From NCBI GenBank assembly GCA_025998875.1, contig AP024675.1, positions 693,589-757,588 of the forward strand: DNA of 64,000 nucleotides, given 5' to 3'. How positions within the stretch are numbered: the first letter of the stretch is position 1; each line of letters begins with the position of its first letter. The notes under the pieces were generated by a model, which was not told the DNA's origin, searched no databases, and saw nothing but the letters and a program-made list of their open reading frames with translations. The position numbers and the translations under genes were made by a program. This document shows, one piece after another, positions 1 through 64,000 of the stretch. This DNA is from Bacteroidota bacterium. GTDB taxonomy: Bacteria; Bacteroidota; Rhodothermia; JANXDC01.

Positions 1-373
1 CCTCGGAAAGGGCAGCCCACTGCCCCCGGGCGTGTAGCAGATACGGGATCAGGATCCCGATGGCGAAGAACAGTATAAGCGTCCCGGCTCCTGAGCCTAT
101 TTTGGTCCACAACACCCACCGACGGGGTACAGGCTGGGAGAGTATGAGCTCCAGGAAATCCCGCGTCTGGTAAAACCCCACCAGAGCCCAGAAAAGCGCC
201 ACCACGGGCACGATAAAAAGCACCACGTTGAGCAGGCCCACACTCACCCGAGCGGGATCGGAGGCGAAACGAAAAAGCCCCTCGGTAAGCAACAGGAAAA
301 AGGCCCCGTAGGCCCACACCCACCGACCCCGCAGGGCCTCTCGCACTTCATAGCCCAATAACCCGATCCACAT
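1..373 (-). CDS. nosY: NosY-like ABC-2 permease, N-terminal part (cut by window edge)
   Basis: Inner-membrane permease of the NosDFY machinery that works with NosF and NosD in maturing the copper centres of nitrous-oxide reductase. Only the first 124 codons are present; the frame is open to position 1. It begins MWIGLLGYEVREAL, an amphipathic N-terminus typical of ABC-2 permeases. Hydrophobic segments follow at about residues 24-34, 45-62 and 100-115, with the loop TRDFLELILSQPVPR between the second and third. The ATG at 373 lies inside the nosF reading frame (26-bp overlap), so the two are probably translationally coupled. The family call rests mainly on the hydrophobic pattern and on being last of nosD-nosF-nosY. 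Confidence 0.85.
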   Translation of the reverse strand, partial: MWIGLLGYEVREALRGRWVWAYGAFFLLLTEGLFRFASDPARVSVGLLNVVLFIVPVVALFWALVGFYQTRDFLELILSQPVPRRWVLWTKIGSGAGTLILFFAIGILIPYLLHARGQWAALSE

Positions 374-1094
374 GGAGCACCCCTCCTGTGTGAGCATCCA
401 GTAGCTGCACAATGGCCCCCTCCACGGTGCTCTCTCCTGTCCGGAGGAGCAACTCTTCCGGCGAGCCAGCGAAGTGCACCTCCCCGTCGAGCAGGAAAAC
501 GATCTGATCGGCCAATTCCTCCACCTCGGCCAACACGTGTGTGGTCAGCAAGAGCACCTTTCCCCGCTCACGCTCTTGAAGAATGAGATCCTTCAGACGA
601 GCCGCAGCCACCGGATCCAGGCCGGCGGTGGGCTCATCGAGCAAAAGCACCTCCGGATCGAACATCCAGGCCAGCAGGAGCGCCACCCGCTGTCGGGTTC
701 CCCCGGAGAGAATACGAAGGGGCTTATCCCAGACCGACTCCAGCCTGAAATAAGTCCTGAGCTCCTGGAGCCGCTCCGGGGCGCGCCGACGCAGCATCGT
801 GAGCATGGCCACGAGCTCTTGAACCGTGAGGTTCTCCGGAAAACGAGCGACCTGGGAGAGATATCCTATCCGATCCCGACACGCCCAGGCGCCACCATCG
901 AGGGGCACGCCGTTCAGGAAAATCTGGCCCGTATCGGGCTGTACCAGGCCCACGATGGACTTCAGCAACGTGGTCTTGCCAGAGCCGTTGGGACCGATCA
1001 GCGCGGTCACCTCCCCGGGCCGAAAAGTCACGCCCACGTTCCGCAACACGAGGCGCGAACCGAAACGCTTGCTCACACCACGCAGTTCGATCAT
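348..1094 (-). CDS. nosF: NosF, ABC transporter ATP-binding subunit
   Basis: Cytoplasmic ATPase that powers NosY/NosD during assembly of the nitrous-oxide reductase copper site. It is 248 aa. Visible motifs are Walker A GPNGSGKTTLLK (about residues 34-45), Q-loop LSQVARFPENLT, ABC signature LSGGTRQRVALLLAW, Walker B VLLLDEPTAGLDP and the switch His in LLLTTHVLAEVEE. The start overlaps the nosD stop as ATGA, and the 3' end overlaps nosY, so the three genes form one coupled transcript. Length and motif order are normal. The specific Nos assignment comes from the neighbours, since the ATPase alone would only be called CcmA-like. Confidence 0.93.
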   Translation of the reverse strand: MIELRGVSKRFGSRLVLRNVGVTFRPGEVTALIGPNGSGKTTLLKSIVGLVQPDTGQIFLNGVPLDGGAWACRDRIGYLSQVARFPENLTVQELVAMLTMLRRRAPERLQELRTYFRLESVWDKPLRILSGGTRQRVALLLAWMFDPEVLLLDEPTAGLDPVAAARLKDLILQERERGKVLLLTTHVLAEVEELADQIVFLLDGEVHFAGSPEELLLRTGESTVEGAIVQLLDAHTGGVLHVDRVIGL

Positions 1095-2335
1095 TTTCCC
1101 CCGTCCCGTATCCTGGGTTTTTCATCCTGCAAGATCTCCGGGGTGAAAACCGGCAAGATGCGCTCGACCAGTTCGAGCACCTGCAAAAAGAAGCTGTTGA
1201 GCAACAATAGGGCGCCGGGTGCCTGCTCAAGCACGTAGGCAGAGAGCCGCACAGGACGGTATGGCACATCGCCGTAGCCATCTCGATCCAGGTCGAAGCC
1301 CACATACCGACTCCAGTAATTGCCCTCGAAGACGTTGCCCACGTGCCGCGTGCCGTTCGTGGTCAGATCAAAACTGTTGCCCACGAAACGATTGTCCAGA
1401 AAACGGTTCTCCGTGCAATTGGCTAGCAACCGCACCGCCCATCCGTTGCGCTCCCAGGTGTTGCCTCGCAGGAGCAACCGATTCGAACCCTCGGCATACA
1501 AGCCGACAGTATTCTGCAGGAAGCGGTTCTGCTCTATACGGCTTTCGGATATGTCCTTGAGCAGAAGCCCGTATCCCGTAGCCCCTCTGTTATGGGCAAA
1601 CGTGTTTGCCCGCATCTCCACGCGCCGGGAGTACATCACGGCTACACCGGCGCCGTTGCGCACGAAGCTGTTTGCCTCGTATCGACACCGATCCGAGAAC
1701 ATGAAATGCAACCCATAGCGCACGTTGCTGTAGGCGCGGTTGCCGCGGATTTCGGAATCGGTAACGAATTCCAGATAGATGCCATCCCGGTGGGCGGTGA
1801 TTTCGTTGTCCTCTATGCGCAGATACCGCGCGTTCCAGGCATGAATGCCGTTTCCGGAGAAACTCTCCATGTGGGCCGGCCCATAGCATCGGTTCTGGGC
1901 CACCACGACCTCCTCGGCCCGGGCCAGATAAATGCCGAAGTAGGCATCCCGGATGAGGTTATTGAGCAGCAGAACCCGACGGGCGCCCTCCACCCGAATT
2001 GCGGCGAAATCTTCCAGACTGCCCGTCCCGACCCCCTCCAGAATCAACCCCTGCACCTGCACATCGTCTGCCCGGATGAGCAACACGTTGCGCTCCGAAC
2101 GGCCCGAAAGCACCGGCGCCCCTTCGCCGATGAGCCGCAAACCGGGGATGCGAATTTCCAGCTCGCCCTCTGCGTAGAAACCGGGCCGGATCCGGATCTC
2201 ATCCCCGGCTTGAGCCCTCGCGAGGGCTTCCCGCACACTGCGGTAAGGTCCCTGCGGGGAGACCAGTCGGACCTCGGCGTGGGCCAAAGAAACGAGGAGT
2301 ATACCGAGCAACCCTATAGTGATTTGCCGTACCAT
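1091..2335 (-). CDS. nosD: NosD, periplasmic copper-site maturation protein
   Basis: Periplasmic beta-helix protein needed for building the CuZ centre of NosZ. It is 414 aa with a Sec signal peptide MVRQITIGLLGILLVSLAHA. After that come parallel beta-helix (carbohydrate-binding/sugar-hydrolase, CASH) repeats rich in N-x-F/Y-x-x-N units, such as NNLIRDAYFGIYL and GNRAYSNVRYGLHF. The C-terminal signature GNYWSRYVGFDLDRDGYGDVPYRPV is typical of NosD. The last 45 residues include a hydrophobic, amphipathic stretch (LLLLNSFFLQVLELVERIL) that may contact the membrane or NosY. It overlaps the end of the nosL fusion by 22 bp and nosF by 4 bp. Confidence 0.95.
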   Translation of the reverse strand: MVRQITIGLLGILLVSLAHAEVRLVSPQGPYRSVREALARAQAGDEIRIRPGFYAEGELEIRIPGLRLIGEGAPVLSGRSERNVLLIRADDVQVQGLILEGVGTGSLEDFAAIRVEGARRVLLLNNLIRDAYFGIYLARAEEVVVAQNRCYGPAHMESFSGNGIHAWNARYLRIEDNEITAHRDGIYLEFVTDSEIRGNRAYSNVRYGLHFMFSDRCRYEANSFVRNGAGVAVMYSRRVEMRANTFAHNRGATGYGLLLKDISESRIEQNRFLQNTVGLYAEGSNRLLLRGNTWERNGWAVRLLANCTENRFLDNRFVGNSFDLTTNGTRHVGNVFEGNYWSRYVGFDLDRDGYGDVPYRPVRLSAYVLEQAPGALLLLNSFFLQVLELVERILPVFTPEILQDEKPRIRDGGK

Positions 2336-3369
2336 GTCGAACCCCGAACGAGCGCCAAGATCTCATCCCACCTCTCCAGGGGACGGCCCCCATAGCGCTG
2401 TAGCATAGCGTCTCGATCCTCGGGACGGGAGAAGGCACTGATCCCCAGCCCCATAGGGCTTCCCAGCCGCTCGCTATGCAGGAAATACGCCCCCTCGACG
2501 GGCAGAAGCGCCCCCGGACGGCTGAAATCCACCACCCAGCGGGAGCGCACCTCCTGCTCCGGAACCTGCCCGTGGAGCAGGAAAGCAGCCAGACACTCGA
2601 TGCTATCAAACGTGTACAGCCGACCCTTGCGAGTGAGCAACTCGGCCCCGTAACGGTCATCGGCAATCGTCATGCGACAATACACGCAGGTATCCTCCCC
2701 GATCCGAATGGGACGAGGCCCCTCCGAGCATCCCGATCCGAGGAAAATCAGCACCAGGGCCACCGGCACGGCTCTGGAAGCCGGGGTTCTACCTCTCTGC
2801 GCCTCCCGGATGTCGCACCCGAGAACGCACAAAGCCAGCAGCAACGAAGCAATAGCCAGCCACCCCCCCGGACCGGGAAGCGAAGTGGCCGTGATGTTGA
2901 GCAGTTGCTTGGAGCCGATCAGGGGAGGCTGATAGGCCATGCCGGGAATTTGAATCGGCGCGTTGGGATCCAGATTGTGTCCATACTCGTACCCCCAGCG
3001 CCAAAAATCATACAACCCCAACGCGGCCGTGACGGCAAAAACTCCCACCCAGAGCAGAGCCGCCCACTGGCGTCCGATCAGCGCAGCCCCCAACCCGAGG
3101 GCGATGAGCCCGGCCACGATCCAGGGCATATAGCGCAACTCCGGTATCGCATCCGGCTCGATGGGCCGCATACCGATATAGTGGTTGAGCGTGTTGATAT
3201 TGGGCAGATCATGTGGCCCTTTGCCGCGCACATCCCAGAGGTAAATGCGCAGCCCCAACCCCTCGGGATACTGGGGAGCCTTCAGATCGATATGCCACAG
3301 GGGCATCCGATACAGGGGCAGCAGCAACAGCGCGGCCACGGCCAGGAGTACTCGGTACAGGGGTTTCAT
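2314..3369 (-). CDS. nosL: Fusion of a multi-pass membrane domain with the copper chaperone NosL
   Basis: NosL delivers Cu(I) to NosZ. The C-terminal third has the NosL copper motif C-V-Y-C-R-M (Cys228, Cys231, Met233), followed by the usual RKGRLYTFDSIECLAAF and PMGLGISAF segments. In front of it, in the same frame, lie about 200 residues with membrane segments at roughly 3-20, 82-99, 102-118 and 170-184 and a conserved-looking extracytoplasmic part (NINTLNHYIGMRPIEPDAIPE). A short hydrophobic stretch ending in a lipobox-like LGSGC (Cys214) sits at the joint, just where a free-standing NosL has its lipoprotein signal. The start is the ATG at 3369, preceded by AGGAG 8 nt upstream; an upstream GTG at 3390 lies inside an intercistronic hairpin and is less likely. 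The length is 351 aa. Confidence 0.88.
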   Translation of the reverse strand: MKPLYRVLLAVAALLLLPLYRMPLWHIDLKAPQYPEGLGLRIYLWDVRGKGPHDLPNINTLNHYIGMRPIEPDAIPELRYMPWIVAGLIALGLGAALIGRQWAALLWVGVFAVTAALGLYDFWRWGYEYGHNLDPNAPIQIPGMAYQPPLIGSKQLLNITATSLPGPGGWLAIASLLLALCVLGCDIREAQRGRTPASRAVPVALVLIFLGSGCSEGPRPIRIGEDTCVYCRMTIADDRYGAELLTRKGRLYTFDSIECLAAFLLHGQVPEQEVRSRWVVDFSRPGALLPVEGAYFLHSERLGSPMGLGISAFSRPEDRDAMLQRYGGRPLERWDEILALVRGSTWYGKSL

Positions 3370-3387
3370 GGCGCTGTCTCCTATACA

Positions 3388-3422
3388 CACCGGGGGGCCG
3401 GTTTGAGGTCCGGCCCCCGGTG
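3388..3422 (-). other. Strong intercistronic hairpin between nosZ and nosL
   Basis: Arms CCGGCCCCCGGTG (3410-3422) and CACCGGGGGGCCGG (3388-3401) pair over 13 bp with one bulged G and an 8-nt loop. It lies 10 nt after the nosZ stop and just before the nosL ribosome-binding site. No T-run follows on the minus strand, so it looks more like an mRNA-stabilising or partly terminating element that would favour nosZ over the maturation genes than a full terminator. Confidence 0.7.
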
Positions 3423-3432
3423 CGCTTTTGAT

Positions 3433-5388
3433 CTACTGGCCGGGCTTGTTCCATGCCAGCGGCACATTGGATCCGGCCGGAGATACCCGCACATACCCCT
3501 GCATCTCCTGATGCAGAGCGGAACAGAAGTCCGTGCAGTAGAACGGGTACACGCCGGGCTTCTTGGGCTCCCAGCGCAGGGTGAGCGTCTCCCCGGGCAT
3601 GATGAGGAGCTCCGCGTTCGTACCGCCCTTGATGGCAAAACCGTGCGGAATATCCCAGTCCTGCTCCAGGTTCGTCACATGGAAGTAGACCACGTCCCCT
3701 ACGCGGATCCCTTCGATGTTGTCCGGCATGAAGTGCGAGCGGATGGCGGTCATGTATACGTGCACCTCATTGCCCCGGCGCTCCACACGGGCGTCCTGCT
3801 CCCGCTTGACCGCATGCGGGTGCTCGTTCTCCTCCAGCGGATAGATCTTCTTCTGCCGCTGCACAACGAGATCGGCCACAATACCCTGCGCATAGTGCGG
3901 TTCGCCGACCGTGGGGAAATCCAGCAACAGGCGCATCTTCTGGCCCGAGATATCGATAAGCTGGGCCGACTGCAGCAGCTCAGGACCCGTAGGCAGATAG
4001 CGGTCCTTGGTGATCTTGTTCATCGCCAGCAGGTATTTGCCCCACGGCTTTTTGGAATCCCCACCTGGAATCATGAGGTGCCCAATGGAGTAATAGGTCG
4101 GAATGCGATCCACCACCTCGAGCGTCTTGGGATTCCATTTGACGACTTCGGAGCTGACGAAGAAAGAGGTGTAGGCAAAACCCTTGTCGTCAAACTCCGT
4201 GTGCAGGGGACCCAGACCGGGCTTCTGCACCTCCCCGTGCAGAGCGGCCTCATAGCGAATAACCGGTATCCCGTCGATCTCGCCCTCGAAAGCCTTCTCC
4301 TGGATGGCCTTCTGGATCTTGGAGAAGGAGTATACCGGAATCACAGTGGCCAGCTTGCCGCCGCCAACGATGTATTCTCCGCTGGGATCCACATCTACCC
4401 CATGGGGAGATTTGGGGCAGGGAATCAAGTATACAAGACCGGGATGCTCTTTGGGATCCAGCATGATGACCTCGGTCTTGCGCTCCGAGAAGGCCATCTG
4501 CTTGCGTTCATCGAACCAATTGTGATAGTACTCCGCCGACCAGCGCTGCCCCTTGCCCTGGGAGATGAGCTCCTCGGCCAGCCGCCAGTTCACCGCGGCG
4601 ATGAAGTCTTTGTCGCGCTGGCTGGCGTTGATCTCCAGCAGAGAATAGGCCTGCTCGGAATTGTAGCAGGAGAAGAAGAACCACCCATCGGAGACGTTCT
4701 TGCCCGCATGGGCCAGATCGTAGTTGAAGCCCGGCATCAGGATCTGCCAGGCCAAGTCCATGCGGCCCGTCTGGGGATCCACCTTTACAAAGGTGATCGT
4801 GCCCCGAAAGTTCTGCTTGTACGTCTCAATGGGCACATCTCGCTGGGGAACGGGTACGCTGAAGCGCGTGGCCGCCACCACGTACTCCGTATTCGGCGTC
4901 ACGAACGGAGAGGCGTGGTTGCCTCCGGAATGCGGGATCTCCAGCATCTCCACCGTGCGAAAAGTGGCCAGATCGATCCGCGCAATCCGGGGCGTGTTGT
5001 TGGCGTTGATGAACAACCAACGACCATCAGGCACCCCGTCGGTCTGGGATAGCTCCGGATGGTGGCTGTCATCCCAGGGGACGAAACCGTTGGAAGTCAT
5101 CAACAGGGGCCGGGTCTCCTCCGAATATCCGTAGCCGTTCTCCGGATTGACGGAGAAGACCGGGATGATCCGAAGCAACCGCCCGCTCGGCAACCCGTAG
5201 ACGGACACCTGCCCGCTGAACCCCCCGGACAGAAAAGCATAGAACTCATCGTACTTGCCCGGCGGCACGTATACCTTGAGCGCCGCATCCTGATCGGCAG
5301 CCATCTTCGTGGCGGGACAGCCCGCAAACAGCCCCGCCAGCAGGCTCAGTCCCCCGAGCGCTGTCCAGATAATCGCCCTGTGCCTCAT
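3433..5388 (-). CDS. nosZ: Nitrous-oxide reductase NosZ, Sec-type (clade II)
   Basis: Multicopper periplasmic enzyme reducing N2O to N2, the last step of denitrification. It is 651 aa. The N-terminus MRHRAIIWTALGGLSLLAGLFAGC is a Sec signal with a near-lipobox (FAGC, Cys24) and no twin arginines, as in the clade II enzymes. A seven-bladed propeller follows, with CuZ-type histidines in DDSHHPE, HSGGNHASPF, CPKSPHGVDV, GPLHTEFDDKG, SIGHL and GEPHYAQG. The C-terminal cupredoxin domain has DWDIPHGF and the CuA ligands Cys618, Cys622, His626 and Met629 in FYCTDFCSALHQEM. A strong Shine-Dalgarno AAGGAGGG precedes the ATG. Nothing is missing from the catalytic set that I can see. The expected electron donor is the cytochrome encoded just upstream. 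Confidence 0.97.
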   Translation of the reverse strand: MRHRAIIWTALGGLSLLAGLFAGCPATKMAADQDAALKVYVPPGKYDEFYAFLSGGFSGQVSVYGLPSGRLLRIIPVFSVNPENGYGYSEETRPLLMTSNGFVPWDDSHHPELSQTDGVPDGRWLFINANNTPRIARIDLATFRTVEMLEIPHSGGNHASPFVTPNTEYVVAATRFSVPVPQRDVPIETYKQNFRGTITFVKVDPQTGRMDLAWQILMPGFNYDLAHAGKNVSDGWFFFSCYNSEQAYSLLEINASQRDKDFIAAVNWRLAEELISQGKGQRWSAEYYHNWFDERKQMAFSERKTEVIMLDPKEHPGLVYLIPCPKSPHGVDVDPSGEYIVGGGKLATVIPVYSFSKIQKAIQEKAFEGEIDGIPVIRYEAALHGEVQKPGLGPLHTEFDDKGFAYTSFFVSSEVVKWNPKTLEVVDRIPTYYSIGHLMIPGGDSKKPWGKYLLAMNKITKDRYLPTGPELLQSAQLIDISGQKMRLLLDFPTVGEPHYAQGIVADLVVQRQKKIYPLEENEHPHAVKREQDARVERRGNEVHVYMTAIRSHFMPDNIEGIRVGDVVYFHVTNLEQDWDIPHGFAIKGGTNAELLIMPGETLTLRWEPKKPGVYPFYCTDFCSALHQEMQGYVRVSPAGSNVPLAWNKPGQ

Positions 5389-5422
5389 GGTGGGCCCTCC
5401 TTTTTAAGGATTTTAGGATTTT

Positions 5423-5447
5423 TTTGTATACAAATCGTCCAAAAATA
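5423..5447 (-). promoter_or_regulatory. Candidate nosZ promoter with overlapping palindromic operator
   Basis: On the minus strand a -7 box TATTTTTG (plus 5440-5447) is followed at once by a perfect 12-bp palindrome TTTGTATACAAA (5423-5434), which would cover the transcription start. No TTG is present 23 nt upstream, so the promoter probably needs help or is weak. The leader to the nosZ ATG would be about 45 nt. Confidence 0.45.
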
Positions 5448-5464
5448 GGACCGAAGCACTATGG

Positions 5465-5926
5465 CTACTCCTCGCCGGCGGCCTGCCTGAGAAATTCCAG
5501 AATCGCCCGCGCTTCCTGTTCGGTGACGTTCTGGAAGGTCATCTTTGTCATGTATTCCTCGACCAGCTTCTGTACCTCGGGATGCCGCTCCTGCATACCC
5601 TCCGGGTTGAGGATCATGTTCATGATGTACTCCGGAGAGCGCCTGAGGGTGACCTCCCGCAACGGCGGCCCCACATAGCGCATGTCGAGTTTGTGGCAGC
5701 TGGTGCACTTCTGTTCAAAGATCACCTTACCCTGTTCGGCCAGGGTGGGGTCCACGGGACCGAGCTGCAACTTCTCCTTGATCGGTCCGATTTCCAGCTC
5801 AAGGGGTCTGGCCGCTACTCCTGTTCCATCAGTTCCCCCCGCCGGCTGTTCGGCCTTCGATCCTCCGCCACAGCCCATTCCCAGACCCAGAAGCAGTAGA
5901 AGAACGGGCAAACCGAGACGCTGCAT
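5465..5926 (-). CDS. Lipoprotein c-type cytochrome, likely electron donor to NosZ
   Basis: Monohaem cytochrome c, 153 aa, anchored to a membrane by a lipoprotein signal MQRLGLPVLLLLLGLGMGC (Cys19 in the lipobox). A flexible Gly/Glu-rich linker leads to one haem site CTSCH and a distal methionine region (TKMTF), which is the fold of small class I cytochromes. Clade II nos clusters often carry such genes (nosC-like), so electron delivery to NosZ is the natural role. It is the first gene of the operon. The ribosome-binding site AAGGAG lies 7 nt before the ATG. The gap to nosZ is 76 bp and contains a second promoter candidate. Confidence 0.9.
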   Translation of the reverse strand: MQRLGLPVLLLLLGLGMGCGGGSKAEQPAGGTDGTGVAARPLELEIGPIKEKLQLGPVDPTLAEQGKVIFEQKCTSCHKLDMRYVGPPLREVTLRRSPEYIMNMILNPEGMQERHPEVQKLVEEYMTKMTFQNVTEQEARAILEFLRQAAGEE

Positions 5927-6539
5927 GGCGACGCTCCTTGTGTTTCTTCAGTGAGTGATCACCCGCTTTCGCGGCTCGATCGCAAATAAACAACAGGCGG
6001 CAAGTCGATGCATGAAGGTTTTGTGAATTTCGGATTTTAAATTCTCGAAATCATTACTCCGCCTTCCCTCTCCTTCCGCCCCGCGGCCGGTGAGCGCGAG
6101 CATGGTGGGCTGGAGCGCTCCGAAACCCAAGGCGCCCTCTAAGCCCGGAGGCGGAGCCTACAAGTGCGGGTCAACTCTATGAAGGGCTGTGGCGGATCGA
6201 TGTGCCGATGCAAAGCAACGGGGGGACGGGCAGGCCTTCCGGAAAAGCAGATTTACGTGATCCCATCGGGCTCCGAGCGGAGGGCAAATTTGGGCACCTG
6301 TCGCGGGAGCGCTAGCAAGCCGGGTCCGGTCCTGTAGTTTCGCTACTCCACCGCGGGCCGATCGGGCAGGCTTTTCCGGATGCGTTTCTTCCCCCGATTT
6401 GACCACGCCCCCCGTGGAAGGCGTCCCCTCCCGGGGCTGAGGGCTGCGCATCCGGGAAGCGGTTAGAGGTCGAATTTTTGGAAACTCTCCAGTTTCGTCC
6501 GTAGGTTAGTAAGGCGGTCTGGTTGTGGAGGGTTTCGCT
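5927..6539. other. Non-coding gap of about 0.6 kb between the nos operon and the UbiA fusion
   Basis: Apart from the promoter elements at 5983-6051 I see no convincing gene. Frames here lack codon bias and recognisable protein. From about 6130 to 6480 the sequence is rich in possible stems: CCGGAAAAGC (6239-6248) pairs with GCTTTTCCGG (6370-6379), CTCCG-CGGAG pairs near 6270, and GAAACT-AGTTTC pairs at 6481-6496. The octamer GGGCAGGC occurs twice. It does not match tmRNA, RNase P, SRP RNA or a riboswitch I know. It might encode an unrecognised RNA or be a decayed gene. Confidence 0.4.
5983..6051 (-). promoter_or_regulatory. Candidate promoter and upstream operator of the nos operon
   Basis: Read on the minus strand, TTTATTTG (plus 5983-5990) matches seven of eight bases of the -7 box TAnnTTTG. 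No TTG lies at the expected -33 place. An interrupted palindrome with arms ATTTCG and CGAAAT (6027-6051, centre 6039) lies about 61 bp upstream of the predicted start, a common position for an activator. The pairing of box and palindrome is inference. Confidence 0.35.
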
Positions 6540-7892
6540 ATGTCGGTCGATCGAGACGCCTTGCGTGTGGCCAAGCGTGTTTTTCAGGAGAATAAAGCGT
6601 TCACCCTCGTAACCCAGGGATCTTCCGGTGTGTGGGCCGGAAAGGCCTACTTTGCCGAGCACGACGGATATCTCTACACGGCCCTGGAACAGGGAAGAAA
6701 TTACCGGAATGTGCTGGAAAACCCGGAGGTGACCTTCGTAATCGAGCGCGGCATACCGGATCGCTTCATACAGGGCAAGGGCATCGCCGAGCCACTCGGC
6801 CCGATCGAAGAACGTCCGGAGCGGCACTACATCTTTCGCAAGGCGCTGGAGCTGGTCCTGTACGCCAAGCTTATTCCCGGCGTGACGGTATTCCGGATCC
6901 GGCCCACGAAGCTTTTCGTGAGCGACTTTACGGAATTCTGGAAACCCCGTGCCGAGATTGAGGTGACCGATGAGGCGCTGGAGCTGTTCCGCTCCGAGCT
7001 ACGGGACCGCGTGGCCCGATGGCGGGTGTATGGGAAGGCGGTGCGCCCATTTTCTTTTACGGCTACCCTTGCTCCCGTACTCCTGGGCGCTTTGCTGGCG
7101 CCCCAGCTATCCTGGGCACTTCTAGGGCTGACCCTGTTGGGAACGCTTCTAGCCCACGCGGGAGTCAATGTGATCTCCGACTACATGGATTGGCGTCGGG
7201 GAGCGGATACCTGGCGAGTGCTGGGTTCAAGCCGAGTCCTTGTGGACGGGCTCCTGTCCCCCCGTGCGCATCGCAATTTTGGGATCGTGCTCCTGGCCCT
7301 GGCCGGGCTTACAGGCATCTGGCTCGTTCTGCAGAGCGGTCCGGCGATCTGGTATCTTATGGCCGCAGGTGCAACGCTGGGGGTGTTTTACACCGTCCCC
7401 CCGATCGGGCTCAAGTACCGCGCCCTGGGAGATGTGGCCGTTTTCCTGGCTTTCGGTCCCCTGATGGCTCTGGGCGCCTATTACGTGCAGACGGGCGCAC
7501 TGGACCTCCGGCCCGTCTGGCTGTCCATACCCATTGGCCTGCTGACCATTGCCATCCTGCACGGAAATAATTACCGGGATATCCTGGAAGATCGCCAGGC
7601 GGGCTATCGTACAGTGGCGGGGATTCTAGGTCCTCGGGGCTCGGCCTGGTACTACACGGCACTCGTGGCCGGTGCCTACGCCCTTACCGTGTTCTTTGTG
7701 CTCACGGGATGGCTACCCCTCTGGAGCCTGTTGGTGTTCCTGACGCTGCCCACGGCCGTACGCAATATCCGGGTGGCGTTCAATCACGCCCGGGTATCCT
7801 TTAGCTTCCTGGATCTGCTCACAGCCCAGCTGCACCTGTACTTCTCGGCAGCCCTGCTGGCCGGGATCGCGCTGGCACGCTGGATGCCCTGA
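6540..7892 (+). CDS. FMN-binding split-barrel domain fused to a UbiA-family prenyltransferase (MenA-like)
   Basis: 450 aa. Residues 1 to about 145 resemble the pyridoxamine-5'-phosphate-oxidase-like FMN barrel (FTLVTQGSSGVWAGKAYF, LYTALEQGRNYRNVLENPEVTFVIE). Residues 165-450 are a polytopic UbiA prenyltransferase with both aspartate-rich motifs, NVISDYMDWRRGADT and NNYRDILEDRQAG, which bind the Mg-prenyl diphosphate. MenA-like attachment of an isoprenoid to 1,4-dihydroxy-2-naphthoate is the most likely reaction; other UbiA substrates remain possible. The flavin domain could reduce or sense the quinone product. The ATG at 6540 is chosen because GGAGG lies 8 nt ahead; an upstream in-frame GTG at 6525 would include that site. 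aroC follows after 19 bp, linking chorismate supply to quinone synthesis. Confidence 0.85.
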   Translation: MSVDRDALRVAKRVFQENKAFTLVTQGSSGVWAGKAYFAEHDGYLYTALEQGRNYRNVLENPEVTFVIERGIPDRFIQGKGIAEPLGPIEERPERHYIFRKALELVLYAKLIPGVTVFRIRPTKLFVSDFTEFWKPRAEIEVTDEALELFRSELRDRVARWRVYGKAVRPFSFTATLAPVLLGALLAPQLSWALLGLTLLGTLLAHAGVNVISDYMDWRRGADTWRVLGSSRVLVDGLLSPRAHRNFGIVLLALAGLTGIWLVLQSGPAIWYLMAAGATLGVFYTVPPIGLKYRALGDVAVFLAFGPLMALGAYYVQTGALDLRPVWLSIPIGLLTIAILHGNNYRDILEDRQAGYRTVAGILGPRGSAWYYTALVAGAYALTVFFVLTGWLPLWSLLVFLTLPTAVRNIRVAFNHARVSFSFLDLLTAQLHLYFSAALLAGIALARWMP

Positions 7893-7911
7893 TCCGCCAT
7901 AAAGGCAGAGC

Positions 7912-9120
7912 ATGCTGCGTTACCTGACGGCAGGAGAATCGCACGGGCCTGCACTTGTGGGCATCGTAGAGGGCATGCCCGCCGGGGTACCCCTTTCTCC
8001 TCAGCTCATCACCCATCATCTGCGACGCCGACAGCTGGGCTACGGCCGGGGGGGACGGATGAAGATCGAATCGGACACGGTGCGTATCCTCTCCGGCGTT
8101 CGTTACGGCTATACGATCGGATCTCCTGTGGCCCTGCTTATCGAAAATGAGGCCTTCCTCAGAGACGCGGCCAATTGGCCCCATGTCATGTCCGTCGAGC
8201 CCGTCTCGGATCCAGCCCCTCCGGTGAGCGTACCTCGTCCCGGACATGCCGATCTGGTCGGATGGCAGAAGTACGGTTTCTCCGACATACGGCCCGTCAT
8301 CGAACGAGCCAGTGCGCGGGAAACGGCCATGCGGGTGGCCTGCGGATCGGTGGCCAGGGCGCTATTGGAAGCGCTGGGCGTCGAGGTCGGCAGCCACGTG
8401 GTGCAGATCGGGTCGGTTGGCTATCCGGATCGGGCGCATCTGGATCGGCTACTGGATCCCCTGCTCAGGCGGGGCGCCTGGGCCGTATCCGAGGCCGCGG
8501 ACGCCTCCCCGGTACGCTGTCTGGATCCGGATTTGAGTGCGCAGATGGTCCAGCAGATCGAAGAGGCCAAGCGGAGGCGGGACTCTCTGGGGGGCGTCTT
8601 CGAGGTATGGGTGACCGGCCTCCCCCCCGGGTTGGGCTCGTACGTGCACTGGGATCGCAAGCTGGACGGCCGTCTGGCACAGGCCCTCATGTCCATTCAG
8701 GCCATCAAGGGGGTGGAAGTCGGCTACGGTTTTGAGCTGGCCGGCCGGTATGGATCCGAGGCACACGATGAGATCCTCATCCGAGAGGGGCGCTTCAGCA
8801 GGGCCAGCAATCGGGCCGGTGGGATCGAAGGGGGGGTTTCTACGGGGGAGCCCATTCTACTGCGGGCCGCCATGAAGCCCATTCCCACGATCGCCTCCAA
8901 CGCGCTCTGGACGGTAGATGTGCGCACCCGTCGGCGGGTACGCACACGCTATGAGCGCTCGGATATCTGCACCGTGCCGGCCGCCGCGGTGGTCGGAGAA
9001 GCCGCGGTGGCCTTCACCCTCGCTCAGGCCCTTCTGGAAGTCACCGGCGGCGATCATCTGGAGGAGATCAGGCAGCGCTTCGAGGGCCTGCGCGCCCGTT
9101 TTTATGCGGGCTTCGCCTGA
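7912..9120 (+). CDS. aroC: Chorismate synthase
   Basis: Converts 5-enolpyruvylshikimate-3-phosphate to chorismate using reduced FMN, the last common step to aromatic amino acids, folate and menaquinone. It is 402 aa, slightly longer than the E. coli enzyme. Signatures are the N-terminal YLTAGESHGPALVGIVEGMPAG, RRRQLGYGRGGRM, the RPGHADLVGWQKYG segment and SARETAMRVACGSVAR, and the C-terminal DVRTRRRVRTRYERSDIC. No signal peptide, cytoplasmic. It probably shares a transcript with the UbiA fusion gene 19 bp upstream. The end converges on a sensor-kinase gene with 12 bp between the stop codons. Confidence 0.97.
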   Translation: MLRYLTAGESHGPALVGIVEGMPAGVPLSPQLITHHLRRRQLGYGRGGRMKIESDTVRILSGVRYGYTIGSPVALLIENEAFLRDAANWPHVMSVEPVSDPAPPVSVPRPGHADLVGWQKYGFSDIRPVIERASARETAMRVACGSVARALLEALGVEVGSHVVQIGSVGYPDRAHLDRLLDPLLRRGAWAVSEAADASPVRCLDPDLSAQMVQQIEEAKRRRDSLGGVFEVWVTGLPPGLGSYVHWDRKLDGRLAQALMSIQAIKGVEVGYGFELAGRYGSEAHDEILIREGRFSRASNRAGGIEGGVSTGEPILLRAAMKPIPTIASNALWTVDVRTRRRVRTRYERSDICTVPAAAVVGEAAVAFTLAQALLEVTGGDHLEEIRQRFEGLRARFYAGFA

Positions 9121-9135
9121 GCCCTGGAAGGCTCA
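9118..9135. terminator. Short convergent hairpin built from the two stop codons
   Basis: TGAGCC (9118-9123) pairs with GGCTCA (9130-9135) around a 6-nt loop. The left arm contains the aroC stop TGA and the right arm the complement of the kinase stop. There is no T-run on either side, so any termination would be weak and two-directional. Confidence 0.35.
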
Positions 9136-10578
9136 TGTGGGCTTCGAATGAGCGAAGCGCAGACGGGGTTGGAGCCGGCGCTTTTTACTGGCCAGCTCCG
9201 TACGGGGCAGATAGAGCGTGATCCGGGTACCTGTGCCGACGTGGCTCTGGATTTCCCAGTGTCCCCCCAACCGCTCTATGATATAGCGCACCAGCACGAG
9301 CTCCAGACCGCTCCCCTGCGTAAAGTAGGCGCGCTCCGCCGTGATGCCGAAAAGATCGTTGAGCGCCTCGATATCGGATTCCGAAAGCAGGGTAAAGGAA
9401 TCCCAGACCTGCAGGTAGACCTCCTCCTCGTTGTACACCCCGGCCTCGAAGCGCGCCTGCACCCCTTCCTGAGGCACCCCCAGCGCGCGTCGCAGAAGCG
9501 CCTCCAGGGCCACTTCTAGCAATGGAGGGTGCGTATAAGCCATAAGCGGCGCTTCCGGCAGATGCCAGCTCATCTGACACACTGTGCGGGACGCGGCTAG
9601 CGTACGTTCTAGGACGCCGCATGCCAGCCCGCCCACATCGGCCTCCCATAAGGTAGGGGAGTCCTCGTTTACCATCAGTTCGGCCAGCTGCGTGTAGTCC
9701 GCTACGAGCCGATTGAGCCGCGCAGCGGCCTCGGCGGCGATACTCCATAGTTCGCGCAGGTCTTCGTGCTCTTCCACGTAGGGCTGCATCATCTCCAGGG
9801 CGCTCGAGATAGGCGTAATCGGGGTGCGCAGTTCATGGGACAGGACGGTGATAAACTGCCGTTTCATGCCATCCAGCCGCTCCAGCTCGCTGCGCCGTAG
9901 TGCCTCCAGATTGGAGCGCAGGGCATCGCTCGTCTGTTGATACTGGGCCCATGCATATAGGCGCCATTGCCGCCGCAACATGTGGGCAAGCACAATGCCC
10001 AACGTTGTAGCTCCCGCCCAGAGCAGGATGACCGTTCCGTGCGGCCCGGGCAACAGGAGCATCGCAAAGAGCAAGCAAACCGACAGGGCCAGAATCAGCC
10101 GGGCCTCTGCGTAGAAAACGTACAGAAACACCCATAGCAGGAAAACACCCACCGGCGCAAGGGGCTCTAGAGCGTCGAGCCCTCCGAGCACACCCAGACC
10201 AACCCACCCGGCGGCATCCCAACCGGCCAACACCCATCGAGATCGGACGGGCTTATACCTGGGCTTCAGCCATCGCCACAGCCTCCACAGGCCCAGTATA
10301 TACAGGAGCCCGGCCCCGGCCACCTGAGCCGCCACAGGCCACCCGCTCTGCGCCCCTGAAAGCGTGCAGAGAAGGCCAAAGGCGCCTGCGCGCACCCACA
10401 GCATGCGCCGCTCCAGGCGGCGAAACCGGCCGGAAAAATACCGATCCACATCGAGCTCCAGATCCGGCCTGGGCGCGTTGCGGAAAAACCGAACCGCGCC
10501 CTCCACCAGCAGCCGTACCGGGTGCACCCGCGGCAGTTCTTCATACCAGCGCCGTATGGGGTCTGCAAGAGTACGCAT
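9133..10578 (-). CDS. Membrane sensor histidine kinase with degenerate ATP-binding domain
   Basis: 481 aa. Six or so membrane helices fill residues 60-200, followed by a short coiled linker and an intact DHp H-box FITVLSHELRTPITP with the phosphorylatable His248. The catalytic domain is odd. Where the N-box asparagine is expected there is LLEVALEALLRRALG, and the G1 box (DxGxG) reads VWDSFTLLSES. Only the G2-like GSGLELVLVRYIIERLGGHWEIQS and GTGTRITLYLP remain normal. It may therefore be a poor or non-catalytic kinase. No response regulator lies next to it. The start is set at ATG 10578 (MRTLADP), because the open frame further upstream encodes unlikely low-complexity protein and covers a divergent intergenic region. 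Confidence 0.82.
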   Translation of the reverse strand: MRTLADPIRRWYEELPRVHPVRLLVEGAVRFFRNAPRPDLELDVDRYFSGRFRRLERRMLWVRAGAFGLLCTLSGAQSGWPVAAQVAGAGLLYILGLWRLWRWLKPRYKPVRSRWVLAGWDAAGWVGLGVLGGLDALEPLAPVGVFLLWVFLYVFYAEARLILALSVCLLFAMLLLPGPHGTVILLWAGATTLGIVLAHMLRRQWRLYAWAQYQQTSDALRSNLEALRRSELERLDGMKRQFITVLSHELRTPITPISSALEMMQPYVEEHEDLRELWSIAAEAAARLNRLVADYTQLAELMVNEDSPTLWEADVGGLACGVLERTLAASRTVCQMSWHLPEAPLMAYTHPPLLEVALEALLRRALGVPQEGVQARFEAGVYNEEEVYLQVWDSFTLLSESDIEALNDLFGITAERAYFTQGSGLELVLVRYIIERLGGHWEIQSHVGTGTRITLYLPRTELASKKRRLQPRLRFAHSKPT

Positions 10579-10861
10579 ACGGAAGGAGGCATCCGTAAAA
10601 AGTGTGCCTCTCAGGGGAGGAGAAAATGCGCATGATATCCGGGAACCTTTTTTTGACCCTGCCGAAAACAAGTCAAAACGTCCCCCGTCTCCGAGTTCGT
10701 TTTGTGCCCGCTCTGGGTTCGGATCGAAAACTTTTTGCAGGGGCTTGCCCCCTCCGCTGTCCCGTGCCTTATTTCGGTGTGTTGCCGGCGGGTTGGGGGG
10801 GCGATGTAACCCGTGGGTGCGCAGAAGCGTCATAGCCAGACGATCAGAAAAGGGAGGGCTC
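10579..10861. other. Divergent intergenic region between the kinase and the UpxY-like gene
   Basis: 283 bp without a gene. It must hold promoters for both flanking genes, but I find no full TAnnTTTG box. Visible elements are an inverted repeat TTTTGAC (10651-10657) / GTCAAAA (10672-10678) with a 14-nt spacer, a small stem GGGGC-TT-GCCCC near 10740, a T-run at 10648-10654, and a Shine-Dalgarno AGGGAGGG ahead of the plus-strand ATG at 10862. Confidence 0.4.
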
Positions 10862-11419
10862 ATGGCCGATGGTTTATCACGTCGCTGGTATGTCGTCTAC
10901 ACGCGGGCTAATGCGGAAAAGCGCGTCTTTGATCGGCTTCAAGAGCGACATATCGAGGCCTACCTTCCCCTGCTTCGCCAGCGTCGCCAGTGGAGAGACC
11001 GCAAAAAATGGGTAGACGTCCCCGTATTTCGAAACTATGTCTTCGTCCGTATTGCGCTGCAAGAATATCTCTATGTGTTGCAGGTGGAGGGCATCGTGCA
11101 GTTTGTCTGTTTCGGGGGCAAGCCGGCTTCTATCCGGGATGAAGAAATCGAGGCCGTCCGGCGTCTGCTCGGGAACGAAGCCGAACGCGTAGAGGTCGTG
11201 CACGGAGATCTGGCCGAGGGGGATTGGGTGCGTGTCGTAGCAGGCCCTCTCAAGGGGCTCGTGGGCCGATACGTGATGCGCAAGGGATGCGGACGGTTGC
11301 TCATCTATATCGAACACATCTCCCAGGGTCTAGCCGTGGAGGTGCCGGCGGGTTACGTGGAACGGCTGCGGGAGGAGGCGCTCCTGGAAAGGAGGGGGCT
11401 CTATCCTAGCGGGCCGTGA
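10862..11419 (+). CDS. NusG paralogue of the RfaH/UpxY type (specialised antiterminator)
   Basis: 185 aa. The N-terminal NGN domain is clear (RRWYVVYTRANAEKRVFDRLQER, then PVFRNYVFVRI), and the C-terminal KOW segment reads GDWVRVVAGPLKGLVGRYV. The family binds RNA polymerase and carries it through terminators; UpxY members in Bacteroidota act on single surface-polysaccharide operons. The length and the LPLLRQRRQWRDRKKWVDVPVF segment separate it from housekeeping NusG, which normally lies next to secE and rplK. No polysaccharide operon follows here: the next gene, after 92 bp, is a DUF2279 protein. Its target may be elsewhere on the chromosome. Confidence 0.85.
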   Translation: MADGLSRRWYVVYTRANAEKRVFDRLQERHIEAYLPLLRQRRQWRDRKKWVDVPVFRNYVFVRIALQEYLYVLQVEGIVQFVCFGGKPASIRDEEIEAVRRLLGNEAERVEVVHGDLAEGDWVRVVAGPLKGLVGRYVMRKGCGRLLIYIEHISQGLAVEVPAGYVERLREEALLERRGLYPSGP

Positions 11420-11511
11420 TCTCAGGCCCGGACCGAATCGTTCGGAAGAAGCGGGCCTCATTGGGCATCCGCGCACCAGGGCATGGCATGGATTGTTCGT
11501 CATGATCCGGG

Positions 11512-12423
11512 ATGGCCATCTTCGCTGCGGCCATGGCTGAAGCAGGCTACATCGGCGTCCTGCTTTTCGCGTTGACCGCGGCGGGGGGTTCCCTTCCTCC
11601 AGCTTGGGAAGATTCCGCCTCCTTCCGGCATACCGGGATCCCTTTGCCGCAACGGCGCTTAATCCTGGGTGCGGCCACGGGTGCGGCCCTGGCAGCCAGC
11701 CACCTGTGGCATACCCGGATCTGGTGGCCGGATTCGCTACGTGGCCCTTGGAATATCCGTGTTGAGGGCACTTATGCCCTGCATCTGGACAAACTCGGGC
11801 ATTTTTACGCCGCGCAGGTGCTCTCAGAAACGTACCAGGGGCCGCTGCGCTGGGCGGGCTGGAGCCCCGAACGCGCGGCCCTGTACAGCGCCGTGTTGGT
11901 GACGCTCTTTGCCGCCTATGTGGAGTTCTTCGACGGATACGGACAGAACTACGGAGCCGATCCCCTTGACTGGGCCTTCGGTGCGCTGGGGGCCTGGTGG
12001 GCGGCCCTGCGCGCCCGGATTCCGGAGCTGGGGGCCATGCGGCTCAAGTGGAGCTACTGGCCCTCGGTGGGTTTCAAACACGCTTTCGTGGACGATTATG
12101 AGGGGCACAACTACTGGTTGGTCTTCTATCCGCATCGGCTTGGGCTAGCCCCTCCCTGGCCCCGAGGTCTGGGCATCGCCCTGGGCGTGGGAGGCAAGTA
12201 TCTGCGTTCCGGTGACCACCCCACGGCCGAGGATCGGGCGCGTCGCTATCTGGAATGGATGCTGGCGCTGGACTACGACCTGCAGGCCCTCTTTCGGCCG
12301 GGTCCGCTCGGTCGGGGTCTTCTAGGCTTGCTCGAACACCTGCATCTGCCTGCACCCACGGTGCGTTTCCGGCCGGGGAGACGGCCCTGGATCGGGTTGC
12401 TGTGGGCTTCTACCCGTCGGTGA
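11512..12423 (+). CDS. DUF2279 (YfiM-like) membrane-associated protein
   Basis: 303 aa with a hydrophobic N-terminus (GYIGVLLFALTAAGG) that may be a signal peptide. The centre carries the DUF2279 pattern: DKLGHFYAAQVLSETYQG, then ERAALYSAVLVTLFAAYVEFFDGYGQNYGADPLD and FGALGAWWAAL. In Bacteroidota such proteins are predicted envelope components of unknown function. The C-terminal 130 residues (YWLVFYPHRLGLAPPW, LGIALGVGGKYL) look like beta-rich outer-membrane or periplasmic sequence. It stands between the UpxY paralogue and rlmI, 37 bp before the latter. I cannot assign a biochemical role. Confidence 0.7.
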   Translation: MAIFAAAMAEAGYIGVLLFALTAAGGSLPPAWEDSASFRHTGIPLPQRRLILGAATGAALAASHLWHTRIWWPDSLRGPWNIRVEGTYALHLDKLGHFYAAQVLSETYQGPLRWAGWSPERAALYSAVLVTLFAAYVEFFDGYGQNYGADPLDWAFGALGAWWAALRARIPELGAMRLKWSYWPSVGFKHAFVDDYEGHNYWLVFYPHRLGLAPPWPRGLGIALGVGGKYLRSGDHPTAEDRARRYLEWMLALDYDLQALFRPGPLGRGLLGLLEHLHLPAPTVRFRPGRRPWIGLLWASTRR

Positions 12424-12425
12424 GC

Positions 12426-12456
12426 TTGGGCCTGAGCAGACAGGCTACTACTTTTG
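12426..12456 (+). promoter_or_regulatory. Promoter of rlmI, predicted leaderless
   Basis: TTG at 12426-12428 and TACTTTTG at 12449-12456 match the -33/-7 consensus with the standard 23-nt step. The ATG of rlmI is at 12461, only 5 nt after the -7 box, so the transcript should start at or within a couple of bases of the start codon. GCTAC (12444-12448) and GTAGC (12456-12460) form an inverted repeat that brackets the -7 box. Confidence 0.7.
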
Positions 12457-12460
12457 TAGC

Positions 12461-13651
12461 ATGCCGCTGAGCCGGATTCGCCTCAAAAAAGGCGCCGAGC
12501 GCCGCCTCCTAGAAGGGCATCTGTGGGTTTTCTCCAACGAGGTCGAGACCCTCGAGGGCTCTCCTCCGGAGCCGGGGGCGATCGTAGAAGTGCGCCGAAC
12601 CGATGGCGCTTACCTGGGATGGGGCCTCTATCATCCCCACTCCCTCATCACCGTACGCCTGCTCGGACGGGGTGAGCCGGAAGAGCTGGACTGCGCCTTT
12701 TTCCGCTCCCGGCTGGAGCAGGCCTGGGCGATGCGTCGCGAGTTCCTGGAAGGGCAGACAAACGCCTATCGGGTCTGTTTCGGGGAAAGCGACGGGCTTC
12801 CGGGGGTCATCGTGGACCGCTTTTCCGACACACTGGCCGTGCAGATCCTCTCGCTCGGCATGGCCCAGCGGGAACAGGCGCTTTTGGATGCGCTGGAGGA
12901 GCTTTTCTCCCCGAAAGCCATCGTGGCCCGATACGACTCCCCTCTGCGCCAGCATGAGGGACTGCCCATCTACCGCGCCGTCGTACGCGGGCGGTTGGAA
13001 GGACCGGTGGAAATCGAGGAACACGGGCTCTATTACGAGATCGATGTGCTGGAGGGCCAGAAAACCGGCTTTTTCTTGGATCAGCGGGAGCATCGGCGCC
13101 AGATACGGGCCTTCGCCGAGGGACGCCGGGTGCTGGATGTCTTCTGTAACGAGGGAGGCTTTACCCTCAACGCCCTCGCCGGTGGGGCGCACGCGGTCTG
13201 GGCTGTGGACATCTCCGAGCCGGCCCTAGAGCGACTGCGCCGAAACCTCACCCGCAATGGGTTTGCCTCTTCTTGCGTGGAGACGATCCGGTCCGATGCG
13301 CTGGATTTTCTGGCCGGCCCCATGCCCGCAGAGGGACCTTTCGGGTTGATCATTCTTGATCCCCCGAGCTTTACCCGAAGCCGCAAAACCGTAGGCAGCG
13401 CCCGTAGGGCATACCGACACCTGAACTCACGCGCCCTGAGCTGGCTCGAAGCCGGCGGATTCCTGGCCACAGCCTCCTGCTCACATCACATATACGAAGA
13501 GACCTTCCTTGACATCCTCCAAGAAAGCGCTCGGGCGCTCGGACGCCCGGTGCGTATTCTCTACCGGGGCTACCAGCCCGTGGATCACCCCGTGCTGTTG
13601 GGCATGCCGGAGACACGATACCTGAAGTTCTACGTCCTGCAGGTCCTCTAG
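12461..13651 (+). CDS. rlmI: RlmI-like 23S rRNA (cytosine-C5) methyltransferase
   Basis: SAM-dependent methyltransferase of the RlmI/YccW family, which in E. coli makes m5C1962 in 23S rRNA. It is 396 aa. Residues 1-75 form a PUA domain (MPLSRIRLKKGAERRLLEGHLWVFSNEV, AYLGWGLYHP). The middle domain has the family signature GESDGLPGVIVDRF. The Rossmann domain shows GFFLDQREHRR, VLDVFCNEGGFTLNALAGGA and the catalytic LDPPSF, with a Cys in ATASCSHHI. The first codon is fixed by a promoter that leaves no room for a leader. pcrA follows after 9 bp. Confidence 0.92.
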   Translation: MPLSRIRLKKGAERRLLEGHLWVFSNEVETLEGSPPEPGAIVEVRRTDGAYLGWGLYHPHSLITVRLLGRGEPEELDCAFFRSRLEQAWAMRREFLEGQTNAYRVCFGESDGLPGVIVDRFSDTLAVQILSLGMAQREQALLDALEELFSPKAIVARYDSPLRQHEGLPIYRAVVRGRLEGPVEIEEHGLYYEIDVLEGQKTGFFLDQREHRRQIRAFAEGRRVLDVFCNEGGFTLNALAGGAHAVWAVDISEPALERLRRNLTRNGFASSCVETIRSDALDFLAGPMPAEGPFGLIILDPPSFTRSRKTVGSARRAYRHLNSRALSWLEAGGFLATASCSHHIYEETFLDILQESARALGRPVRILYRGYQPVDHPVLLGMPETRYLKFYVLQVL

Positions 13652-13660
13652 GAGCAGACG

Positions 13661-15859
13661 ATGCGCACGTTTCGACTCACCCCACCCTCCGAGGCGTTCG
13701 CTTTTCTGGAAGAGCTCAACGACGTACAGCGGCAGGCCGTAGAACATACCGAAGGGCCTGTGCTCATCATCGCGGGTGCGGGATCGGGCAAAACGCGCGT
13801 GCTCACATACCGGATCGCCTATTTGCTGGCCACAGGGCGCGCCTATCCCGAGCAGATCCTCGCCCTCACGTTTACCAACAAGGCGGCGCGTGAGATGCAA
13901 AGGCGTATCGAAGAGCTCGTCGGTCCCCGGGCCCAGCACATCTGGATGGGTACCTTTCATGCGCTTTTTGCCCGCATCCTCCGGCAGGAGATCGATCATC
14001 TGGGCCTCTGGAACCGGCAGTTTACCATTTACGACACCGAGGACCAGGAACGGCTCCTGCTCGGGGTGATCAAGGAAAAACAGCTCGATCCCAAGCTCAT
14101 CTCCCCCCGCTCCGTGCGGCACCGGATCAGCTTCTGGAAAAATCAGCTCCTCTCCCCTGAGGAAGCCCGTCGGCTGGCGGCCAACGTGCTGGAAGCCCAC
14201 GCCGCCGATCTATACGCCCTTTATCAGGAACGCCTGGCCCGGGCTAACGCGCTCGATTTTGACGATTTACTGCTCCTACCCATCCGGCTTTTTGAGCAGT
14301 TCCCCGAGGTGCTGGCCCGCTATCAACAGCGGTTTCGCTATATCCTCATCGACGAATACCAGGACACCAACCGGGCACAGTACGTGGTCACCCGTCTGCT
14401 TGCCGCCGCGCATCGGAACCTGTGTGTGGTGGGCGATGATGCGCAGGCGATCTACGCGTTTCGGGGAGCCGACATCCGCAACATCCTGAGCTTTCAGGAG
14501 GACTATCCGGATGCCGCCGTGTTCCGCCTGGAACAGAACTACCGCTCCACCAAGCGCATTTTGCGCGCGGCCGATTCGGTGATTCGTTTCAACCGCAATC
14601 AGCTTCCCAAGCAGTTGTGGACAGCCAACCCGGACGGTGAGCCCATCGTGCTGCTGCGCTGCGCCTCGGAACGGGAGGAGGGAGAAACCATCGCCCGGAT
14701 GCTGCTGCAGCTGCGCCGGGAAGGGTACCCGTATCGTGAGATGGCTGTCCTGTATCGTACCAACGCGCAGTCGCGCGCCATCGAGGACGGACTGCGTATG
14801 GCGGCCGTACCCTATCAACTCGTAGGTGGGCTTTCCTTCTACAAGCGCAGGGAAATCAAGGACGTACTGGCCTATCTGCGGCTGCTCGTCAATCCAGACG
14901 ACGAGGAGGCGCTCCTGCGTGTGCTCAACGTGCCGCCCCGGGGGATTGGGGAGCGCACCCTGGAGCGGCTGCGCCTACTGGCCGCCGAGCGGGGCTATTC
15001 GCTCTGGCAGGCCATCGCACATGCCTCAGAGGCGGGGATTTCGACGCGCGCCCTGAACCCCCTGGAGCGCTTCCGGGAGATGGTAGAACACTATCGGGCC
15101 CAGCTCGGCACCCGGGCGGCCGTGGAGCTGGTGCGAGACTATCTGGGCGCCACGGGTCTGATGGAGGCGCTGCTTGCAGAGCGCACCCCGGAGGCGGAGG
15201 CGCGATGGGAAAACGTACAGGAGCTCCTGAGCGCTATAGCCGAGTTTCAGCAACTGCGCCCCGAAGCCACACTGGATGCCTTCCTGCAGGAGGTGTCCCT
15301 GCTCACCGACATAGACACCTACGAGCCCGACACCGATCGGGTGACGCTCATGACCGTGCATGCGGCCAAGGGGCTGGAGTTCCGGGTGGTCTTCATCGCG
15401 GGCATGGAGGAGGGACTGTTCCCTATTCTGGCGCCGGATACAGACATCGAAGAGGAACGCCGGCTCTTTTATGTGGGACTGACGCGAGCCCGAGAGCGGC
15501 TCTTTCTCTCCCATAGCCAGAGCCGATACCGCTTCGGAACGCTGCAGTACATGGAGCGTTCCCGTTTTCTGCAGGAAATCGACCCTGAGGTGCTCGTGGA
15601 CGAACGAGGACGCCCCATTGCCGGTTCGGGTACCGGCACCCTGTCCGGATCGGATGCGGATCGCCGGGTCGTCTACGACGAGGATATCCTGGACTGGCAC
15701 GCTCTGCGGCCGGGAATGCGGGTCGAACACCCCCAGTTCGGGGAAGGGCGCGTACTGGAGGTACAGGGATCGGGCCCTCAGGCGCGTGTGCTGGTGCATT
15801 TTGACCTCTATGGGCAGAAAAAGCTGGTTCTGCAGTACGCCCGATTACGGCGGGCCTGA
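13661..15859 (+). CDS. pcrA: UvrD/PcrA-type 3'-5' DNA helicase
   Basis: Superfamily 1A helicase for nucleotide-excision repair, replication restart and clearing of RecA filaments. It is 732 aa. Motifs in order: Q-motif LNDVQRQAVEH, Walker A AGAGSGKTRVLTYRI, Ia LTFTNKAAREMQRR, II LIDEYQDTN, III VVGDDAQAIYAFRGAD, IV EQNYRST, V VTLMTVHAAKGLEF and VI YVGLTRARERL. The C-terminal 60 residues (PGMRVEHPQFGEGRVLEVQG...KKLVLQYARLRRA) are the tudor-like domain that contacts RNA polymerase in PcrA/UvrD. It is complete and probably co-transcribed with rlmI. Confidence 0.96.
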   Translation: MRTFRLTPPSEAFAFLEELNDVQRQAVEHTEGPVLIIAGAGSGKTRVLTYRIAYLLATGRAYPEQILALTFTNKAAREMQRRIEELVGPRAQHIWMGTFHALFARILRQEIDHLGLWNRQFTIYDTEDQERLLLGVIKEKQLDPKLISPRSVRHRISFWKNQLLSPEEARRLAANVLEAHAADLYALYQERLARANALDFDDLLLLPIRLFEQFPEVLARYQQRFRYILIDEYQDTNRAQYVVTRLLAAAHRNLCVVGDDAQAIYAFRGADIRNILSFQEDYPDAAVFRLEQNYRSTKRILRAADSVIRFNRNQLPKQLWTANPDGEPIVLLRCASEREEGETIARMLLQLRREGYPYREMAVLYRTNAQSRAIEDGLRMAAVPYQLVGGLSFYKRREIKDVLAYLRLLVNPDDEEALLRVLNVPPRGIGERTLERLRLLAAERGYSLWQAIAHASEAGISTRALNPLERFREMVEHYRAQLGTRAAVELVRDYLGATGLMEALLAERTPEAEARWENVQELLSAIAEFQQLRPEATLDAFLQEVSLLTDIDTYEPDTDRVTLMTVHAAKGLEFRVVFIAGMEEGLFPILAPDTDIEEERRLFYVGLTRARERLFLSHSQSRYRFGTLQYMERSRFLQEIDPEVLVDERGRPIAGSGTGTLSGSDADRRVVYDEDILDWHALRPGMRVEHPQFGEGRVLEVQGSGPQARVLVHFDLYGQKKLVLQYARLRRA

Positions 15860-15871
15860 GGGAATACGGCC

Positions 15872-17980
15872 ATGGAATTTCTCAATCCCTGGATGCTTCT
15901 GGCCCTGGGGGCGGCGGCGATCCCGCTGCTCATCCACCTGTTTTACTTCCGGCGGCCCAGGCGGCAACCTTTTAGCTCCCTACGCTTCCTGAAGACGCTG
16001 GAGGTATCGGCTATCCGTCGCTTCCGGTTGCGACAGTGGTGGTTGCTCCTGGTGCGTACGCTCCTGATCGTCTCCCTGGTGCTGGCCTTCTCCCGCCCCG
16101 TGGCCCGGGGTTCCCTGAGCCAGTGGCTGGGCACATCCTCCCGCGCGGCCGTGGCGCTTGTGGTGGACAACTCTCTGAGCATGACGATTGCCGATGAGCG
16201 CGGCCCCTACTGGCGTCAGGCTCGGGAGATGGCCGAGGCATTCCTGGGAACACTGCGCAAAGGGGACTGGATTTACCTGATCCCCACCTCAGGCATACGC
16301 TCTGCAAAGCCCGAGGCCATTACCTCTCCTGAGGCCGCCCGAGCCCAGCTCGAGGCCCTGGGCCCGGATCCTGTCGCCCATCCCCTGGAAGAGATTCTGC
16401 GCCAAGCCGCCGAAGTGTTGCAGGAAGCCCCTGTGGGGGAACGCGCGATCGTGATCTTTTCCGACTTTCAGCGAACGCTCTTCCGGGGCGATAGCGTGAT
16501 CCGCCTTCCGGGCACAGGCCGTCTGCACGCGATCCCGATCGGCACCCGAGTGCAGGACAACATCGGCATCCGCGCCGTAGAGGTAGCCAGCGCCCTTCTT
16601 GTCCCCGGCCAGCCGGCGCGGCTCCGGATCACGGTGGCCAATTACGGCCGCACGCCGGTCGTAGAGGCGTTGATCTCCGTACACATAGAAGGCCAGCGCC
16701 TGGCTCAGGGCACTTTTTCCCTTCCCCCCGAAGAGGAGGCCACTGTGGAGCTCAGCTTCCTCCCCCCGCGGGCGGGCTGGCTTTCCGGGGTGGTTCAGCT
16801 TGAAGATGATCCCTTTCCACACGACAACCAGTTCCTCTTCAGCCTCTACATCCCGCAACGCTTCCGTCTGCTACTGGTGCAGGGAGAGGACGCCAACACG
16901 AATTGGCTCGAGCTGGCCCTCAGCCCAGAGGTGCTCGGCACAGCGGGGCTGGCATGGACACGCATATCCCCGCGGGAACTGGACGGATTGGATCTAAGCG
17001 GATTCGATGCCGTATGGATAGTCGGTGTTCAGCAACTGGCAGAGGCGGCGTTTACGAACCTGATTCGCTTCGTCGAAAACGGGGGCGGGCTCTGCCTGTT
17101 TCCGGCCGAAGGCTCCTCAGCCCTTTACGGTCGGCTTACCGCGGCGCTGGGGGGTGGTGTCTGGGGCACTGTGCGCCGCTTTGAGCGCCCCGTCCCCTTC
17201 GGCACCGTGGAGATCTCCCATCCCCTGCTGGAAGGCCTTTTTGTGCAGAACCCGCTCCGGCCAGCCCAGCCGGAATCTCCCGAGATCTTTCGCGTTCTTC
17301 CTTACCAGCCTGGAGCTGGCGGTCGAGATCAGCTCATCATCGTCCTGGCCACCGGAGAAGCTTTTCTAACCGAGCTACGCCCCCCTTCTGGAGGGCGGGT
17401 CCTGCTCTATGGCCTCAGCCCGGAGCCCGAATGGTCGGATTGGCCCTTCCGAGGGCTCTTTGCCCCCCTGTTGTATCGCTCCCTGCTCTACACGGCCAGC
17501 GCGGACTGGAACAGGCCGGCGGCTTTTCCCCTGGGGGAACCGGTCTGGATTCCCCTGCCGGGCAGCATCACGGAGCCGGTGCGGCTTACGGGTCCGGACG
17601 GGGTTCCCCAGATGCTGGAGCCCGCCTTCGGGGCCGGTCGGTATGGCCTTCGCTATACGGCCATGCAGGCGGGACAGTATGAGGTGCGGTCCGGAGAAAC
17701 GTTCCTGCGCTATGTGGCGTTTAACTCTTCGCCCGATGAGGGCGACGTGCGCCGGCTGTCTGCTGGGGAAGTGGAACAGCGTTTGCGCGCCTCTGGGTGG
17801 ACGGTTCAGGTGCATGGCTTCCAGGACCTGCCGACAGCGGAACGCCTGCGCACCCTGCTGTACGGTATTGAGCTGTGGCCGTATTTTCTGTTCGTGGCTC
17901 TGCTGCTGCTGCTCCTGGAGGCGTACCTGAGTCGCTCGTGGGTCAGCTCCCGGCAGGCAGCGGCAACGGAAGCCACTTGA
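15872..17980 (+). CDS. BatA-like membrane protein with von Willebrand A domain
   Basis: 702 aa. It starts with the aerotolerance-regulator N-terminal motif MEFLNPWMLLALGAAAIPLLIHLFYFRRPR, a membrane segment followed by a basic patch, and has a second membrane helix near residues 50-70. A VWA domain follows with the metal site DNSLSM (DxSxS) and VIFSDFQRTLF. The middle (about 240-330) looks like an Ig-like CARDB domain. The next 200 residues resemble a glutamine-amidotransferase-type fold (FDAVWIVGVQQLAEAAFTNLIRFVENGGGLCLFP). A last helix (WPYFLFVALLLLLLEAYL) anchors the C-terminus. Such proteins are common in Bacteroidota; the precise role is unknown. Confidence 0.85.
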   Translation: MEFLNPWMLLALGAAAIPLLIHLFYFRRPRRQPFSSLRFLKTLEVSAIRRFRLRQWWLLLVRTLLIVSLVLAFSRPVARGSLSQWLGTSSRAAVALVVDNSLSMTIADERGPYWRQAREMAEAFLGTLRKGDWIYLIPTSGIRSAKPEAITSPEAARAQLEALGPDPVAHPLEEILRQAAEVLQEAPVGERAIVIFSDFQRTLFRGDSVIRLPGTGRLHAIPIGTRVQDNIGIRAVEVASALLVPGQPARLRITVANYGRTPVVEALISVHIEGQRLAQGTFSLPPEEEATVELSFLPPRAGWLSGVVQLEDDPFPHDNQFLFSLYIPQRFRLLLVQGEDANTNWLELALSPEVLGTAGLAWTRISPRELDGLDLSGFDAVWIVGVQQLAEAAFTNLIRFVENGGGLCLFPAEGSSALYGRLTAALGGGVWGTVRRFERPVPFGTVEISHPLLEGLFVQNPLRPAQPESPEIFRVLPYQPGAGGRDQLIIVLATGEAFLTELRPPSGGRVLLYGLSPEPEWSDWPFRGLFAPLLYRSLLYTASADWNRPAAFPLGEPVWIPLPGSITEPVRLTGPDGVPQMLEPAFGAGRYGLRYTAMQAGQYEVRSGETFLRYVAFNSSPDEGDVRRLSAGEVEQRLRASGWTVQVHGFQDLPTAERLRTLLYGIELWPYFLFVALLLLLLEAYLSRSWVSSRQAAATEAT

Positions 17981-18017
17981 CAAAACCGGTGCGCATGCAC
18001 TTATTGGGGATGAAGAG

Positions 18018-18599
18018 ATGGTGCGCGAGCTGATCGTGTTGGCTCAGACCATAAGCTTGTGGTTTCTGGTCGCGATCGCCGCTCTGGGGGCCGGGCTGAC
18101 CCTGCTGAACCGGATGCGCCTGCGGCGCGTACTGCTCTCCTGGCCCGAAGGGCGCTTGATGGGGTATCCCCTCCTGCCCACGGTGTACCTGCTGGCCACT
18201 TTCGGCTGGACGGCGTGGGTCCTGTACGCGCACCGGTGGGAGCAGCTTAACCTCCTTGCCCCCCTTGTGCTGATGGGCGCCTTCTGGTTTTTCTGGGCTC
18301 TGCTCGCCTCCCAGCGCGTAATTACGGATTATGGGATCGTGCAGTACGTAAATACCCCGCATCGCAGTATCCCCTGGGAGGCCATTGAGGATTATTTTAT
18401 CCGTCAGGAAGCCCGCTACACGCGGTATACGTTCTTCTACTCCCTGCCTGGGCCTGAAGATCGGGAACGGCAGCGGCTTGAGTTGCGCGTACCCAACTCC
18501 CTTCTGTCCGCCTTTCAGCGCATCGTGCGCATAAAAGTAGACCGTCGCTTCGAGTATGCGCTCGAACGTGCCTATGGCCGGGAAATGCTCAACGAATGA
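18018..18599 (+). CDS. Membrane protein with three helices and a cytoplasmic tail, function unknown
   Basis: 193 aa. Membrane helices lie at about residues 9-30, 50-68 and 80-97. The second half is hydrophilic and beta-rich (VITDYGIVQYVNTPHRSIPWEAIEDYFIRQEARYTRYTFFYSL), which resembles the PH-like domain that follows membrane helices in DUF304/YdbT-type proteins, though I am not certain. The stop overlaps the hflX start as ATGA, so the two are translationally coupled. A TTGACA at 17977-17982 overlaps the previous gene's stop and could be part of an internal promoter. Confidence 0.7.
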   Translation: MVRELIVLAQTISLWFLVAIAALGAGLTLLNRMRLRRVLLSWPEGRLMGYPLLPTVYLLATFGWTAWVLYAHRWEQLNLLAPLVLMGAFWFFWALLASQRVITDYGIVQYVNTPHRSIPWEAIEDYFIRQEARYTRYTFFYSLPGPEDRERQRLELRVPNSLLSAFQRIVRIKVDRRFEYALERAYGREMLNE

Positions 18600-19945
18600 G
18601 TTTCTTCACCCTTCTACCCGAGAACTCTCCCCCGCCCATGAGATCGGAGGTTGATCGGGGTCGGCCGGGCCTCCGCTCCGCCCCCCATCGGGAGCGCGCC
18701 CTGCTGGTGGGGGTAGCCACCCCGCAGGTTTCTCGCCAGCAGGTGCAGGAACACCTCGATGAGCTGGAACTGCTCGCCGATACGGCCGGAGCCGAGGTGG
18801 TGGGCCGCATGTGGCAGGAGCGCCGCGCCATCGATCCGGCTTTTTTCATCGGAAAGGGCAAAGTAGAGCAGCTTCGCCAGTGGGTGCTCGCCTCCGGGGC
18901 CAATCTGGTCATCTTCGATGATGATCTGTCCCCGGTACAGGTACGCAACCTGGAACGCGCGCTGCAGGTGAAGGTCATCGACCGCACCGAACTCATCCTG
19001 GACATTTTTGCCACACGCGCCCGCACGGCGGAAGCCAAGCTGCAGGTGGAGCTGGCCCAGCTTGAGTACCTCCTGCCCCGACTTACCCGTCAGTGGACGC
19101 ACCTGGAACGGCAGGCCGGCGGCATCGGCACCCGGGGCCCGGGAGAAACCCAGCTGGAGACCGACCGTCGCCTCGTCAAACAGCGCATCGCCACCCTCCG
19201 GCACAAACTCCGCCAGATCGATCGCCAACGCCAGACCCAGCGCAAAGGACGATCAGAGGAAATCCGTGTCTCCCTGGTCGGCTACACCAATGCGGGCAAG
19301 TCCACCCTCATGAATCAGCTCTCCGGATCCCGGGTCCTGGCCGAAGACCGTCTGTTTGCCACGCTCGACACCACGGTGCGCCAGGTATATCTGGCCCCGA
19401 ACCGGCGCATCCTGCTCGCCGATACGGTGGGCTTCATCCGTAAGCTTCCCGCCCACCTGGTGGCTTCCTTCAAGAGCACGCTCGACGAGGTACGGGAGGC
19501 CGATATTCTGTTGCACGTGGCCGATGCCAGCCACCCCCAGCTTGCCGAACAGATCGGGGTGGTCGAGCAGACCCTCAGGGAGATCGGAGCCGGAGGCAAG
19601 CAGACAATCCTGGTGCTGAACAAAATCGACCGCATCGAGGAGCCGGGGAAACTGAGCAGGTTGCGTCGGGAATTTCCCGATGCGATTTTCCTTTCCGCCC
19701 TCCGGGGTATCGGTTTGAGGGAGCTGCGCCAGCGATTGCTCGAGCTGGTGGAGTCCGGCTATGAAGAGCGGTCGTTTACGCTTCCCGCTTCCGATGCGCG
19801 CACCCTGGCTTACATATACCAGATAGCCGAAGTGCTCGAGCATGTGCTCGAGGAACCGAACCAGATCCGGCTTCGTGTGCGCGTGGCGCCCAAACAGCTG
19901 GGCGCGGTAGATCGGCTACTGAGGCGAAACGGATGGCGGGAATAG
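18596..19945 (+). CDS. hflX: GTPase HflX
   Basis: Ribosome-associated GTPase that splits stalled or hibernating 70S ribosomes, notably under heat stress. It is 449 aa. The N-terminal domain has the family features IDPAFFIGKGKVEQL, VIFDDDLSPVQVRNLE and VIDRTELILDIFATRARTAEAKLQVELAQLEYLLPRL. The glycine-rich GGIGTRGPGETQLETDRR precedes a coiled coil. The G domain has G1 GYTNAGKSTLMN, G2 ATLDTT, G3 DTVGFI and G4 NKIDR. The first 35 residues before HRERALLVGV are variable, so an internal start (Met15) cannot be excluded, but the ATGA overlap favours 18596. Confidence 0.95.
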   Translation: MSFFTLLPENSPPPMRSEVDRGRPGLRSAPHRERALLVGVATPQVSRQQVQEHLDELELLADTAGAEVVGRMWQERRAIDPAFFIGKGKVEQLRQWVLASGANLVIFDDDLSPVQVRNLERALQVKVIDRTELILDIFATRARTAEAKLQVELAQLEYLLPRLTRQWTHLERQAGGIGTRGPGETQLETDRRLVKQRIATLRHKLRQIDRQRQTQRKGRSEEIRVSLVGYTNAGKSTLMNQLSGSRVLAEDRLFATLDTTVRQVYLAPNRRILLADTVGFIRKLPAHLVASFKSTLDEVREADILLHVADASHPQLAEQIGVVEQTLREIGAGGKQTILVLNKIDRIEEPGKLSRLRREFPDAIFLSALRGIGLRELRQRLLELVESGYEERSFTLPASDARTLAYIYQIAEVLEHVLEEPNQIRLRVRVAPKQLGAVDRLLRRNGWRE

Positions 19946-19978
19946 AAGCGGGCCGCTCTGTCGTTATATACAGGCACG

Positions 19979-20719
19979 ATGCTTGCAGAAGATGCGCCAA
20001 AAGCCCAACCAGCAACCATGACGATCCAGGACGTCCTCAACCCCCACCTGCCCAGGGTGCGGATGGATGAACCCGCCGGCGCGGCACGCAAACGGCTACG
20101 CCGTGCCCTGCGGTATCGATACCTGCCCGTGCTCGACGCCTCCGAACGGTATGCGGGGATGGTGAATACAGAACTGCTGCGGACCGCCCCAGAGGCAGAG
20201 CCCGTCTCCGCACTGCTGGAATCGGTTCCCCCGGTCACCCTTGAAGATCACCCCTTCGAGGTAGCCCGACGCCTGCAGACAGGTCCCTGGACGCTGTATC
20301 CCGTCGTGGACGCCTCCGGAAAGTATATGGGCTGCATTGAACGGGACACGCTCTACGGCTATTTCGCCCGCCTGCTCTCTACCCACGAGCACGGCGCCGT
20401 GCTGACCGTACTGCTTGCCCCCTGCGACTATACCCTGAGCGAGATCGTGCGTTTAATCGAGTCGCATGGGGCCAAAATCCTCAGTATCTCCACCGAATTG
20501 GCCCCGGCCACCGCCTCCCCCGCAGAGGGAGAAGCTTCCGGCTCGAACGCCCCCCTCTGGCACCGGGTGACGATCAAACTCAACGTGCTCGAGGCCGAGC
20601 CCATCGCACGCACCCTGGAGCGTTTCGGATACTCGGTCTTCCTCTCCGCAGAGAGCACGCTCCAGGACGACGAGCTCCAGCGTCGGCTGCAGGAGTTGTT
20701 GCGTTACCTGGAGGTATGA
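19979..20719 (+). CDS. CBS-pair protein with C-terminal ACT-like domain
   Basis: 246 aa, cytoplasmic. Residues 15-130 contain two CBS motifs (TIQDVLNPHLPRV...RYRYLPVLDASERYAGMVN and PVTLEDHPFEVARRL...LYPVVDASGKYMGCIERD), which usually bind adenine nucleotides. Residues 140-225 have an ACT-like pattern (AVLTVLLAPCDYTLSEIVRLIESHGAKILSIS). CBS-ACT proteins sense nucleotides or amino acids, but the partner is unknown. In Bacteroidota a CBS protein of this kind often sits near dnaX or nadK. TATATACA ends only 6 nt before the ATG, hinting at another very short leader. Confidence 0.75.
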   Translation: MLAEDAPKAQPATMTIQDVLNPHLPRVRMDEPAGAARKRLRRALRYRYLPVLDASERYAGMVNTELLRTAPEAEPVSALLESVPPVTLEDHPFEVARRLQTGPWTLYPVVDASGKYMGCIERDTLYGYFARLLSTHEHGAVLTVLLAPCDYTLSEIVRLIESHGAKILSISTELAPATASPAEGEASGSNAPLWHRVTIKLNVLEAEPIARTLERFGYSVFLSAESTLQDDELQRRLQELLRYLEV

Positions 20720-20800
20720 GGAAACCCACATCCGGCGATTGTGCTGGCATGCCGGATACACGTACCTTATTGTATTCGGTCAGGTCCGGGTGCGCAGGCC

Positions 20801-22531
20801 ATGCATTATCAAGTCGCGGCACGAAAATACCGCCCACAACGCTTCGAAGAACTGGTCGGCCAGCCGCACGTGGTGCAGACCCTGCGCAAGGCCGTCCAGA
20901 GCGGCCGCCTGGCGCACGCCTATCTGTTCAGCGGACCTCGTGGGGTGGGGAAAACCACCACGGCGCGCATCCTGGCCAAGGCGGTCAACTGCCCCCATCG
21001 TACCCCGGAGGGGGAGCCCTGCAACAGCTGCCCCTCCTGTACAGACGTGAATACAGGCCGCAGCCTGAGCATCATCGAGATCGACGCGGCCTCGAATAAT
21101 TCGGTCGACGACGTGCGGCTGTTGCGCGATCAGGTTCGCATCCCCCCGCAGAGCACACCCTACAAAGTCTACATCGTAGACGAGGTGCACATGCTCTCCA
21201 GCGCGGCCTTCAACGCGCTGTTGAAGACGCTCGAAGAGCCCCCCTCGTATGTGCTGTTTATTTTCGCCACCACCGAGCCCCACAAGGTCCTTCCGACCAT
21301 CTTGTCCCGGTGCCAGCGTTTCGATTTTCGTCGTATTTCCATCTCCGATACCATAGCCCGCCTGCGGCAGGTCTGCGCTCAGGAAGGGGTGGAGATCGAA
21401 GAGGCCGCCCTGCACCTGATCGCCCGCAAAGGGGATGGTTCGCTGCGCGATGCGCTGAGCGTGCTTGATCAGGCTATCAGCTTCTGCGGCAATCGGGTGC
21501 GCTATGAGGAGCTGGTTCGCGCATTGGGTCTGGTGCACACCGATTATTTCTTCCGCGTCACCGATTGCGTGCGCCGCAGGGACAAGGTCGAGGTGCTCCG
21601 GCTTGTGGAGGAGCTGTTTGGCCACGGCATCGATCCGGTGGAATTCCTACAGGGCCTGGCCGAACACCTACGCCATATACTCGTCAGCCGACTGACCGGC
21701 GATACGAGCTTGGTAGAAGCCTCGGAGGCAGACCGGGGACGATACGCAGAATTGGCCAGGGAGTTCGAAGAGGCCGACCTGCACCGCATGCTTCACATCG
21801 TCTCCGATACGGAACTGGCGCTCAAAAACCATCCCCAGCCCAGGCTCAAGCTGGAATGGGCGCTTGTGCGCATGGCCTCCCTGGAACAGCTACAGCCTTT
21901 GGAGGAGCTCCTGGAGCGCCTCGATCGGCTCGAAAGAGCCCTGCTCAGTAGAACACCGGCTTTCTCCACCCCGCCACAGCGAGACCCGATCCCATCCCCG
22001 AAAACGGGCGCCCCCACGCCCGAACACAACAGCCCGGAGAGGGCGGCCCGCTCTCCCTTCGGCCCCCCGGCCCTGTTCGAAAAGCGTTCCCGCCCATCGG
22101 CCGGGGAGGATCCACCCCCTATCGAGGGCAGCGCGGCCAGGAAAACCGCTCCGCTGGCCGATCCGATCCCCTTCGAACGCATCCTGAGCCAGTGGCCGGA
22201 GTTCATCCAACATGTACGGGAGAAATCCGTGCGCCTGGCTGCGCTGCTGGCCGCCTGTCGACCCTCCAGGATCAGCGAGCAGGGACTGGAAATCCTGACC
22301 CCCGATCCGTTTCATCAGAAAACCCTCACCGAACAGCGCTTTCTGCTGCGTCAGTATCTGGAGGCCTTCTTCGGCCCGATACCGGCCCCCCGCTTCCTGC
22401 TTTCAGAGGAGCTGCCCTCACCCGAGGAACCCCTTGTGCTGGATCCCAGAGAAGAACTACGCCGACTGCGGGAGCAGTATCCCGCCCTGGGGCGTTTAAT
22501 CGATCGCTTCGGCGCCGATCCGATCTACTAA
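20801..22531 (+). CDS. dnaX: DNA polymerase III subunit gamma/tau
   Basis: Clamp-loader ATPase subunit, 576 aa. Motifs: MHYQVAARKYRPQRFEELVGQPHVVQTL, Walker A GPRGVGKTTTARI, the zinc module with cysteines in CPHRTPEGEPCNSCPSC, Walker B YIVDEVHMLS, sensor 1 FIFATTEPHKVLPTILSRCQRFDF and arginine-finger region, then lid and collar domains. Residues 390-460 are a proline-rich linker, and the tau-specific C-terminus ends LRRLREQYPALGRLIDRFGADPIY. I set the start at ATG 20801 because the conserved N-terminus begins there; the frame is open 60 nt further upstream. I see no obvious frameshift site for a short gamma form. First gene of dnaX-ybaB-recR. Confidence 0.96.
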   Translation: MHYQVAARKYRPQRFEELVGQPHVVQTLRKAVQSGRLAHAYLFSGPRGVGKTTTARILAKAVNCPHRTPEGEPCNSCPSCTDVNTGRSLSIIEIDAASNNSVDDVRLLRDQVRIPPQSTPYKVYIVDEVHMLSSAAFNALLKTLEEPPSYVLFIFATTEPHKVLPTILSRCQRFDFRRISISDTIARLRQVCAQEGVEIEEAALHLIARKGDGSLRDALSVLDQAISFCGNRVRYEELVRALGLVHTDYFFRVTDCVRRRDKVEVLRLVEELFGHGIDPVEFLQGLAEHLRHILVSRLTGDTSLVEASEADRGRYAELAREFEEADLHRMLHIVSDTELALKNHPQPRLKLEWALVRMASLEQLQPLEELLERLDRLERALLSRTPAFSTPPQRDPIPSPKTGAPTPEHNSPERAARSPFGPPALFEKRSRPSAGEDPPPIEGSAARKTAPLADPIPFERILSQWPEFIQHVREKSVRLAALLAACRPSRISEQGLEILTPDPFHQKTLTEQRFLLRQYLEAFFGPIPAPRFLLSEELPSPEEPLVLDPREELRRLREQYPALGRLIDRFGADPIY

Positions 22532-22545
22532 CCGGAGAAACAGCG

Positions 22546-22869
22546 ATGGCTGCGTTGCCTTTTGCGGATCTTTTCGGCAAACTCCGCGAGCTGGAAAACC
22601 GTATGGCCCAGCTACAGGCGGAGCTGGAACGAAAAACCACCACGGTCGAAGTCGGAGGGGGGATGGTGCGCATCACCGCCTCTGCTGCCGGAAAAATCCA
22701 TCGCATCAGCATCGATCCCGCCGTGCTCAGCGAAGGGGACATACTCGAGGATCTGCTGACGGCAGGGGTAAACAAAGCCATCGAGGAGGCCCGCAAGCTG
22801 GCCCAGGAAGAAACCGCCCGGCTTACGGCCGAGCTGCTCCCCCCAGGCTTCAAACTGCCCGGTTGGTGA
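22546..22869 (+). CDS. ybaB: YbaB/EbfC nucleoid-associated protein
   Basis: 107-aa DNA-binding protein of the YbaB/EbfC family, which forms a tweezer-like dimer. The N-terminal helix LFGKLRELENRMAQLQAELERKTTTVEVGGG and the strand MVRITASAAGKIHRISIDPAVL are typical, as is the C-terminal helix VNKAIEEARKLAQEETARL. Placement between dnaX (14 bp before) and recR (3 bp after) is the classic bacterial arrangement. The first residues (MAALPFADLFGK) differ from the usual MGNMNNMMKQ type. Confidence 0.93.
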   Translation: MAALPFADLFGKLRELENRMAQLQAELERKTTTVEVGGGMVRITASAAGKIHRISIDPAVLSEGDILEDLLTAGVNKAIEEARKLAQEETARLTAELLPPGFKLPGW

Positions 22870-22872
22870 CCG

Positions 22873-23490
22873 ATGCGGTATACCTCGGAAGCCGTAGAGC
22901 GCGCTATTCTGGAACTGAGCCGTCTTCCCTCGATCGGGCGCAAAACGGCCCAACGGCTGGTAATGTACCTGCTCAAACGCCCTCGAGAAGACGTGGCCCG
23001 TCTGGCCGAGGCATTGCTGGCGCTCAAGGATGCGGTCCGCTTCTGCCGCATCTGCTACAATGTAACGGACGAAGATCCCTGCCCCATTTGTACCAGTCCG
23101 CGCCGGGATCGAAGTCTCATCTGTGTGGTCGAAGAGCCCAACGACGTGCTGGCCATTGAGCGCACCCACGAGTACCGGGGCCTCTATCACGTGCTCGGAG
23201 GGCTGATTTCTCCCCTGGCGGGCGTGGGACCGGATGAGCTCAAAATCCGGGAACTGATCGCACGCATACAGGAGAGCGCCTCCCGGGGAGAACCCGTCCA
23301 GGAGGTCATCCTGGCCCTCAACCCGACCACGGAGGGGGACGCTACAGCCTATTATCTGGCCCGCCTGCTCAACCCCATGGGGGTGCGGGTAAGCCGCATC
23401 GCGCGCGGGATCCCGATCGGAGGAGAGCTGGAATTCGCCGATGAAGCCACACTCCTGCGCGCACTGGAGGGGCGCGTGACGCTCTCCTGA
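22873..23490 (+). CDS. recR: Recombination mediator RecR
   Basis: RecFOR pathway protein that helps load RecA at gaps. It is 205 aa. Helix-hairpin-helix [20 protein letters not shown] near the N-terminus, a four-cysteine zinc module [17 protein letters not shown], and a Toprim domain with [37 protein letters not shown] and [18 protein letters not shown]. The C-terminus has the usual [23 protein letters not shown]. Ends about 40 nt before the promoter of tRNA-Ala. Confidence 0.96.
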
Positions 23491-23529
23491 AGCCCGGGGC
23501 CTTTGCCGGTTCGCAACGGTTGGCGCCCA

Positions 23530-23560
23530 TTGACTTGCCCCCCGCAGGATGCTATCTTTG
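23530..23560 (+). promoter_or_regulatory. Promoter of tRNA-Ala
   Basis: TTGAC at 23530 (-33) and TATCTTTG at 23553-23560 (-7) fit the Bacteroidota sigma-A consensus with 23 nt between element starts. The mature tRNA begins 11 nt after the -7 box, leaving a very short 5' trailer for RNase P. Confidence 0.85.
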
Positions 23561-23571
23561 CTGTCCCCGAT

Positions 23572-23645
23572 GGGCCCGTAGCTCAGTTGGCTAGAGCGCG
23601 TGAATGGCATTCACGAGGTCAGGGGTTCGACTCCCCTCGGGTCCA
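23572..23645 (+). tRNA. tRNA-Ala (anticodon GGC)
   Basis: A complete cloverleaf of 74 nt. The acceptor stem GGGCCCG pairs with CGGGTCC and contains the G3-U70 wobble that marks alanine tRNA. The D-stem GCTC/GAGC, anticodon stem CGTGA/TCACG with loop ATGGCAT (anticodon GGC), and T-arm AGGGG-TTCGACT-CCCCT are all regular. The discriminator is A and the CCA end is not encoded (CAG follows), so it must be added after transcription. It has its own promoter and terminator. Confidence 0.97.
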
Positions 23646-23650
23646 CAGAG

Positions 23651-23684
23651 GCAAGCCGCGCCGTATGGCGCGGCTTGCTTTTTT
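23651..23684 (+). terminator. Rho-independent terminator of tRNA-Ala
   Basis: A perfect 12-bp stem, GCAAGCCGCGCC (23651-23662) with GGCGCGGCTTGC (23667-23678), a GTAT loop, and six T at 23679-23684. It starts 5 nt after the tRNA. Confidence 0.95.
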
Positions 23685-23715
23685 ATTGGCCCCTCTGGCG
23701 CTATCTTTCCTGCAC

Positions 23716-26157
23716 ATGATGTCCGGACGTTTTCGCATTCATCGGTCGGATCTCCTGCTCGCTTTGGCCGCCCTGATAGGTGGCCTGCTGTTTGTGCTTC
23801 TGTTACCCCATCAGCACCCCGATCAGGCCATTCCCTTTCCGCTCCACCCGGATTCAGCCAGAACAGCAGCGGAACGCTTCCTCCGGGCGCACGGCTACGA
23901 GACCGAGGGTCTGCAGAGTTCGATCTTCTTCCGGCGCACGCCAGAGTTCTTAGAGCTTCTGGGCCAGCAATACGGGCGCATGGAGCTTGTGCGCCGACTT
24001 CGCGCCTCCGCCGAAAACGTGCCCGCCTACAGCTGGGAGGTGAGCTGGCGCACCTCGGAGGGCGCTGCGCTTTCCGAACCGCAACAGGGACAAGAGAGGC
24101 TGCGCCTCTTCCTGACGCCTTCGGGCATACCATGGAGGCTGGAATATGGAGCCTCTTCCTTTCCCCTTTCCCCTGCACCGGCCCTGGATCCGGACTCGAT
24201 TCGCCAGCTGGCCCACAGCAAACTGACCCTGACCCTGTGGGGACAGCTGGGCTGGAAACTCGATTCCGTTAGCGCCGGTCCCGATGGAGGATATCGCATC
24301 TCCGGCTTCTGCCCACTTCCCCTGCTGCGGGATTCTGTGCGGATCATGGTGCACCTGTCCGCAGAGGGACGCCTTCTGGAGCTACGCCCACAATGGCCGC
24401 CGGTTCGCGCTGGCTCCAGGAACGGCCAGGTAGGCCTCATAAGCACCCTGATCGTATACGTGATCCTGGGGGTAAGCGCGCTCGTAGTCTTCTTACGGCG
24501 CCTCTACCTGCGTATGATCGATGTGCCCCTGGCCTTGACAGTAGGCCTGATCGGCTCCGTGCTGGCCGCTCTTGCCATCCTGCTTCCTATGATCGGCTCG
24601 GTCTCCGATTTGCCCCCCGATCCCCTGCTTCGCCTTATTCCTGTTTTGCTGTCTTTCTTCTTTGCCGCCCTGGGTGGGGGAGGCGTATTCTTTATCCTCG
24701 TGGCGGCGGGAGAGACCCTTTCGCCCCGCCCCGGACCGGAACGGCTCCGCTCCCTGCGCGCGCTGGCCCGGGGAAACGGGCGATCGCCTTCCCTGGCGCA
24801 TGCGCTCATGCGCGGAGCGGCCGGATCCCTGGCGCTGGCCGGGCTTGGGAGCCTTATTCTGAGCCTTTTCCCCGAGGCGCCCGTTGCATTCGGCACGGAA
24901 ACCGCCCAGGTCCGCTGGGCGCCCTCGTTCATCCGGCCCTATGCGCTCTTTGCGCTGGGCGCCTCTGGCTGGATGGGGGGCATGATAATCTTGCTCAGCC
25001 TGCCTATTGGAACAGGCCTGCTGTGGCGGCTCTGGCCCCATCGCGCGGTTTTGCTCCTGGCTCCGGCTCTGCTGTGGATCGGCATGGGGAGCAACCCCAC
25101 GGGCTTCTCCGTACAGTCCGAGATCGCCATGGCGCTCCTGTCGGGCATCGCCGGACTGACTGTGGGCTGGCTGTTTTACCGACATGATATACTCACCGCC
25201 TGGTTGGCCTACTGGGGCGCCTCCCTCCTGTGGCATCTCCACCAGATCGGGCTTCCGAGGTCGGGATTATTTCTGTGGGATGGCCTTTTTCTGCTTCTTT
25301 TTCCCCTGCTGATCGGGGGCGTGGGATGGCTTCTTGGGCGCCAGACGGACACGAGCGAAGACGATACCCAATACCTGCCCCCTTACGTGGTAGAGCTGGC
25401 CCGCAGGGAACGCCTGGAGCGAGAGCTGGAGATCGCCCGCCAGCTGCAGCTTTCCCTCCTTCCCCAGCGCACCCCGGAGCGGGCGGGGCTGGAGATCGCT
25501 GCGCACTGCGAACCCGCGCTCGAGGTCGGCGGGGATTACTACGACTTCTGCGAGCTGGATGCGCACCGCATCGGCGTGCTCATCGGGGACGTAAGCGGCA
25601 AGGGAATTCCGGCCGCCTTCTACATGACCCTGGTCAAGGGGCTCATGCAATCCCTCTGCCAGGCCAATCTGCCTCCGACCGATACGCTGGAGCGGCTCAA
25701 CCACCTGTTCTGTCGCCACGCCCGGCGTGGGGTGTTTCTCTCCATGCTCTATGGCATCCTGGATCTGTGGGATGGAACGTTCACTTTCGCGCGGGCCGGG
25801 CACACGCCCCTGCTGCTGTACCGTCGACGCCTGCATCGCGTGCAAACCCTTCGTCCTCGAGGTATGGCCATAGGCCTCACGACCGACGATCGCTTCAGAA
25901 ACCATCTACAGCAGGAACGCCTGTTGCTGGAGCCCGGAGACGTGCTCCTGCTCTACACCGATGGGCTGAGTGAGGCCCGTAACCGCCGAAACGAACTGCT
26001 GGAGGAATCCACCCTGCACGGCGTTATCCTCGCCCACGCCCGGGAACCGGCCAGGGTCCTGATGGAGCATCTACTGCGCACAGCTCGCGCCTTCGAAGAA
26101 ACCGCCCCCCGTGCCGACGACCGGACGCTGATCGTGCTTCGCATACTGCAGCCCTGA
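23716..26157 (+). CDS. Membrane-bound PP2C/SpoIIE-type serine phosphatase
   Basis: 813 aa. One N-terminal helix (LLLALAALIGGLLFVLLL), a periplasmic region of about 200 residues, then a block of roughly nine hydrophobic helices between residues 240 and 545. A coiled linker (VELARRERLERELEIARQLQLSLLPQ) leads to the catalytic domain, with GGDYYDF, GVLIGDVSGKGIPAAFYM, FARAGHTPLLLY, LLLYTDGLSEARN and ADDRTLIVLR giving the metal-binding aspartates. Such phosphatases act on anti-anti-sigma factors in partner-switching pathways; no such partner is adjacent. An open frame extends further upstream through the tRNA and its terminator, so the start must be ATG 23716 or 23719. A TATCTTTC lies 6 nt ahead of the first. 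Confidence 0.9.
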   Translation: MMSGRFRIHRSDLLLALAALIGGLLFVLLLPHQHPDQAIPFPLHPDSARTAAERFLRAHGYETEGLQSSIFFRRTPEFLELLGQQYGRMELVRRLRASAENVPAYSWEVSWRTSEGAALSEPQQGQERLRLFLTPSGIPWRLEYGASSFPLSPAPALDPDSIRQLAHSKLTLTLWGQLGWKLDSVSAGPDGGYRISGFCPLPLLRDSVRIMVHLSAEGRLLELRPQWPPVRAGSRNGQVGLISTLIVYVILGVSALVVFLRRLYLRMIDVPLALTVGLIGSVLAALAILLPMIGSVSDLPPDPLLRLIPVLLSFFFAALGGGGVFFILVAAGETLSPRPGPERLRSLRALARGNGRSPSLAHALMRGAAGSLALAGLGSLILSLFPEAPVAFGTETAQVRWAPSFIRPYALFALGASGWMGGMIILLSLPIGTGLLWRLWPHRAVLLLAPALLWIGMGSNPTGFSVQSEIAMALLSGIAGLTVGWLFYRHDILTAWLAYWGASLLWHLHQIGLPRSGLFLWDGLFLLLFPLLIGGVGWLLGRQTDTSEDDTQYLPPYVVELARRERLERELEIARQLQLSLLPQRTPERAGLEIAAHCEPALEVGGDYYDFCELDAHRIGVLIGDVSGKGIPAAFYMTLVKGLMQSLCQANLPPTDTLERLNHLFCRHARRGVFLSMLYGILDLWDGTFTFARAGHTPLLLYRRRLHRVQTLRPRGMAIGLTTDDRFRNHLQQERLLLEPGDVLLLYTDGLSEARNRRNELLEESTLHGVILAHAREPARVLMEHLLRTARAFEETAPRADDRTLIVLRILQP

Positions 26158-26174
26158 AAAAAGGAGAATCCGGG

Positions 26175-27104
26175 ATGCATAGGCTGGTGTTCCTGGCCCT
26201 GCTGTTCTCCCTGCAGACGGCCCGGGCTCAATCCGAAGAGCCCGAGGCGATATCCCTGCTGGGCCGCCCTCTGTACCGCATTCCCCTTTCAGAAGAGGCG
26301 CGCCTACGCCTGGAGGCGCAATGGCAACAGGCGCGCGCCCGGCTGGAGGCCGACTCCACCGACGTGGAGCACTGGATCTGGCTCGGCCGCCGCACGGCGT
26401 ATCTGGGTCGCTACCGGGAAGCGGTAGCGATCTACACCGAGGCGCTGGGCCGCTTTCCCGAAGACCCACGTCTGTATCGGCATCGCGGTCACCGATACAT
26501 CACCCTGCGCCAGCTGGATCTTGCCATATCGGATCTAGAACGTGCCGCCGAGCTCACCCGGGACCGGCCGGACGAGGTCGAGCCTGATGGGTTGCCCAAC
26601 GCGCACGGTATACCTACTAGCACGCTGCAGGGGAACATCTACTACCATCTGGGACTGGCCTATTACCTCAAAGGGAACTTTGCAGGCGCCCTGGCCGCCT
26701 ATGAAGCGGCCCTGAAACGGGCTACCACAGACGATATGCGCGTGGCTGTCTGGGACTGGATGTATATGACCCTGCGCAGACTGGGTCGAGGAGAAGAGGC
26801 CGCGCGTCTGTTGGAGGGCATCCGCCCCGAAGCGCTCCAGATTCTGGAAAACCACGCCTATCTGAACCGGCTCCGCTTCTATCGGGGCGAGCTGTCTGCC
26901 GAGGCCTTGCTCGGATCCGCAACGGACGAGCTCACCCTGCTCACGCAGGGCTACGCGGTGGGCAACTACTACCTCTACACGGGGGAAACGGATCGGGCTC
27001 GGGCCCTGTTTTTGCGCTTGCTCGAAGCGCATAATTGGGCCGCCTTTGGGTATATCGCCGCCGAGGCGGAGTTGGCCCGATGGGCCGGGGGGCAAGAGCC
27101 ATGA
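26175..27104 (+). CDS. Secreted TPR-repeat protein
   Basis: 309 aa with a signal peptide (MHRLVFLALLFSLQTARAQS) and then tetratricopeptide-like helix pairs: EHWIWLGRRTAYLGRYREAVAIYTEALGRFPEDPRLYRHRGHRYITLRQLDLAISDLERAAEL is two repeats, and YYHLGLAYYLKGNFAGALAAYEAALKRA is another. It is likely periplasmic and acts as a scaffold. The ATG is preceded by AAAGGAG, 17 bp after the phosphatase gene. Its stop overlaps the penicillin-acylase start as ATGA, so the two are coupled. Confidence 0.82.
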   Translation: MHRLVFLALLFSLQTARAQSEEPEAISLLGRPLYRIPLSEEARLRLEAQWQQARARLEADSTDVEHWIWLGRRTAYLGRYREAVAIYTEALGRFPEDPRLYRHRGHRYITLRQLDLAISDLERAAELTRDRPDEVEPDGLPNAHGIPTSTLQGNIYYHLGLAYYLKGNFAGALAAYEAALKRATTDDMRVAVWDWMYMTLRRLGRGEEAARLLEGIRPEALQILENHAYLNRLRFYRGELSAEALLGSATDELTLLTQGYAVGNYYLYTGETDRARALFLRLLEAHNWAAFGYIAAEAELARWAGGQEP

Positions 27105-29563
27105 GGCGATGGTTTCTGGGCGTGCTCGGTATGCTGTCGGGCCTTCTGCTCCTGGCGGGGCTTATCATATGGTTTCTGATCTATCGCCCCCTGCCGAACT
27201 ACACCGGCCGCATCCAGTTAGACGGCCTGCAGGAACCGGTCGTGATCCGGTGGGATTCCAGTCGGGTGCCGCACATCTACGCCCGTACGGAACGGGATCT
27301 ATTCTTCGCTCTGGGCTACGTGCACGCCTATGAACGGCGATGGCAGATGACCTTGGTCCAGCTGGCTGTAGAGGGCCGCTTCGCTGAGTTTTTCGGCCCA
27401 GAGCTGGTTCCCTTAGATCGACTCATGCGCACGCTCGGCTTCTGGCGCCTGGCCCAGAGCATGTGGGAGGAGCTTACCGAGGTGGAACGCCTTCGCCTGG
27501 AGGCCTACAGCGCAGGGGTCAATGCGGCCACAGCTCGTCACCCCCGCCCCGTGGAAGCGGTGTTGGCGAACCTCTCCCCGATTCCGTGGACACCTTTGCA
27601 TTCTCTGGGTCTGGTGCGCCTGATGGGCTGGGAGCTTGCCTTTTCTTGGCAACTGGATTTGACGATGGGGTTGCTTGCGGAAAAACTGGATTCGGCGCGC
27701 TTTCAGGCCTTATTCCCTATACCCTACCCCGAGCCGAGTTCCCCCATCGCCGCCCGGCAGGTACGGGAGACACTGGCCATCCTGCGCGAACTTGGCCGCT
27801 CCCTGGCAAGCTGGCTGGGCTCGCCCCAAGGGGTCGCGGGGGGCTCCAACGCCTGGGCCGTTTCCGGGCGCCTTACCCGCTCAGGCAAACCCCTGCTGGC
27901 CAATGACCCCCATCTGCTCCTTTATGCCCCCGCCCGCTGGTACGAGGTCGTGCTGCATGCGCCGGGATGGCAGGTGGCGGGGGCTACGCTGCCCGGAGGC
28001 CCTGTGGTCGTACTCGGCCATACCCCCTCGATCGCCTGGGGGGTGACGAACGCCATGCTGGATGACTGCGATTTTTATCTGGAAGCCGTCGATCCCCGGC
28101 GGCCGGGCTGGTACGTGCTTTCGGCATCGGCAACAGACTCCCTGGGCCGGCCGGCGGGCTCGATCACGTATGCGCGTTTTCAGACTCGCACGGAACGTAT
28201 CCGTGTCCGGGGCCGGGGCGATAGCCTGATCGTGATCCGCTACACGGTACGCGGTCCGGTGGTCACGGACCTGGTGCCGGAAGCAAACCAGCTGGGAGAT
28301 CGCCTCATTACCCTGCGCTGGACGGGCTTTGAGCCCAGTGGCGAGCTGCGCGCCCTCTGGCGTGTAAACCAGGCCCGCTCCTGGAACGAGTTCCGAGAGG
28401 CCCTCCGGGATTTCGCCGTGCCGGCTCAGAACTTCGTCTACGCCGACACGGCCGGACATATCGGCTACCTGTACGCCGGGCGCATCCCCATCCGCCATGG
28501 CGGCCGACCCCGGCCCATCGAGTATGGCTGGGAAACCCGCGGCCAGTGGACCGGATATGTGCCCTTTGAAGAGCAGCCCCAGCTGCTGGATCCGCCCTCG
28601 GGGCTGGTAGCCACGGCCAACAACCCCCCGCCTGTCTCGGATCGATATCCGCACTACCTTTCCGAGCTGTGGGAGCCTTCGGCCCGGATCATCCGCATAC
28701 GGGAGCTTCTTCAGACGGACCGGAAGCTGGACGCCTCGGATATGATGCGCATCCAGCTGGATCTGCTCAGCCCTTTTGCCCGCAACCTGGTGCCCTATAT
28801 CCTGGACGCCTTCGAGGGCCAGTCCCCGCCGGATTCCTTACGGGAGGCGCTGAGCTACCTGCGGAACTGGGATTACCGATACGCGCCGGAAAGCATCGCC
28901 GCATCCATCTTCGAAACCTGGGTGCTGGCCTGGAGCCGACTCCTGTTCGCCGAGCCCATGGGGGCTTCATATGACCGCTGGCTGTTTATGGCGCTGGCCC
29001 CGATACGCACGATCGAAGCGCTCATCGCACAGCCGGAAAACCCCTGGTACGACGATCCGCGCACCCCTCAACGCGAGGACCGGGACGAGCGCATCCGCCA
29101 GGCACTCGGAGAGGCTGTCAGCGAACTCCGGCGTCGTCTGGGCCCGGACAGCTATACGTGGCGTTGGGAGCACCTGCACACCCTCACCCTGGAGCCCCTC
29201 CTGTTCGGGGAGGCGGCCCGAAGACCGGACGCCCCGGCCCTGCTGCGCTTTCTGGTTCGCCGGCTTCTCGCCCTGGGCCCCTACGGGATGCCGGGAAGCT
29301 ACACGACGATCCCCCAGGCCCAGTACTGGCTTACGGAGCCCTTTGCCATGCGCGTGGGGGCCTCCATCCGGCGTATCGTGGATCTGGCCCAGCCGGATCG
29401 CAGCTACTCCATTCTGCCTGGCGGGCAATCCGGACATCCCGTAAGCCGCTACTACCGGGACCAGTTGCCCCGGTGGCTCGAAGGCCGATACAAGATTGTG
29501 CTCATGGATAGCACAGGAGCCCGGATCTCTGGTTCCACGTTGCGTCTGGAGCCAACCCGATGA
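27101..29563 (+). CDS. Penicillin acylase family (Ntn-hydrolase) amidase
   Basis: 820 aa precursor that should cut itself into alpha and beta chains. An N-terminal membrane anchor or uncleaved signal (FLGVLGMLSGLLLLAGLIIWFLIY) is followed by the family start VVIRWDSSRVPHIYARTERDLFFALGYVHA. The autocatalytic serine is in GGSNAWAVSGRLTRSGKPLLANDPHL, and the oxyanion and substrate regions include ATANNPPP. Members hydrolyse penicillins, acyl-homoserine lactones or other N-acyl compounds; the substrate cannot be read from sequence. ATGA overlaps at both ends bind it to the TPR gene and the kinase gene, and a GH3 hexosaminidase follows, which suggests an envelope or peptidoglycan-amide substrate. 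Confidence 0.9.
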   Translation: MRRWFLGVLGMLSGLLLLAGLIIWFLIYRPLPNYTGRIQLDGLQEPVVIRWDSSRVPHIYARTERDLFFALGYVHAYERRWQMTLVQLAVEGRFAEFFGPELVPLDRLMRTLGFWRLAQSMWEELTEVERLRLEAYSAGVNAATARHPRPVEAVLANLSPIPWTPLHSLGLVRLMGWELAFSWQLDLTMGLLAEKLDSARFQALFPIPYPEPSSPIAARQVRETLAILRELGRSLASWLGSPQGVAGGSNAWAVSGRLTRSGKPLLANDPHLLLYAPARWYEVVLHAPGWQVAGATLPGGPVVVLGHTPSIAWGVTNAMLDDCDFYLEAVDPRRPGWYVLSASATDSLGRPAGSITYARFQTRTERIRVRGRGDSLIVIRYTVRGPVVTDLVPEANQLGDRLITLRWTGFEPSGELRALWRVNQARSWNEFREALRDFAVPAQNFVYADTAGHIGYLYAGRIPIRHGGRPRPIEYGWETRGQWTGYVPFEEQPQLLDPPSGLVATANNPPPVSDRYPHYLSELWEPSARIIRIRELLQTDRKLDASDMMRIQLDLLSPFARNLVPYILDAFEGQSPPDSLREALSYLRNWDYRYAPESIAASIFETWVLAWSRLLFAEPMGASYDRWLFMALAPIRTIEALIAQPENPWYDDPRTPQREDRDERIRQALGEAVSELRRRLGPDSYTWRWEHLHTLTLEPLLFGEAARRPDAPALLRFLVRRLLALGPYGMPGSYTTIPQAQYWLTEPFAMRVGASIRRIVDLAQPDRSYSILPGGQSGHPVSRYYRDQLPRWLEGRYKIVLMDSTGARISGSTLRLEPTR

Positions 29564-30462
29564 GTGCGCTGTGGCGGGCGGGGTTGGATGCGGGGGGCAC
29601 GAAAACAGAACTCCTGGTGCTCGATCCCGAGGATCGAATCGTCTTTCAGGCAGAGGGACCGGCTACATCCCTGAGCCGGCTTCCAGTGGCGGCCGTACTG
29701 GCCCGCTGGGAGGCACTGCTCCTGCAGGCCGAAGCGGCTCTGGGCCGCAGGCCCGATCGGCTCGCCATCGGGGTCGCAGGAGGGAGTGATCCCGTCCTGG
29801 CCCACCAGTTGCGTTGCGCCCTGGAGAAGCGCTTTCCGGGTCTGGAGGTACGCATCGGCCATGATGGGCTCATCGCCCATCTGGGCGCTTTAGACGGCCA
29901 GAGCGGATTGCTCGTGCTCTGCGGCACAGGTTCTCTGGTGCTGGGCCGCAACAGCGAGGGCGCCTGGATCCGGGCCGGAGGTTGGGGATACCTGATCGGA
30001 GATGAAGGGGGCGCCTACCGGATCGGGCTCGAAGCCCTGCGGTTGCTGAGTCGGGCCATGGATGATCCGAGCCGACATACCACGCTGACGCGGGAGCTCA
30101 TGCACCGGTGGGGCATCGCAAAACGCGCCCATCTCATCGGCATGCTGTATCGCTCCGAGCGCTCTCCGGCGGAGCTGGCCCCCTGGGTTATCGAGCGCGC
30201 GCAATCCGGCGATCCCGTGGCCAGAAAGCTCCTCCTCGGCCAGCTGCGGCAGCTTAAAAACCAGGTCCGCCTGGTAGCGCGCCAGCTCGATGAGGCCTCG
30301 CGCCGGGTCAGCTACAGCGGAGGTCTGACCGAATCGGCCTGTTTTCGGGAGCATCTCTGCCAGATGCTTGCGGAGGCCTTGCCCGGATGGGTTATCTTTC
30401 CACCCCGTAACCGGCCGGCCTTCGGAGCGGCCCGATATGGAGAAGTGCTACCTCGACCCTGA
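29560..30462 (+). CDS. BadF/BadG-type ATPase, probable N-acetylglucosamine or N-acetylmuramate kinase
   Basis: 300 aa, ASKHA fold. Phosphate-1 motif AGLDAGGTKTELLVLDPED, connect and phosphate-2 LLVLCGTGSLVLGRN, the glycine-rich GGWGYLIGDEGGAYRIGLEAL typical of NagK/MurK-like kinases, and a C-terminal adenosine motif VSYSGGLTES. The family phosphorylates amino sugars released from peptidoglycan or chitin. The coupled GH3 beta-N-acetylhexosaminidase downstream supports a murein-recycling role. Cytoplasmic; start overlaps the previous stop (ATGA). Confidence 0.85.
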   Translation: MSALWRAGLDAGGTKTELLVLDPEDRIVFQAEGPATSLSRLPVAAVLARWEALLLQAEAALGRRPDRLAIGVAGGSDPVLAHQLRCALEKRFPGLEVRIGHDGLIAHLGALDGQSGLLVLCGTGSLVLGRNSEGAWIRAGGWGYLIGDEGGAYRIGLEALRLLSRAMDDPSRHTTLTRELMHRWGIAKRAHLIGMLYRSERSPAELAPWVIERAQSGDPVARKLLLGQLRQLKNQVRLVARQLDEASRRVSYSGGLTESACFREHLCQMLAEALPGWVIFPPRNRPAFGAARYGEVLPRP

Positions 30463-30464
30463 GC

Positions 30465-33311
30465 ATGCCTATGCGGATTCTACGTCTTCTCCTCCTGTCC
30501 GGTCTGCTTTCCCCCGTTTGGGCCCAGCAGCGAGGCGGCTGGGCTGAACGCGTCCTGGACACGCTCTCCCTGCGGGACAAGGTGGCCCAGCTTGTCATCC
30601 CCGCCGCTACGGCTACCTATCGCAGCGAGGATGATCCCACCTACCGGCGCCTGGTGCGTCTGGTGCGCGAGGAGCATGTCGGGGGCATCATCTTCTTCCG
30701 GGGCAATCTGCTGGATCAGGCCCTGCTCACCAACCGGTTACAGGCCCTCTCCCCCCTGCCCCTCTGGATCGCCCAGGATATGGAGTGGGGGCTTGCCATG
30801 CGCCTGGAGGGGGCCACGGAGTTTCCAAAAGCTATGGCCCTGGGAGCCACGCGCAACCCTGAGCTGGCCTACCGTATGGGGCTGGCCATCGCCCGGGAAG
30901 CGCGGGCCATCGGGGTGCATCAGAACTTCGCTCCGGTGCTGGATGTCAACAACAACCCGGAGAACCCCATCATCAACGTGCGCTCCTTCGGCGAAGACCC
31001 TCGTCTGGTCTCCGAGCTCGGACGAGCCTTCATCCGGGGCCTGCAGGAAGGGGGACTGGTGGCCACGGCCAAGCACTTCCCCGGGCACGGAGATACGAAT
31101 GTCGACTCGCACGCCGATCTACCCATCATCCCCCATGCCCTGCGGCGGCTGGACACGCTGGAACTGGTCCCGTTCCGGGAGGCGATCGCCAGCGGGGTGC
31201 TCTCGATCATGACTGCCCATATCGCCTTTCCGGCCCTGGAGCCGGACGTGCGGGTGCCGGCCACCCTTTCGGCCGCGGTGCTGGACACCCTGCTCAGAAG
31301 GCGACTGGGCTTCGAAGGGCTGATCGTGAGCGATGCCATGGACATGCATGGGGTCACGAAATATTTCGGACTCAAGCGCGCCAGCGTGCTTGCCCTCAAA
31401 GCCGGCGTGGATCTGTTGCTCATGCCGCCCGATGAGTCGGGTGTTATCGACGCCATCGTTGAGGCGGTAAAGCGGGGGGAAATATCCGAAGCGCGCATCA
31501 ACGAATCCGTGCTCCGTCTGCTCCGCCTCAAAGAACTCCTGGGCCTGCATGAGAACCGGTTTGTGGACATCGATCGAATTACGCACCATGTGGGGAGAAG
31601 CGAACATCGGGCCCTGGCCCGGGAGATCGCCCGACAGGCGCTCACGCTGGTCAAAAACGATCGGCAGGTGTTGCCCCTCACCCGCCTGAACGGAGAACGG
31701 CTGTTGTTGATTTCCCTCTCCGACAGCGACGATCCGAGCGTGGGCCGCGCCTTCTTTCAGGAGCTTCGCAGCCGCTATGCGGAGGTCGAGCACCTGCTGC
31801 TGGATACCCGTAGCACCAAACGGGACTACAAACAAGCCCTGGATCGGGCCAAGAAGGCCGACTACGTGATCGTGGCCTCTTACGTGTATATCCGCTCCTA
31901 CAGCAACCGCCTCGGCCTGCCTGGAGCGCATCTGGATCTGCTCCGACGTCTGGCCCGTCGCTACAAACAACCCACGATTCTGATCGCCTTCGGCAACCCG
32001 TATATTCTGCGCGAAGTGCCCGAAGTGGACGCCTATCTGGCCACCTTCTCCTGGGGCCCGACGACCTATGCCGTCACGGCCGACGCCCTGCTGGGCATGG
32101 CTCCGATTCGAGGCAAGCTCCCGATCACGATCTCTCCGGAGTTTCCCCGCGGATCGGGACTGGAGTGGCCCCAGATGACGCTTCGATATGGAACCCCGGA
32201 GGAGGCGGGCTTTGATGGAGAACGCTTGGAACAGGTAGACCGCGTGCTCCGGCGCGCCATCCGGGATCGGGTATTTCCGGGCGCCGCCGTGGCCGTGGTG
32301 CGCAACGGGGTGCTGGCGTATCTGAAAGGTTTCGGATCGCTCACCTATGAATCGGAAACCGCGGTGACGCCGCAGACGCTCTTCGATCTGGCCTCGCTGA
32401 CCAAAGTCGTGGCCACCACCTCAGCCCTGATGAAGCTCTACGAGGAGGGACGGCTGGGGCTCGACGATCCCGTATCGCGCTATCTACCCGAATTCGACCG
32501 GAAGGGCAAAGGGCGCGTCACGATCCGCCAGCTGCTCTTGCACACAGGCGGACTGCGCGCCTTCCGGCCGTTTTATCAGGATTCCCTGTTCCGTCAGCTC
32601 CCGCCTGAGGAGCAGGCCGCCTTTGTGTGGCGCTTTATCCTGGAAGACAGCCTGCAGTATGAACCGGGGACGCGTACAGTCTACAGCGATTTCGGCTTCA
32701 TCGTGCTGGGCAAGCTCATAGAACGCATAACCGGCAAGCGCCTAGATGAGTACGTAACGGAGACCTTCTTCCGCCCGCTGGGCTTGCGCCGCACGGTCTT
32801 CCGGCCTCTGGAGCACGGGTTTCAGCCCGAAGAGATCGCCCCGACGGAGGAGGATCGCTACTGGCGCCACCGCCTTGTGCACGGCACGGTGCACGATGAA
32901 ACGGCCGACGCGCTCGGAGGGGTGGCCGGGCATGCGGGCCTCTTTAGCACGGCACGGGACCTGGCCGTCTTTGCGCAGATGCTGCTCAACGGCGGCTGGT
33001 ACGGAGGACAATCCCTGTTGCGTCCGGAGACGATTCGGCTATTTACCCGCCGCGCCTCCCCGTCGAGCACCCGCGCCCTCGGCTGGGACACCCGCAATGC
33101 GGAGGGCTACTCCTCGGCCGGCACCCGGATGTCGGAGCGGGCCTTCGGACATACGGGCTTTACGGGTACTTCCCTCTGGATCGATCCCGACCGCAACCTA
33201 GCCGTGATTCTGCTCACCAACCGCGTCTATCCTACGCGGGAAAATCCGCGCATTGCGCAGGTGCGGGCGGCAGTGGCCGATGCCGTAGTGGAGGCGATTC
33301 GGGAACGCTGA
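30465..33311 (+). CDS. GH3 beta-N-acetylhexosaminidase fused to a beta-lactamase-type serine hydrolase
   Basis: 948 aa with signal peptide (ILRLLLLSGLLSPVWAQQ). Residues 25-370 are a NagZ-like GH3 domain with ARAIGVHQNFAPVLDVNNNPENPI, the His-Asp dyad motif KHFPGHGDTNVDSH, and the nucleophile in GLIVSDAMDMHGV. Residues 380-560 are the GH3 C-terminal domain. From about 575 the protein is a class C beta-lactamase/DD-peptidase-like domain: SxxK in DLASLTKVVATTS, Tyr motif YSDFGFIVLG, and HTGFTGTSLWIDP in the KTG position. The two domains probably attack glycan and peptide or ester parts of the same cell-wall fragment. Fusions of this kind are found in Bacteroidota. Confidence 0.92.
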   Translation: MPMRILRLLLLSGLLSPVWAQQRGGWAERVLDTLSLRDKVAQLVIPAATATYRSEDDPTYRRLVRLVREEHVGGIIFFRGNLLDQALLTNRLQALSPLPLWIAQDMEWGLAMRLEGATEFPKAMALGATRNPELAYRMGLAIAREARAIGVHQNFAPVLDVNNNPENPIINVRSFGEDPRLVSELGRAFIRGLQEGGLVATAKHFPGHGDTNVDSHADLPIIPHALRRLDTLELVPFREAIASGVLSIMTAHIAFPALEPDVRVPATLSAAVLDTLLRRRLGFEGLIVSDAMDMHGVTKYFGLKRASVLALKAGVDLLLMPPDESGVIDAIVEAVKRGEISEARINESVLRLLRLKELLGLHENRFVDIDRITHHVGRSEHRALAREIARQALTLVKNDRQVLPLTRLNGERLLLISLSDSDDPSVGRAFFQELRSRYAEVEHLLLDTRSTKRDYKQALDRAKKADYVIVASYVYIRSYSNRLGLPGAHLDLLRRLARRYKQPTILIAFGNPYILREVPEVDAYLATFSWGPTTYAVTADALLGMAPIRGKLPITISPEFPRGSGLEWPQMTLRYGTPEEAGFDGERLEQVDRVLRRAIRDRVFPGAAVAVVRNGVLAYLKGFGSLTYESETAVTPQTLFDLASLTKVVATTSALMKLYEEGRLGLDDPVSRYLPEFDRKGKGRVTIRQLLLHTGGLRAFRPFYQDSLFRQLPPEEQAAFVWRFILEDSLQYEPGTRTVYSDFGFIVLGKLIERITGKRLDEYVTETFFRPLGLRRTVFRPLEHGFQPEEIAPTEEDRYWRHRLVHGTVHDETADALGGVAGHAGLFSTARDLAVFAQMLLNGGWYGGQSLLRPETIRLFTRRASPSSTRALGWDTRNAEGYSSAGTRMSERAFGHTGFTGTSLWIDPDRNLAVILLTNRVYPTRENPRIAQVRAAVADAVVEAIRER

Positions 33312-33772
33312 TGCGCGCCCTCGTACAACGGGTTCGCTACGCACGAGTACGGGTTGAGGGCCTCCTGGTCGGGGAAATCGGCCGCGGTTTGCTCATTTTC
33401 CTCGGCGTGCACCAGAACGACGGCCCGGAGGAGGTCGGCTGGTTGGCCCGCAAGTGCGCCGGATTGCGCATTTTCCCCGATGCGGAGGGCCGCATGAACC
33501 GGTCCCTGCTCGAAATCGGGGGCGAAGCCCTCGTGGTCTCTCAATTCACGCTATACGGAGAGCTGCGCAAGGGTTTCAGGCCCAGCTTTACGGATGCCGC
33601 CCCTCCGGATCGGGCGCGGGCCCTCTATGAGCGCTTCGTGGAGGAACTACAGGCGCTACTGGCCCGGCCGGTGCCGACCGGCATCTTCGGGGCCATGATG
33701 GAGGTAGAGTGCCTCAATGAGGGTCCGGTGACGATCTGGCTGGAGAAAGCTCCCCGCCCGCCCGCTCCATGA
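33311..33772 (+). CDS. dtd: D-aminoacyl-tRNA deacylase
   Basis: Removes D-amino acids (and glycine from tRNA-Ala) mischarged on tRNA. It is 153 aa. Both active-site signatures are present: SQFTLYGELRKGFRPSF and the C-terminal Gly-Pro motif in LNEGPVTIWL. The N-terminus MRALVQRVRYARVRVEG is normal. The start overlaps the previous stop by one base (TGATG) and the stop overlaps the next start (ATGA). Confidence 0.96.
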   Translation: MRALVQRVRYARVRVEGLLVGEIGRGLLIFLGVHQNDGPEEVGWLARKCAGLRIFPDAEGRMNRSLLEIGGEALVVSQFTLYGELRKGFRPSFTDAAPPDRARALYERFVEELQALLARPVPTGIFGAMMEVECLNEGPVTIWLEKAPRPPAP

Positions 33773-34692
33773 AGCACATCTACCTGCTCTTTATAGACGG
33801 CCTGGGGCTGGGGCCGGCGGGTGCGGCCAATCCGCTGGATGCCGATTACCCGGCGCTGCGCTTTCTGGCTGGAGGGCAGCGGTGGACGCAACGGGCCGAT
33901 CCGATACGCGATGAGCGCCTGCTTTTCCTTCCCCTCGATGCCGGGCTCGATGTCCCCGGATTGCCGCAGAGTGGAACGGGCCAGACTTCGCTTATGACCG
34001 GCCGTAACGGGGCCCAGCTCATGGGTCGGCACTTCGGCCCCTGGGCGCCGCGGATGCTCTGGCCGCTGATCGACCGGGAAAACCTCCTCTATCGGCTCCG
34101 CCTGCTGGGATTCCCGGTGCAGTTCGTCAACGCCTACCCCCCTGTATTCTTCGAACAGCTGCGCCGCACACAGCGCTGGAGCGTGATGAGTCGCTCGGCC
34201 CATGCCGCCGGCCTGCGCCTAAAGGGCGTAGCGGACGTACTGGCGGGTCGGGCCCTGACGGCGGAAATGACCGGTCAGGCCTGGCGGGAACGGCTCGGCA
34301 TCCCTATCCCCTTGCTCGATCCTCGACAGGCCGGACGTCGGTGGCATGCCCTGGGCCGAGAGGTCCGGCTGAGCCTGTATGAACACTACCTGCTGGATCG
34401 CGCCGGGCACGCTCAGGACATCCTCTGGGCCCAGAGGGAGCTTCAGAAGCTGGATCGCTTTCTGCAGGGATGGTTGGAGTGCTTTGATGCCGAGCGGGAT
34501 CTGCTTCTCGTTACCAGCGACCACGGCAACGTGGAAGACCTCTCCACGCGCGGGCACACGCGCAACCCCGTACCGCTTCTGGCCTTCGGCGCAGGGGTCC
34601 GGCACTGGGCCCAGGCCCGCCGCATCACCGATCTGGTGCCCCCCCTGCTAGAGGCTGCTTCTGCCCTCACCCCCTTTTTGTCGGCCCCATAG
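33769..34692 (+). CDS. Alkaline-phosphatase-superfamily metalloenzyme (phosphoglycerate-mutase-like)
   Basis: 307 aa, shorter than iPGM (about 510). Metal and catalytic residues are visible: FIDGLGLG (Asp), LPQSGTGQTSLMTG with the nucleophile Ser or Thr, DRAGH and LVTSDHGNVEDLSTRGHTRNPVPLLAFG. It therefore keeps the core of the PGM/phosphopentomutase/AlkP fold but lacks room for the inserted domain of iPGM. Phosphatase or phosphotransferase activity is expected; the substrate is unknown. Its 3' end overlaps that of the convergent serA by 26 bp, so the last eight codons of both genes use the same DNA. Confidence 0.8.
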   Translation: MKHIYLLFIDGLGLGPAGAANPLDADYPALRFLAGGQRWTQRADPIRDERLLFLPLDAGLDVPGLPQSGTGQTSLMTGRNGAQLMGRHFGPWAPRMLWPLIDRENLLYRLRLLGFPVQFVNAYPPVFFEQLRRTQRWSVMSRSAHAAGLRLKGVADVLAGRALTAEMTGQAWRERLGIPIPLLDPRQAGRRWHALGREVRLSLYEHYLLDRAGHAQDILWAQRELQKLDRFLQGWLECFDAERDLLLVTSDHGNVEDLSTRGHTRNPVPLLAFGAGVRHWAQARRITDLVPPLLEAASALTPFLSAP

Positions 34693-36265
34693 CCACCACG
34701 CGCACGTCCCAGATGCCCTCCAGCATTCGGAGCCGTTCCTGCACCGATTCCGGGATGGGCTCGTCGGTAGCGATCACGGTCAGCGCCTCCAGACCAGGGG
34801 CAAGGCGGCCCAGGGAAAGGCCGGCTATGTTGATGTTCGCCTCCGCCAGAATAGCCCCCACACGGGCCAGCATACCCGGCCGGTCCTGGTTGCGATAAAA
34901 AAGCAGATATCCTTCGGGGCGCAGCTCAAGAGGGTATTCGTCGATACGCACCACGCGCACGTCCGTACCCAGCACCGTTCCGGCCAGCAGATGGGTCTCG
35001 GTTGTGCTCTCGTAGAGGAGCTCAAGCAGATTCGTGTAGCTATCGGCGGCCGCATCAAGTTCCTGCCCTACCGCCAGGCCCAGTTGTTCAGCCAGTACGG
35101 GCGCGTTGATGTAATTGACGGGCTCAGAGAGCCATTCCTGCAGCAATCCCTTCAGGAGGGCGGTTGTGAGCACCTCGGGGAAGCGGCGGATTCGTTCCCC
35201 GACATAGCGGATGCGCAATTTGCGCAGCTGTCCGCGCAGAAAACCGGCCAACAGGCGCCCCATCTGCTCGGCCAGGCGCAGATAGGGCTGCACCTCTTCG
35301 TGCATACTCAGCGCGATCGCCAGCCCGTTGACTGCGTTACGTATGGCCCTGCCCAGCAGGGCATCGGCCACGGCCTCGGCGATCTGGCGGGCGACCTTGC
35401 TTTGGGCTTCTTCCGTGGAGGCGCCGATGTGCGGGGTTGCGATCACCCGGGGATGCCGCACAAGAGCCTGAAGCGCCTCTCCCGGGGGCTCCTGGCTGAA
35501 GACATCCAGCGCCGCCCCGGCCACGTGTCCGGATTCGAGCGCCTCCAGGAGATCAGACTCCGCGATCACCTCCCCCCGGGCTGTATTGATGATCCGCACA
35601 CCGGGTTTTGTCCGGGCCAGGCGAGCCCGGTTGAGCAGATGGCGGGTCTGCTCCGTCAGGGGCGTATGGATGGTTAGAAAATCCGCCTGCTCAAGCACCT
35701 CTTCGAGTTCCAACAGCTCCACCCCCAGAGCGGCGGCCACCTCGGGGGAGAGCATGGGATCATAGCCGACCAGCCGCATGCCGAAAGCGCGCATGCGCAG
35801 GGCCACCTCACGACCCACCTTTCCCAGTCCGATGATCCCCAGCGTTTTGCCGTAAAGCTCTACCCCCAGAAACCGACCTCGATCCCATCGACCGGCCTTC
35901 ATCGAGGCGTCGGCCTGCGGCACATGACGGGCCAGTGCGAGAATGAGCGCGCACGTATGCTCGGCGGCCGAAATCGTGTTCGCGTCCGGCGCATTGAGCA
36001 CGAGTACGCCCCTCCGGGTGGCCGCATCCAGGTCGATATTATCGACCCCCACTCCGGCGCGGCCAATCACCTTGAGGCGCGGGGCGGCCTCAATCCACTC
36101 GGCCGTCACCCGAACCCCGGAACGCACAATGAGGGCGTCAGCCTCCGGAAGCCGACTGCGCAGGGTCTGAGGATCGGCCCCGGCCAGGGTTTCAACGACA
36201 AGCCCCTCCTGCCGGAGCACCTCTGCACAGGCCTCATCCAGGGCATCGAGAAGCAAGACGCGCAT
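34667..36265 (-). CDS. serA: D-3-phosphoglycerate dehydrogenase
   Basis: First step of serine synthesis: 3-phosphoglycerate plus NAD+ to 3-phosphohydroxypyruvate. It is 532 aa, the long type with an intervening ASB domain and C-terminal ACT domain. Visible: [43 protein letters not shown], the NAD-binding [22 protein letters not shown], the catalytic Arg region [11 protein letters not shown], and Glu/His in [12 protein letters not shown]. The ACT domain reads [35 protein letters not shown] and would bind serine for feedback control. The start overlaps the aminotransferase stop by one base (TGATG). Confidence 0.95.
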
Positions 36266-37422
36266 CAGGAGCCCGTCTCCATGTCGACCTGTAGCAGAAC
36301 CCGTTGCGTCTCCGCCACGCCCACCCCGGGCTCTACGGGGTAGCCCAGCTCCCGCAGGGCGTCCTCCAGAGCGGCCACTACGGCGACCATGTCCAGCGGA
36401 TCGTAGTAGCCCAGATGGGAAATGCGAAATACGCGTCCTTTCCAGGGCCCTTGCCCCTCGGCCACCGTGATGCCGCGTCGTTTGAGCGCCTCATTGAGGG
36501 ACTCCCACCCCATCCCCTCTGGCAACCAGACCGCGGTCGTGGCGTTGGAGGGCCTCCGGGAGGCCAGTTTCAGCCCCATGGCGAGCAGGCCGGCCCGAAG
36601 GGCCCGGGCCAGACGAGCGTGTCGATCCCAGACCTGTTCAAGGCCCTCCTCGGCGATACGTCGGAGCGCCTCCCGGACGCCGGCGATCAGGCTGACGGCC
36701 GGAGTCCAGGGGGTATCTCCGCGCTCGTAGGCGGCGAGCGCCGCGAACAGATCGAAATAGTAACGGGGCAGATCGCTTTCCCGGGCCTGCTTCCAGGCGC
36801 GCTCGCTCAGCGCAATATAGGCCAGCCCGGGGGGCGCCATGATTCCCTTCTGCGAGGCCGTGATTACGATATCCAGATCCCAGCTGTCCATGTACAGCTC
36901 CAGCGCCCCCACGGCGGTGATGCCATCGACGACCACGAGCGCATCCGGTGCCCGCTGCCGCACAACCCGACTCAGCGCCCGCACATCCATCCAGGTGCCC
37001 GTGGAGGTTTCGCTATGCGTGAGAAAGACGGCCCGCACATCCGGATGCGCACACAGCGCCGCTTCCAGCTGGGCCTCATCCGGCGCCTCGCCCCAGGGCA
37101 CAGACAAGGGGACGGCCTCCAGGCCGTAGGCGCAGAGGATCTCACCCCACCGCTGGCCGAACTTGCCCGCCTCCACGTAGAGAGCCTTCGCCCCCCGCCG
37201 CATGGCGTGCAGCACGGCCGCCTCCATCGCTCCGGTGCCGGAAGCGGTAAGCGTGAGCACAGGTTGCTCGGTCTGAAAGAGATAGCCCAGCAGACGGTTA
37301 TGCTCGGCGAAAATCTCCCGGAACTCCCGATGCCGGTGGTGCTTTACGGGCTGGGCCGTCGTCAGCAGGACAGACTCGGGCACCGGGGTAGGTCCTGGGG
37401 TAAAGAGGCGCATCTTGTACAT
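36265..37422 (-). CDS. Class V aminotransferase (serine/phosphoserine-glyoxylate-alanine type)
   Basis: 385 aa PLP enzyme. N-terminal signature RLFTPGPTPVPESVL, substrate/PLP residues HHRHREFREIF and ASGTGAMEAAV, the PLP aspartate in VVVDGITAVGALEL, and the Schiff-base lysine in ITASQKGIMAPPGLA. The family covers alanine-glyoxylate and serine-pyruvate transaminases. Being translationally coupled to serA and with no serC in view, the most economical role is phosphoserine aminotransferase. AGGAG lies 8 nt before the ATG. ysxC lies upstream with a 9-bp gap. Confidence 0.88.
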   Translation of the reverse strand: MYKMRLFTPGPTPVPESVLLTTAQPVKHHRHREFREIFAEHNRLLGYLFQTEQPVLTLTASGTGAMEAAVLHAMRRGAKALYVEAGKFGQRWGEILCAYGLEAVPLSVPWGEAPDEAQLEAALCAHPDVRAVFLTHSETSTGTWMDVRALSRVVRQRAPDALVVVDGITAVGALELYMDSWDLDIVITASQKGIMAPPGLAYIALSERAWKQARESDLPRYYFDLFAALAAYERGDTPWTPAVSLIAGVREALRRIAEEGLEQVWDRHARLARALRAGLLAMGLKLASRRPSNATTAVWLPEGMGWESLNEALKRRGITVAEGQGPWKGRVFRISHLGYYDPLDMVAVVAALEDALRELGYPVEPGVGVAETQRVLLQVDMETGS

Positions 37423-37431
37423 GGCGGTCTC

Positions 37432-38019
37432 CTATCTGCGTCCAAGGATAGCCTCCAGGTGCCTCCAGAGCTCCCGAACCCCGCGTTTTTCGGGCACCGA
37501 GGTAAACACCATGGGCACCTCACGGGGGCCGAGCACGTCGCGCCAGACGGCCTCCTGGCGACGCAGCGCGTTTCCGGAGAGCTTATCCGTTTTCGTCAGC
37601 ACAAGCAGGTAAGCAAAGCGTTGCTCGGGGGCCCATTGCGCGATGGCGCAATCCAGCGGCTGGGGATCGAGCCGGCTGTCGACCAGATGCACGAGTGCCT
37701 GCAACACCTCCCGTTCCAGCACGTAGCGCTCCAGCAACGCGGACCAGGAGATGCGCTGCTGTCGGGACACCTGCGCATAGCCCAGCCCGGGCAGGTCGAC
37801 AAAATAAAAGGCGCGATTGATGAGGTAGAAGTTCAGCTCCCGCGTTTTGCCGGGGCGAGAAGAGGTCCGAGCCAGATTCGATCGACCCACCAGCAGATTA
37901 ATCAGGGAGGACTTGCCCACATTGGATCGCCCCAAAAAGGCGATCTCCGGACGCCCGTCGCGGGGCAGATCCTCCCAGCGGAGTACGCCGCAGACGAATT
38001 CAGCCGACTCAACCCGCAT
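37432..38019 (-). CDS. ysxC: Ribosome-biogenesis GTPase YsxC/EngB
   Basis: GTPase needed for assembly of the large ribosomal subunit. It is 195 aa. G1 GRSNVGKSSLINLL, G2 region TSSRPGKTRELNFY, G3 VDLPGLGYAQV, G4 VLTKTDKL and G5 FTSVPEKRGV are all present. It follows the ribosomal alpha operon but is separated from rplQ by a hairpin terminator, so it either has its own promoter or depends on read-through. Confidence 0.95.
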   Translation of the reverse strand: MRVESAEFVCGVLRWEDLPRDGRPEIAFLGRSNVGKSSLINLLVGRSNLARTSSRPGKTRELNFYLINRAFYFVDLPGLGYAQVSRQQRISWSALLERYVLEREVLQALVHLVDSRLDPQPLDCAIAQWAPEQRFAYLLVLTKTDKLSGNALRRQEAVWRDVLGPREVPMVFTSVPEKRGVRELWRHLEAILGRR

Positions 38020-38030
38020 AGGGGAAACGC

Positions 38031-38054
38031 AAAAGGTCCGCTCTGGAGCGGACC
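38031..38054 (-). terminator. Intrinsic terminator after rplQ
   Basis: GGTCCGCT (38035-38042) and AGCGGACC (38047-38054) form an 8-bp stem with a CTGG/CCAG tetraloop. On the minus strand the hairpin is followed by TTTT (38034-38031). It lies 36 nt past the rplQ stop and marks the end of the roughly 20-kb ribosomal run. Confidence 0.85.
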
Positions 38055-38090
38055 TCGACTCCGATCCATGGCCCCTGGACCCGGGGCACC

Positions 38091-38591
38091 TTAAGAGCCC
38101 GATCCAGCTTCCTCCCCGGAGCTGGGCGGTGTTTCGGGCGTCTGTTCGGGCTTTGCCCGAGCGGGGGAGCGCCCTTTGCCCCCTCCCCGGCGGGTCCGTT
38201 TGCGCCGCTCTCCGGGCCGGGTGGGTTTTGCGTCGTTGAAGTCCACCAGCTCGATGACAGCCATTTCGGCGCCATCTCCCGGACGCCGTCCCAGCCGGAT
38301 CACCCGCGTATATCCGCCCGGCCGATCTTTGGCCTTCGGCCCCACCGTGGAGAACAGCTCCTTGATGGCCTCCTTGTCCTGCAGGAAGGCGAAGGCGATA
38401 CGTCGGTTGTGTGTGCTGTCCACCTTGGCGCGGGTGATAATGGGCTCGATGACCCGACGCAACTCCTTGGCCTTAGCCAGGGTGGTGATGATGCGCTTGT
38501 GCTGGATCAGGGCCCGCGAAAGCGCCGCCAGCGTGGCACGGCGATGCTCGGCGGTGCGCCCCAGTTTACGTCCTTTGACCGCGTGTCGCAT
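38091..38591 (-). CDS. rplQ: Ribosomal protein L17
   Basis: 50S subunit protein at the tunnel exit side, last gene of the alpha operon. It is 166 aa, against about 120-130 in E. coli. Core: MRHAVKGRKLGRTAEHRRATLAALSRALIQHKRIITTLAKAKELRR. The extra C-terminal 45 residues are a charged, disordered-looking tail rich in Arg, Lys, Gly, Pro and Glu, as often seen in Bacteroidota and Rhodothermota L17. It ends before the terminator at 38031-38054. Confidence 0.96.
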   Translation of the reverse strand: MRHAVKGRKLGRTAEHRRATLAALSRALIQHKRIITTLAKAKELRRVIEPIITRAKVDSTHNRRIAFAFLQDKEAIKELFSTVGPKAKDRPGGYTRVIRLGRRPGDGAEMAVIELVDFNDAKPTRPGERRKRTRRGGGKGRSPARAKPEQTPETPPSSGEEAGSGS

Positions 38592-38600
38592 GGCTTGTCC

Positions 38601-39629
38601 TCATTTCGATTCCGGTTCCAGGTACCGGCGCACGTCCATGCCGAAATGCAATCCGCGCTCGCGCAGGGCCTCGGCGATTTCGGCCAGGGACTTTTTGCCG
38701 AAATTGCGGAACTGGAGCATGCGCTTTTCGTCGTACTGCACCAGATCGGCGATGGTGCGAATGTTGGCCGCCTTGAGGCAGTTCTGCGCCCGCACGGAAA
38801 GCTCCAGCTCATCGACGCTCATTTTAAGCAGGTTCCGGATGCGCTGGACTTCGGCTTCGTTCTCTTCCGAGGCCGAAGCGGCAGATCCCGGAACGTGCAC
38901 ATTGGCGGACGGCTGGGCGCCGGACGGGGTTGGTGTGGCCTCAACGTGGATGAACATCTCGATGTGCTCGCGCAGGATCTGCGCCGCGTAGCTGACCGCC
39001 TCATCCGGCCGGATGGAACCGTCGGTAGTTACCTCCAGGATGAGCTTTTCGTAGTCCGTGCGCTGTCCCACGCGAGTATTCTCTACGATGTAGCGCACGT
39101 TCTTGATTGGGGTGAAAATGGCATCCATCGCGATCAGCCCGATCGGATGCTCCGGCAGCTTGTTCTCCTCGGCCGGCACGTAGCCTTTGCCTTCCCCGAC
39201 CAGCAACTCCATGTCCAGCTCGCCGTCCCGGTCGAGCGTAGCGATGAGATGTTCGGGGTTGAGGACCTCGTACTCCCGGGTGGCCGAGGCCAGATCGCCG
39301 GCCCGGAACTCTCGCGGCCCGCTAACCTTGACCTGAATGCGGCCCGAGGGGTGTTCGACGAGTTTGCGCAACCGGACGCCTTTGAGGTTCAAGACGATCT
39401 CGGCCACGTCCTCGATCACGCCCGGCACCGTGGCAAACTCATGCAACACCCCCGCGATGCGTACGCCCGTAAAGGCCACCCCGGGCAGCGAGGAGAGCAA
39501 CACCCGACGCAGGGCGTTGCCGATCGTGACCCCGTAGCCGCGTTCCAGGGGTTGCATGATAAAGCGGCCGAATGTGGGGCTCGATTCCTCCAACCGTATG
39601 CTATCCGGCATCTGAATCTTGTAGCTCAT
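38601..39629 (-). CDS. rpoA: RNA polymerase alpha subunit
   Basis: 342 aa. N-terminal assembly domain with FIMQPLERGYGVTIGNALRRVLLSSLPGVAFTGVRI and GYVPAEENK; linker rich in Ala/Pro/Ser (about 235-270); C-terminal domain MSVDELELSVRAQNCLKAANIRTIADLVQYDEKRMLQFRNFGKKSLAEIAEALRERGLHFGMD, which contacts activators and UP elements. Lies 9 bp before rplQ. Confidence 0.97.
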   Translation of the reverse strand: MSYKIQMPDSIRLEESSPTFGRFIMQPLERGYGVTIGNALRRVLLSSLPGVAFTGVRIAGVLHEFATVPGVIEDVAEIVLNLKGVRLRKLVEHPSGRIQVKVSGPREFRAGDLASATREYEVLNPEHLIATLDRDGELDMELLVGEGKGYVPAEENKLPEHPIGLIAMDAIFTPIKNVRYIVENTRVGQRTDYEKLILEVTTDGSIRPDEAVSYAAQILREHIEMFIHVEATPTPSGAQPSANVHVPGSAASASEENEAEVQRIRNLLKMSVDELELSVRAQNCLKAANIRTIADLVQYDEKRMLQFRNFGKKSLAEIAEALRERGLHFGMDVRRYLEPESK

Positions 39630-39699
39630 GGATTCTTCCTCGCACTAGGACTTTTCCCTCACCTGCCTCACGGCTATAGAGGGCGAGGCTCAGCCCGGA

Positions 39700-40302
39700 T
39701 TACTTGGAGTACAGCTCGACAATGAGCGATTCGCGGATGTTTTCCGGGATGTCTTCCCGAGAGGGCATTTCCAGAAACTTGCCCGTGAACGTTTTGCGAT
39801 CCACCTCTAGCCACGGAAACTGTCGCCGTGTACGCTGAACCGCCTCACGGATTACCTGCAGGTTCTGGCTTTTGGGCCGCACCTGCACGATGTCCCCCGG
39901 TTTGAGCAGGTAGGAAGGAATATTGACCACCTGACCGTTGACCAGGATATGCCGGTGCACCACAAGCTGGCGGGCCTGCGCGCGCGTACGGGCAAACCCC
40001 ATCCGGTAGACCGTGTTGTCCAGACGGGATTCGAGCAGCTGCAAGAGGTTCTCGCCCGTGTTGCCCTTGCGGCGCTGGGCTTTCTCAAAAAGGTTGCGGA
40101 ACTGCCGCTCCAGCAACCCGTAGATGAACTTCGCCTTCTGCTTTTCGGCCAGCTGGATGGCGTATTCGGATACCTTTCCGCGCCGGTTCGGCCCGTGCTG
40201 ACCCGGAGGATAAGGCTTGCGCTCCAGGGCCTTGCTGGGGCCAAAGATGGGCTCCCGGTACCGTCGTGCGATTTTCTGTCTGGGACCTCGATATCGTGCC
40301 AT
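39700..40302 (-). CDS. rpsD: Ribosomal protein S4
   Basis: Primary 16S-binding protein and early assembly factor, 200 aa. The N-terminus [29 protein letters not shown] has none of the zinc cysteines of the C+ form, as usual in Bacteroidota. S4 RNA-binding domain: [46 protein letters not shown]. The 70-bp gap to rpoA contains no clear terminator. In E. coli S4 represses its own operon; I could not recognise the RNA target here. Confidence 0.97.
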
Positions 40303-40323
40303 AGTGCTCTGCCTACGTTGCGG

Positions 40324-40719
40324 TTACACTCGACGTCGTTTGGGAGGACGGCATCCGTTATGTGGGATGGGGGTCACATCCCGGATCGTCACGATCTCCA
40401 GTCCTGCCGTATGCAGGGCGCGAATGGCGGCCTCACGACCCGATCCCGGCCCTTTGACGAAGACGTCCACCTTGCGCAATCCGGCCTCATAGGCCTCCCG
40501 GGCCGCGGCCTGAGCCGCCAGCTGCGCGGCATACGGGGTGCTCTTACGCGACCCCTTAAAGCCCACACGGCCGGCCGAAGACCAGGCGATCGTGTTGCCG
40601 TAGTTATCCGTGATGGTCACGATCGTATTGTTGAACGTAGCCTGAATGTGGGCCTGACCGTGAGGCTCCACATGCAATTTCTTCTTCCGCGCGCTCGTTT
40701 TACTCTGCTGCTTGGCCAT
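40324..40719 (-). CDS. rpsK: Ribosomal protein S11
   Basis: Platform protein of the 30S subunit, 131 aa. Typical segments: [71 protein letters not shown] and the C-terminal [17 protein letters not shown]. The basic start [21 protein letters not shown] is of normal type. Position rpsM-rpsK-rpsD is conserved. Confidence 0.97.
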
Positions 40720-40732
40720 AGGAATTCAGCCC

Positions 40733-41113
40733 TTATTTCTTCGGCGCTTTCTTCTTGCCCGCCACCGTCTTACGCTTGCCTTTGCGCGTACGCGCGTTCG
40801 TGCGCGTGCGCTGCCCGCGAACGGGAAGCCCCTTGCGGTGCCGCAGCCCACGATAGCAACCAATATCCATGAGCCGCTTGATGTTCATCTGGACCTCGGT
40901 CCGCAGCGGGCCCTCGACCTTGTACTCGTTGTTGATGATCTCCCGGATTCGGGCCAGCTCCTCATCGCTCCAGTCCTTGACGCGCTTGTTCGGATCCACC
41001 CCGGCTTTGGCCAGGATTTTTTCCGCACTGGAGCGACCGATTCCATAGATGTACGTCAAGCTGATCACGCCGCGTTTATCCCGCGGAATCTCGACGCCCG
41101 CAATTCGCGCCAT
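40733..41113 (-). CDS. rpsM: Ribosomal protein S13
   Basis: Head protein of the 30S subunit that contacts the P-site tRNA and the 50S bridge. It is 126 aa: [39 protein letters not shown], the helix-two-turn-helix region and the basic tail [27 protein letters not shown]. Starts 3 bp after the rpmJ stop. Confidence 0.97.
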
Positions 41114-41116
41114 CGC

Positions 41117-41233
41117 TCAGCCCTGTCGCTGCTTGTGTTTGGGGTTCTTCTTGTTGATCACGTAGATACGCCCCTTGCGGCGCACGATCTTGTCGTCGGG
41201 GCTGCGTTTCTTTACCGAAGCACGCACCTTCAT
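41117..41233 (-). CDS. rpmJ: Ribosomal protein L36, cysteine-free form
   Basis: 38-aa 50S protein between infA and rpsM. It starts [20 protein letters not shown] and ends [10 protein letters not shown]. The zinc-ribbon positions of standard L36 are replaced: Ser11, Asp14 and Asn27 instead of Cys, with only His33 retained. It therefore cannot bind zinc in the usual way. ATG at 41233. Confidence 0.96.
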
Positions 41234-41243
41234 GATCGACTCC

Positions 41244-41462
41244 TTACTTATACCGATACACGATCCGACCGCGGCTCAGATCGTATGGGCTGAGCTCCAC
41301 GGTCACCTTATCTCCGGGCAGGATGCGGATAAAGTGCATGCGCATCTTGCCCGAAATATGGGCCAGCACTTCGTGCCCGTTTTCCAGGCGTACCCGGAAC
41401 TGGGCATTGGGCAGCGCTTCGATGATCGTCCCGTCCTGCCTAATGACCGGCTGCTTGCCCAT
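41244..41462 (-). CDS. infA: Translation initiation factor IF-1
   Basis: 72-aa OB-fold factor that occupies the A site during initiation. Signature: [60 protein letters not shown]. The ATG at 41462 lies within the 3' end of map (23-bp overlap), so it is probably coupled to it. The secY-map-infA-rpmJ order is standard for spc-alpha junctions. Confidence 0.97.
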
Positions 41463-42258
41463 AGGGTAGGCTTTCCGGAGCTAAAAGCTGCGTAATATAC
41501 GCAAAAGTCGTCAAAATTTCCGCCCCCTCGTTGCGCACGACGATGACGTGCTCGAAGTGGGCCGAGGGGCTACCATCGGCTGTCACGATTGTCCAGCCGT
41601 CTTTCCGGGTCCTGACCTTCCAGGTGCCGCGGTTGACCATGGGTTCGATGGCCAGCGTCATACCGGGCATCAATCTGGGCCCCTGTCCCGGACGCCCGTA
41701 ATTGGGCACCGGCGGATCCTCGTGCAGATGGCGGCCCACACCGTGTCCGACCAGATCCCGCACTACCTGGAATCCGTTGGCCTCTACGTGAGCCTGAATG
41801 GCTGCGCCGATGTGGCCCACTGTATGGCCGGGTACGGCCTGTTCGATGCCCCTGTAGAGGGCCTCGTAGGTAACCTGGATCAGGCGCCGGTTTTCCGGGC
41901 TTGTGTCGCCGACCACGAACGTGTAGGCCGAATCCCCGTAATAGCCCTCCAGAAGCACCCCGCAGTCGATGGAGACCAGGTCCCCATAGGCCAGCACCCG
42001 GTCGCCCGGGATGCCATGGACAACTTCTTCGTTTACGGAGACACACAGGGTGGCCGGAAACCGTCGACCCCCAACCTGATAGCCTTTAAAGGCTGGCTTG
42101 CCTCCGTGTTCCCGGATGTACGCTTCTGCGACGGCGTCCAGCTCGCGCGTGCGCACCCCGGGGGCGATATGGCGGGCCACCTCGGCCAGCGTACGGCCCA
42201 CAAGTTCGCAGGCGGCGCGGATGCGTTCGATCTCCCACTCGCTTTTGAGCGCGATCAT
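41440..42258 (-). CDS. map: Methionine aminopeptidase, type I
   Basis: Removes the initiator methionine from nascent proteins. It is 272 aa. The five metal ligands can be placed: Asp in [21 protein letters not shown] (two), His in [13 protein letters not shown], Glu in [11 protein letters not shown] and Glu in [10 protein letters not shown]. There is no N-terminal extension, so it is type Ia. It lies 2 bp after the secY stop, and its end overlaps infA. Confidence 0.96.
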
Positions 42259-42260
42259 AG

Positions 42261-43577
42261 CTAAAACCCGGTCCGCCCCCGAATACGTCCTGCCCGACTG
42301 AAGCCTTCATAGTGGCGCATGAGCAGGTGGCTTTCGATCTGGCGCAACGTATCGAGCGCCACCCCCACGATGATGAGCAGGCTGGTGCCCCCGTAAAACT
42401 GGGCAAATCCGGGCGTGATCCCCACCCGCACGGCAACGGCGGGGATAATGGCCACCAGGGCCAGAAAGATCGAACCGGGCAGGGTGATCTTGGTAAGAAT
42501 ATTTTCGATGAAATCGGCCGTCTGCTTGCCGGGGCGAATGCCCGGTATAAAGCCCCCCTGCCGCTTCATCGTATCGGCCATGTCGCGGGGGTTCACAGCG
42601 ATGGCCGTATAGAAGTACGTGAAGAAAACGATCAACAAAGCAAAGACGATCGAGTACCCCACACCCGTATGATCGGAAAACCAGGCCCCCACGGCCTGCA
42701 TGGCCTCGCTGGTGGGGAAGAAGGTGGCGATCGTGCTCGGGATGAACATGATAGACTGGGCGAAAATGATCGGCATCACGCCGGCGGCGTTGACCCGCAG
42801 CGGCAGATACTGGGTCGCCCCTCCGTATACCTTGCGCCCCACCACGCGCCGGGCGTACTGCACGGGAATGCGTCGGGTGCCCTGCGTGACCAGCACCACG
42901 GCGGCCACGATGAGCACGAGAATGGCCAGCTCGGCCAGGAAGATGATCAGGTTGGCGCGCGTAACAAGCTCGTTGTACAGATTAACCGGGAGCCGGGCCA
43001 CGATGCCGACCATGATGAGCAGGGAAATCCCGTTTCCGATCCCCCGGTCGGTGATCCGCTCCCCGAGCCACATCACAAAGATCGTCCCCGCTGTCAACAC
43101 GACCATGGTGGTGAAGGTAAACAAACCCGGGCTGACGATGACGGCGCCCGGGAAGCGGCTGCGCAGGTAGACGGCGTAACCGATCGACTGCATGGCCGTG
43201 ATCAACACGGTCCCGTAACGGGTCATCTGAATGATCTTGCGGCGCCCCTCTTCGCCCTCGCGTTGTAGCTTCTGGAAATAGGGAACCACCGCCCCCATGA
43301 GCTGGATGATAATGGAGGCCGTGATGTAGGGCATAATACCCAGCGCGAAGACGCCGGCCTGGCTGAAGGCGCCACCGACGAAAAGATCGAACATGCCGAA
43401 CAGATCGCCTGTGCTCTGGCCGCTGACTTCATCTACGAGCCGGGCCGCATCCACACCGGGTAGGGTGATGTGAGCGCCGATCCGATAGACGACAAGGATG
43501 CCCAGCGTGTAGAGGATGCGCTGCCGGAGTTCCTCAATCTTAAAGATGTTGCGCAACGTCTCGGTAAAGCTGCTCAT
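42261..43577 (-). CDS. secY: Preprotein translocase subunit SecY
   Basis: Core channel of the Sec translocon, 438 aa, ten membrane helices. Conserved pieces include LGIMPYITASIIIQLMGAVVPYFQKLQREGEEGRRKI, IQMTRYGTVLI, GIGNGISLLIMVGI, the cytoplasmic C4-C5 loop with RRIPVQYARRVVGRK and LPLRVNAAGVMPIIFAQSI, and GGFIPGIRPGKQTADFIENILTKITLPGS. It lies between rplO and map in the spc operon. Confidence 0.97.
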   Translation of the reverse strand: MSSFTETLRNIFKIEELRQRILYTLGILVVYRIGAHITLPGVDAARLVDEVSGQSTGDLFGMFDLFVGGAFSQAGVFALGIMPYITASIIIQLMGAVVPYFQKLQREGEEGRRKIIQMTRYGTVLITAMQSIGYAVYLRSRFPGAVIVSPGLFTFTTMVVLTAGTIFVMWLGERITDRGIGNGISLLIMVGIVARLPVNLYNELVTRANLIIFLAELAILVLIVAAVVLVTQGTRRIPVQYARRVVGRKVYGGATQYLPLRVNAAGVMPIIFAQSIMFIPSTIATFFPTSEAMQAVGAWFSDHTGVGYSIVFALLIVFFTYFYTAIAVNPRDMADTMKRQGGFIPGIRPGKQTADFIENILTKITLPGSIFLALVAIIPAVAVRVGITPGFAQFYGGTSLLIIVGVALDTLRQIESHLLMRHYEGFSRAGRIRGRTGF

Positions 43578-43595
43578 GCCTTGGCCCCCGCTCTG

Positions 43596-44060
43596 TTAGG
43601 CAATGGGCTCAAACCGCCCACCGGCCGCTTCGATCTTCCGCCGCGCCGAATCGCTGGCCGCATGGGCCTGCACGCGCAGAGCCGCCTGCAGATCCCCGTC
43701 ACCTAAAATCTTGATCCGGTCCCGCTTCCGGGCCAGGCCGAGACGCACCAGCACCTCCGGCGTGACGACCCCGTCGGAAATACGACCCGAGGCGACAAGC
43801 TCCTCGAGCTGTCCCACGTTGATGGGCCGATACGCGACCCGAAACGGATTCCGAAAGCCCACCTTGGGCAGGCGACGCTGCAGCGGCATCTGCCCGCCCT
43901 CGAAATGAGCGGGCACCTTCCGATCCCCACTGCGGGATTTCTGTCCTTTCGTCCCCCTGCCCGCCGTTTTGCCATGCCCGGAGCTCTCTCCGCGTCCTAC
44001 GCGCTTGCGTGGACGCCGGGATCCGGGCGCATACCGCAGAGTGTGCAGTTCCATTTTCAC
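43596..44060 (-). CDS. rplO: Ribosomal protein L15
   Basis: 50S protein, 154 aa. The glycine/arginine-rich N-terminus [33 protein letters not shown] is diagnostic, followed by [35 protein letters not shown] and the C-terminal domain. The 59-bp gap to rpmD contains a short GC-rich palindrome (CACCCCGGGGTG). Confidence 0.97.
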
Positions 44061-44119
44061 GCTACTCCTTCTGGCTGGCTACACGCACCCCGGGGTGGAG
44101 CCGGGGCACTCGCCTGGGA

Positions 44120-44308
44120 TTACTCCTCAATCGGACGCACCTCCACCAGGTGCGCCACGCGGGCGATCATCCCCCGGATCGTGGGCGTATCGGTGTGCAC
44201 CACCTGCCAGTTCGGCCTGCCCAGACCCAGGGCCCGTATGGTGCGCTTGTGCCGTTCCGGTTCGCCGATGAGGCTCCGCTTCTGGCGAATGAGCAGCTTT
44301 TTGGCCAT
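44120..44308 (-). CDS. rpmD: Ribosomal protein L30
   Basis: 62-aa 50S protein: KKLLIRQKRSLIGEPERHKRTIRALGLGRPNWQVVHTDTPTIRGMIARVAHLVEVRPIEE. Length and the LGLGR-x(5)-V-x(4)-T-x(2)-RGM pattern are typical of the bacterial short form. It lies between rpsE and rplO as usual. Confidence 0.95.
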   Translation of the reverse strand: MAKKLLIRQKRSLIGEPERHKRTIRALGLGRPNWQVVHTDTPTIRGMIARVAHLVEVRPIEE

Positions 44309-44323
44309 CGCCTCTGTTCCCTC

Positions 44324-44842
44324 TCATCCATGAAAGACCTTGCGTATTGGCACCCCCCGGCGCTGAGCCACCGATACGGCATCCTGTATCTGTTCCAGCG
44401 CCCGCAGGGTGGCCTTGACCACATTATGCGGGTTGCGTGAACCGAGCGACTTGGTCAGGATATCCGTATAGCCGGCGCTCTCCAGCACGGCGCGAACCGG
44501 ACCGCTGGCGATCACCCCCGTACCCGGCACAGCGGGCTTGAGCAACACCCGGGCCGCCCCGAACTTGCCCACCATCTCGTGTGGCACGGTACCCCGCAGA
44601 ATGGGCACCCGCACGATGTGTTTCTTGGCGTCTTCGACGGCCTTTGCCACGGCGTCGTTGACCTCGCGCGCCTTGCCCTTGCCGATGCCCACATGCCCCT
44701 GGCCGTCGCCCACCACGACCAGCGCGGTAAAGGAAAACCGCCTGCCGCCCTGGACCACTTTGGCCACCCGGTTGACGGCCACCAGACGCTCCTTGAGCTG
44801 AAGCTCACCGGGCTTGATGTACTGCTTGCGCTTTACTGGCAT
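44324..44842 (-). CDS. rpsE: Ribosomal protein S5
   Basis: 30S protein involved in mRNA unwinding and accuracy, 172 aa. Double-stranded-RNA-binding N-domain [48 protein letters not shown]-terminal domain [47 protein letters not shown]. Complete. Confidence 0.97.
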
Positions 44843-44872
44843 AGCCTCTGTCCCTGTTGCGTGCCCTTAGCC

Positions 44873-45241
44873 TCAAAAGACCAGCCCACCTTCGCGCGCC
44901 CCTTCGGCCAGCGCTTTGACCCGGCCGTGATACAGGTACCCGTTACGATCAAAAACCACCCGGGTAATCCCCTGCGCCAGCGCGCGCTCGGCCAGGCGGC
45001 GCCCGACCTCGAAGGCGATCTGTATCGGGGTCCTGCCCTCGCGCATAGCGCGCATCTCCGGCTCCAGCGAGGAAGCCGCCACCAGCGTATACCCACGATC
45101 GTCGTCGATGAGCTGGGCGTATATGTAGCGGTTGCTGCGAAAAACAGACAGACGCGGGCGCTCGGCTGTACCATGGATGCGCGCGCGCACCCGCCTGCGA
45201 ATCTTCTCTCTGCGAAGGCGCTTTTTCTCCAGACGATCCAT
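44873..45241 (-). CDS. rplR: Ribosomal protein L18
   Basis: 5S-rRNA-binding 50S protein, 122 aa. The basic N-terminus [59 protein letters not shown] and the end [31 protein letters not shown] are standard. It follows rplF with a 45-bp gap. Confidence 0.96.
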
Positions 45242-45286
45242 AACGTGCTCCCTTTTCCTCCGGGGATTTCCGACCCACCGGAACGA

Positions 45287-45841
45287 TTACTTACCCGCCG
45301 TCTTTCCGGCCTTGCGTCGGATGTACTCGCCGACGTACCGGATCCCCTTGCCTTTATAGGGTTCCGGAGGCCGGAGGGCGCGGATTTTAGCTGCCACTTG
45401 ACCGACAAGCTGCTTGTCGATGCCCGAAACCCGGATCAGAGGGTTTTTATCGGCGCTGGTGCCGACCTCGAGCGTGATCCCCTCGGGCGGGATGAAGTAC
45501 ACAGGATGCGAATACCCGAGGGCCAGCTCCAGCATGGACCCCTTCAGCGTGGCCCGATATCCGATGCCCACGATCTCCAGCTCCCGGCTGTAGCCCTCGG
45601 ATACCCCCTGCACCATATTGGCGATGAGCACCCGGTAGAGCCCGTGAAGGGCCTTGTGGCGCTTTTGATCTGTCGGGCGCTCCAGGCGCACCTGATTTCC
45701 CTCAACCACGACCCGGATATCCGGATCGACGGCCAACTCCAGACTGCCCTTAGGGCCTTTGACCGTGACCACATTCCGGGGGGAGACGGATATCGTCACC
45801 CCCTTCGGCAAGCTTATCGGCTTTCTTCCGATCCGTGACAT
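45287..45841 (-). CDS. rplF: Ribosomal protein L6
   Basis: 50S protein near the GTPase-associated centre, 184 aa, two repeated alpha-beta domains. It begins [19 protein letters not shown], so the ATG at 45841 is used; the frame is open 45 nt further upstream but that extension is not family-like. The C-terminal signature [26 protein letters not shown] is intact. Confidence 0.96.
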
Positions 45842-45889
45842 AGCCCATCCCCTGTTGCCTAAACCGACCCCGCCCGGGGACGGCATGCT

Positions 45890-46282
45890 TCAGTACACAT
45901 AGCAGATGATCTCACCCCCGACATTCTGTCGGCGGGCCTCTTTATCAGTTATGATTCCGCGCGAAGTCGACAGGATCGCGATCCCCAGTCCGTTGGCCAC
46001 GCGGGGCATGTCTTTGACCCCCGCATAGATCCGACGACCGGGCTTGCTCACCCGTTCGATACGGCGGATGGCCGGCTCCCCGTTGTAGGTGTACTTCAAA
46101 TACAGGCGCAGGATACCCTGTCTGCCGTCGTCTATGACCAGGTAGTTCTGGATATACCCCTGATCGAGCAGGATTTCGGCGATGGCCTGCTTGAGTTTTG
46201 AGTTGGGCGCATCTACATACCGGAGCCGCGCCCGGTAGGCGTTGCGGATGCGGGTCAACAAATCCGCAATGGGATCGGTCAT
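45890..46282 (-). CDS. rpsH: Ribosomal protein S8
   Basis: Primary 16S-binding protein, 130 aa from the ATG at 46282 (a second ATG directly precedes it at 46285). Typical N-terminus [38 protein letters not shown] and C-terminus [32 protein letters not shown]. In E. coli S8 represses the spc genes; a 14-nt-arm imperfect hairpin in the gap to rpsN (about 46309-46340) could be relevant but is unproven. Confidence 0.96.
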
Positions 46283-46367
46283 CATCGCAGGTCCCTCTTC
46301 TCTCTATACACCGGTCTTCTTCGGGGCGTCTGCCCGGAAGAGGACACAGAGCCCCCGAAGCGTATGC

Positions 46368-46553
46368 TTACCAGCTGGCCTTTCGCACACCCGGAATAAG
46401 CCCCTGCAGGGCCATCTCCCGGAAACAGATACGGCACAGGCCGAACTTGCGCAGATATCCCCGCGGCCGGCCGCATCGCTGACACCGGTTGCGATGGCGT
46501 ACTTTGAACTTGGGCTTCTTGTTGGCTTTTACGATGAGCGCCAGTCGCGCCAA
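46368..46553 (-). CDS. rpsN: Ribosomal protein S14, zinc-binding type
   Basis: 61-aa short S14 (type Z): the C-x2-C-x12-C-x2-C ribbon is complete in [26 protein letters not shown], and the C-terminus IPGVRKASW is standard. This zinc form stands beside a cysteine-free L36 in the same operon. Confidence 0.96.
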
Positions 46554-46577
46554 GGTCGTTTCCTCCTTCTGCTTGCG

Positions 46578-47156
46578 TTACGCTGCCGTAGCCGTAGCGG
46601 TTTGCCCCTCACGACGCCGGAACGGCATACCGAGCTCCTTGAGTAGCTCGTAGGCCTCCTCATCGGTCCGGGCCGTGGTCACAAAGGTGATATCCATACC
46701 CAGGATGCGGCTGACCTTGTCGATATCGATCTCCGGGAAGACGATCTGTTCCCGGATGCCCAGGGAGTAGTTGCCCCGGCCATCGAAGCTGCGATCGGAA
46801 ACCCCCCGAAAATCCCGCACCCGGGGCAGGGCCAGCGTCACCAGCCGATCGAAGAACTCATACATGCGCGCGCCGCGCAGGGTCACCTTGCAGCCGATCG
46901 GCATACCCTCGCGGAGCTTGAAGTTGGAGATCGATTTTTTGGCCTTCGTGATCATGGGCCGCTGTCCGGTGATCAGGGCCAGCTGCTCAACCGCCTCATC
47001 GAGCACTTTGCGGTCGGCCACCGCCTCGCCCACGCCCATGTTGACGACGATCTTCTCCAGGCGGGGAACCTGCATAATGGATTTGTAGCCGAACCGCTTC
47101 ATTAGGGCCGGAACCACTACTTCCTCGTAGCGTTGCTGCAAACGGGGCTTTTCCAT
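46578..47156 (-). CDS. rplE: Ribosomal protein L5
   Basis: 5S-rRNA-binding protein that contacts the P-site tRNA, 192 aa. [80 protein letters not shown] and [35 protein letters not shown] are typical. The last 15 residues after FRRREG are a short Ala/Thr tail. Confidence 0.97.
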
Positions 47157-47160
47157 GGCT

Positions 47161-47514
47161 TTAATCCAGTTCTACGCCGCTTTTCTTGGCATATCGTACC
47201 CATCGACCCTTGCCGGTGTTCGGGTCGACAACCCATTTGCGCCCGATGCGGGTGGGCTGGCCCGTCTGCGGGTCGATGACCATCACGTTGGAGATATGGA
47301 TGGGCATCTCGCGCAACAGGCGTCCGCCCTGGGGGTACTGGGGATTGGGGCGCACATGCCGGATGCGCATGTTTACGCCCTCGACGAGCACGCGCTCCTT
47401 GTCCGGAAAGACGCGCAGGACCTTACCCTGCTTGCCTTTATCATTGCCCGCAATGACCCGCACCAGGTCGCCTTTTTTGACGTGCAGCTTCTTCTGCTTA
47501 TTGTACTTGCGCAT
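47161..47514 (-). CDS. rplX: Ribosomal protein L24
   Basis: Assembly-initiator protein of the 50S subunit, 117 aa. KOW motif near the N-terminus: [50 protein letters not shown]. The central [20 protein letters not shown] is typical. Starts 21 bp after rplN and ends 4 bp before rplE. Confidence 0.97.
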
Positions 47515-47535
47515 GGCCGGATTCCTCGTTGGGCC

Positions 47536-47904
47536 TCAGAGCACCTCGGGCGCCAGGGATACGATCTTCATGAACTGCTTCTCGCGCAGTTCCCGGGCCA
47601 CGGGCCCGAAGATACGCGTCCCACGGGGCTCGAGCTGATTGTTAAGCAACACGGCCGCGTTGTCGTCAAAGCGGATGTAGGAGCCATCCTTGCGCCGGTA
47701 CTCTTTTTTGGTCCGCACAACTACGGCCTTGCTCACATCGCCCTTCTTGACGGCACCTCCCGGGATGGCGCTCTTGACGGAGACCACGATGATATCGCCC
47801 ACCCGGGCATAACGCCGCTTAGAGCCCCCCAGAACGCGAATACAGAGTACTTCCTTGGCTCCGGAGTTATCGGCTACTTTGAGGCGCGTTTCCTGTTGAA
47901 TCAT
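47536..47904 (-). CDS. rplN: Ribosomal protein L14
   Basis: Interface 50S protein, 122 aa: [88 protein letters not shown]. The ATG at 47904 is chosen because the family starts with MIQxET; the frame runs open into rpsQ. Confidence 0.97.
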
Positions 47905-47921
47905 GGCGCGTTCTCCCAGCC

Positions 47922-48182
47922 CTACTTGGCGCGTTCGATGATTTCCACCAACCGCCACCGCTTCCGCTTGCTCAGCGGACGGGTTTCCATGATCCGCACC
48001 AGATCACCCACACGGGCTTCGTTGTGCTCGTCGTGGGCCATGAGCTTGGTGGTGCGCTTGACCGTCTTGCCGTAGAGCGGATGGGGCACCTGGCGCTCAA
48101 CGGCCACGACGATGGATTTGTGCATGCGGTCTGAGACGACTCGACCGATACGCTCTTTGCGGCGTCCGCGTTCCTGAGACAT
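47922..48182 (-). CDS. rpsQ: Ribosomal protein S17
   Basis: OB-fold 16S-binding protein, 86 aa. [72 protein letters not shown] covers the full family profile. It starts 3 bp after rpmC. Confidence 0.96.
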
Positions 48183-48185
48183 CGC

Positions 48186-48407
48186 TCATTTCCCCTTCGG
48201 CTTATGGCCCGCTTCGATACCCAGCTCCCGCTCCCGCAGAATTGTGCGCAGGCGCGCAATTAGGCGCCGTTTCGTGCGCAGGATGGCGGGGTTTTCCAGC
48301 TGCGCCACGGCGTGGCGGAAGCGCAGCTGTTGTAATTCGGCTTCCTCCTCACGGATCCGCTGGCGGATTTCCTCGGTCGAAAGCTCACGAATCTCCCTTG
48401 CTTTCAT
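48186..48407 (-). CDS. rpmC: Ribosomal protein L29
   Basis: Two-helix 50S protein at the tunnel exit, 73 aa. MKAREIRELSTEEIRQRIREEEAELQQLRFRHAVAQLENPAILRTKRRLIARLRTILRERELG fits; the C-terminal IEAGHKPKGK is a small extension. rplP ends 6 bp before its ATG. Confidence 0.95.
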   Translation of the reverse strand: MKAREIRELSTEEIRQRIREEEAELQQLRFRHAVAQLENPAILRTKRRLIARLRTILRERELGIEAGHKPKGK

Positions 48408-48413
48408 GGCACC

Positions 48414-48836
48414 CTAGCTCCCCTCGTAATCCCGGCGCACGATGAACTTGGTCTTGATCGGGAGCTTGGCCTGCGCCAGGCGCATGGCCTCTTCAGCCAG
48501 CTCACGGGCCACACCGGAGGCCTCAAAGAGGATCCGCCCGGGCTCCACGGGAGCAACCCAGTACTCCGGCAACCCCTTTCCCTTACCCATACGGACCTCC
48601 TGGGGCTTGCGGGTAATGGAGCGATCCGGGAAGATGCGGATCCAGATTTTCGCATCACGGCGCATTTTTCGCGTCATGGCCACGCGCGCGGCCTCGATCT
48701 GCCGGCTCGTAATCCACCCCCCCTCAAGGGCCTTGAGCGCAAAATCCCCAAAGGCGATCTCGTATCCCCGCTTGGCTATCCGGCGCACCTTGGGCCGGTG
48801 CATGCGCCGGAACTTGGTTCGCTTCGGCATCAACAT
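48414..48836 (-). CDS. rplP: Ribosomal protein L16
   Basis: 50S protein near the A site, 140 aa. [88 protein letters not shown] is the classical sequence. It keeps the arginine region ([12 protein letters not shown]) that is hydroxylated in some bacteria. Confidence 0.97.
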
Positions 48837-48849
48837 GGCCGGCTACTCC

Positions 48850-49635
48850 TTATTCCTCGTTTTCCGGTTCCACGGCCCGTCCTGCGCGGCGACGAGACCG
48901 GGCGGCCGACCGACGCCCACGACGCTCCGCCGCCGAGGAGACAACCGTCAGCCCTGTGGTCGGACCCGCCAGGCGAGCCGCCATGCCCTGAGGAGTGAGG
49001 TCCACTTTGCCGATGATCTCTCCCCGGCAAATCCAGACCTTGACCCCGATCGTACCGTAGACGGTTCTGGCCGTCTCCTGAGCGTAGTCGATATCCGCCC
49101 GCAACGTGTGCAGCGGTACCCTGCCTTCGAGATACTGCTCCGAACGGGCGATCTCCGCACCCCCCAGCCGGCCGGAGACCTTGATCCGGATCCCCTCGGC
49201 GCCCATGCGCATGGCCGAGGCGATGGCCGCCTTCATGGCGCGCCGGTAGGAGATGCGCCCCTCAATCTGGCGGGCGATGTTCTGAGCCACCAGGCTGGCA
49301 TCCAGCTCCGGACGCTTGATCTCGTTGATATTGAGCTGGATCTCTTTATTGGTGAGCTTGCGCAGCTCTTCGCGGAGCTTTTCCACCTCCTGCCCACCAC
49401 GGCCGATAACCACCCCAGGCCGGGAGGTATGGATGGTGAGAATGATGCGCTTGGGCGTGCGCTCGATGGTCACCCGCGACAGGCCGGCATTGCGCAACCG
49501 GGTGCGCAGATACTTGCGCAGCGCCTCATCCTCCATCAGGGCTTCCGCGAACCGGTTCTTCTCCGGATACCAGCTCGCATCCCAGCCCCGAATGATCCCC
49601 AGCCGAAATCCGATCGGATGCGTTTTCTGGCCCAT
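48850..49635 (-). CDS. rpsC: Ribosomal protein S3
   Basis: mRNA-entry protein of the 30S head, 261 aa. [35 protein letters not shown], the KH domain ([33 protein letters not shown]), and the C-domain [38 protein letters not shown]. It ends with a 30-residue Arg/Ala/Glu-rich tail after VVSSAA that is not part of the fold. Confidence 0.97.
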
Positions 49636-49644
49636 AACCTTGCC

Positions 49645-50007
49645 TCAGCTCCCTTGTGCTCTCGTTGGCTTGCGCGCCACGACCACGGTCAGATGGCTGT
49701 TGCGCTTCCGGATCCGGAAGGCGCGCCCCATGGGGGCGGGACGAATGCGCTTGAGCATCGGTCCCCCGTCGACTGTGATGGTCTTGATATACAGATCGCC
49801 CTCATCGAAGCGGACATCGGGGTACTTCTGCATGAGGTTATTGACCGCATCATGGACCGTGCGCTCGATATCGCGGGCGGCAGCCTGCGGACTGAAGCGC
49901 AGAATGCGCAGCGCCTTATCCACATCCATACCGCGGATGAGGTTGGCCACCAGCCGCATCTTGCGCGGCGAACGGCGAATATAGCGACGAATCGCGCGTG
50001 CTTCCAT
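49645..50007 (-). CDS. rplV: Ribosomal protein L22
   Basis: 50S protein whose beta-hairpin lines the exit tunnel, 120 aa. MEARAIRRYIRRSPRKMRLVANLIRGMDVDKALRILRF and the hairpin tip DGGPMLKRIRPAPMGRAFRIRKRNSHLTVVV. I use the ATG at 50007; a GTG at 50019 would overlap the rpsS stop and adds only four residues. Confidence 0.96.
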   Translation of the reverse strand: MEARAIRRYIRRSPRKMRLVANLIRGMDVDKALRILRFSPQAAARDIERTVHDAVNNLMQKYPDVRFDEGDLYIKTITVDGGPMLKRIRPAPMGRAFRIRKRNSHLTVVVARKPTRAQGS

Positions 50008-50015
50008 CGCAGACC

Positions 50016-50303
50016 TCACTTCTTTCGGGCCGCTTTTTCCGCCTTCGTGCCCGGATGGCCTCGAAACGTCCGGGTCGGCGCAAACTCCCCAAGCTTGTGT
50101 CCCACCATGTTCTCCGTGATGTAGACCGGGATAAACTGCTTGCCGTTGTGCACGGCGATGGTATGCCCCACAAACTCAGGGGTGATTGTGGAACGACGGG
50201 ACCAGGTCTTGATGACCCGCTTTTTGCCCGTCTGATTCATTTCTCGGATCTTCTTGAGCAGGTGTTCGTCTACAAACGGCCCTTTTTTGAGCGATCGCCC
50301 CAT
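50016..50303 (-). CDS. rpsS: Ribosomal protein S19
   Basis: 30S head protein, 95 aa: [85 protein letters not shown]. Fully conserved; starts 8 bp after rplB. Confidence 0.97.
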
Positions 50304-50311
50304 AGCCTCAC

Positions 50312-51148
50312 CTATTGATTGCGCCGACGAATGATGTATTTGTCCGAGGGATTGCGCTTCCTGCGCGTCTTAAAGCCCTTGGCCAGCTGTCCCCACGGAG
50401 AACGGGGATGATGCCATCCCCCACCTCCCTTGGATTTCCCCTTTCCTCCCCCTTGCGGGTGATCGACGGCGTTCATAGCCACGCCGCGCACATGAGGCCT
50501 GCGGCCCAGCCAACGACTCCGACCCGCCTTGCCCAGGGTGATGTTCATGTGATCCGGATTGGAGACCGCCCCGATGGTCGCCATGCAGTCCAGAGGCACC
50601 AGCCGCATCTCCCCAGAGGGCAGCTTGAGCGTAGCATACTTGCCCTCCTTGGCCAGTAGCTGCGCATAGGTGCCGGCGCTGCGGGCCAGCTGTCCCCCCT
50701 TGCCGGGCTTGAGCTCCACGTTGTGCACAAACGTACCCAGCGGGATATTGCGCAGCGGCAGGGCGTTGCCCACCTCCGGGGGCGCCTGGGGCCCGGAGAG
50801 CACCCTCTGCCCCACCTTGAGCCCATCGGGAGCGATGATGTAGCGCTTCTCCCCATCGGCGTAGACCACAAGCGCGATCCGAGCCGAACGATTCGGATCG
50901 TACTCGATGGTCTTGACCACGCCGGGTATGCCGAACTTGTCCCGCTTGAAGTCTATCCGACGATACAGGCGCTTATGCCCACCCCCCCGATGGCGCATGG
51001 TCACGCGCCCGAGGTTGTTGCGGCCCCCGGTTTTTTTGAGCGGCTCCAGGAGCGATTTTTCCGGCGTGTCTGTGGTAATATCCTCGAACGCATCAAAGGT
51101 CATAAAACGCGTCGAGGGGGTTACCGGCTTGAGCTTGCGTATGGGCAT
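50312..51148 (-). CDS. rplB: Ribosomal protein L2
   Basis: Largest 50S core protein, essential for peptidyl-transferase assembly, 278 aa. Diagnostic [29 protein letters not shown], the central [29 protein letters not shown] and the C-terminal [56 protein letters not shown] with the functionally important histidine. Confidence 0.97.
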
Positions 51149-51166
51149 GGCTGGCTTCCTTTACCC

Positions 51167-51472
51167 CTAGATCCCCTCAAAGAGATCGATCTTATCGCCC
51201 GGCCTGAGCGTGACGATGGCCTTCTTCCAGGTAGGCCGCCTCCCCGTGAGCACACCCCGACGGGTATACTGGGTCTTGCGCTTGCCCCGCACGATCATGG
51301 TGCGCACCTCCAGCACACGCACGCCGGGGTAGAGGGCCTCGATGGCCTGCCGGATCTGGATCTTGTTGGCCCGACGATCGACCTCGAAGGCGTACTGATT
51401 GTACTTCTCGCGCCGCTCTGTGTATTTCTCCGTGATCACCGGGCGCTTGATGATTTTTTTGAGCTCTTCCAT
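51167..51472 (-). CDS. rplW: Ribosomal protein L23
   Basis: Tunnel-exit protein that docks SRP and trigger factor, 101 aa. [94 protein letters not shown] matches throughout. Confidence 0.96.
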
Positions 51473-51486
51473 GACCGGCTCCTCCT

Positions 51487-52137
51487 TCAGGCCGCCTCAG
51501 CGGGAGCAACACCCCCCAGCACTTCTACCAGTCGGTTTACCGCGCTTTCCTCGAATACGAGCACCTGCGCGTTAAGGATATCATACGTGGTCACCTTGGG
51601 CGCCTCCAGCACCTGCACCTTCGGCAGGTTGCGGCCCGACTTGTAGAGGTTTGGCTGGGTGGCAGGGGTGAGCAACAGTACTTTCTGCCCCTCCAGCCCC
51701 AGATTGCGCAGCAGCTCGACAAAACGCCGGGTTTTGGGCACCTCGAAGTCGAAATCCTCAACCACCCGGATCGCACCCGAACGGGCTTTGTAGCTGAGGG
51801 CGGACAAACGGGCCAGACGCTTGACCTTGCGGTTCACCTCCTGACGATAGTCGCGCGGAACGGGCCCGAAGACACGGCCGCCGCCGACCCAGTGGGGCGC
51901 GCGGATGGATCCCTGCCGGGCACGTCCGGTGCCCTTCTGTCTCCAGGGCTTACGCCCACCGCCGCGCACCTCGCTACGTTTTTTGGTCTTATGCGTGCCC
52001 TGACGCTGATTGGCCAGGTACGCCTTCACGTCCAGGTATATGGCATGATCGTGGGGTTCGATACCGAAAACCGCCTCCGGCAGCTCGATCATGCGGCCCG
52101 TCTCTGTGCCATCTATGCGGTATACAGGCACCTGCAT
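51487..52137 (-). CDS. rplD: Ribosomal protein L4
   Basis: 50S protein with a long tunnel-lining loop, 216 aa. Loop: [66 protein letters not shown]. In E. coli it also represses the S10 operon through its leader. The C-terminal globular part ([27 protein letters not shown]) is normal. Confidence 0.97.
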
Positions 52138-52149
52138 CGCCGTATGTCC

Positions 52150-52776
52150 TTATCCTTTCCGGATTTCCACAAAGCCGTTCTTGGGACCGGGCACCGCGCC
52201 TTTGACCAACAGCAGGTTATGCTCCGGGAAGATGCGCACCACCTCCAGATTGCGCACCGTGACCCGGTCTCCGCCCATGCGGCCCGCCATCCGGCGCCCC
52301 TTGGGGACCTTGGCCGGGAAGGTCGAGCCGGACAGAGAACCCGGTGCGCGCTCCCGATTGTGCTGTCCGTGGGTGCGCGTGCCCACGCCGGCAAATCCAT
52401 GGCGCTTGACCACTCCCTGAAAGCCGCGCCCTTTGGAGATGCCCGTCACATGCACCCGATCCCCTTCCTGAAAGATCTCCTCGACCCGAATCTGCTGTCC
52501 CAGGGCGAGCGATTCGATCGGAAATCCCCGGAACTCGACCAGCTTGCCTTTGGGGGTGGTGCCGGCCTTCTGGAAGTGCCCCTGCAAAGGCCGGGGGGTG
52601 CTTTTGAGCCGGCGCTCCCCGAAGCCCAGCTGCACGGCCTCGTATCCGTCCCGTTCTCGGGTGCGAATCTGGGTGACCACGCAGGGCCCGGCCTCGATCA
52701 CCGTACAAACAATCTGATTGCCCTGCCCGTCGAAGACCGTGGTCATACCCACCTTGCGACCAATCAACCCGCTCAT
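52150..52776 (-). CDS. rplC: Ribosomal protein L3
   Basis: Early assembly protein of the 50S subunit, 208 aa. [120 protein letters not shown]. Normally it follows rpsJ directly; here a lipoprotein gene stands between them, ending 20 bp before the rplC ATG. Confidence 0.97.
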
Positions 52777-52796
52777 TGCCGTCCTTCCGGATTAAT

Positions 52797-53249
52797 TCAG
52801 CTCTGGCGCTCCAACAGGATCGCCACCCGGTTTCCCTGTTGGGTATACTCCAGCAGTAGCTGGGCCCCCGTTACCGCCCACGTCACCGTGAGCACGTTGC
52901 GTCCGTCGTTCATCCGGATCTGGTCGGGCGCCACCTGCTGCCAGGAACCCTGACTGTCAACGGCCCCGTTGACGCGGATCACAAACCGGCCCGAGGGCAC
53001 CTGCCCTGGATCGTTATCCTGCGTAAAGGTCCAGATAGCCACCTGACCCCGGTACAGATCCACGGGCGCCCCGTTGACCTGAGCGGCCCGGTACCTCCAG
53101 CTACCCACCAGGGCCAGGGGAGCATCGCTACCAAAGAGCGTATCACAGCCGCTGAGCGCGATGACGGCCCATCCCAGACCCACTCCGCCCAGCAGGGCGA
53201 ACAGGAGCTTCTTGCCGAGCCGGGATGCGCTCCGAGCCTCTCCGCCCAT
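52797..53249 (-). CDS. Lipoprotein of unknown function inserted in the S10 operon
   Basis: 150 aa. A basic N-region (ASRLGKKLL), a hydrophobic stretch and a good lipobox ALSGC (Cys35) predict export and lipidation. The mature part is about 115 residues and beta-rich: LALVGSWRYRAAQVNGAPVDLYRGQVAIWTFTQDN, GRFVIRVNGAVDSQGSWQQVAPDQIRM, LTVTWAVTGAQLLLEYTQQGNRVAILLERQ. The L-V-G-S-W start, alternating strands and late LLEY strand resemble lipocalin-like domains of Bacteroidota lipoproteins, but this is a guess. Its ATG overlaps the rpsJ stop by one base (TGATG), and rplC follows after 20 bp, so it is translated from the S10 transcript. Codon use looks like that of its neighbours. Confidence 0.85.
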   Translation of the reverse strand: MGGEARSASRLGKKLLFALLGGVGLGWAVIALSGCDTLFGSDAPLALVGSWRYRAAQVNGAPVDLYRGQVAIWTFTQDNDPGQVPSGRFVIRVNGAVDSQGSWQQVAPDQIRMNDGRNVLTVTWAVTGAQLLLEYTQQGNRVAILLERQS

Positions 53250-53557
53250 CAGGTCTTGATCTCCACATCGACGCCGGAGGGCAACTCCAGCTTCATCAAC
53301 GCATCGATCGTCTTCTGTCCGGCCCCTACGATATCGATCAGGCGCCGGTGGTTGCGGATCTCAAACTGCTCGCGACTCTCCTTATCGATGTGCGGAGAGC
53401 GGTTGACCGTAATCACCGTGCGCTCGGTCGGCAACGGAATCGGACCCCGCACGATCGCGCCGGTGGCGCGCACGCTGCGGATGATCTTTTCCGTAGCCCT
53501 GTCCACCAGCGTATGATCGTAGGACTTCAGCTTGATGCGAATCTTATTGCCCGCCAC
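53249..53557 (-). CDS. rpsJ: Ribosomal protein S10
   Basis: 30S head protein that also binds NusB in antitermination, 102 aa: [100 protein letters not shown]. The start is a GTG at 53557 (the family begins M-A-G-x-K-I-R-I), with AAAGGA upstream. A further in-frame TTG at 53590 would add residues that are not family-like and lie next to the terminator. Confidence 0.95.
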
Positions 53558-53588
53558 GACCGTCGCATCCTTTCTGGATTGTGCGAAC

Positions 53589-53623
53589 AAAAGGCCGGGG
53601 TCAAGCCCGCGCCTGACCCCGGC
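53589..53623 (-). terminator. Intrinsic terminator or attenuator between tuf and rpsJ
   Basis: GCCGGGGTCA (53594-53603) and TGACCCCGGC (53614-53623) form a perfect 10-bp stem with a 10-nt loop. On the minus strand it is followed by C, TTTT and GTT. It lies 14 nt past the tuf stop and would reduce transcription from the str genes into the S10 genes. Confidence 0.8.
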
Positions 53624-53637
53624 TTACCCGTTTTCGC

Positions 53638-54828
<1,191 letters not shown>

Positions 54829-54846
54829 GACGCAAACCTCCTTTAC

Positions 54847-56976
54847 CTATGCGTTTACCGTTTTGCCTTTGTATGCCGCGATAATCTCCTCGGCGATCTG
54901 CTTGGGCACCTCCTGATAATGATGGAACTGCATGGTATAGAGGGCCCGCCCCTGACTCAAGGAGCGCAGCTGGGTGGCATACCCGAACATTTCAGCCAAC
55001 GGCACCAGGGCCCGGATGACCTGCGCATCCGGACGGGCCTGAATACCCTCAATACGCCCCCGCCGCGCGTTCAGGTCCCCCAGGATGTCGCCCATGTACT
55101 CCTCCGGGGTGATCACCTCAACGAGCATGATGGGCTCCAGCAGCACCGGATCGGCCATCTGGGCCGCCTCTCGGAAGCACATGCGCGCCGCGATCTCGAA
55201 GGAAAGCGCATCGGAATCGACCTCATGATATGACCCATCCACGAGCCGGGCACGCAGGCCCACGACCGGATAGCCGGCCAGCGGGCCATTGAGCATGGCC
55301 TCCCGAAGCCCCTTCTCTACGGCGGGCACGAACTCCTTGGGCACCACACCCCCCACGATGGCGTTTTCAAACACCAAGCCCTGCTGTCCGGGCTCCAGAG
55401 GACTGAATTCGATCACCACATCGGCATACTTACCCCGCCCGCCGGTCTGCTTCTTAAAGAGCGTGCGATGCCGTACGGGCTTGGTAATCGCCTCCCGATA
55501 GGCGACCTGCGGCTTGCCGACGTTGGCCTCCACCCTGAATTCGCGCTTGAGCCGATCGACAATGATCTCCAGATGCAGCTCGCCCATGCCGCTGATGAGC
55601 GTCTGTCCGGTCTCATGGTCCACCTTGACCCGAAAGGTGGGGTCCTCTTCGGCCAACTTCGACAGCGCCATACCCAGTTTATCGCTGTCGGCCTTGGTCT
55701 TGGGCTCGATGGCGATCTGAATGACGGGCTCCGGAAAATCCATCGACTCCAGCTGAATGGGATGCGCCGGATCACAGATCGTATCCCCCGTGCGCACCTC
55801 CTTGAGCCCCACAGCGGCGAAGATCTCACCGGCCTGCACGAGCTGGATCTCTTCCCGATGGTTGGCATGCATGAGCAACAGTCGGCCGATGCGCTCCTCC
55901 TTACCCGTTGTGGTGTTGAGCACCCTTGTGCCCGGCTCCAGCCGGCCGGAATAAACGCGAATAAAGGTCAGCTTGCCCACATACGGGTCGGTCATGATCT
56001 TGAAGGCCAGACCGGCAAAGGGAGCGTTGGGATCTGGCGCACGCTCCTCCTCCTGACCCGTCACAGGATTGCGCCCGCGCACCGGGGGCAGATCCAGCGG
56101 GCTGGGCAGGTAGTCGATCACCGCATCCAGCAGGCGCTGCACCCCCTTGTTCTTGAAGGCCGAACCGCAGAGCACGGGCGTAATGCGCATCTCAATGGTG
56201 GCGCGCCGAATGACGGCCTTGAGCTCCTGCTCGGATATCTCCTCACCCTCGAGATACTTCATCAGCAGGGTGTCATCGAGATCTGCCAACGCCTCGAGCA
56301 TGAGAATCCGCCAGTGGCGCGCCTCGGGCATGAGGTCTGCCGGGATATCGATCTCATCCCACGTCTCCCCGAGGGTCTCATCGTGCCAGATGATCCCCTT
56401 CATGGTGATGAGATCCACCACCCCGCGGAACATATCCCCCTGCCCTATGGGCATCTGCACGGGAACGGGGTTGGCCTTGAGCCGATCCTTCATCATCTGG
56501 ATCACGTTGGCGAAGTTGGCCCCAACGCGATCCATCTTGTTGATAAAAGCGATCCGGGGCACCCGGTATTTATCGGCCTGCCGCCAGACCGTCTCGGACT
56601 GAGGCTCCACCCCGCCCACCGCACAGAAGAGCGCCACGGCCCCATCGAGCACGCGCAGCGAACGCTCCACCTCTACAGTGAAGTCCACGTGCCCGGGCGT
56701 GTCGATGATATTGATCCGATGCTCGGGCCGATCCTTGGCCGAACCACTCCAGAAACAGGTCGTAGCCGCCGCGGTGATCGTAATACCCCGCTCCCGCTCC
56801 TGCTCCATGAAATCCATCGTGGCCGCACCTTCATGGACCTCACCCATGCGGTGCACAAGCCCCGTATAGAACAGGATGCGCTCCGTCGTAGTGGTCTTGC
56901 CGGCATCGATGTGCGCCATGATGCCAATATTGCGCACCCGATCCAGCGGAATTTGTTTGGGCTTCAAAATCCCCAT
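54847..56976 (-). CDS. fusA: Elongation factor G
   Basis: Translocase GTPase, 709 aa. G1 [16 protein letters not shown]2 RGITI, G3 [17 protein letters not shown]4 NKMDRVGAN; domain 2 ([15 protein letters not shown]); domains 3-5 with [18 protein letters not shown] and [18 protein letters not shown]. In the usual rpsL-rpsG-fusA-tuf order, so this is the housekeeping copy. Confidence 0.97.
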
Positions 56977-57008
56977 CGTTCACTTCCACACCTAATACCG
57001 AACGAAAC

Positions 57009-57479
57009 TCAAAACCGGAAGTGGGCAAAAGCCTTGTTGGCCTCAGCCATCCGGTGCGTATCGTCGCGCTTCTTGACCGCGCTACCCTGCCCCTTGGCCG
57101 CATCCATGAGCTCGGAAGCCAGACGGAGCTCCATGGTTTTCTGCGCCCGCCGCTGCTTGGCGTATTCAATAATCCACCGCATGGCAAGGGAAATGCGCCG
57201 CTCCGGACGCACCTCTACGGGCACCTGATAGGTCGCCCCCCCAACACGCCGACTGCGCACCTCCACCACAGGAGCCACATTCTCGATGGCGCGCCGAAAC
57301 ACCTCCAGCGGGTTCTCCCCGGTGCGCTCCGCGATGATATCAAAGGCCCCGTAGACAATGCGTCTGGCCAGATTCTTCTTGCCATGCCGCATGACATGGT
57401 TGATGAACTTGGCCACCATAACGTCATTGTACCGGAGATCCGGAGCGATCGGCCGTTTTTCTGCACGCTTTCTTCGCAT
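57009..57479 (-). CDS. rpsG: Ribosomal protein S7
   Basis: 30S head-assembly protein, 156 aa: [104 protein letters not shown]. In E. coli it represses the str operon. It follows rpsL after 15 bp. Confidence 0.97.
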
Positions 57480-57494
57480 AGCTCGCCTGGCTCC

Positions 57495-57872
57495 TTACTT
57501 CTTCTTCGGCCGCTTGGCCCCGTATTTGGAACGCCCCTGCCGACGCCCCTCCACTCCGGCCGCATCCAGGGCACCTCGAACGATGTGATACCGCACCCCC
57601 GGGAGGTCCTTGACACGACCCCCACGAACGAGCACAATGGAGTGCTCCTGCAAGTTGTGCCCCTCACCGGGGATGTAGGCGATCACCTCAATCCCGTTCG
57701 TCAGACGCACCTTGGCCACTTTGCGCAGAGCGGAGTTCGGCTTCTTGGGCGTGGTCGTGTAGACGCGCACACACACGCCCCGCTTCTGCGGGCAACCCTG
57801 CAGGGCCGGCGACTTGCTCTTCTCCACCTTCTGCATCCGGCCCTTCCGGATCAGTTGTTGAATCGTCGGCAA
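57495..57872 (-). CDS. rpsL: Ribosomal protein S12
   Basis: Decoding-centre protein, 125 aa. Starts [56 protein letters not shown]; the streptomycin-site lysines are wild type (TTPKKPNSA and [12 protein letters not shown]). The start codon is TTG at 57872: there is no ATG or GTG in frame upstream and GGAAGGAAG lies just before it. First gene of the ribosomal superoperon. Confidence 0.97.
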
Positions 57873-57918
57873 CGGTCGACTTCCTTCCGCTTGGTTTGCC
57901 CGTTTTTCTGAGAGCCGC

Positions 57919-57949
57919 CAAAGTTACGGCTTCTCCCCCCGAAAGGCAA
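57919..57949 (-). promoter_or_regulatory. Promoter of the str (rpsL) operon
   Basis: On the minus strand TTGCC starts at 57949 and TAACTTTG occupies 57926-57919, with the 23-nt step seen in the other two strong promoters. The predicted start near 57914 gives a leader of about 42 nt to the rpsL TTG. Confidence 0.85.
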
Positions 57950-58058
57950 GAGCATCCCGCGCCAATCCAGTCCCGGAAAGCCATTTTGCGCCCGAAAACG
58001 CACCGTCGGGGGATAAAGATTGATTCAGTGCATGAAACATCGATACAATATAGGCGCC

Positions 58059-58949
58059 ATGGAGGCGGGCCGCATCGCCGAGTTTCTGCGCTATGAGATC
58101 GCGCGGGGCACCTATCCCCCGGGGGATAGGCTACCTTCCATTCGCGCCCTGGCCCGTCGGCTCGGCGTAAGTCCACATCGGGTAGGGGCCGCCTACCGGA
58201 TCCTGGCCAGGGAAGGCTGGATTGCCCTGCACGTCGGTCGTGGCGCCACCGTCCTGCGGCAACAGCAGGCGCTCTCGAAAGCCGAACGGCTCGAACAGGG
58301 AGCGCGCATTCTCGAAGAAGCCCTGCGCCGCCTGATTCCACTGGGGTTGAGCGCACCGGACATCCTGCACCTACTCGAGGAACAGCTCACCTACGAAAGC
58401 CCGACCCAACCACCCCCTCGAGTGCTTTTTGCCGCCCCCGGACGGGAAGAGGCGCAGCTGGGCGCCGAAGCGTTGCTATTGGCCTCCGGATGGGCAGGTC
58501 CCATCTATCCTGTCCGGATCGAAGAGCTGTCCGCCTACCGGCAGGCGAGCCGGATTTTCTGCTTCCTCTCCGATCTGAGCTTGCTACGCGCCGAGGGATG
58601 CGAACAGCTTGTCGGGTTGCCCTTCACCTTTCCGCGGACGGTGCTCGAGGCGGTCGCCGAACTGAGCGCTGAACAGAGCCTAGGGCTCGTAACGCAGGAG
58701 AGCGAAACCCTCACCCGCTATACCGAGCGACTGCGCAGCTGGACGGGCTTTCGGGGAACCGTTGTGGGCCTGCTCAGAGACCACGAGGCGCTGGGGACCC
58801 TGGTGGCCACCTGCGATCTGGTGCTCTACACACCGGCCTGTTTGCGACAGCTCCGCCCCCATCTGGGACAGCGTCCCGCGCTCTTGATCCGGCCCGAACT
58901 CTTCGGCTGGAGCCCCGGCGAACTGCAGACCCTGCTGGGGTCCAGCTAG
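58059..58949 (+). CDS. GntR-family transcriptional regulator with a non-MocR C-terminal domain
   Basis: 296 aa from the ATG at 58059. Residues 1-65 are a clear GntR winged helix: RIAEFLRYEIARGTYPPGDRLPSIRALARRLGVSPHRVGAAYRILAREGWIALHVGRGATV. The remaining 200 residues include a helical linker and a two-lobed alpha/beta part (RVLFAAPGREEAQLGAEALL, RTVLEAVAELSAEQSLGLVTQES, GFRGTVVGLLRDHEALGTLVATCDLVLYTP) that looks like a periplasmic-binding-type sensor fold; it is not an aminotransferase (MocR), FCD or UTRA domain. A promoter-like TTG (58020) and TACAAT (58044) sit just upstream, giving a leader of only a few bases. Divergent from rpsL; converges on rseP with a 4-bp overlap. Confidence 0.82.
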   Translation: MEAGRIAEFLRYEIARGTYPPGDRLPSIRALARRLGVSPHRVGAAYRILAREGWIALHVGRGATVLRQQQALSKAERLEQGARILEEALRRLIPLGLSAPDILHLLEEQLTYESPTQPPPRVLFAAPGREEAQLGAEALLLASGWAGPIYPVRIEELSAYRQASRIFCFLSDLSLLRAEGCEQLVGLPFTFPRTVLEAVAELSAEQSLGLVTQESETLTRYTERLRSWTGFRGTVVGLLRDHEALGTLVATCDLVLYTPACLRQLRPHLGQRPALLIRPELFGWSPGELQTLLGSS

Positions 58950-60274
58950 AACAGCTTCGAGAGGTCGTTAAAAATCACAAACACCATCAATCCAAGCAGC
59001 AACACCATGCCGATCTGCTGAACGACCATGCGGACCCGAACCGAGGGCTCCCGACGGGCGATCGCTTCATAGAGCAGAAACACTACATGTCCGCCATCCA
59101 GAGCGGGGATGGGCAAAATGTTGATAAAGGCCAGCGTCAGGCTGAGCATAGCCACGATATACCAGAACCCCTCCGCACCGCCCTGCACCGCGGCATCGCG
59201 CGTGATGCGCGCAATCTGAATGGGCCCTCCGAGGGACTCCCGTACCGACTCCTGCCCCGTAACGATGCGGGCAAATCCCTGCACGATACCCCGCAGGGAA
59301 CGCATCGTCTGCTCCGCGCCGGCTATGATCGCGCCCCCCAGGCTATAACGCACGGATACCGCGCCAAAATAGCGCTCCAGCTGCGCACTCGAGGGTCCGG
59401 CAATACCGATACGCCCATCCTCGGCGCGCACGCTCAGCGTGGCGCTATATCGGCGTCCATCGCGTTCCCACTCGATCCGAATTTCTTCGCCTCGATGGGC
59501 AGAGATGAGCTGGCGCAGCTGGGCGAAAAATTCCACGGGCTGATCGTTAACGCGCAGGATGCGATCGCCCACCTGCAATCCGGCCCGCGCTGCGGGTCCA
59601 CCCGGCTCGACCCCTCCGACCAGCGGGGGCAGAATATCGATTCCAAAGGGCTCCTGGTTGAGGCGGGAGAGAAACTGCGGAGGAGCCTCAAAGGTGAGCG
59701 TATCGCGCTCTGCCCGGATTACGGTAAACGTCACCCGGCGGCGGGTCAAAAGCTCCAGCAGTTGTCCCTCCTGCAGGGCGCGCTCCAGCGGGCGATTGTT
59801 TACGGCAATAATCCGATCTCCCGTGCGCATCCCCATTTCGTAAGCGATCGAGCCCGGCGCCACATAGACGGCCTTTACGTTCTCGGCCGGGATATAGCGC
59901 TCCCCGATCCGGTATTTGAAAACTGTAAAAATCACCCAGGCGAGCAACACATTGAACCCCACACCGGCCACGATAACCACAAAGCGTTGCCAGAGGGGCT
60001 TGGCGCGAAACTCCCAGCGCTCGGGCGGACGATGCAAGGCGGCCGTATCCAGACTCTCATCCACCATGCCCGCGATTTTGACGTATCCTCCCAGGGGCAG
60101 CGCGGAGATGCAGTAATCCGTCTCCCCGATCCGAATCCCGAAAAGCCGGGGAGGAAAGCCAATCGAGAAGCGCTCCACGCGCATGCCAAAAAGCTTGGCA
60201 AACAGAAAATGCCCCAGCTCGTGTACGAGCACCAGGATAAACACGGCTAGAAGCAGGTAAAGCACGTACCCCAC
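58946..60274 (-). CDS. rseP: Site-2 protease RseP (M50), two PDZ domains
   Basis: Intramembrane zinc metalloprotease, 442 aa. HELGH in FILVLVHELGHFLFAKLFGMRVERFSIGFPPRLF; the third ligand Asp is in INILPIPALDGGHVVFLLYE. Two PDZ domains lie between about 115 and 285 (APGSIAYEMGMRTGDRIIAVNNRPLERAL and GGPAARAGLQVGDRILRVNDQPVEFF). It processes anti-sigma factors and clears signal peptides. It starts with GTG at 60274 after GAGGAG, 22 bp after dxr; dxr-rseP is a standard bacterial pair. Confidence 0.95.
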   Translation of the reverse strand: MGYVLYLLLAVFILVLVHELGHFLFAKLFGMRVERFSIGFPPRLFGIRIGETDYCISALPLGGYVKIAGMVDESLDTAALHRPPERWEFRAKPLWQRFVVIVAGVGFNVLLAWVIFTVFKYRIGERYIPAENVKAVYVAPGSIAYEMGMRTGDRIIAVNNRPLERALQEGQLLELLTRRRVTFTVIRAERDTLTFEAPPQFLSRLNQEPFGIDILPPLVGGVEPGGPAARAGLQVGDRILRVNDQPVEFFAQLRQLISAHRGEEIRIEWERDGRRYSATLSVRAEDGRIGIAGPSSAQLERYFGAVSVRYSLGGAIIAGAEQTMRSLRGIVQGFARIVTGQESVRESLGGPIQIARITRDAAVQGGAEGFWYIVAMLSLTLAFINILPIPALDGGHVVFLLYEAIARREPSVRVRMVVQQIGMVLLLGLMVFVIFNDLSKLF

Positions 60275-60296
60275 CGGTGATATCTCCTCGCTGTCT

Positions 60297-61466
60297 TTAT
60301 TTCTGTACCGGGTTACTGGAGCCCGCCCTCTGCAGCGTCCAGCGGCGCGTCTCTCGATCGATCGCCTCCAGTGTCTCCAGATCCGGTTCTGGTTCCCAGG
60401 GCAGGCTTTCCATGGCTGCCTCTACCAGAACGGGAATGCGCGTAAAGGGGATACGCCCCTCCAAAAATAGGGAGACGGCCACCTCGTTGGCCGCATTGAG
60501 CACGGCCGGGGCGCTCCCCCCCCGATCCAGGGCCCTATAGGCCAGCCGGAGTGCGGGGAAACGCTCCACATCCGGGGGCTCAAAGTCCAGCTGCCGCACC
60601 CGGCTCCAGTCCAGGCGCGGGTACGGAGCCTGCAAGCGATCCGGATAGGTAAGCGCGTACTGAATGGGCAGGCGCATATCCGGCAGGCTGAGCTGGGCCT
60701 TGATGGACCCGTCAACGAACTGAATCATGGAATGCACGATCGACTGGGGATGAACGAGCACCTCTATCCGTTCGGGCTCGATGCCGAAAAGCCAGTGGGC
60801 CTCGATGACCTCCAGGCCCTTGTTCATGAGTGTGGCCGAGTCAATGGTGATCTTGGCCCCCATAGACCAGTTCGGATGCCGCAGGGCCTGATCAGGGGTG
60901 ACCCGCTCGAGCTCTGCGCGGGAATGGGTGCGAAAGGGCCCTCCGGAGGCGGTGAGGATCAGCTTTTCGATCCGCTCTCGGGGTTCTCCTTGCAGACACT
61001 GAAAGATGGCGCTGTGTTCGCTGTCGACCGGCACGATCTGGGCTCCGGAGCTCTGCTCCAGGGCCCGCATCAGGTGACCGGCCACAACGAGACTTTCTTT
61101 GTTGGCCAGCGCCACGCGCTTGCCCGCCCGAAGCGCGGCCAGCGTGGGGCGCAGCCCGGCAAACCCCACCAGCGCGCTCACGACCAGATCGGCCTCTGGA
61201 TCGGAGGCGACCGCCTCGGCCGCCTCCATGCCGACGTACACGCCCGTCGGCGTTCCCCGCAGCGCCTCCTCAAGCGCCTGGCGGCCGGAGGGGTCGAGCA
61301 GCACAACAGAATCGGGCAAAAAGCGGCGGGCCTGTTCGGCCAACCGCGCCACCTGACGGCGGGCCACCAGCGCCCGGACCCGAAACTTTTCGGGAAAATG
61401 GGAAACTACCTCCAGGGTCTGGGTGCCGATCGAGCCCGTAGAGCCCAGCACCACCAGTTCGCGCAT
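60297..61466 (-). CDS. dxr: 1-deoxy-D-xylulose-5-phosphate reductoisomerase
   Basis: Second enzyme of the MEP isoprenoid pathway, 389 aa. NADPH motif VVLGSTGSIGTQTLEVVSHFPEKFRV at the N-terminus, so the ATG at 61466 is used; the frame is open 69 nt further but with unlikely sequence. Metal and substrate residues: VPVDSEHSAIFQCLQG, LTASGGPFRTHSRAELERVTPDQALRHPNWSMGAKITIDSATLMNKGLEVIEAHWLF. Isoprenoids made here would feed the UbiA enzyme at 6540. Confidence 0.96.
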   Translation of the reverse strand: MRELVVLGSTGSIGTQTLEVVSHFPEKFRVRALVARRQVARLAEQARRFLPDSVVLLDPSGRQALEEALRGTPTGVYVGMEAAEAVASDPEADLVVSALVGFAGLRPTLAALRAGKRVALANKESLVVAGHLMRALEQSSGAQIVPVDSEHSAIFQCLQGEPRERIEKLILTASGGPFRTHSRAELERVTPDQALRHPNWSMGAKITIDSATLMNKGLEVIEAHWLFGIEPERIEVLVHPQSIVHSMIQFVDGSIKAQLSLPDMRLPIQYALTYPDRLQAPYPRLDWSRVRQLDFEPPDVERFPALRLAYRALDRGGSAPAVLNAANEVAVSLFLEGRIPFTRIPVLVEAAMESLPWEPEPDLETLEAIDRETRRWTLQRAGSSNPVQK

Positions 61467-61531
61467 CTCACCCCGTCCGGATGGATAGGGAACCGATCCG
61501 TCAACGGTGGCCGAGGGGCAAGAGTTCCCCC

Positions 61532-63529
61532 TCATCCGTTGCGTCCGCTGCGGGCCTGACGCAGAAGCAGATAGGCCAACAGGAGGAAAATCCCGAGCGC
61601 CAGCGCGTCGGCAGCCGCACCCATACGAGCCGTAATCCCGTAACGCTCCCCGAGGTTGAGCACATCGAGCAGGCTACGGCCGGGCTCCCACTCCCATCCC
61701 CGCAGCAGGGCGATAAGAATGCCTGTCAACGCCCCGCCGGCGATAAGCCCGGAGCTGTAGAGCACCCCTGGCCCCAACTCCGTCTCTCCATCCGTTCCGG
61801 TCTTTCGGTCCACATACCCCCGCAGCAGTCCGCCCAGGAAGATGGGCATCGTGGTCGACAGGGGCAAATAGGCCCCGACGGCGAAGGGCAGCGAGCGGAC
61901 ACCGGCCAGCTCCATGACGAGCGCGATCACCATGCCTGCGATCACAAACCCCCAGGGCAGATCCTGACCAATGAGGCCCTTGATGACGGTGGCCATCAGC
62001 GTGGCCTGGGGCGCAGGCAGCGCATCGCTACCCACCTGGAGGTTGGCATGCAAGAGCAGAAGCGTGCCCCCGATGACGATCGCAGAAACCAGTACCCCGA
62101 TGATGAGCCCAAGCTGTTGATAGAGTGGGGTGGCCCCCACCAGAAAACCGGTCTTCAGATCCTGAGACGTATTGCCCGCGTTGGCCGCCGCAATACAGAC
62201 TATGGAACCCACAATCAGGGCCACGGGCTGATAGACATCGCGCGTCCAGCCGATAGCCACAAAAAGCAGGCTAGTGGCCATCAGGGTGGCGATCGTCATC
62301 CCAGATATGGGATTGGAGCTGGAGCCAATAAGCCCCACGATTCGAGAGGAGACGGTGACGAAGAAAAACCCGAAGAGCACAATCAGCACGCTCGACAGCA
62401 GAGAGGCCCCAAGCGGGAAACGCGCCTCTCCGGAAGGAGACAGATACGTGATGGCGGCGATTAAGAAGACAAGCACCAGCGAGCCCAGCACAACGTACGT
62501 GATTGGAATATCGCGCTCCGTGCGCATCTGCATTGCCGAGGCACTGCCCGCTGCGCCGCTTCGCATCAGATCGCGGTAGGATTCCCGAAAGGCGCCGATA
62601 ATTGTGGGAAGGGTGCGGATCAGCGTAGCGGCCCCGCCCAGCGTTACGGCCCCCGCACCGATATAGCGGATGTAATTCGACCAGATCTCCCGGGGTGTCA
62701 TGTCCCGGATCAACTTCCCCCCTGGAGGAATTACGTTCTCGAGCGCGGAGCCCAAAAGGGAGATGAGGGGAATGAGCCCCATCCAGGCCAGCACGCCACC
62801 GGCCACCATGACCCCGGCGATCCGGGGACCGATGATGTAGCCCACCCCCAGCAGTTCAGGCACGATCTCCGCCTGCACGGTGGCGTTCGGATAGGCGCTC
62901 CTCGGCCCGGTCACGTACTGAGGCACCTCCTTCCAGAGCCCGAAAATGCTCATCAGGCTCTTGTATAAAAACCCCATGCCCAGTCCGGCAAACACCTTGC
63001 GGGCCATTTCCCCTCCCCGTTCGCCGGCGATGAGCACATCGGCGCAGGCCGTGCCCTCCGGATAGGGCAGGTTACCATGTTCCCGCACGATCAGGTAGCG
63101 CCGCAGAGGGACCATAAAAAGCACCCCCAGAATGCCCCCGGCCAGAGCCAGAAAGAAAATCTGCCCGTATCGGAAGTAGGCCTCTCCGTAGGGCAGAAAA
63201 AGCAACGCCGGAAGGGTAAATACGACACCGGCGGCGATGGACTCCCCGGCCGAGCCGATCGTCTGCACGATATTGTTCTCCAGGATCGTGGGACGGCCAA
63301 GCCGTTTGAGGATCGATATGGCGAGCACGGCGATCGGGATCGAGGCGCTGACCGTAAGCCCCACCTTCAAACCCAGATACACGGTAGCCGCGCCGAATAC
63401 AATCCCAAAAAAGGCGCCCAGCAAAACGGCACGCAGGGTAAATTCGGAGATATGGACTTCTGCCCCGATATAGGGCCGAAAGGCAGGGGACGTGTCCCTT
63501 GAGGCCTCCTGCCCGATCCTGTCCGCCAT
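61532..63529 (-). CDS. OPT-family oligopeptide transporter
   Basis: 665 aa with about 15-16 predicted helices. N-terminal PYIGAEVHISEFTLRAVLLGAFFGIVFGAATVYLGLKVGLTVSASIPIAVLAISIL and ILENNIVQTIGSAGESIAAGVVFTLPALLFL, then YPEGTACADVLIAGE and a C-terminal LPFAVGAYLPLSTTMPIFLGGLLRGYVDRK, which are the characteristic OPT segments. Bacterial members take up small peptides or metal-chelate compounds, driven by protons. AGGAGG lies 8 nt before the ATG. It precedes dxr by 65 bp. Confidence 0.9.
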   Translation of the reverse strand: MADRIGQEASRDTSPAFRPYIGAEVHISEFTLRAVLLGAFFGIVFGAATVYLGLKVGLTVSASIPIAVLAISILKRLGRPTILENNIVQTIGSAGESIAAGVVFTLPALLFLPYGEAYFRYGQIFFLALAGGILGVLFMVPLRRYLIVREHGNLPYPEGTACADVLIAGERGGEMARKVFAGLGMGFLYKSLMSIFGLWKEVPQYVTGPRSAYPNATVQAEIVPELLGVGYIIGPRIAGVMVAGGVLAWMGLIPLISLLGSALENVIPPGGKLIRDMTPREIWSNYIRYIGAGAVTLGGAATLIRTLPTIIGAFRESYRDLMRSGAAGSASAMQMRTERDIPITYVVLGSLVLVFLIAAITYLSPSGEARFPLGASLLSSVLIVLFGFFFVTVSSRIVGLIGSSSNPISGMTIATLMATSLLFVAIGWTRDVYQPVALIVGSIVCIAAANAGNTSQDLKTGFLVGATPLYQQLGLIIGVLVSAIVIGGTLLLLHANLQVGSDALPAPQATLMATVIKGLIGQDLPWGFVIAGMVIALVMELAGVRSLPFAVGAYLPLSTTMPIFLGGLLRGYVDRKTGTDGETELGPGVLYSSGLIAGGALTGILIALLRGWEWEPGRSLLDVLNLGERYGITARMGAAADALALGIFLLLAYLLLRQARSGRNG

Positions 63530-63573
63530 AGAAGGACCTCCTCTAGCCGGTTAGCAGATGATATCCCCTGCGC

Positions 63574-63606
63574 GGAGGCTCGGCGCCATCGGGTCACCGA
63601 GCCTCC
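63574..63606. terminator. GC-rich hairpin between the SGNH hydrolase and the OPT transporter genes
   Basis: GGAGGCTCGG (63574-63583) and CCGAGCCTCC (63597-63606) form a perfect 10-bp stem with a 13-nt loop, 51 nt past the SGNH stop. No T-run follows on the minus strand, so it may be an incomplete terminator or an mRNA-stabilising element. Confidence 0.5.
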
Positions 63607-63656
63607 GAAAACGCAGGGCCGGCCTGGGGGCCGGGCATGCGTCGCACCTCCGCCAC

Positions 63657-64000
63657 CTACTGGGCTCCCACGGCGATGGGGATCCCCCGGGGAATGGTCC
63701 GCAGGTGTATGCGGGGGATCTGAGCCCCAAACTTCGTGTTAATGGCCGCAATAAACCGGTTGGCCACGATAGCATGGCCCAGATTGGACGGATGCACCCC
63801 GTCGAAGCTAAAGAGCTCCCCAGGAACGGGCCGTAGCGTAACGCCGTCCTCTGTAATCCCCGCTTTACCGCCGCTGGCAAAGAAGGTAAGTACGATCTGG
63901 TTGAACTCCGAAAAGATATCCACCAGCGCAAATCCGTTGGCCTGCGCCTCCCGGGCGATGGTCTGGTTATAGGCGGCAACCAGCGCGGAAGCGGTCTGCA
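63657..64000 (-). CDS. SGNH/GDSL-type hydrolase, C-terminal part (cut by window edge)
   Basis: The frame is open from position 63998 down to the TAG at 63659-63657, giving 113 residues of a larger protein. It reads SALVAAYNQTIAREAQANGFALVDIFSEFNQIV, and later FSFDGVHPSNLGHAIVANRFIAAIN. The D-G-V-H-P-S-x-x-G-H motif is block V of SGNH hydrolases, with the catalytic Asp and His. Esterase or lipase activity is likely; substrate, signal peptide and start lie outside the window. Confidence 0.82.
   Translation of the reverse strand, partial: QTASALVAAYNQTIAREAQANGFALVDIFSEFNQIVLTFFASGGKAGITEDGVTLRPVPGELFSFDGVHPSNLGHAIVANRFIAAINTKFGAQIPRIHLRTIPRGIPIAVGAQ

Follow-up and report, generated by a model that had tools for sequence, protein, structure and literature searches.

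A PNPOx-like split barrel fused to a MenA/UBIAD1-family prenyltransferase in three bacterial lineages

UbiA-type quinone prenyltransferases, for example UBIAD1, act on aromatic acceptors that must be in the reduced form, and as a rule the reductant comes from a separate source. We analysed a stretch of 64,000 nucleotides from a Bacteroidota genome (contig AP024675.1 of assembly GCA_025998875.1), referred to here as the window. It encodes a UbiA prenyltransferase that is preceded, in the same chain, by a split-barrel domain. What does such a barrel do for the enzyme that it is fused to? We suggest, with a probability of slightly more than one in three, that the flavin-type barrel reduces the quinone head group for its own MenA/UBIAD1-family prenyltransferase. 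If true, reduction and prenylation would be combined in one enzyme, and the protein would be a natural probe of UBIAD1-type vitamin K synthesis. It would also bear on how Kapabacteria, which have complex I and no menaquinone pathway that was recognised here, get their quinones.

Domains of the fused protein

The fused gene is an uninterrupted frame of 450 codons, with the sequence GGAGGG approximately 8 bases 5' of the ATG at position 6540. In the full-length model the barrel is followed by a linker helix and then by nine membrane helices. The initial annotation, made from the sequence alone, described an FMN-barrel-like domain (1-145) and a full UbiA domain in one chain, with both Asp-rich motifs and with aroC next to the gene. 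Fold prediction and Pfam bear out the two domains, both motifs are present, and aroC starts 19 bases downstream. The coordinates are given in Table 1.

Table 1. Position in the window of the fused gene, its domains and motifs, and the gene that follows it.
Feature	Position	Strand	Basis
Fused protein, 450 aa: N-terminal split barrel and C-terminal UbiA prenyltransferase	6540..7892	+	Single open frame with ribosome site; 12 fused sequences
FMN-type split-barrel domain, residues 10-141	6567..6962	+	Weak PNPOx_N match, AlphaFold2 model, Foldseek PDB
Residues 52-78, GRNYRNVLENP...FIQ, with R/K53 and Q78 as the presumed flavin contacts	6693..6773	+	Conservation and PNPOx analogy
Linker helix, residues 142-160	6963..7019	+	Least conserved part, 58% identity within genus
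UbiA prenyltransferase domain, residues 161-450, nine membrane helices	7020..7889	+	Pfam PF01040, PDB UBIAD1, model
First Asp-rich motif, N210-V-I-S-D214-Y-M-D217	7167..7190	+	Invariant residues in alignment
Second Asp-rich motif, N343-N-Y-R-D347-I-L-E-D351 (NNYRDILED, residues 343-351)	7566..7592	+	Invariant residues in alignment
aroC, chorismate synthase, next gene	7912..9120	+	Chorismate_synt 392 bits (Pfam)

The Pfam model PNPOx_N matches residues 12-125 of the whole protein with an E-value of 1e-3 and 19.9 bits, and the N-terminal domain scanned alone with an E-value of 1.2e-4. Over both scans the scores are 19.9-22.9 bits and stay below the cut-off of 28.1. Each of eight aligned relatives matches this model too, with a best E-value of 9e-9. 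A profile search with the barrel found the structures of Rv2991, HutZ and GSP26 (E-values 8e-4 to 6e-3). AlphaFold2 gave a confident split barrel (pLDDT 88.5, pTM 0.85), and the best 50 Foldseek matches in the PDB are all split barrels of the PNPOx/HutZ/HugZ/GSP26 type, with E-values down to 2e-8. Because the relatives' alignment, the profile search, AlphaFold2 and Foldseek all agree, the weak PNPOx match is real. The initial annotation had allowed that the N-terminal domain might turn out not to be an FMN barrel; Pfam stays below its cut-off, yet the predicted structure and its Foldseek matches identify a split barrel. The PNPOx-like split barrels Rv2991, GSP26, Pden_1323 and HutZ have the same fold and the same basic-residue/N-P pattern as the fused barrel, but they are less than 20% identical to it and none of them carries a membrane prenyltransferase in the same chain.

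In each of the 18 homologues, position 53 holds R or K and position 78 holds Q. We take these residues to be FMN contacts by analogy with PNPOx, and their invariance is consistent with putative FMN binding. F420 is disfavoured as the cofactor of the barrel, since a search for CofD gave no match across 14 genomes.

The UbiA domain is matched by PF01040 over residues 177-405 with an E-value of 7e-36 and 124.2 bits, against a cut-off of 34.2. Residues N210, D214, D217, N343, N344, D347 and D351 are invariant in the 12 fused sequences. Of the NCBIfam models, those for MenA match best: TIGR00751 gives 102.9 bits and is barely above its cut-off of 102.15, and the PRK06080 models give 155 bits against 264, and lower. 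The best PDB match by sequence is UBIAD1, the eukaryotic MK-4 synthase (E-value 1e-33). UBIAD1 (PDB 8djk) is also the best match of the membrane part of the full-length model, with a TM score of 0.80 over the target and 31% identity, and thus the closest solved structure. It has the same Asp-rich motifs as the fusion, but the chain matched is without a flavin barrel, and the enzyme needs an added reductant in vitro (PMC4398444). The combination of barrel and prenyltransferase is absent from the solved structures matched by the full-length model. In the tree, the fused clade falls on the UBIAD1 side, separated from the MenA of Rhodothermus-class genomes and of Kapabacteria with support 100/100; the position of UBIAD1 itself depends on a long branch.

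With nine helices, parity in the model places the N-terminal barrel on the same membrane face as the two Asp-rich loops. There are 15 K/R residues on this face and 1 on the other, and because of this charge difference it is placed in the cytoplasm. The model thus shows the barrel and the Asp-rich active-site loops on the same, predicted cytoplasmic, face.

The two domains differ in conservation. In 59 of the 66 pairs of fused sequences, identity is higher in the barrel than in the UbiA domain; the means are 78% and 69%, respectively. Between the two species of the window genus, the UbiA domain has a dN of 0.167, against 0.045 in the barrel and 0.29 in the linker, at a similar dS in the two domains (1.17 and 1.35). 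Selection on the barrel is stronger than on the transferase, which is what one would expect if the barrel has a share in the reaction.

Distribution and gene neighbourhoods

An error of sequencing that joins two genes had been named in the initial annotation as an alternative to a true fusion. A second species of the window genus (G001) carries the fusion, 82% identical, and so do ten further genomes. These 12 fused sequences, from the window genus, Kapabacteria and Kryptonia, rule out such an error, and the fusion is real and conserved across the three lineages. Three of the genomes (G092, G252 and G330) come from a sample of the phylum. A scan of approximately 85,000 genomes gave eleven loci, partly from the same genomes, in Kapabacteria, Kryptonia (Chrysopegis and Kryptonium), two 'Chlorobiota' bins and two Bacteroidota. 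Where the contig is long enough, the scan loci encode complete fusions of approximately 450 residues; L067 and L071 are truncated at contig ends. In a sample of the class, 8 of 149 genomes carry the fusion, all of them from families f34 and f60. The identical neighbourhoods of L167 and L070 indicate that family f60 is Kryptonia.

In the window's own class the barrel is present in 2 of 60 genomes, both of the window genus, and the tree places the fusion of this genus next to Kapabacteria. Based on these observations, the window genus probably acquired the fused gene from Kapabacteria or shared it with them. The groups bearing the fusion are hot-spring lineages. A fusion of UbiA and PNPOx was not found in the literature searched, and may exist as an unremarked database architecture. 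Both domains are already known, and their pairing is what is new as far as that literature goes. Coq12 of S. pombe, a separate flavin-reductase-type protein of CoQ synthesis, is a loose parallel only.

The genes that flank the fusion vary from lineage to lineage. The adjacency to aroC is kept in the sister species G001 and was not seen in the other fusion lineages; confined in this way to the window genus, it makes aroC a weak candidate for a functional partner. Divergent from the fused gene, the window has nosZ (3433-5388, negative strand), encoding a Sec-dependent nitrous-oxide reductase of the clade II type (TIGR04246, 973 bits against 625), and a cytochrome c gene (5465-5926, negative strand). 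A role tied to the nosZ genes is unsupported, since fused genes elsewhere adjoin other genes. In Kapabacteria, a gene recognised by eye as HPPD lies three genes downstream, and homogentisate was considered as acceptor; this was dropped, as HPPD is not a neighbour in the other lineages. The loci examined show no biosynthetic cluster around the fused gene.

Some further neighbours were noted. In Kryptonia (L068-L070 and L168) the fused gene is followed, in all loci seen, by a small membrane-protein gene that by eye resembles a CDP-alcohol phosphatidyltransferase. The window also has a sensor-kinase-like gene at 9133-10863 on the negative strand. A frame on the positive strand (10364-11419) overlaps it, and the C-terminal part of this frame is NusG/UpxY-type-like by eye.

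Stand-alone barrels that are 25-30% identical to the fused one were found in family f38. In three of six genomes of this family (G119, G160 and G339) the barrel gene directly precedes a gene for a MenA-like UbiA, in a cluster with two more UbiA genes. In the tree, this MenA-like UbiA belongs to the same larger clade as the UbiA domain of the fusion. The adjacency is an independent association of the barrel with a MenA-like enzyme. In the remaining three f38 genomes, and in two further families that have the barrel, no such UbiA gene lies next to it. At L052 (7760-11512) and L051 (718-4126), a stand-alone split barrel is clustered with three genes for MenA-like UbiA proteins, and in L052 a YCII-like gene was recognised by eye. 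The genomes of these two loci have ten UbiA genes in all.

Quinone synthesis and possible roles of the barrel

The window genome has three UbiA genes, encoding CtaB, an MqnP-type transferase and the fusion. The MqnP-type gene adjoins an aminofutalosine-deaminase-like gene, and MqnA/D-type and MqnC genes are present, that is, the futalosine pathway; neither MenD nor MenB was found above cut-off in this genome. It appears to make its own menaquinone. Kryptonia have futalosine genes like those of the window genome (MqnA/D-type, MqnC and MqnP-type) and likewise no MenD or MenB above cut-off. Kapabacteria encode, besides the fusion, a canonical MenA (178 and 192 bits), and they have a second MenA-like paralogue. 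In the genomes G092, G252, G330 and G396-G398 of Kapabacteria, and G119 and G160 of family f38, MenD, MenB and MqnC gave no match above cut-off and MqnA/D none that was convincing. Complex I and several MenA-like genes are present in these genomes.

MqnP, the prenyltransferase of the futalosine pathway, belongs to the UbiA superfamily like the fusion, and an MqnP-type gene is found in the same genome (L002), but it is of a different subfamily and the fusion does not match MqnP models. The canonical bacterial MenA, a DHNA polyprenyltransferase, is of the same family as the fusion. However, the fusion has no men genes beside it and forms a separate clade, and the two coexist in Kapabacteria. Since the genomes have prenyltransferases of their own and the tree splits the fusion from canonical MenA, the UbiA domain is an extra member of the MenA/UBIAD1 family. 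The earlier description as a menaquinone-type enzyme is therefore right about its likeness to MenA and UBIAD1, as seen with TIGR00751 and the UBIAD1 structure, but what it describes is an additional paralogue beside an MqnP-type transferase or a canonical MenA.

We suggest that the fused protein reduces, then prenylates. In brief, the barrel would bind FMN, and electrons would flow from the FMN to a quinoid head group, for example a naphthoquinone or a related ring. The hydroquinone so made would be the prenyl acceptor that UbiA enzymes need, and the fused UbiA domain would prenylate it in the same chain. Instead of bulk menaquinone synthesis, the enzyme may serve to salvage or remodel quinones, or to make a second one. 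UBIAD1 yields no MK-4 without a reductant, and it was concluded that menadione must be reduced before it is prenylated (PMC4398444). A flavin barrel on the face of the active-site loops would provide such a reduction. For this reason we favour redox chemistry before prenylation, and not after it as in the order proposed by the initial annotation. A more specific proposal, which we regard as doubtful, is that of a self-contained bacterial counterpart of UBIAD1, in which the barrel reduces a quinone and the UbiA domain prenylates it for quinone salvage or remodelling, including in the Kapabacteria without a recognised menaquinone pathway. Salvage fits these Kapabacteria, with complex I and no recognised MenD, MenB, MqnA/D or MqnC, better than it fits the window genome, which is apparently able to make menaquinone itself.

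A redox-sensing or dimerising role of the barrel is nearly as likely as a reductive one. The barrel could possibly be a non-catalytic sensor or assembly module: with flavin or some other redox ligand bound, it would dimerise and, depending on redox state, gate the prenyltransferase or pair it with a second one. A flavin-sensing domain that controls prenylation was also the alternative offered by the initial annotation. Most split barrels form dimers that hold the ligand at their interface, and a UbiA domain alone is normally enough for catalysis, as in the stand-alone relatives. The strong conservation of the barrel would suit such a module, but a regulator is usually less conserved than its enzyme, and here the barrel is the more conserved of the two. 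It should also be noted that stand-alone barrels occur in other families without a UbiA neighbour, and this type of barrel therefore has a function of its own.

It is unlikely that the barrel acts after prenylation, or by other chemistry on the aromatic acceptor such as a PhzG-like oxidation or aromatisation, giving an unusual prenylated product. PhzG and LnzB are among the Foldseek matches, and the fusion is extra to the menaquinone set. However, the PhzG-type matches align worse (rmsd approximately 9-11 A) than the short barrels of the GSP26/HutZ/Pden_1323 type, and the lack of a biosynthetic cluster around the gene argues against an unusual product.

It is more improbable still that the fusion is the organism's own MenA with a decorative N-terminal extension, serving ordinary menaquinone synthesis. 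The MenA models as best NCBIfam matches and the aroC neighbour would fit this, but aroC is adjacent in the window genus only. The futalosine genes of the window genome, the absence of MenD and MenB above cut-off, and the separation in the tree from the canonical MenA that coexists with the fusion in Kapabacteria all disfavour it.

The least probable role is heme binding as in HutZ/HugZ, linking heme handling to prenylation: HutZ is the top Foldseek match by E-value, several heme-binding split barrels come next, and the nearest folds include these and proteins of unknown function, but FMN-type barrels match equally well, heme binding by HugZ needs parts outside the split-barrel core, and for heme O the genome encodes CtaB as a separate protein.
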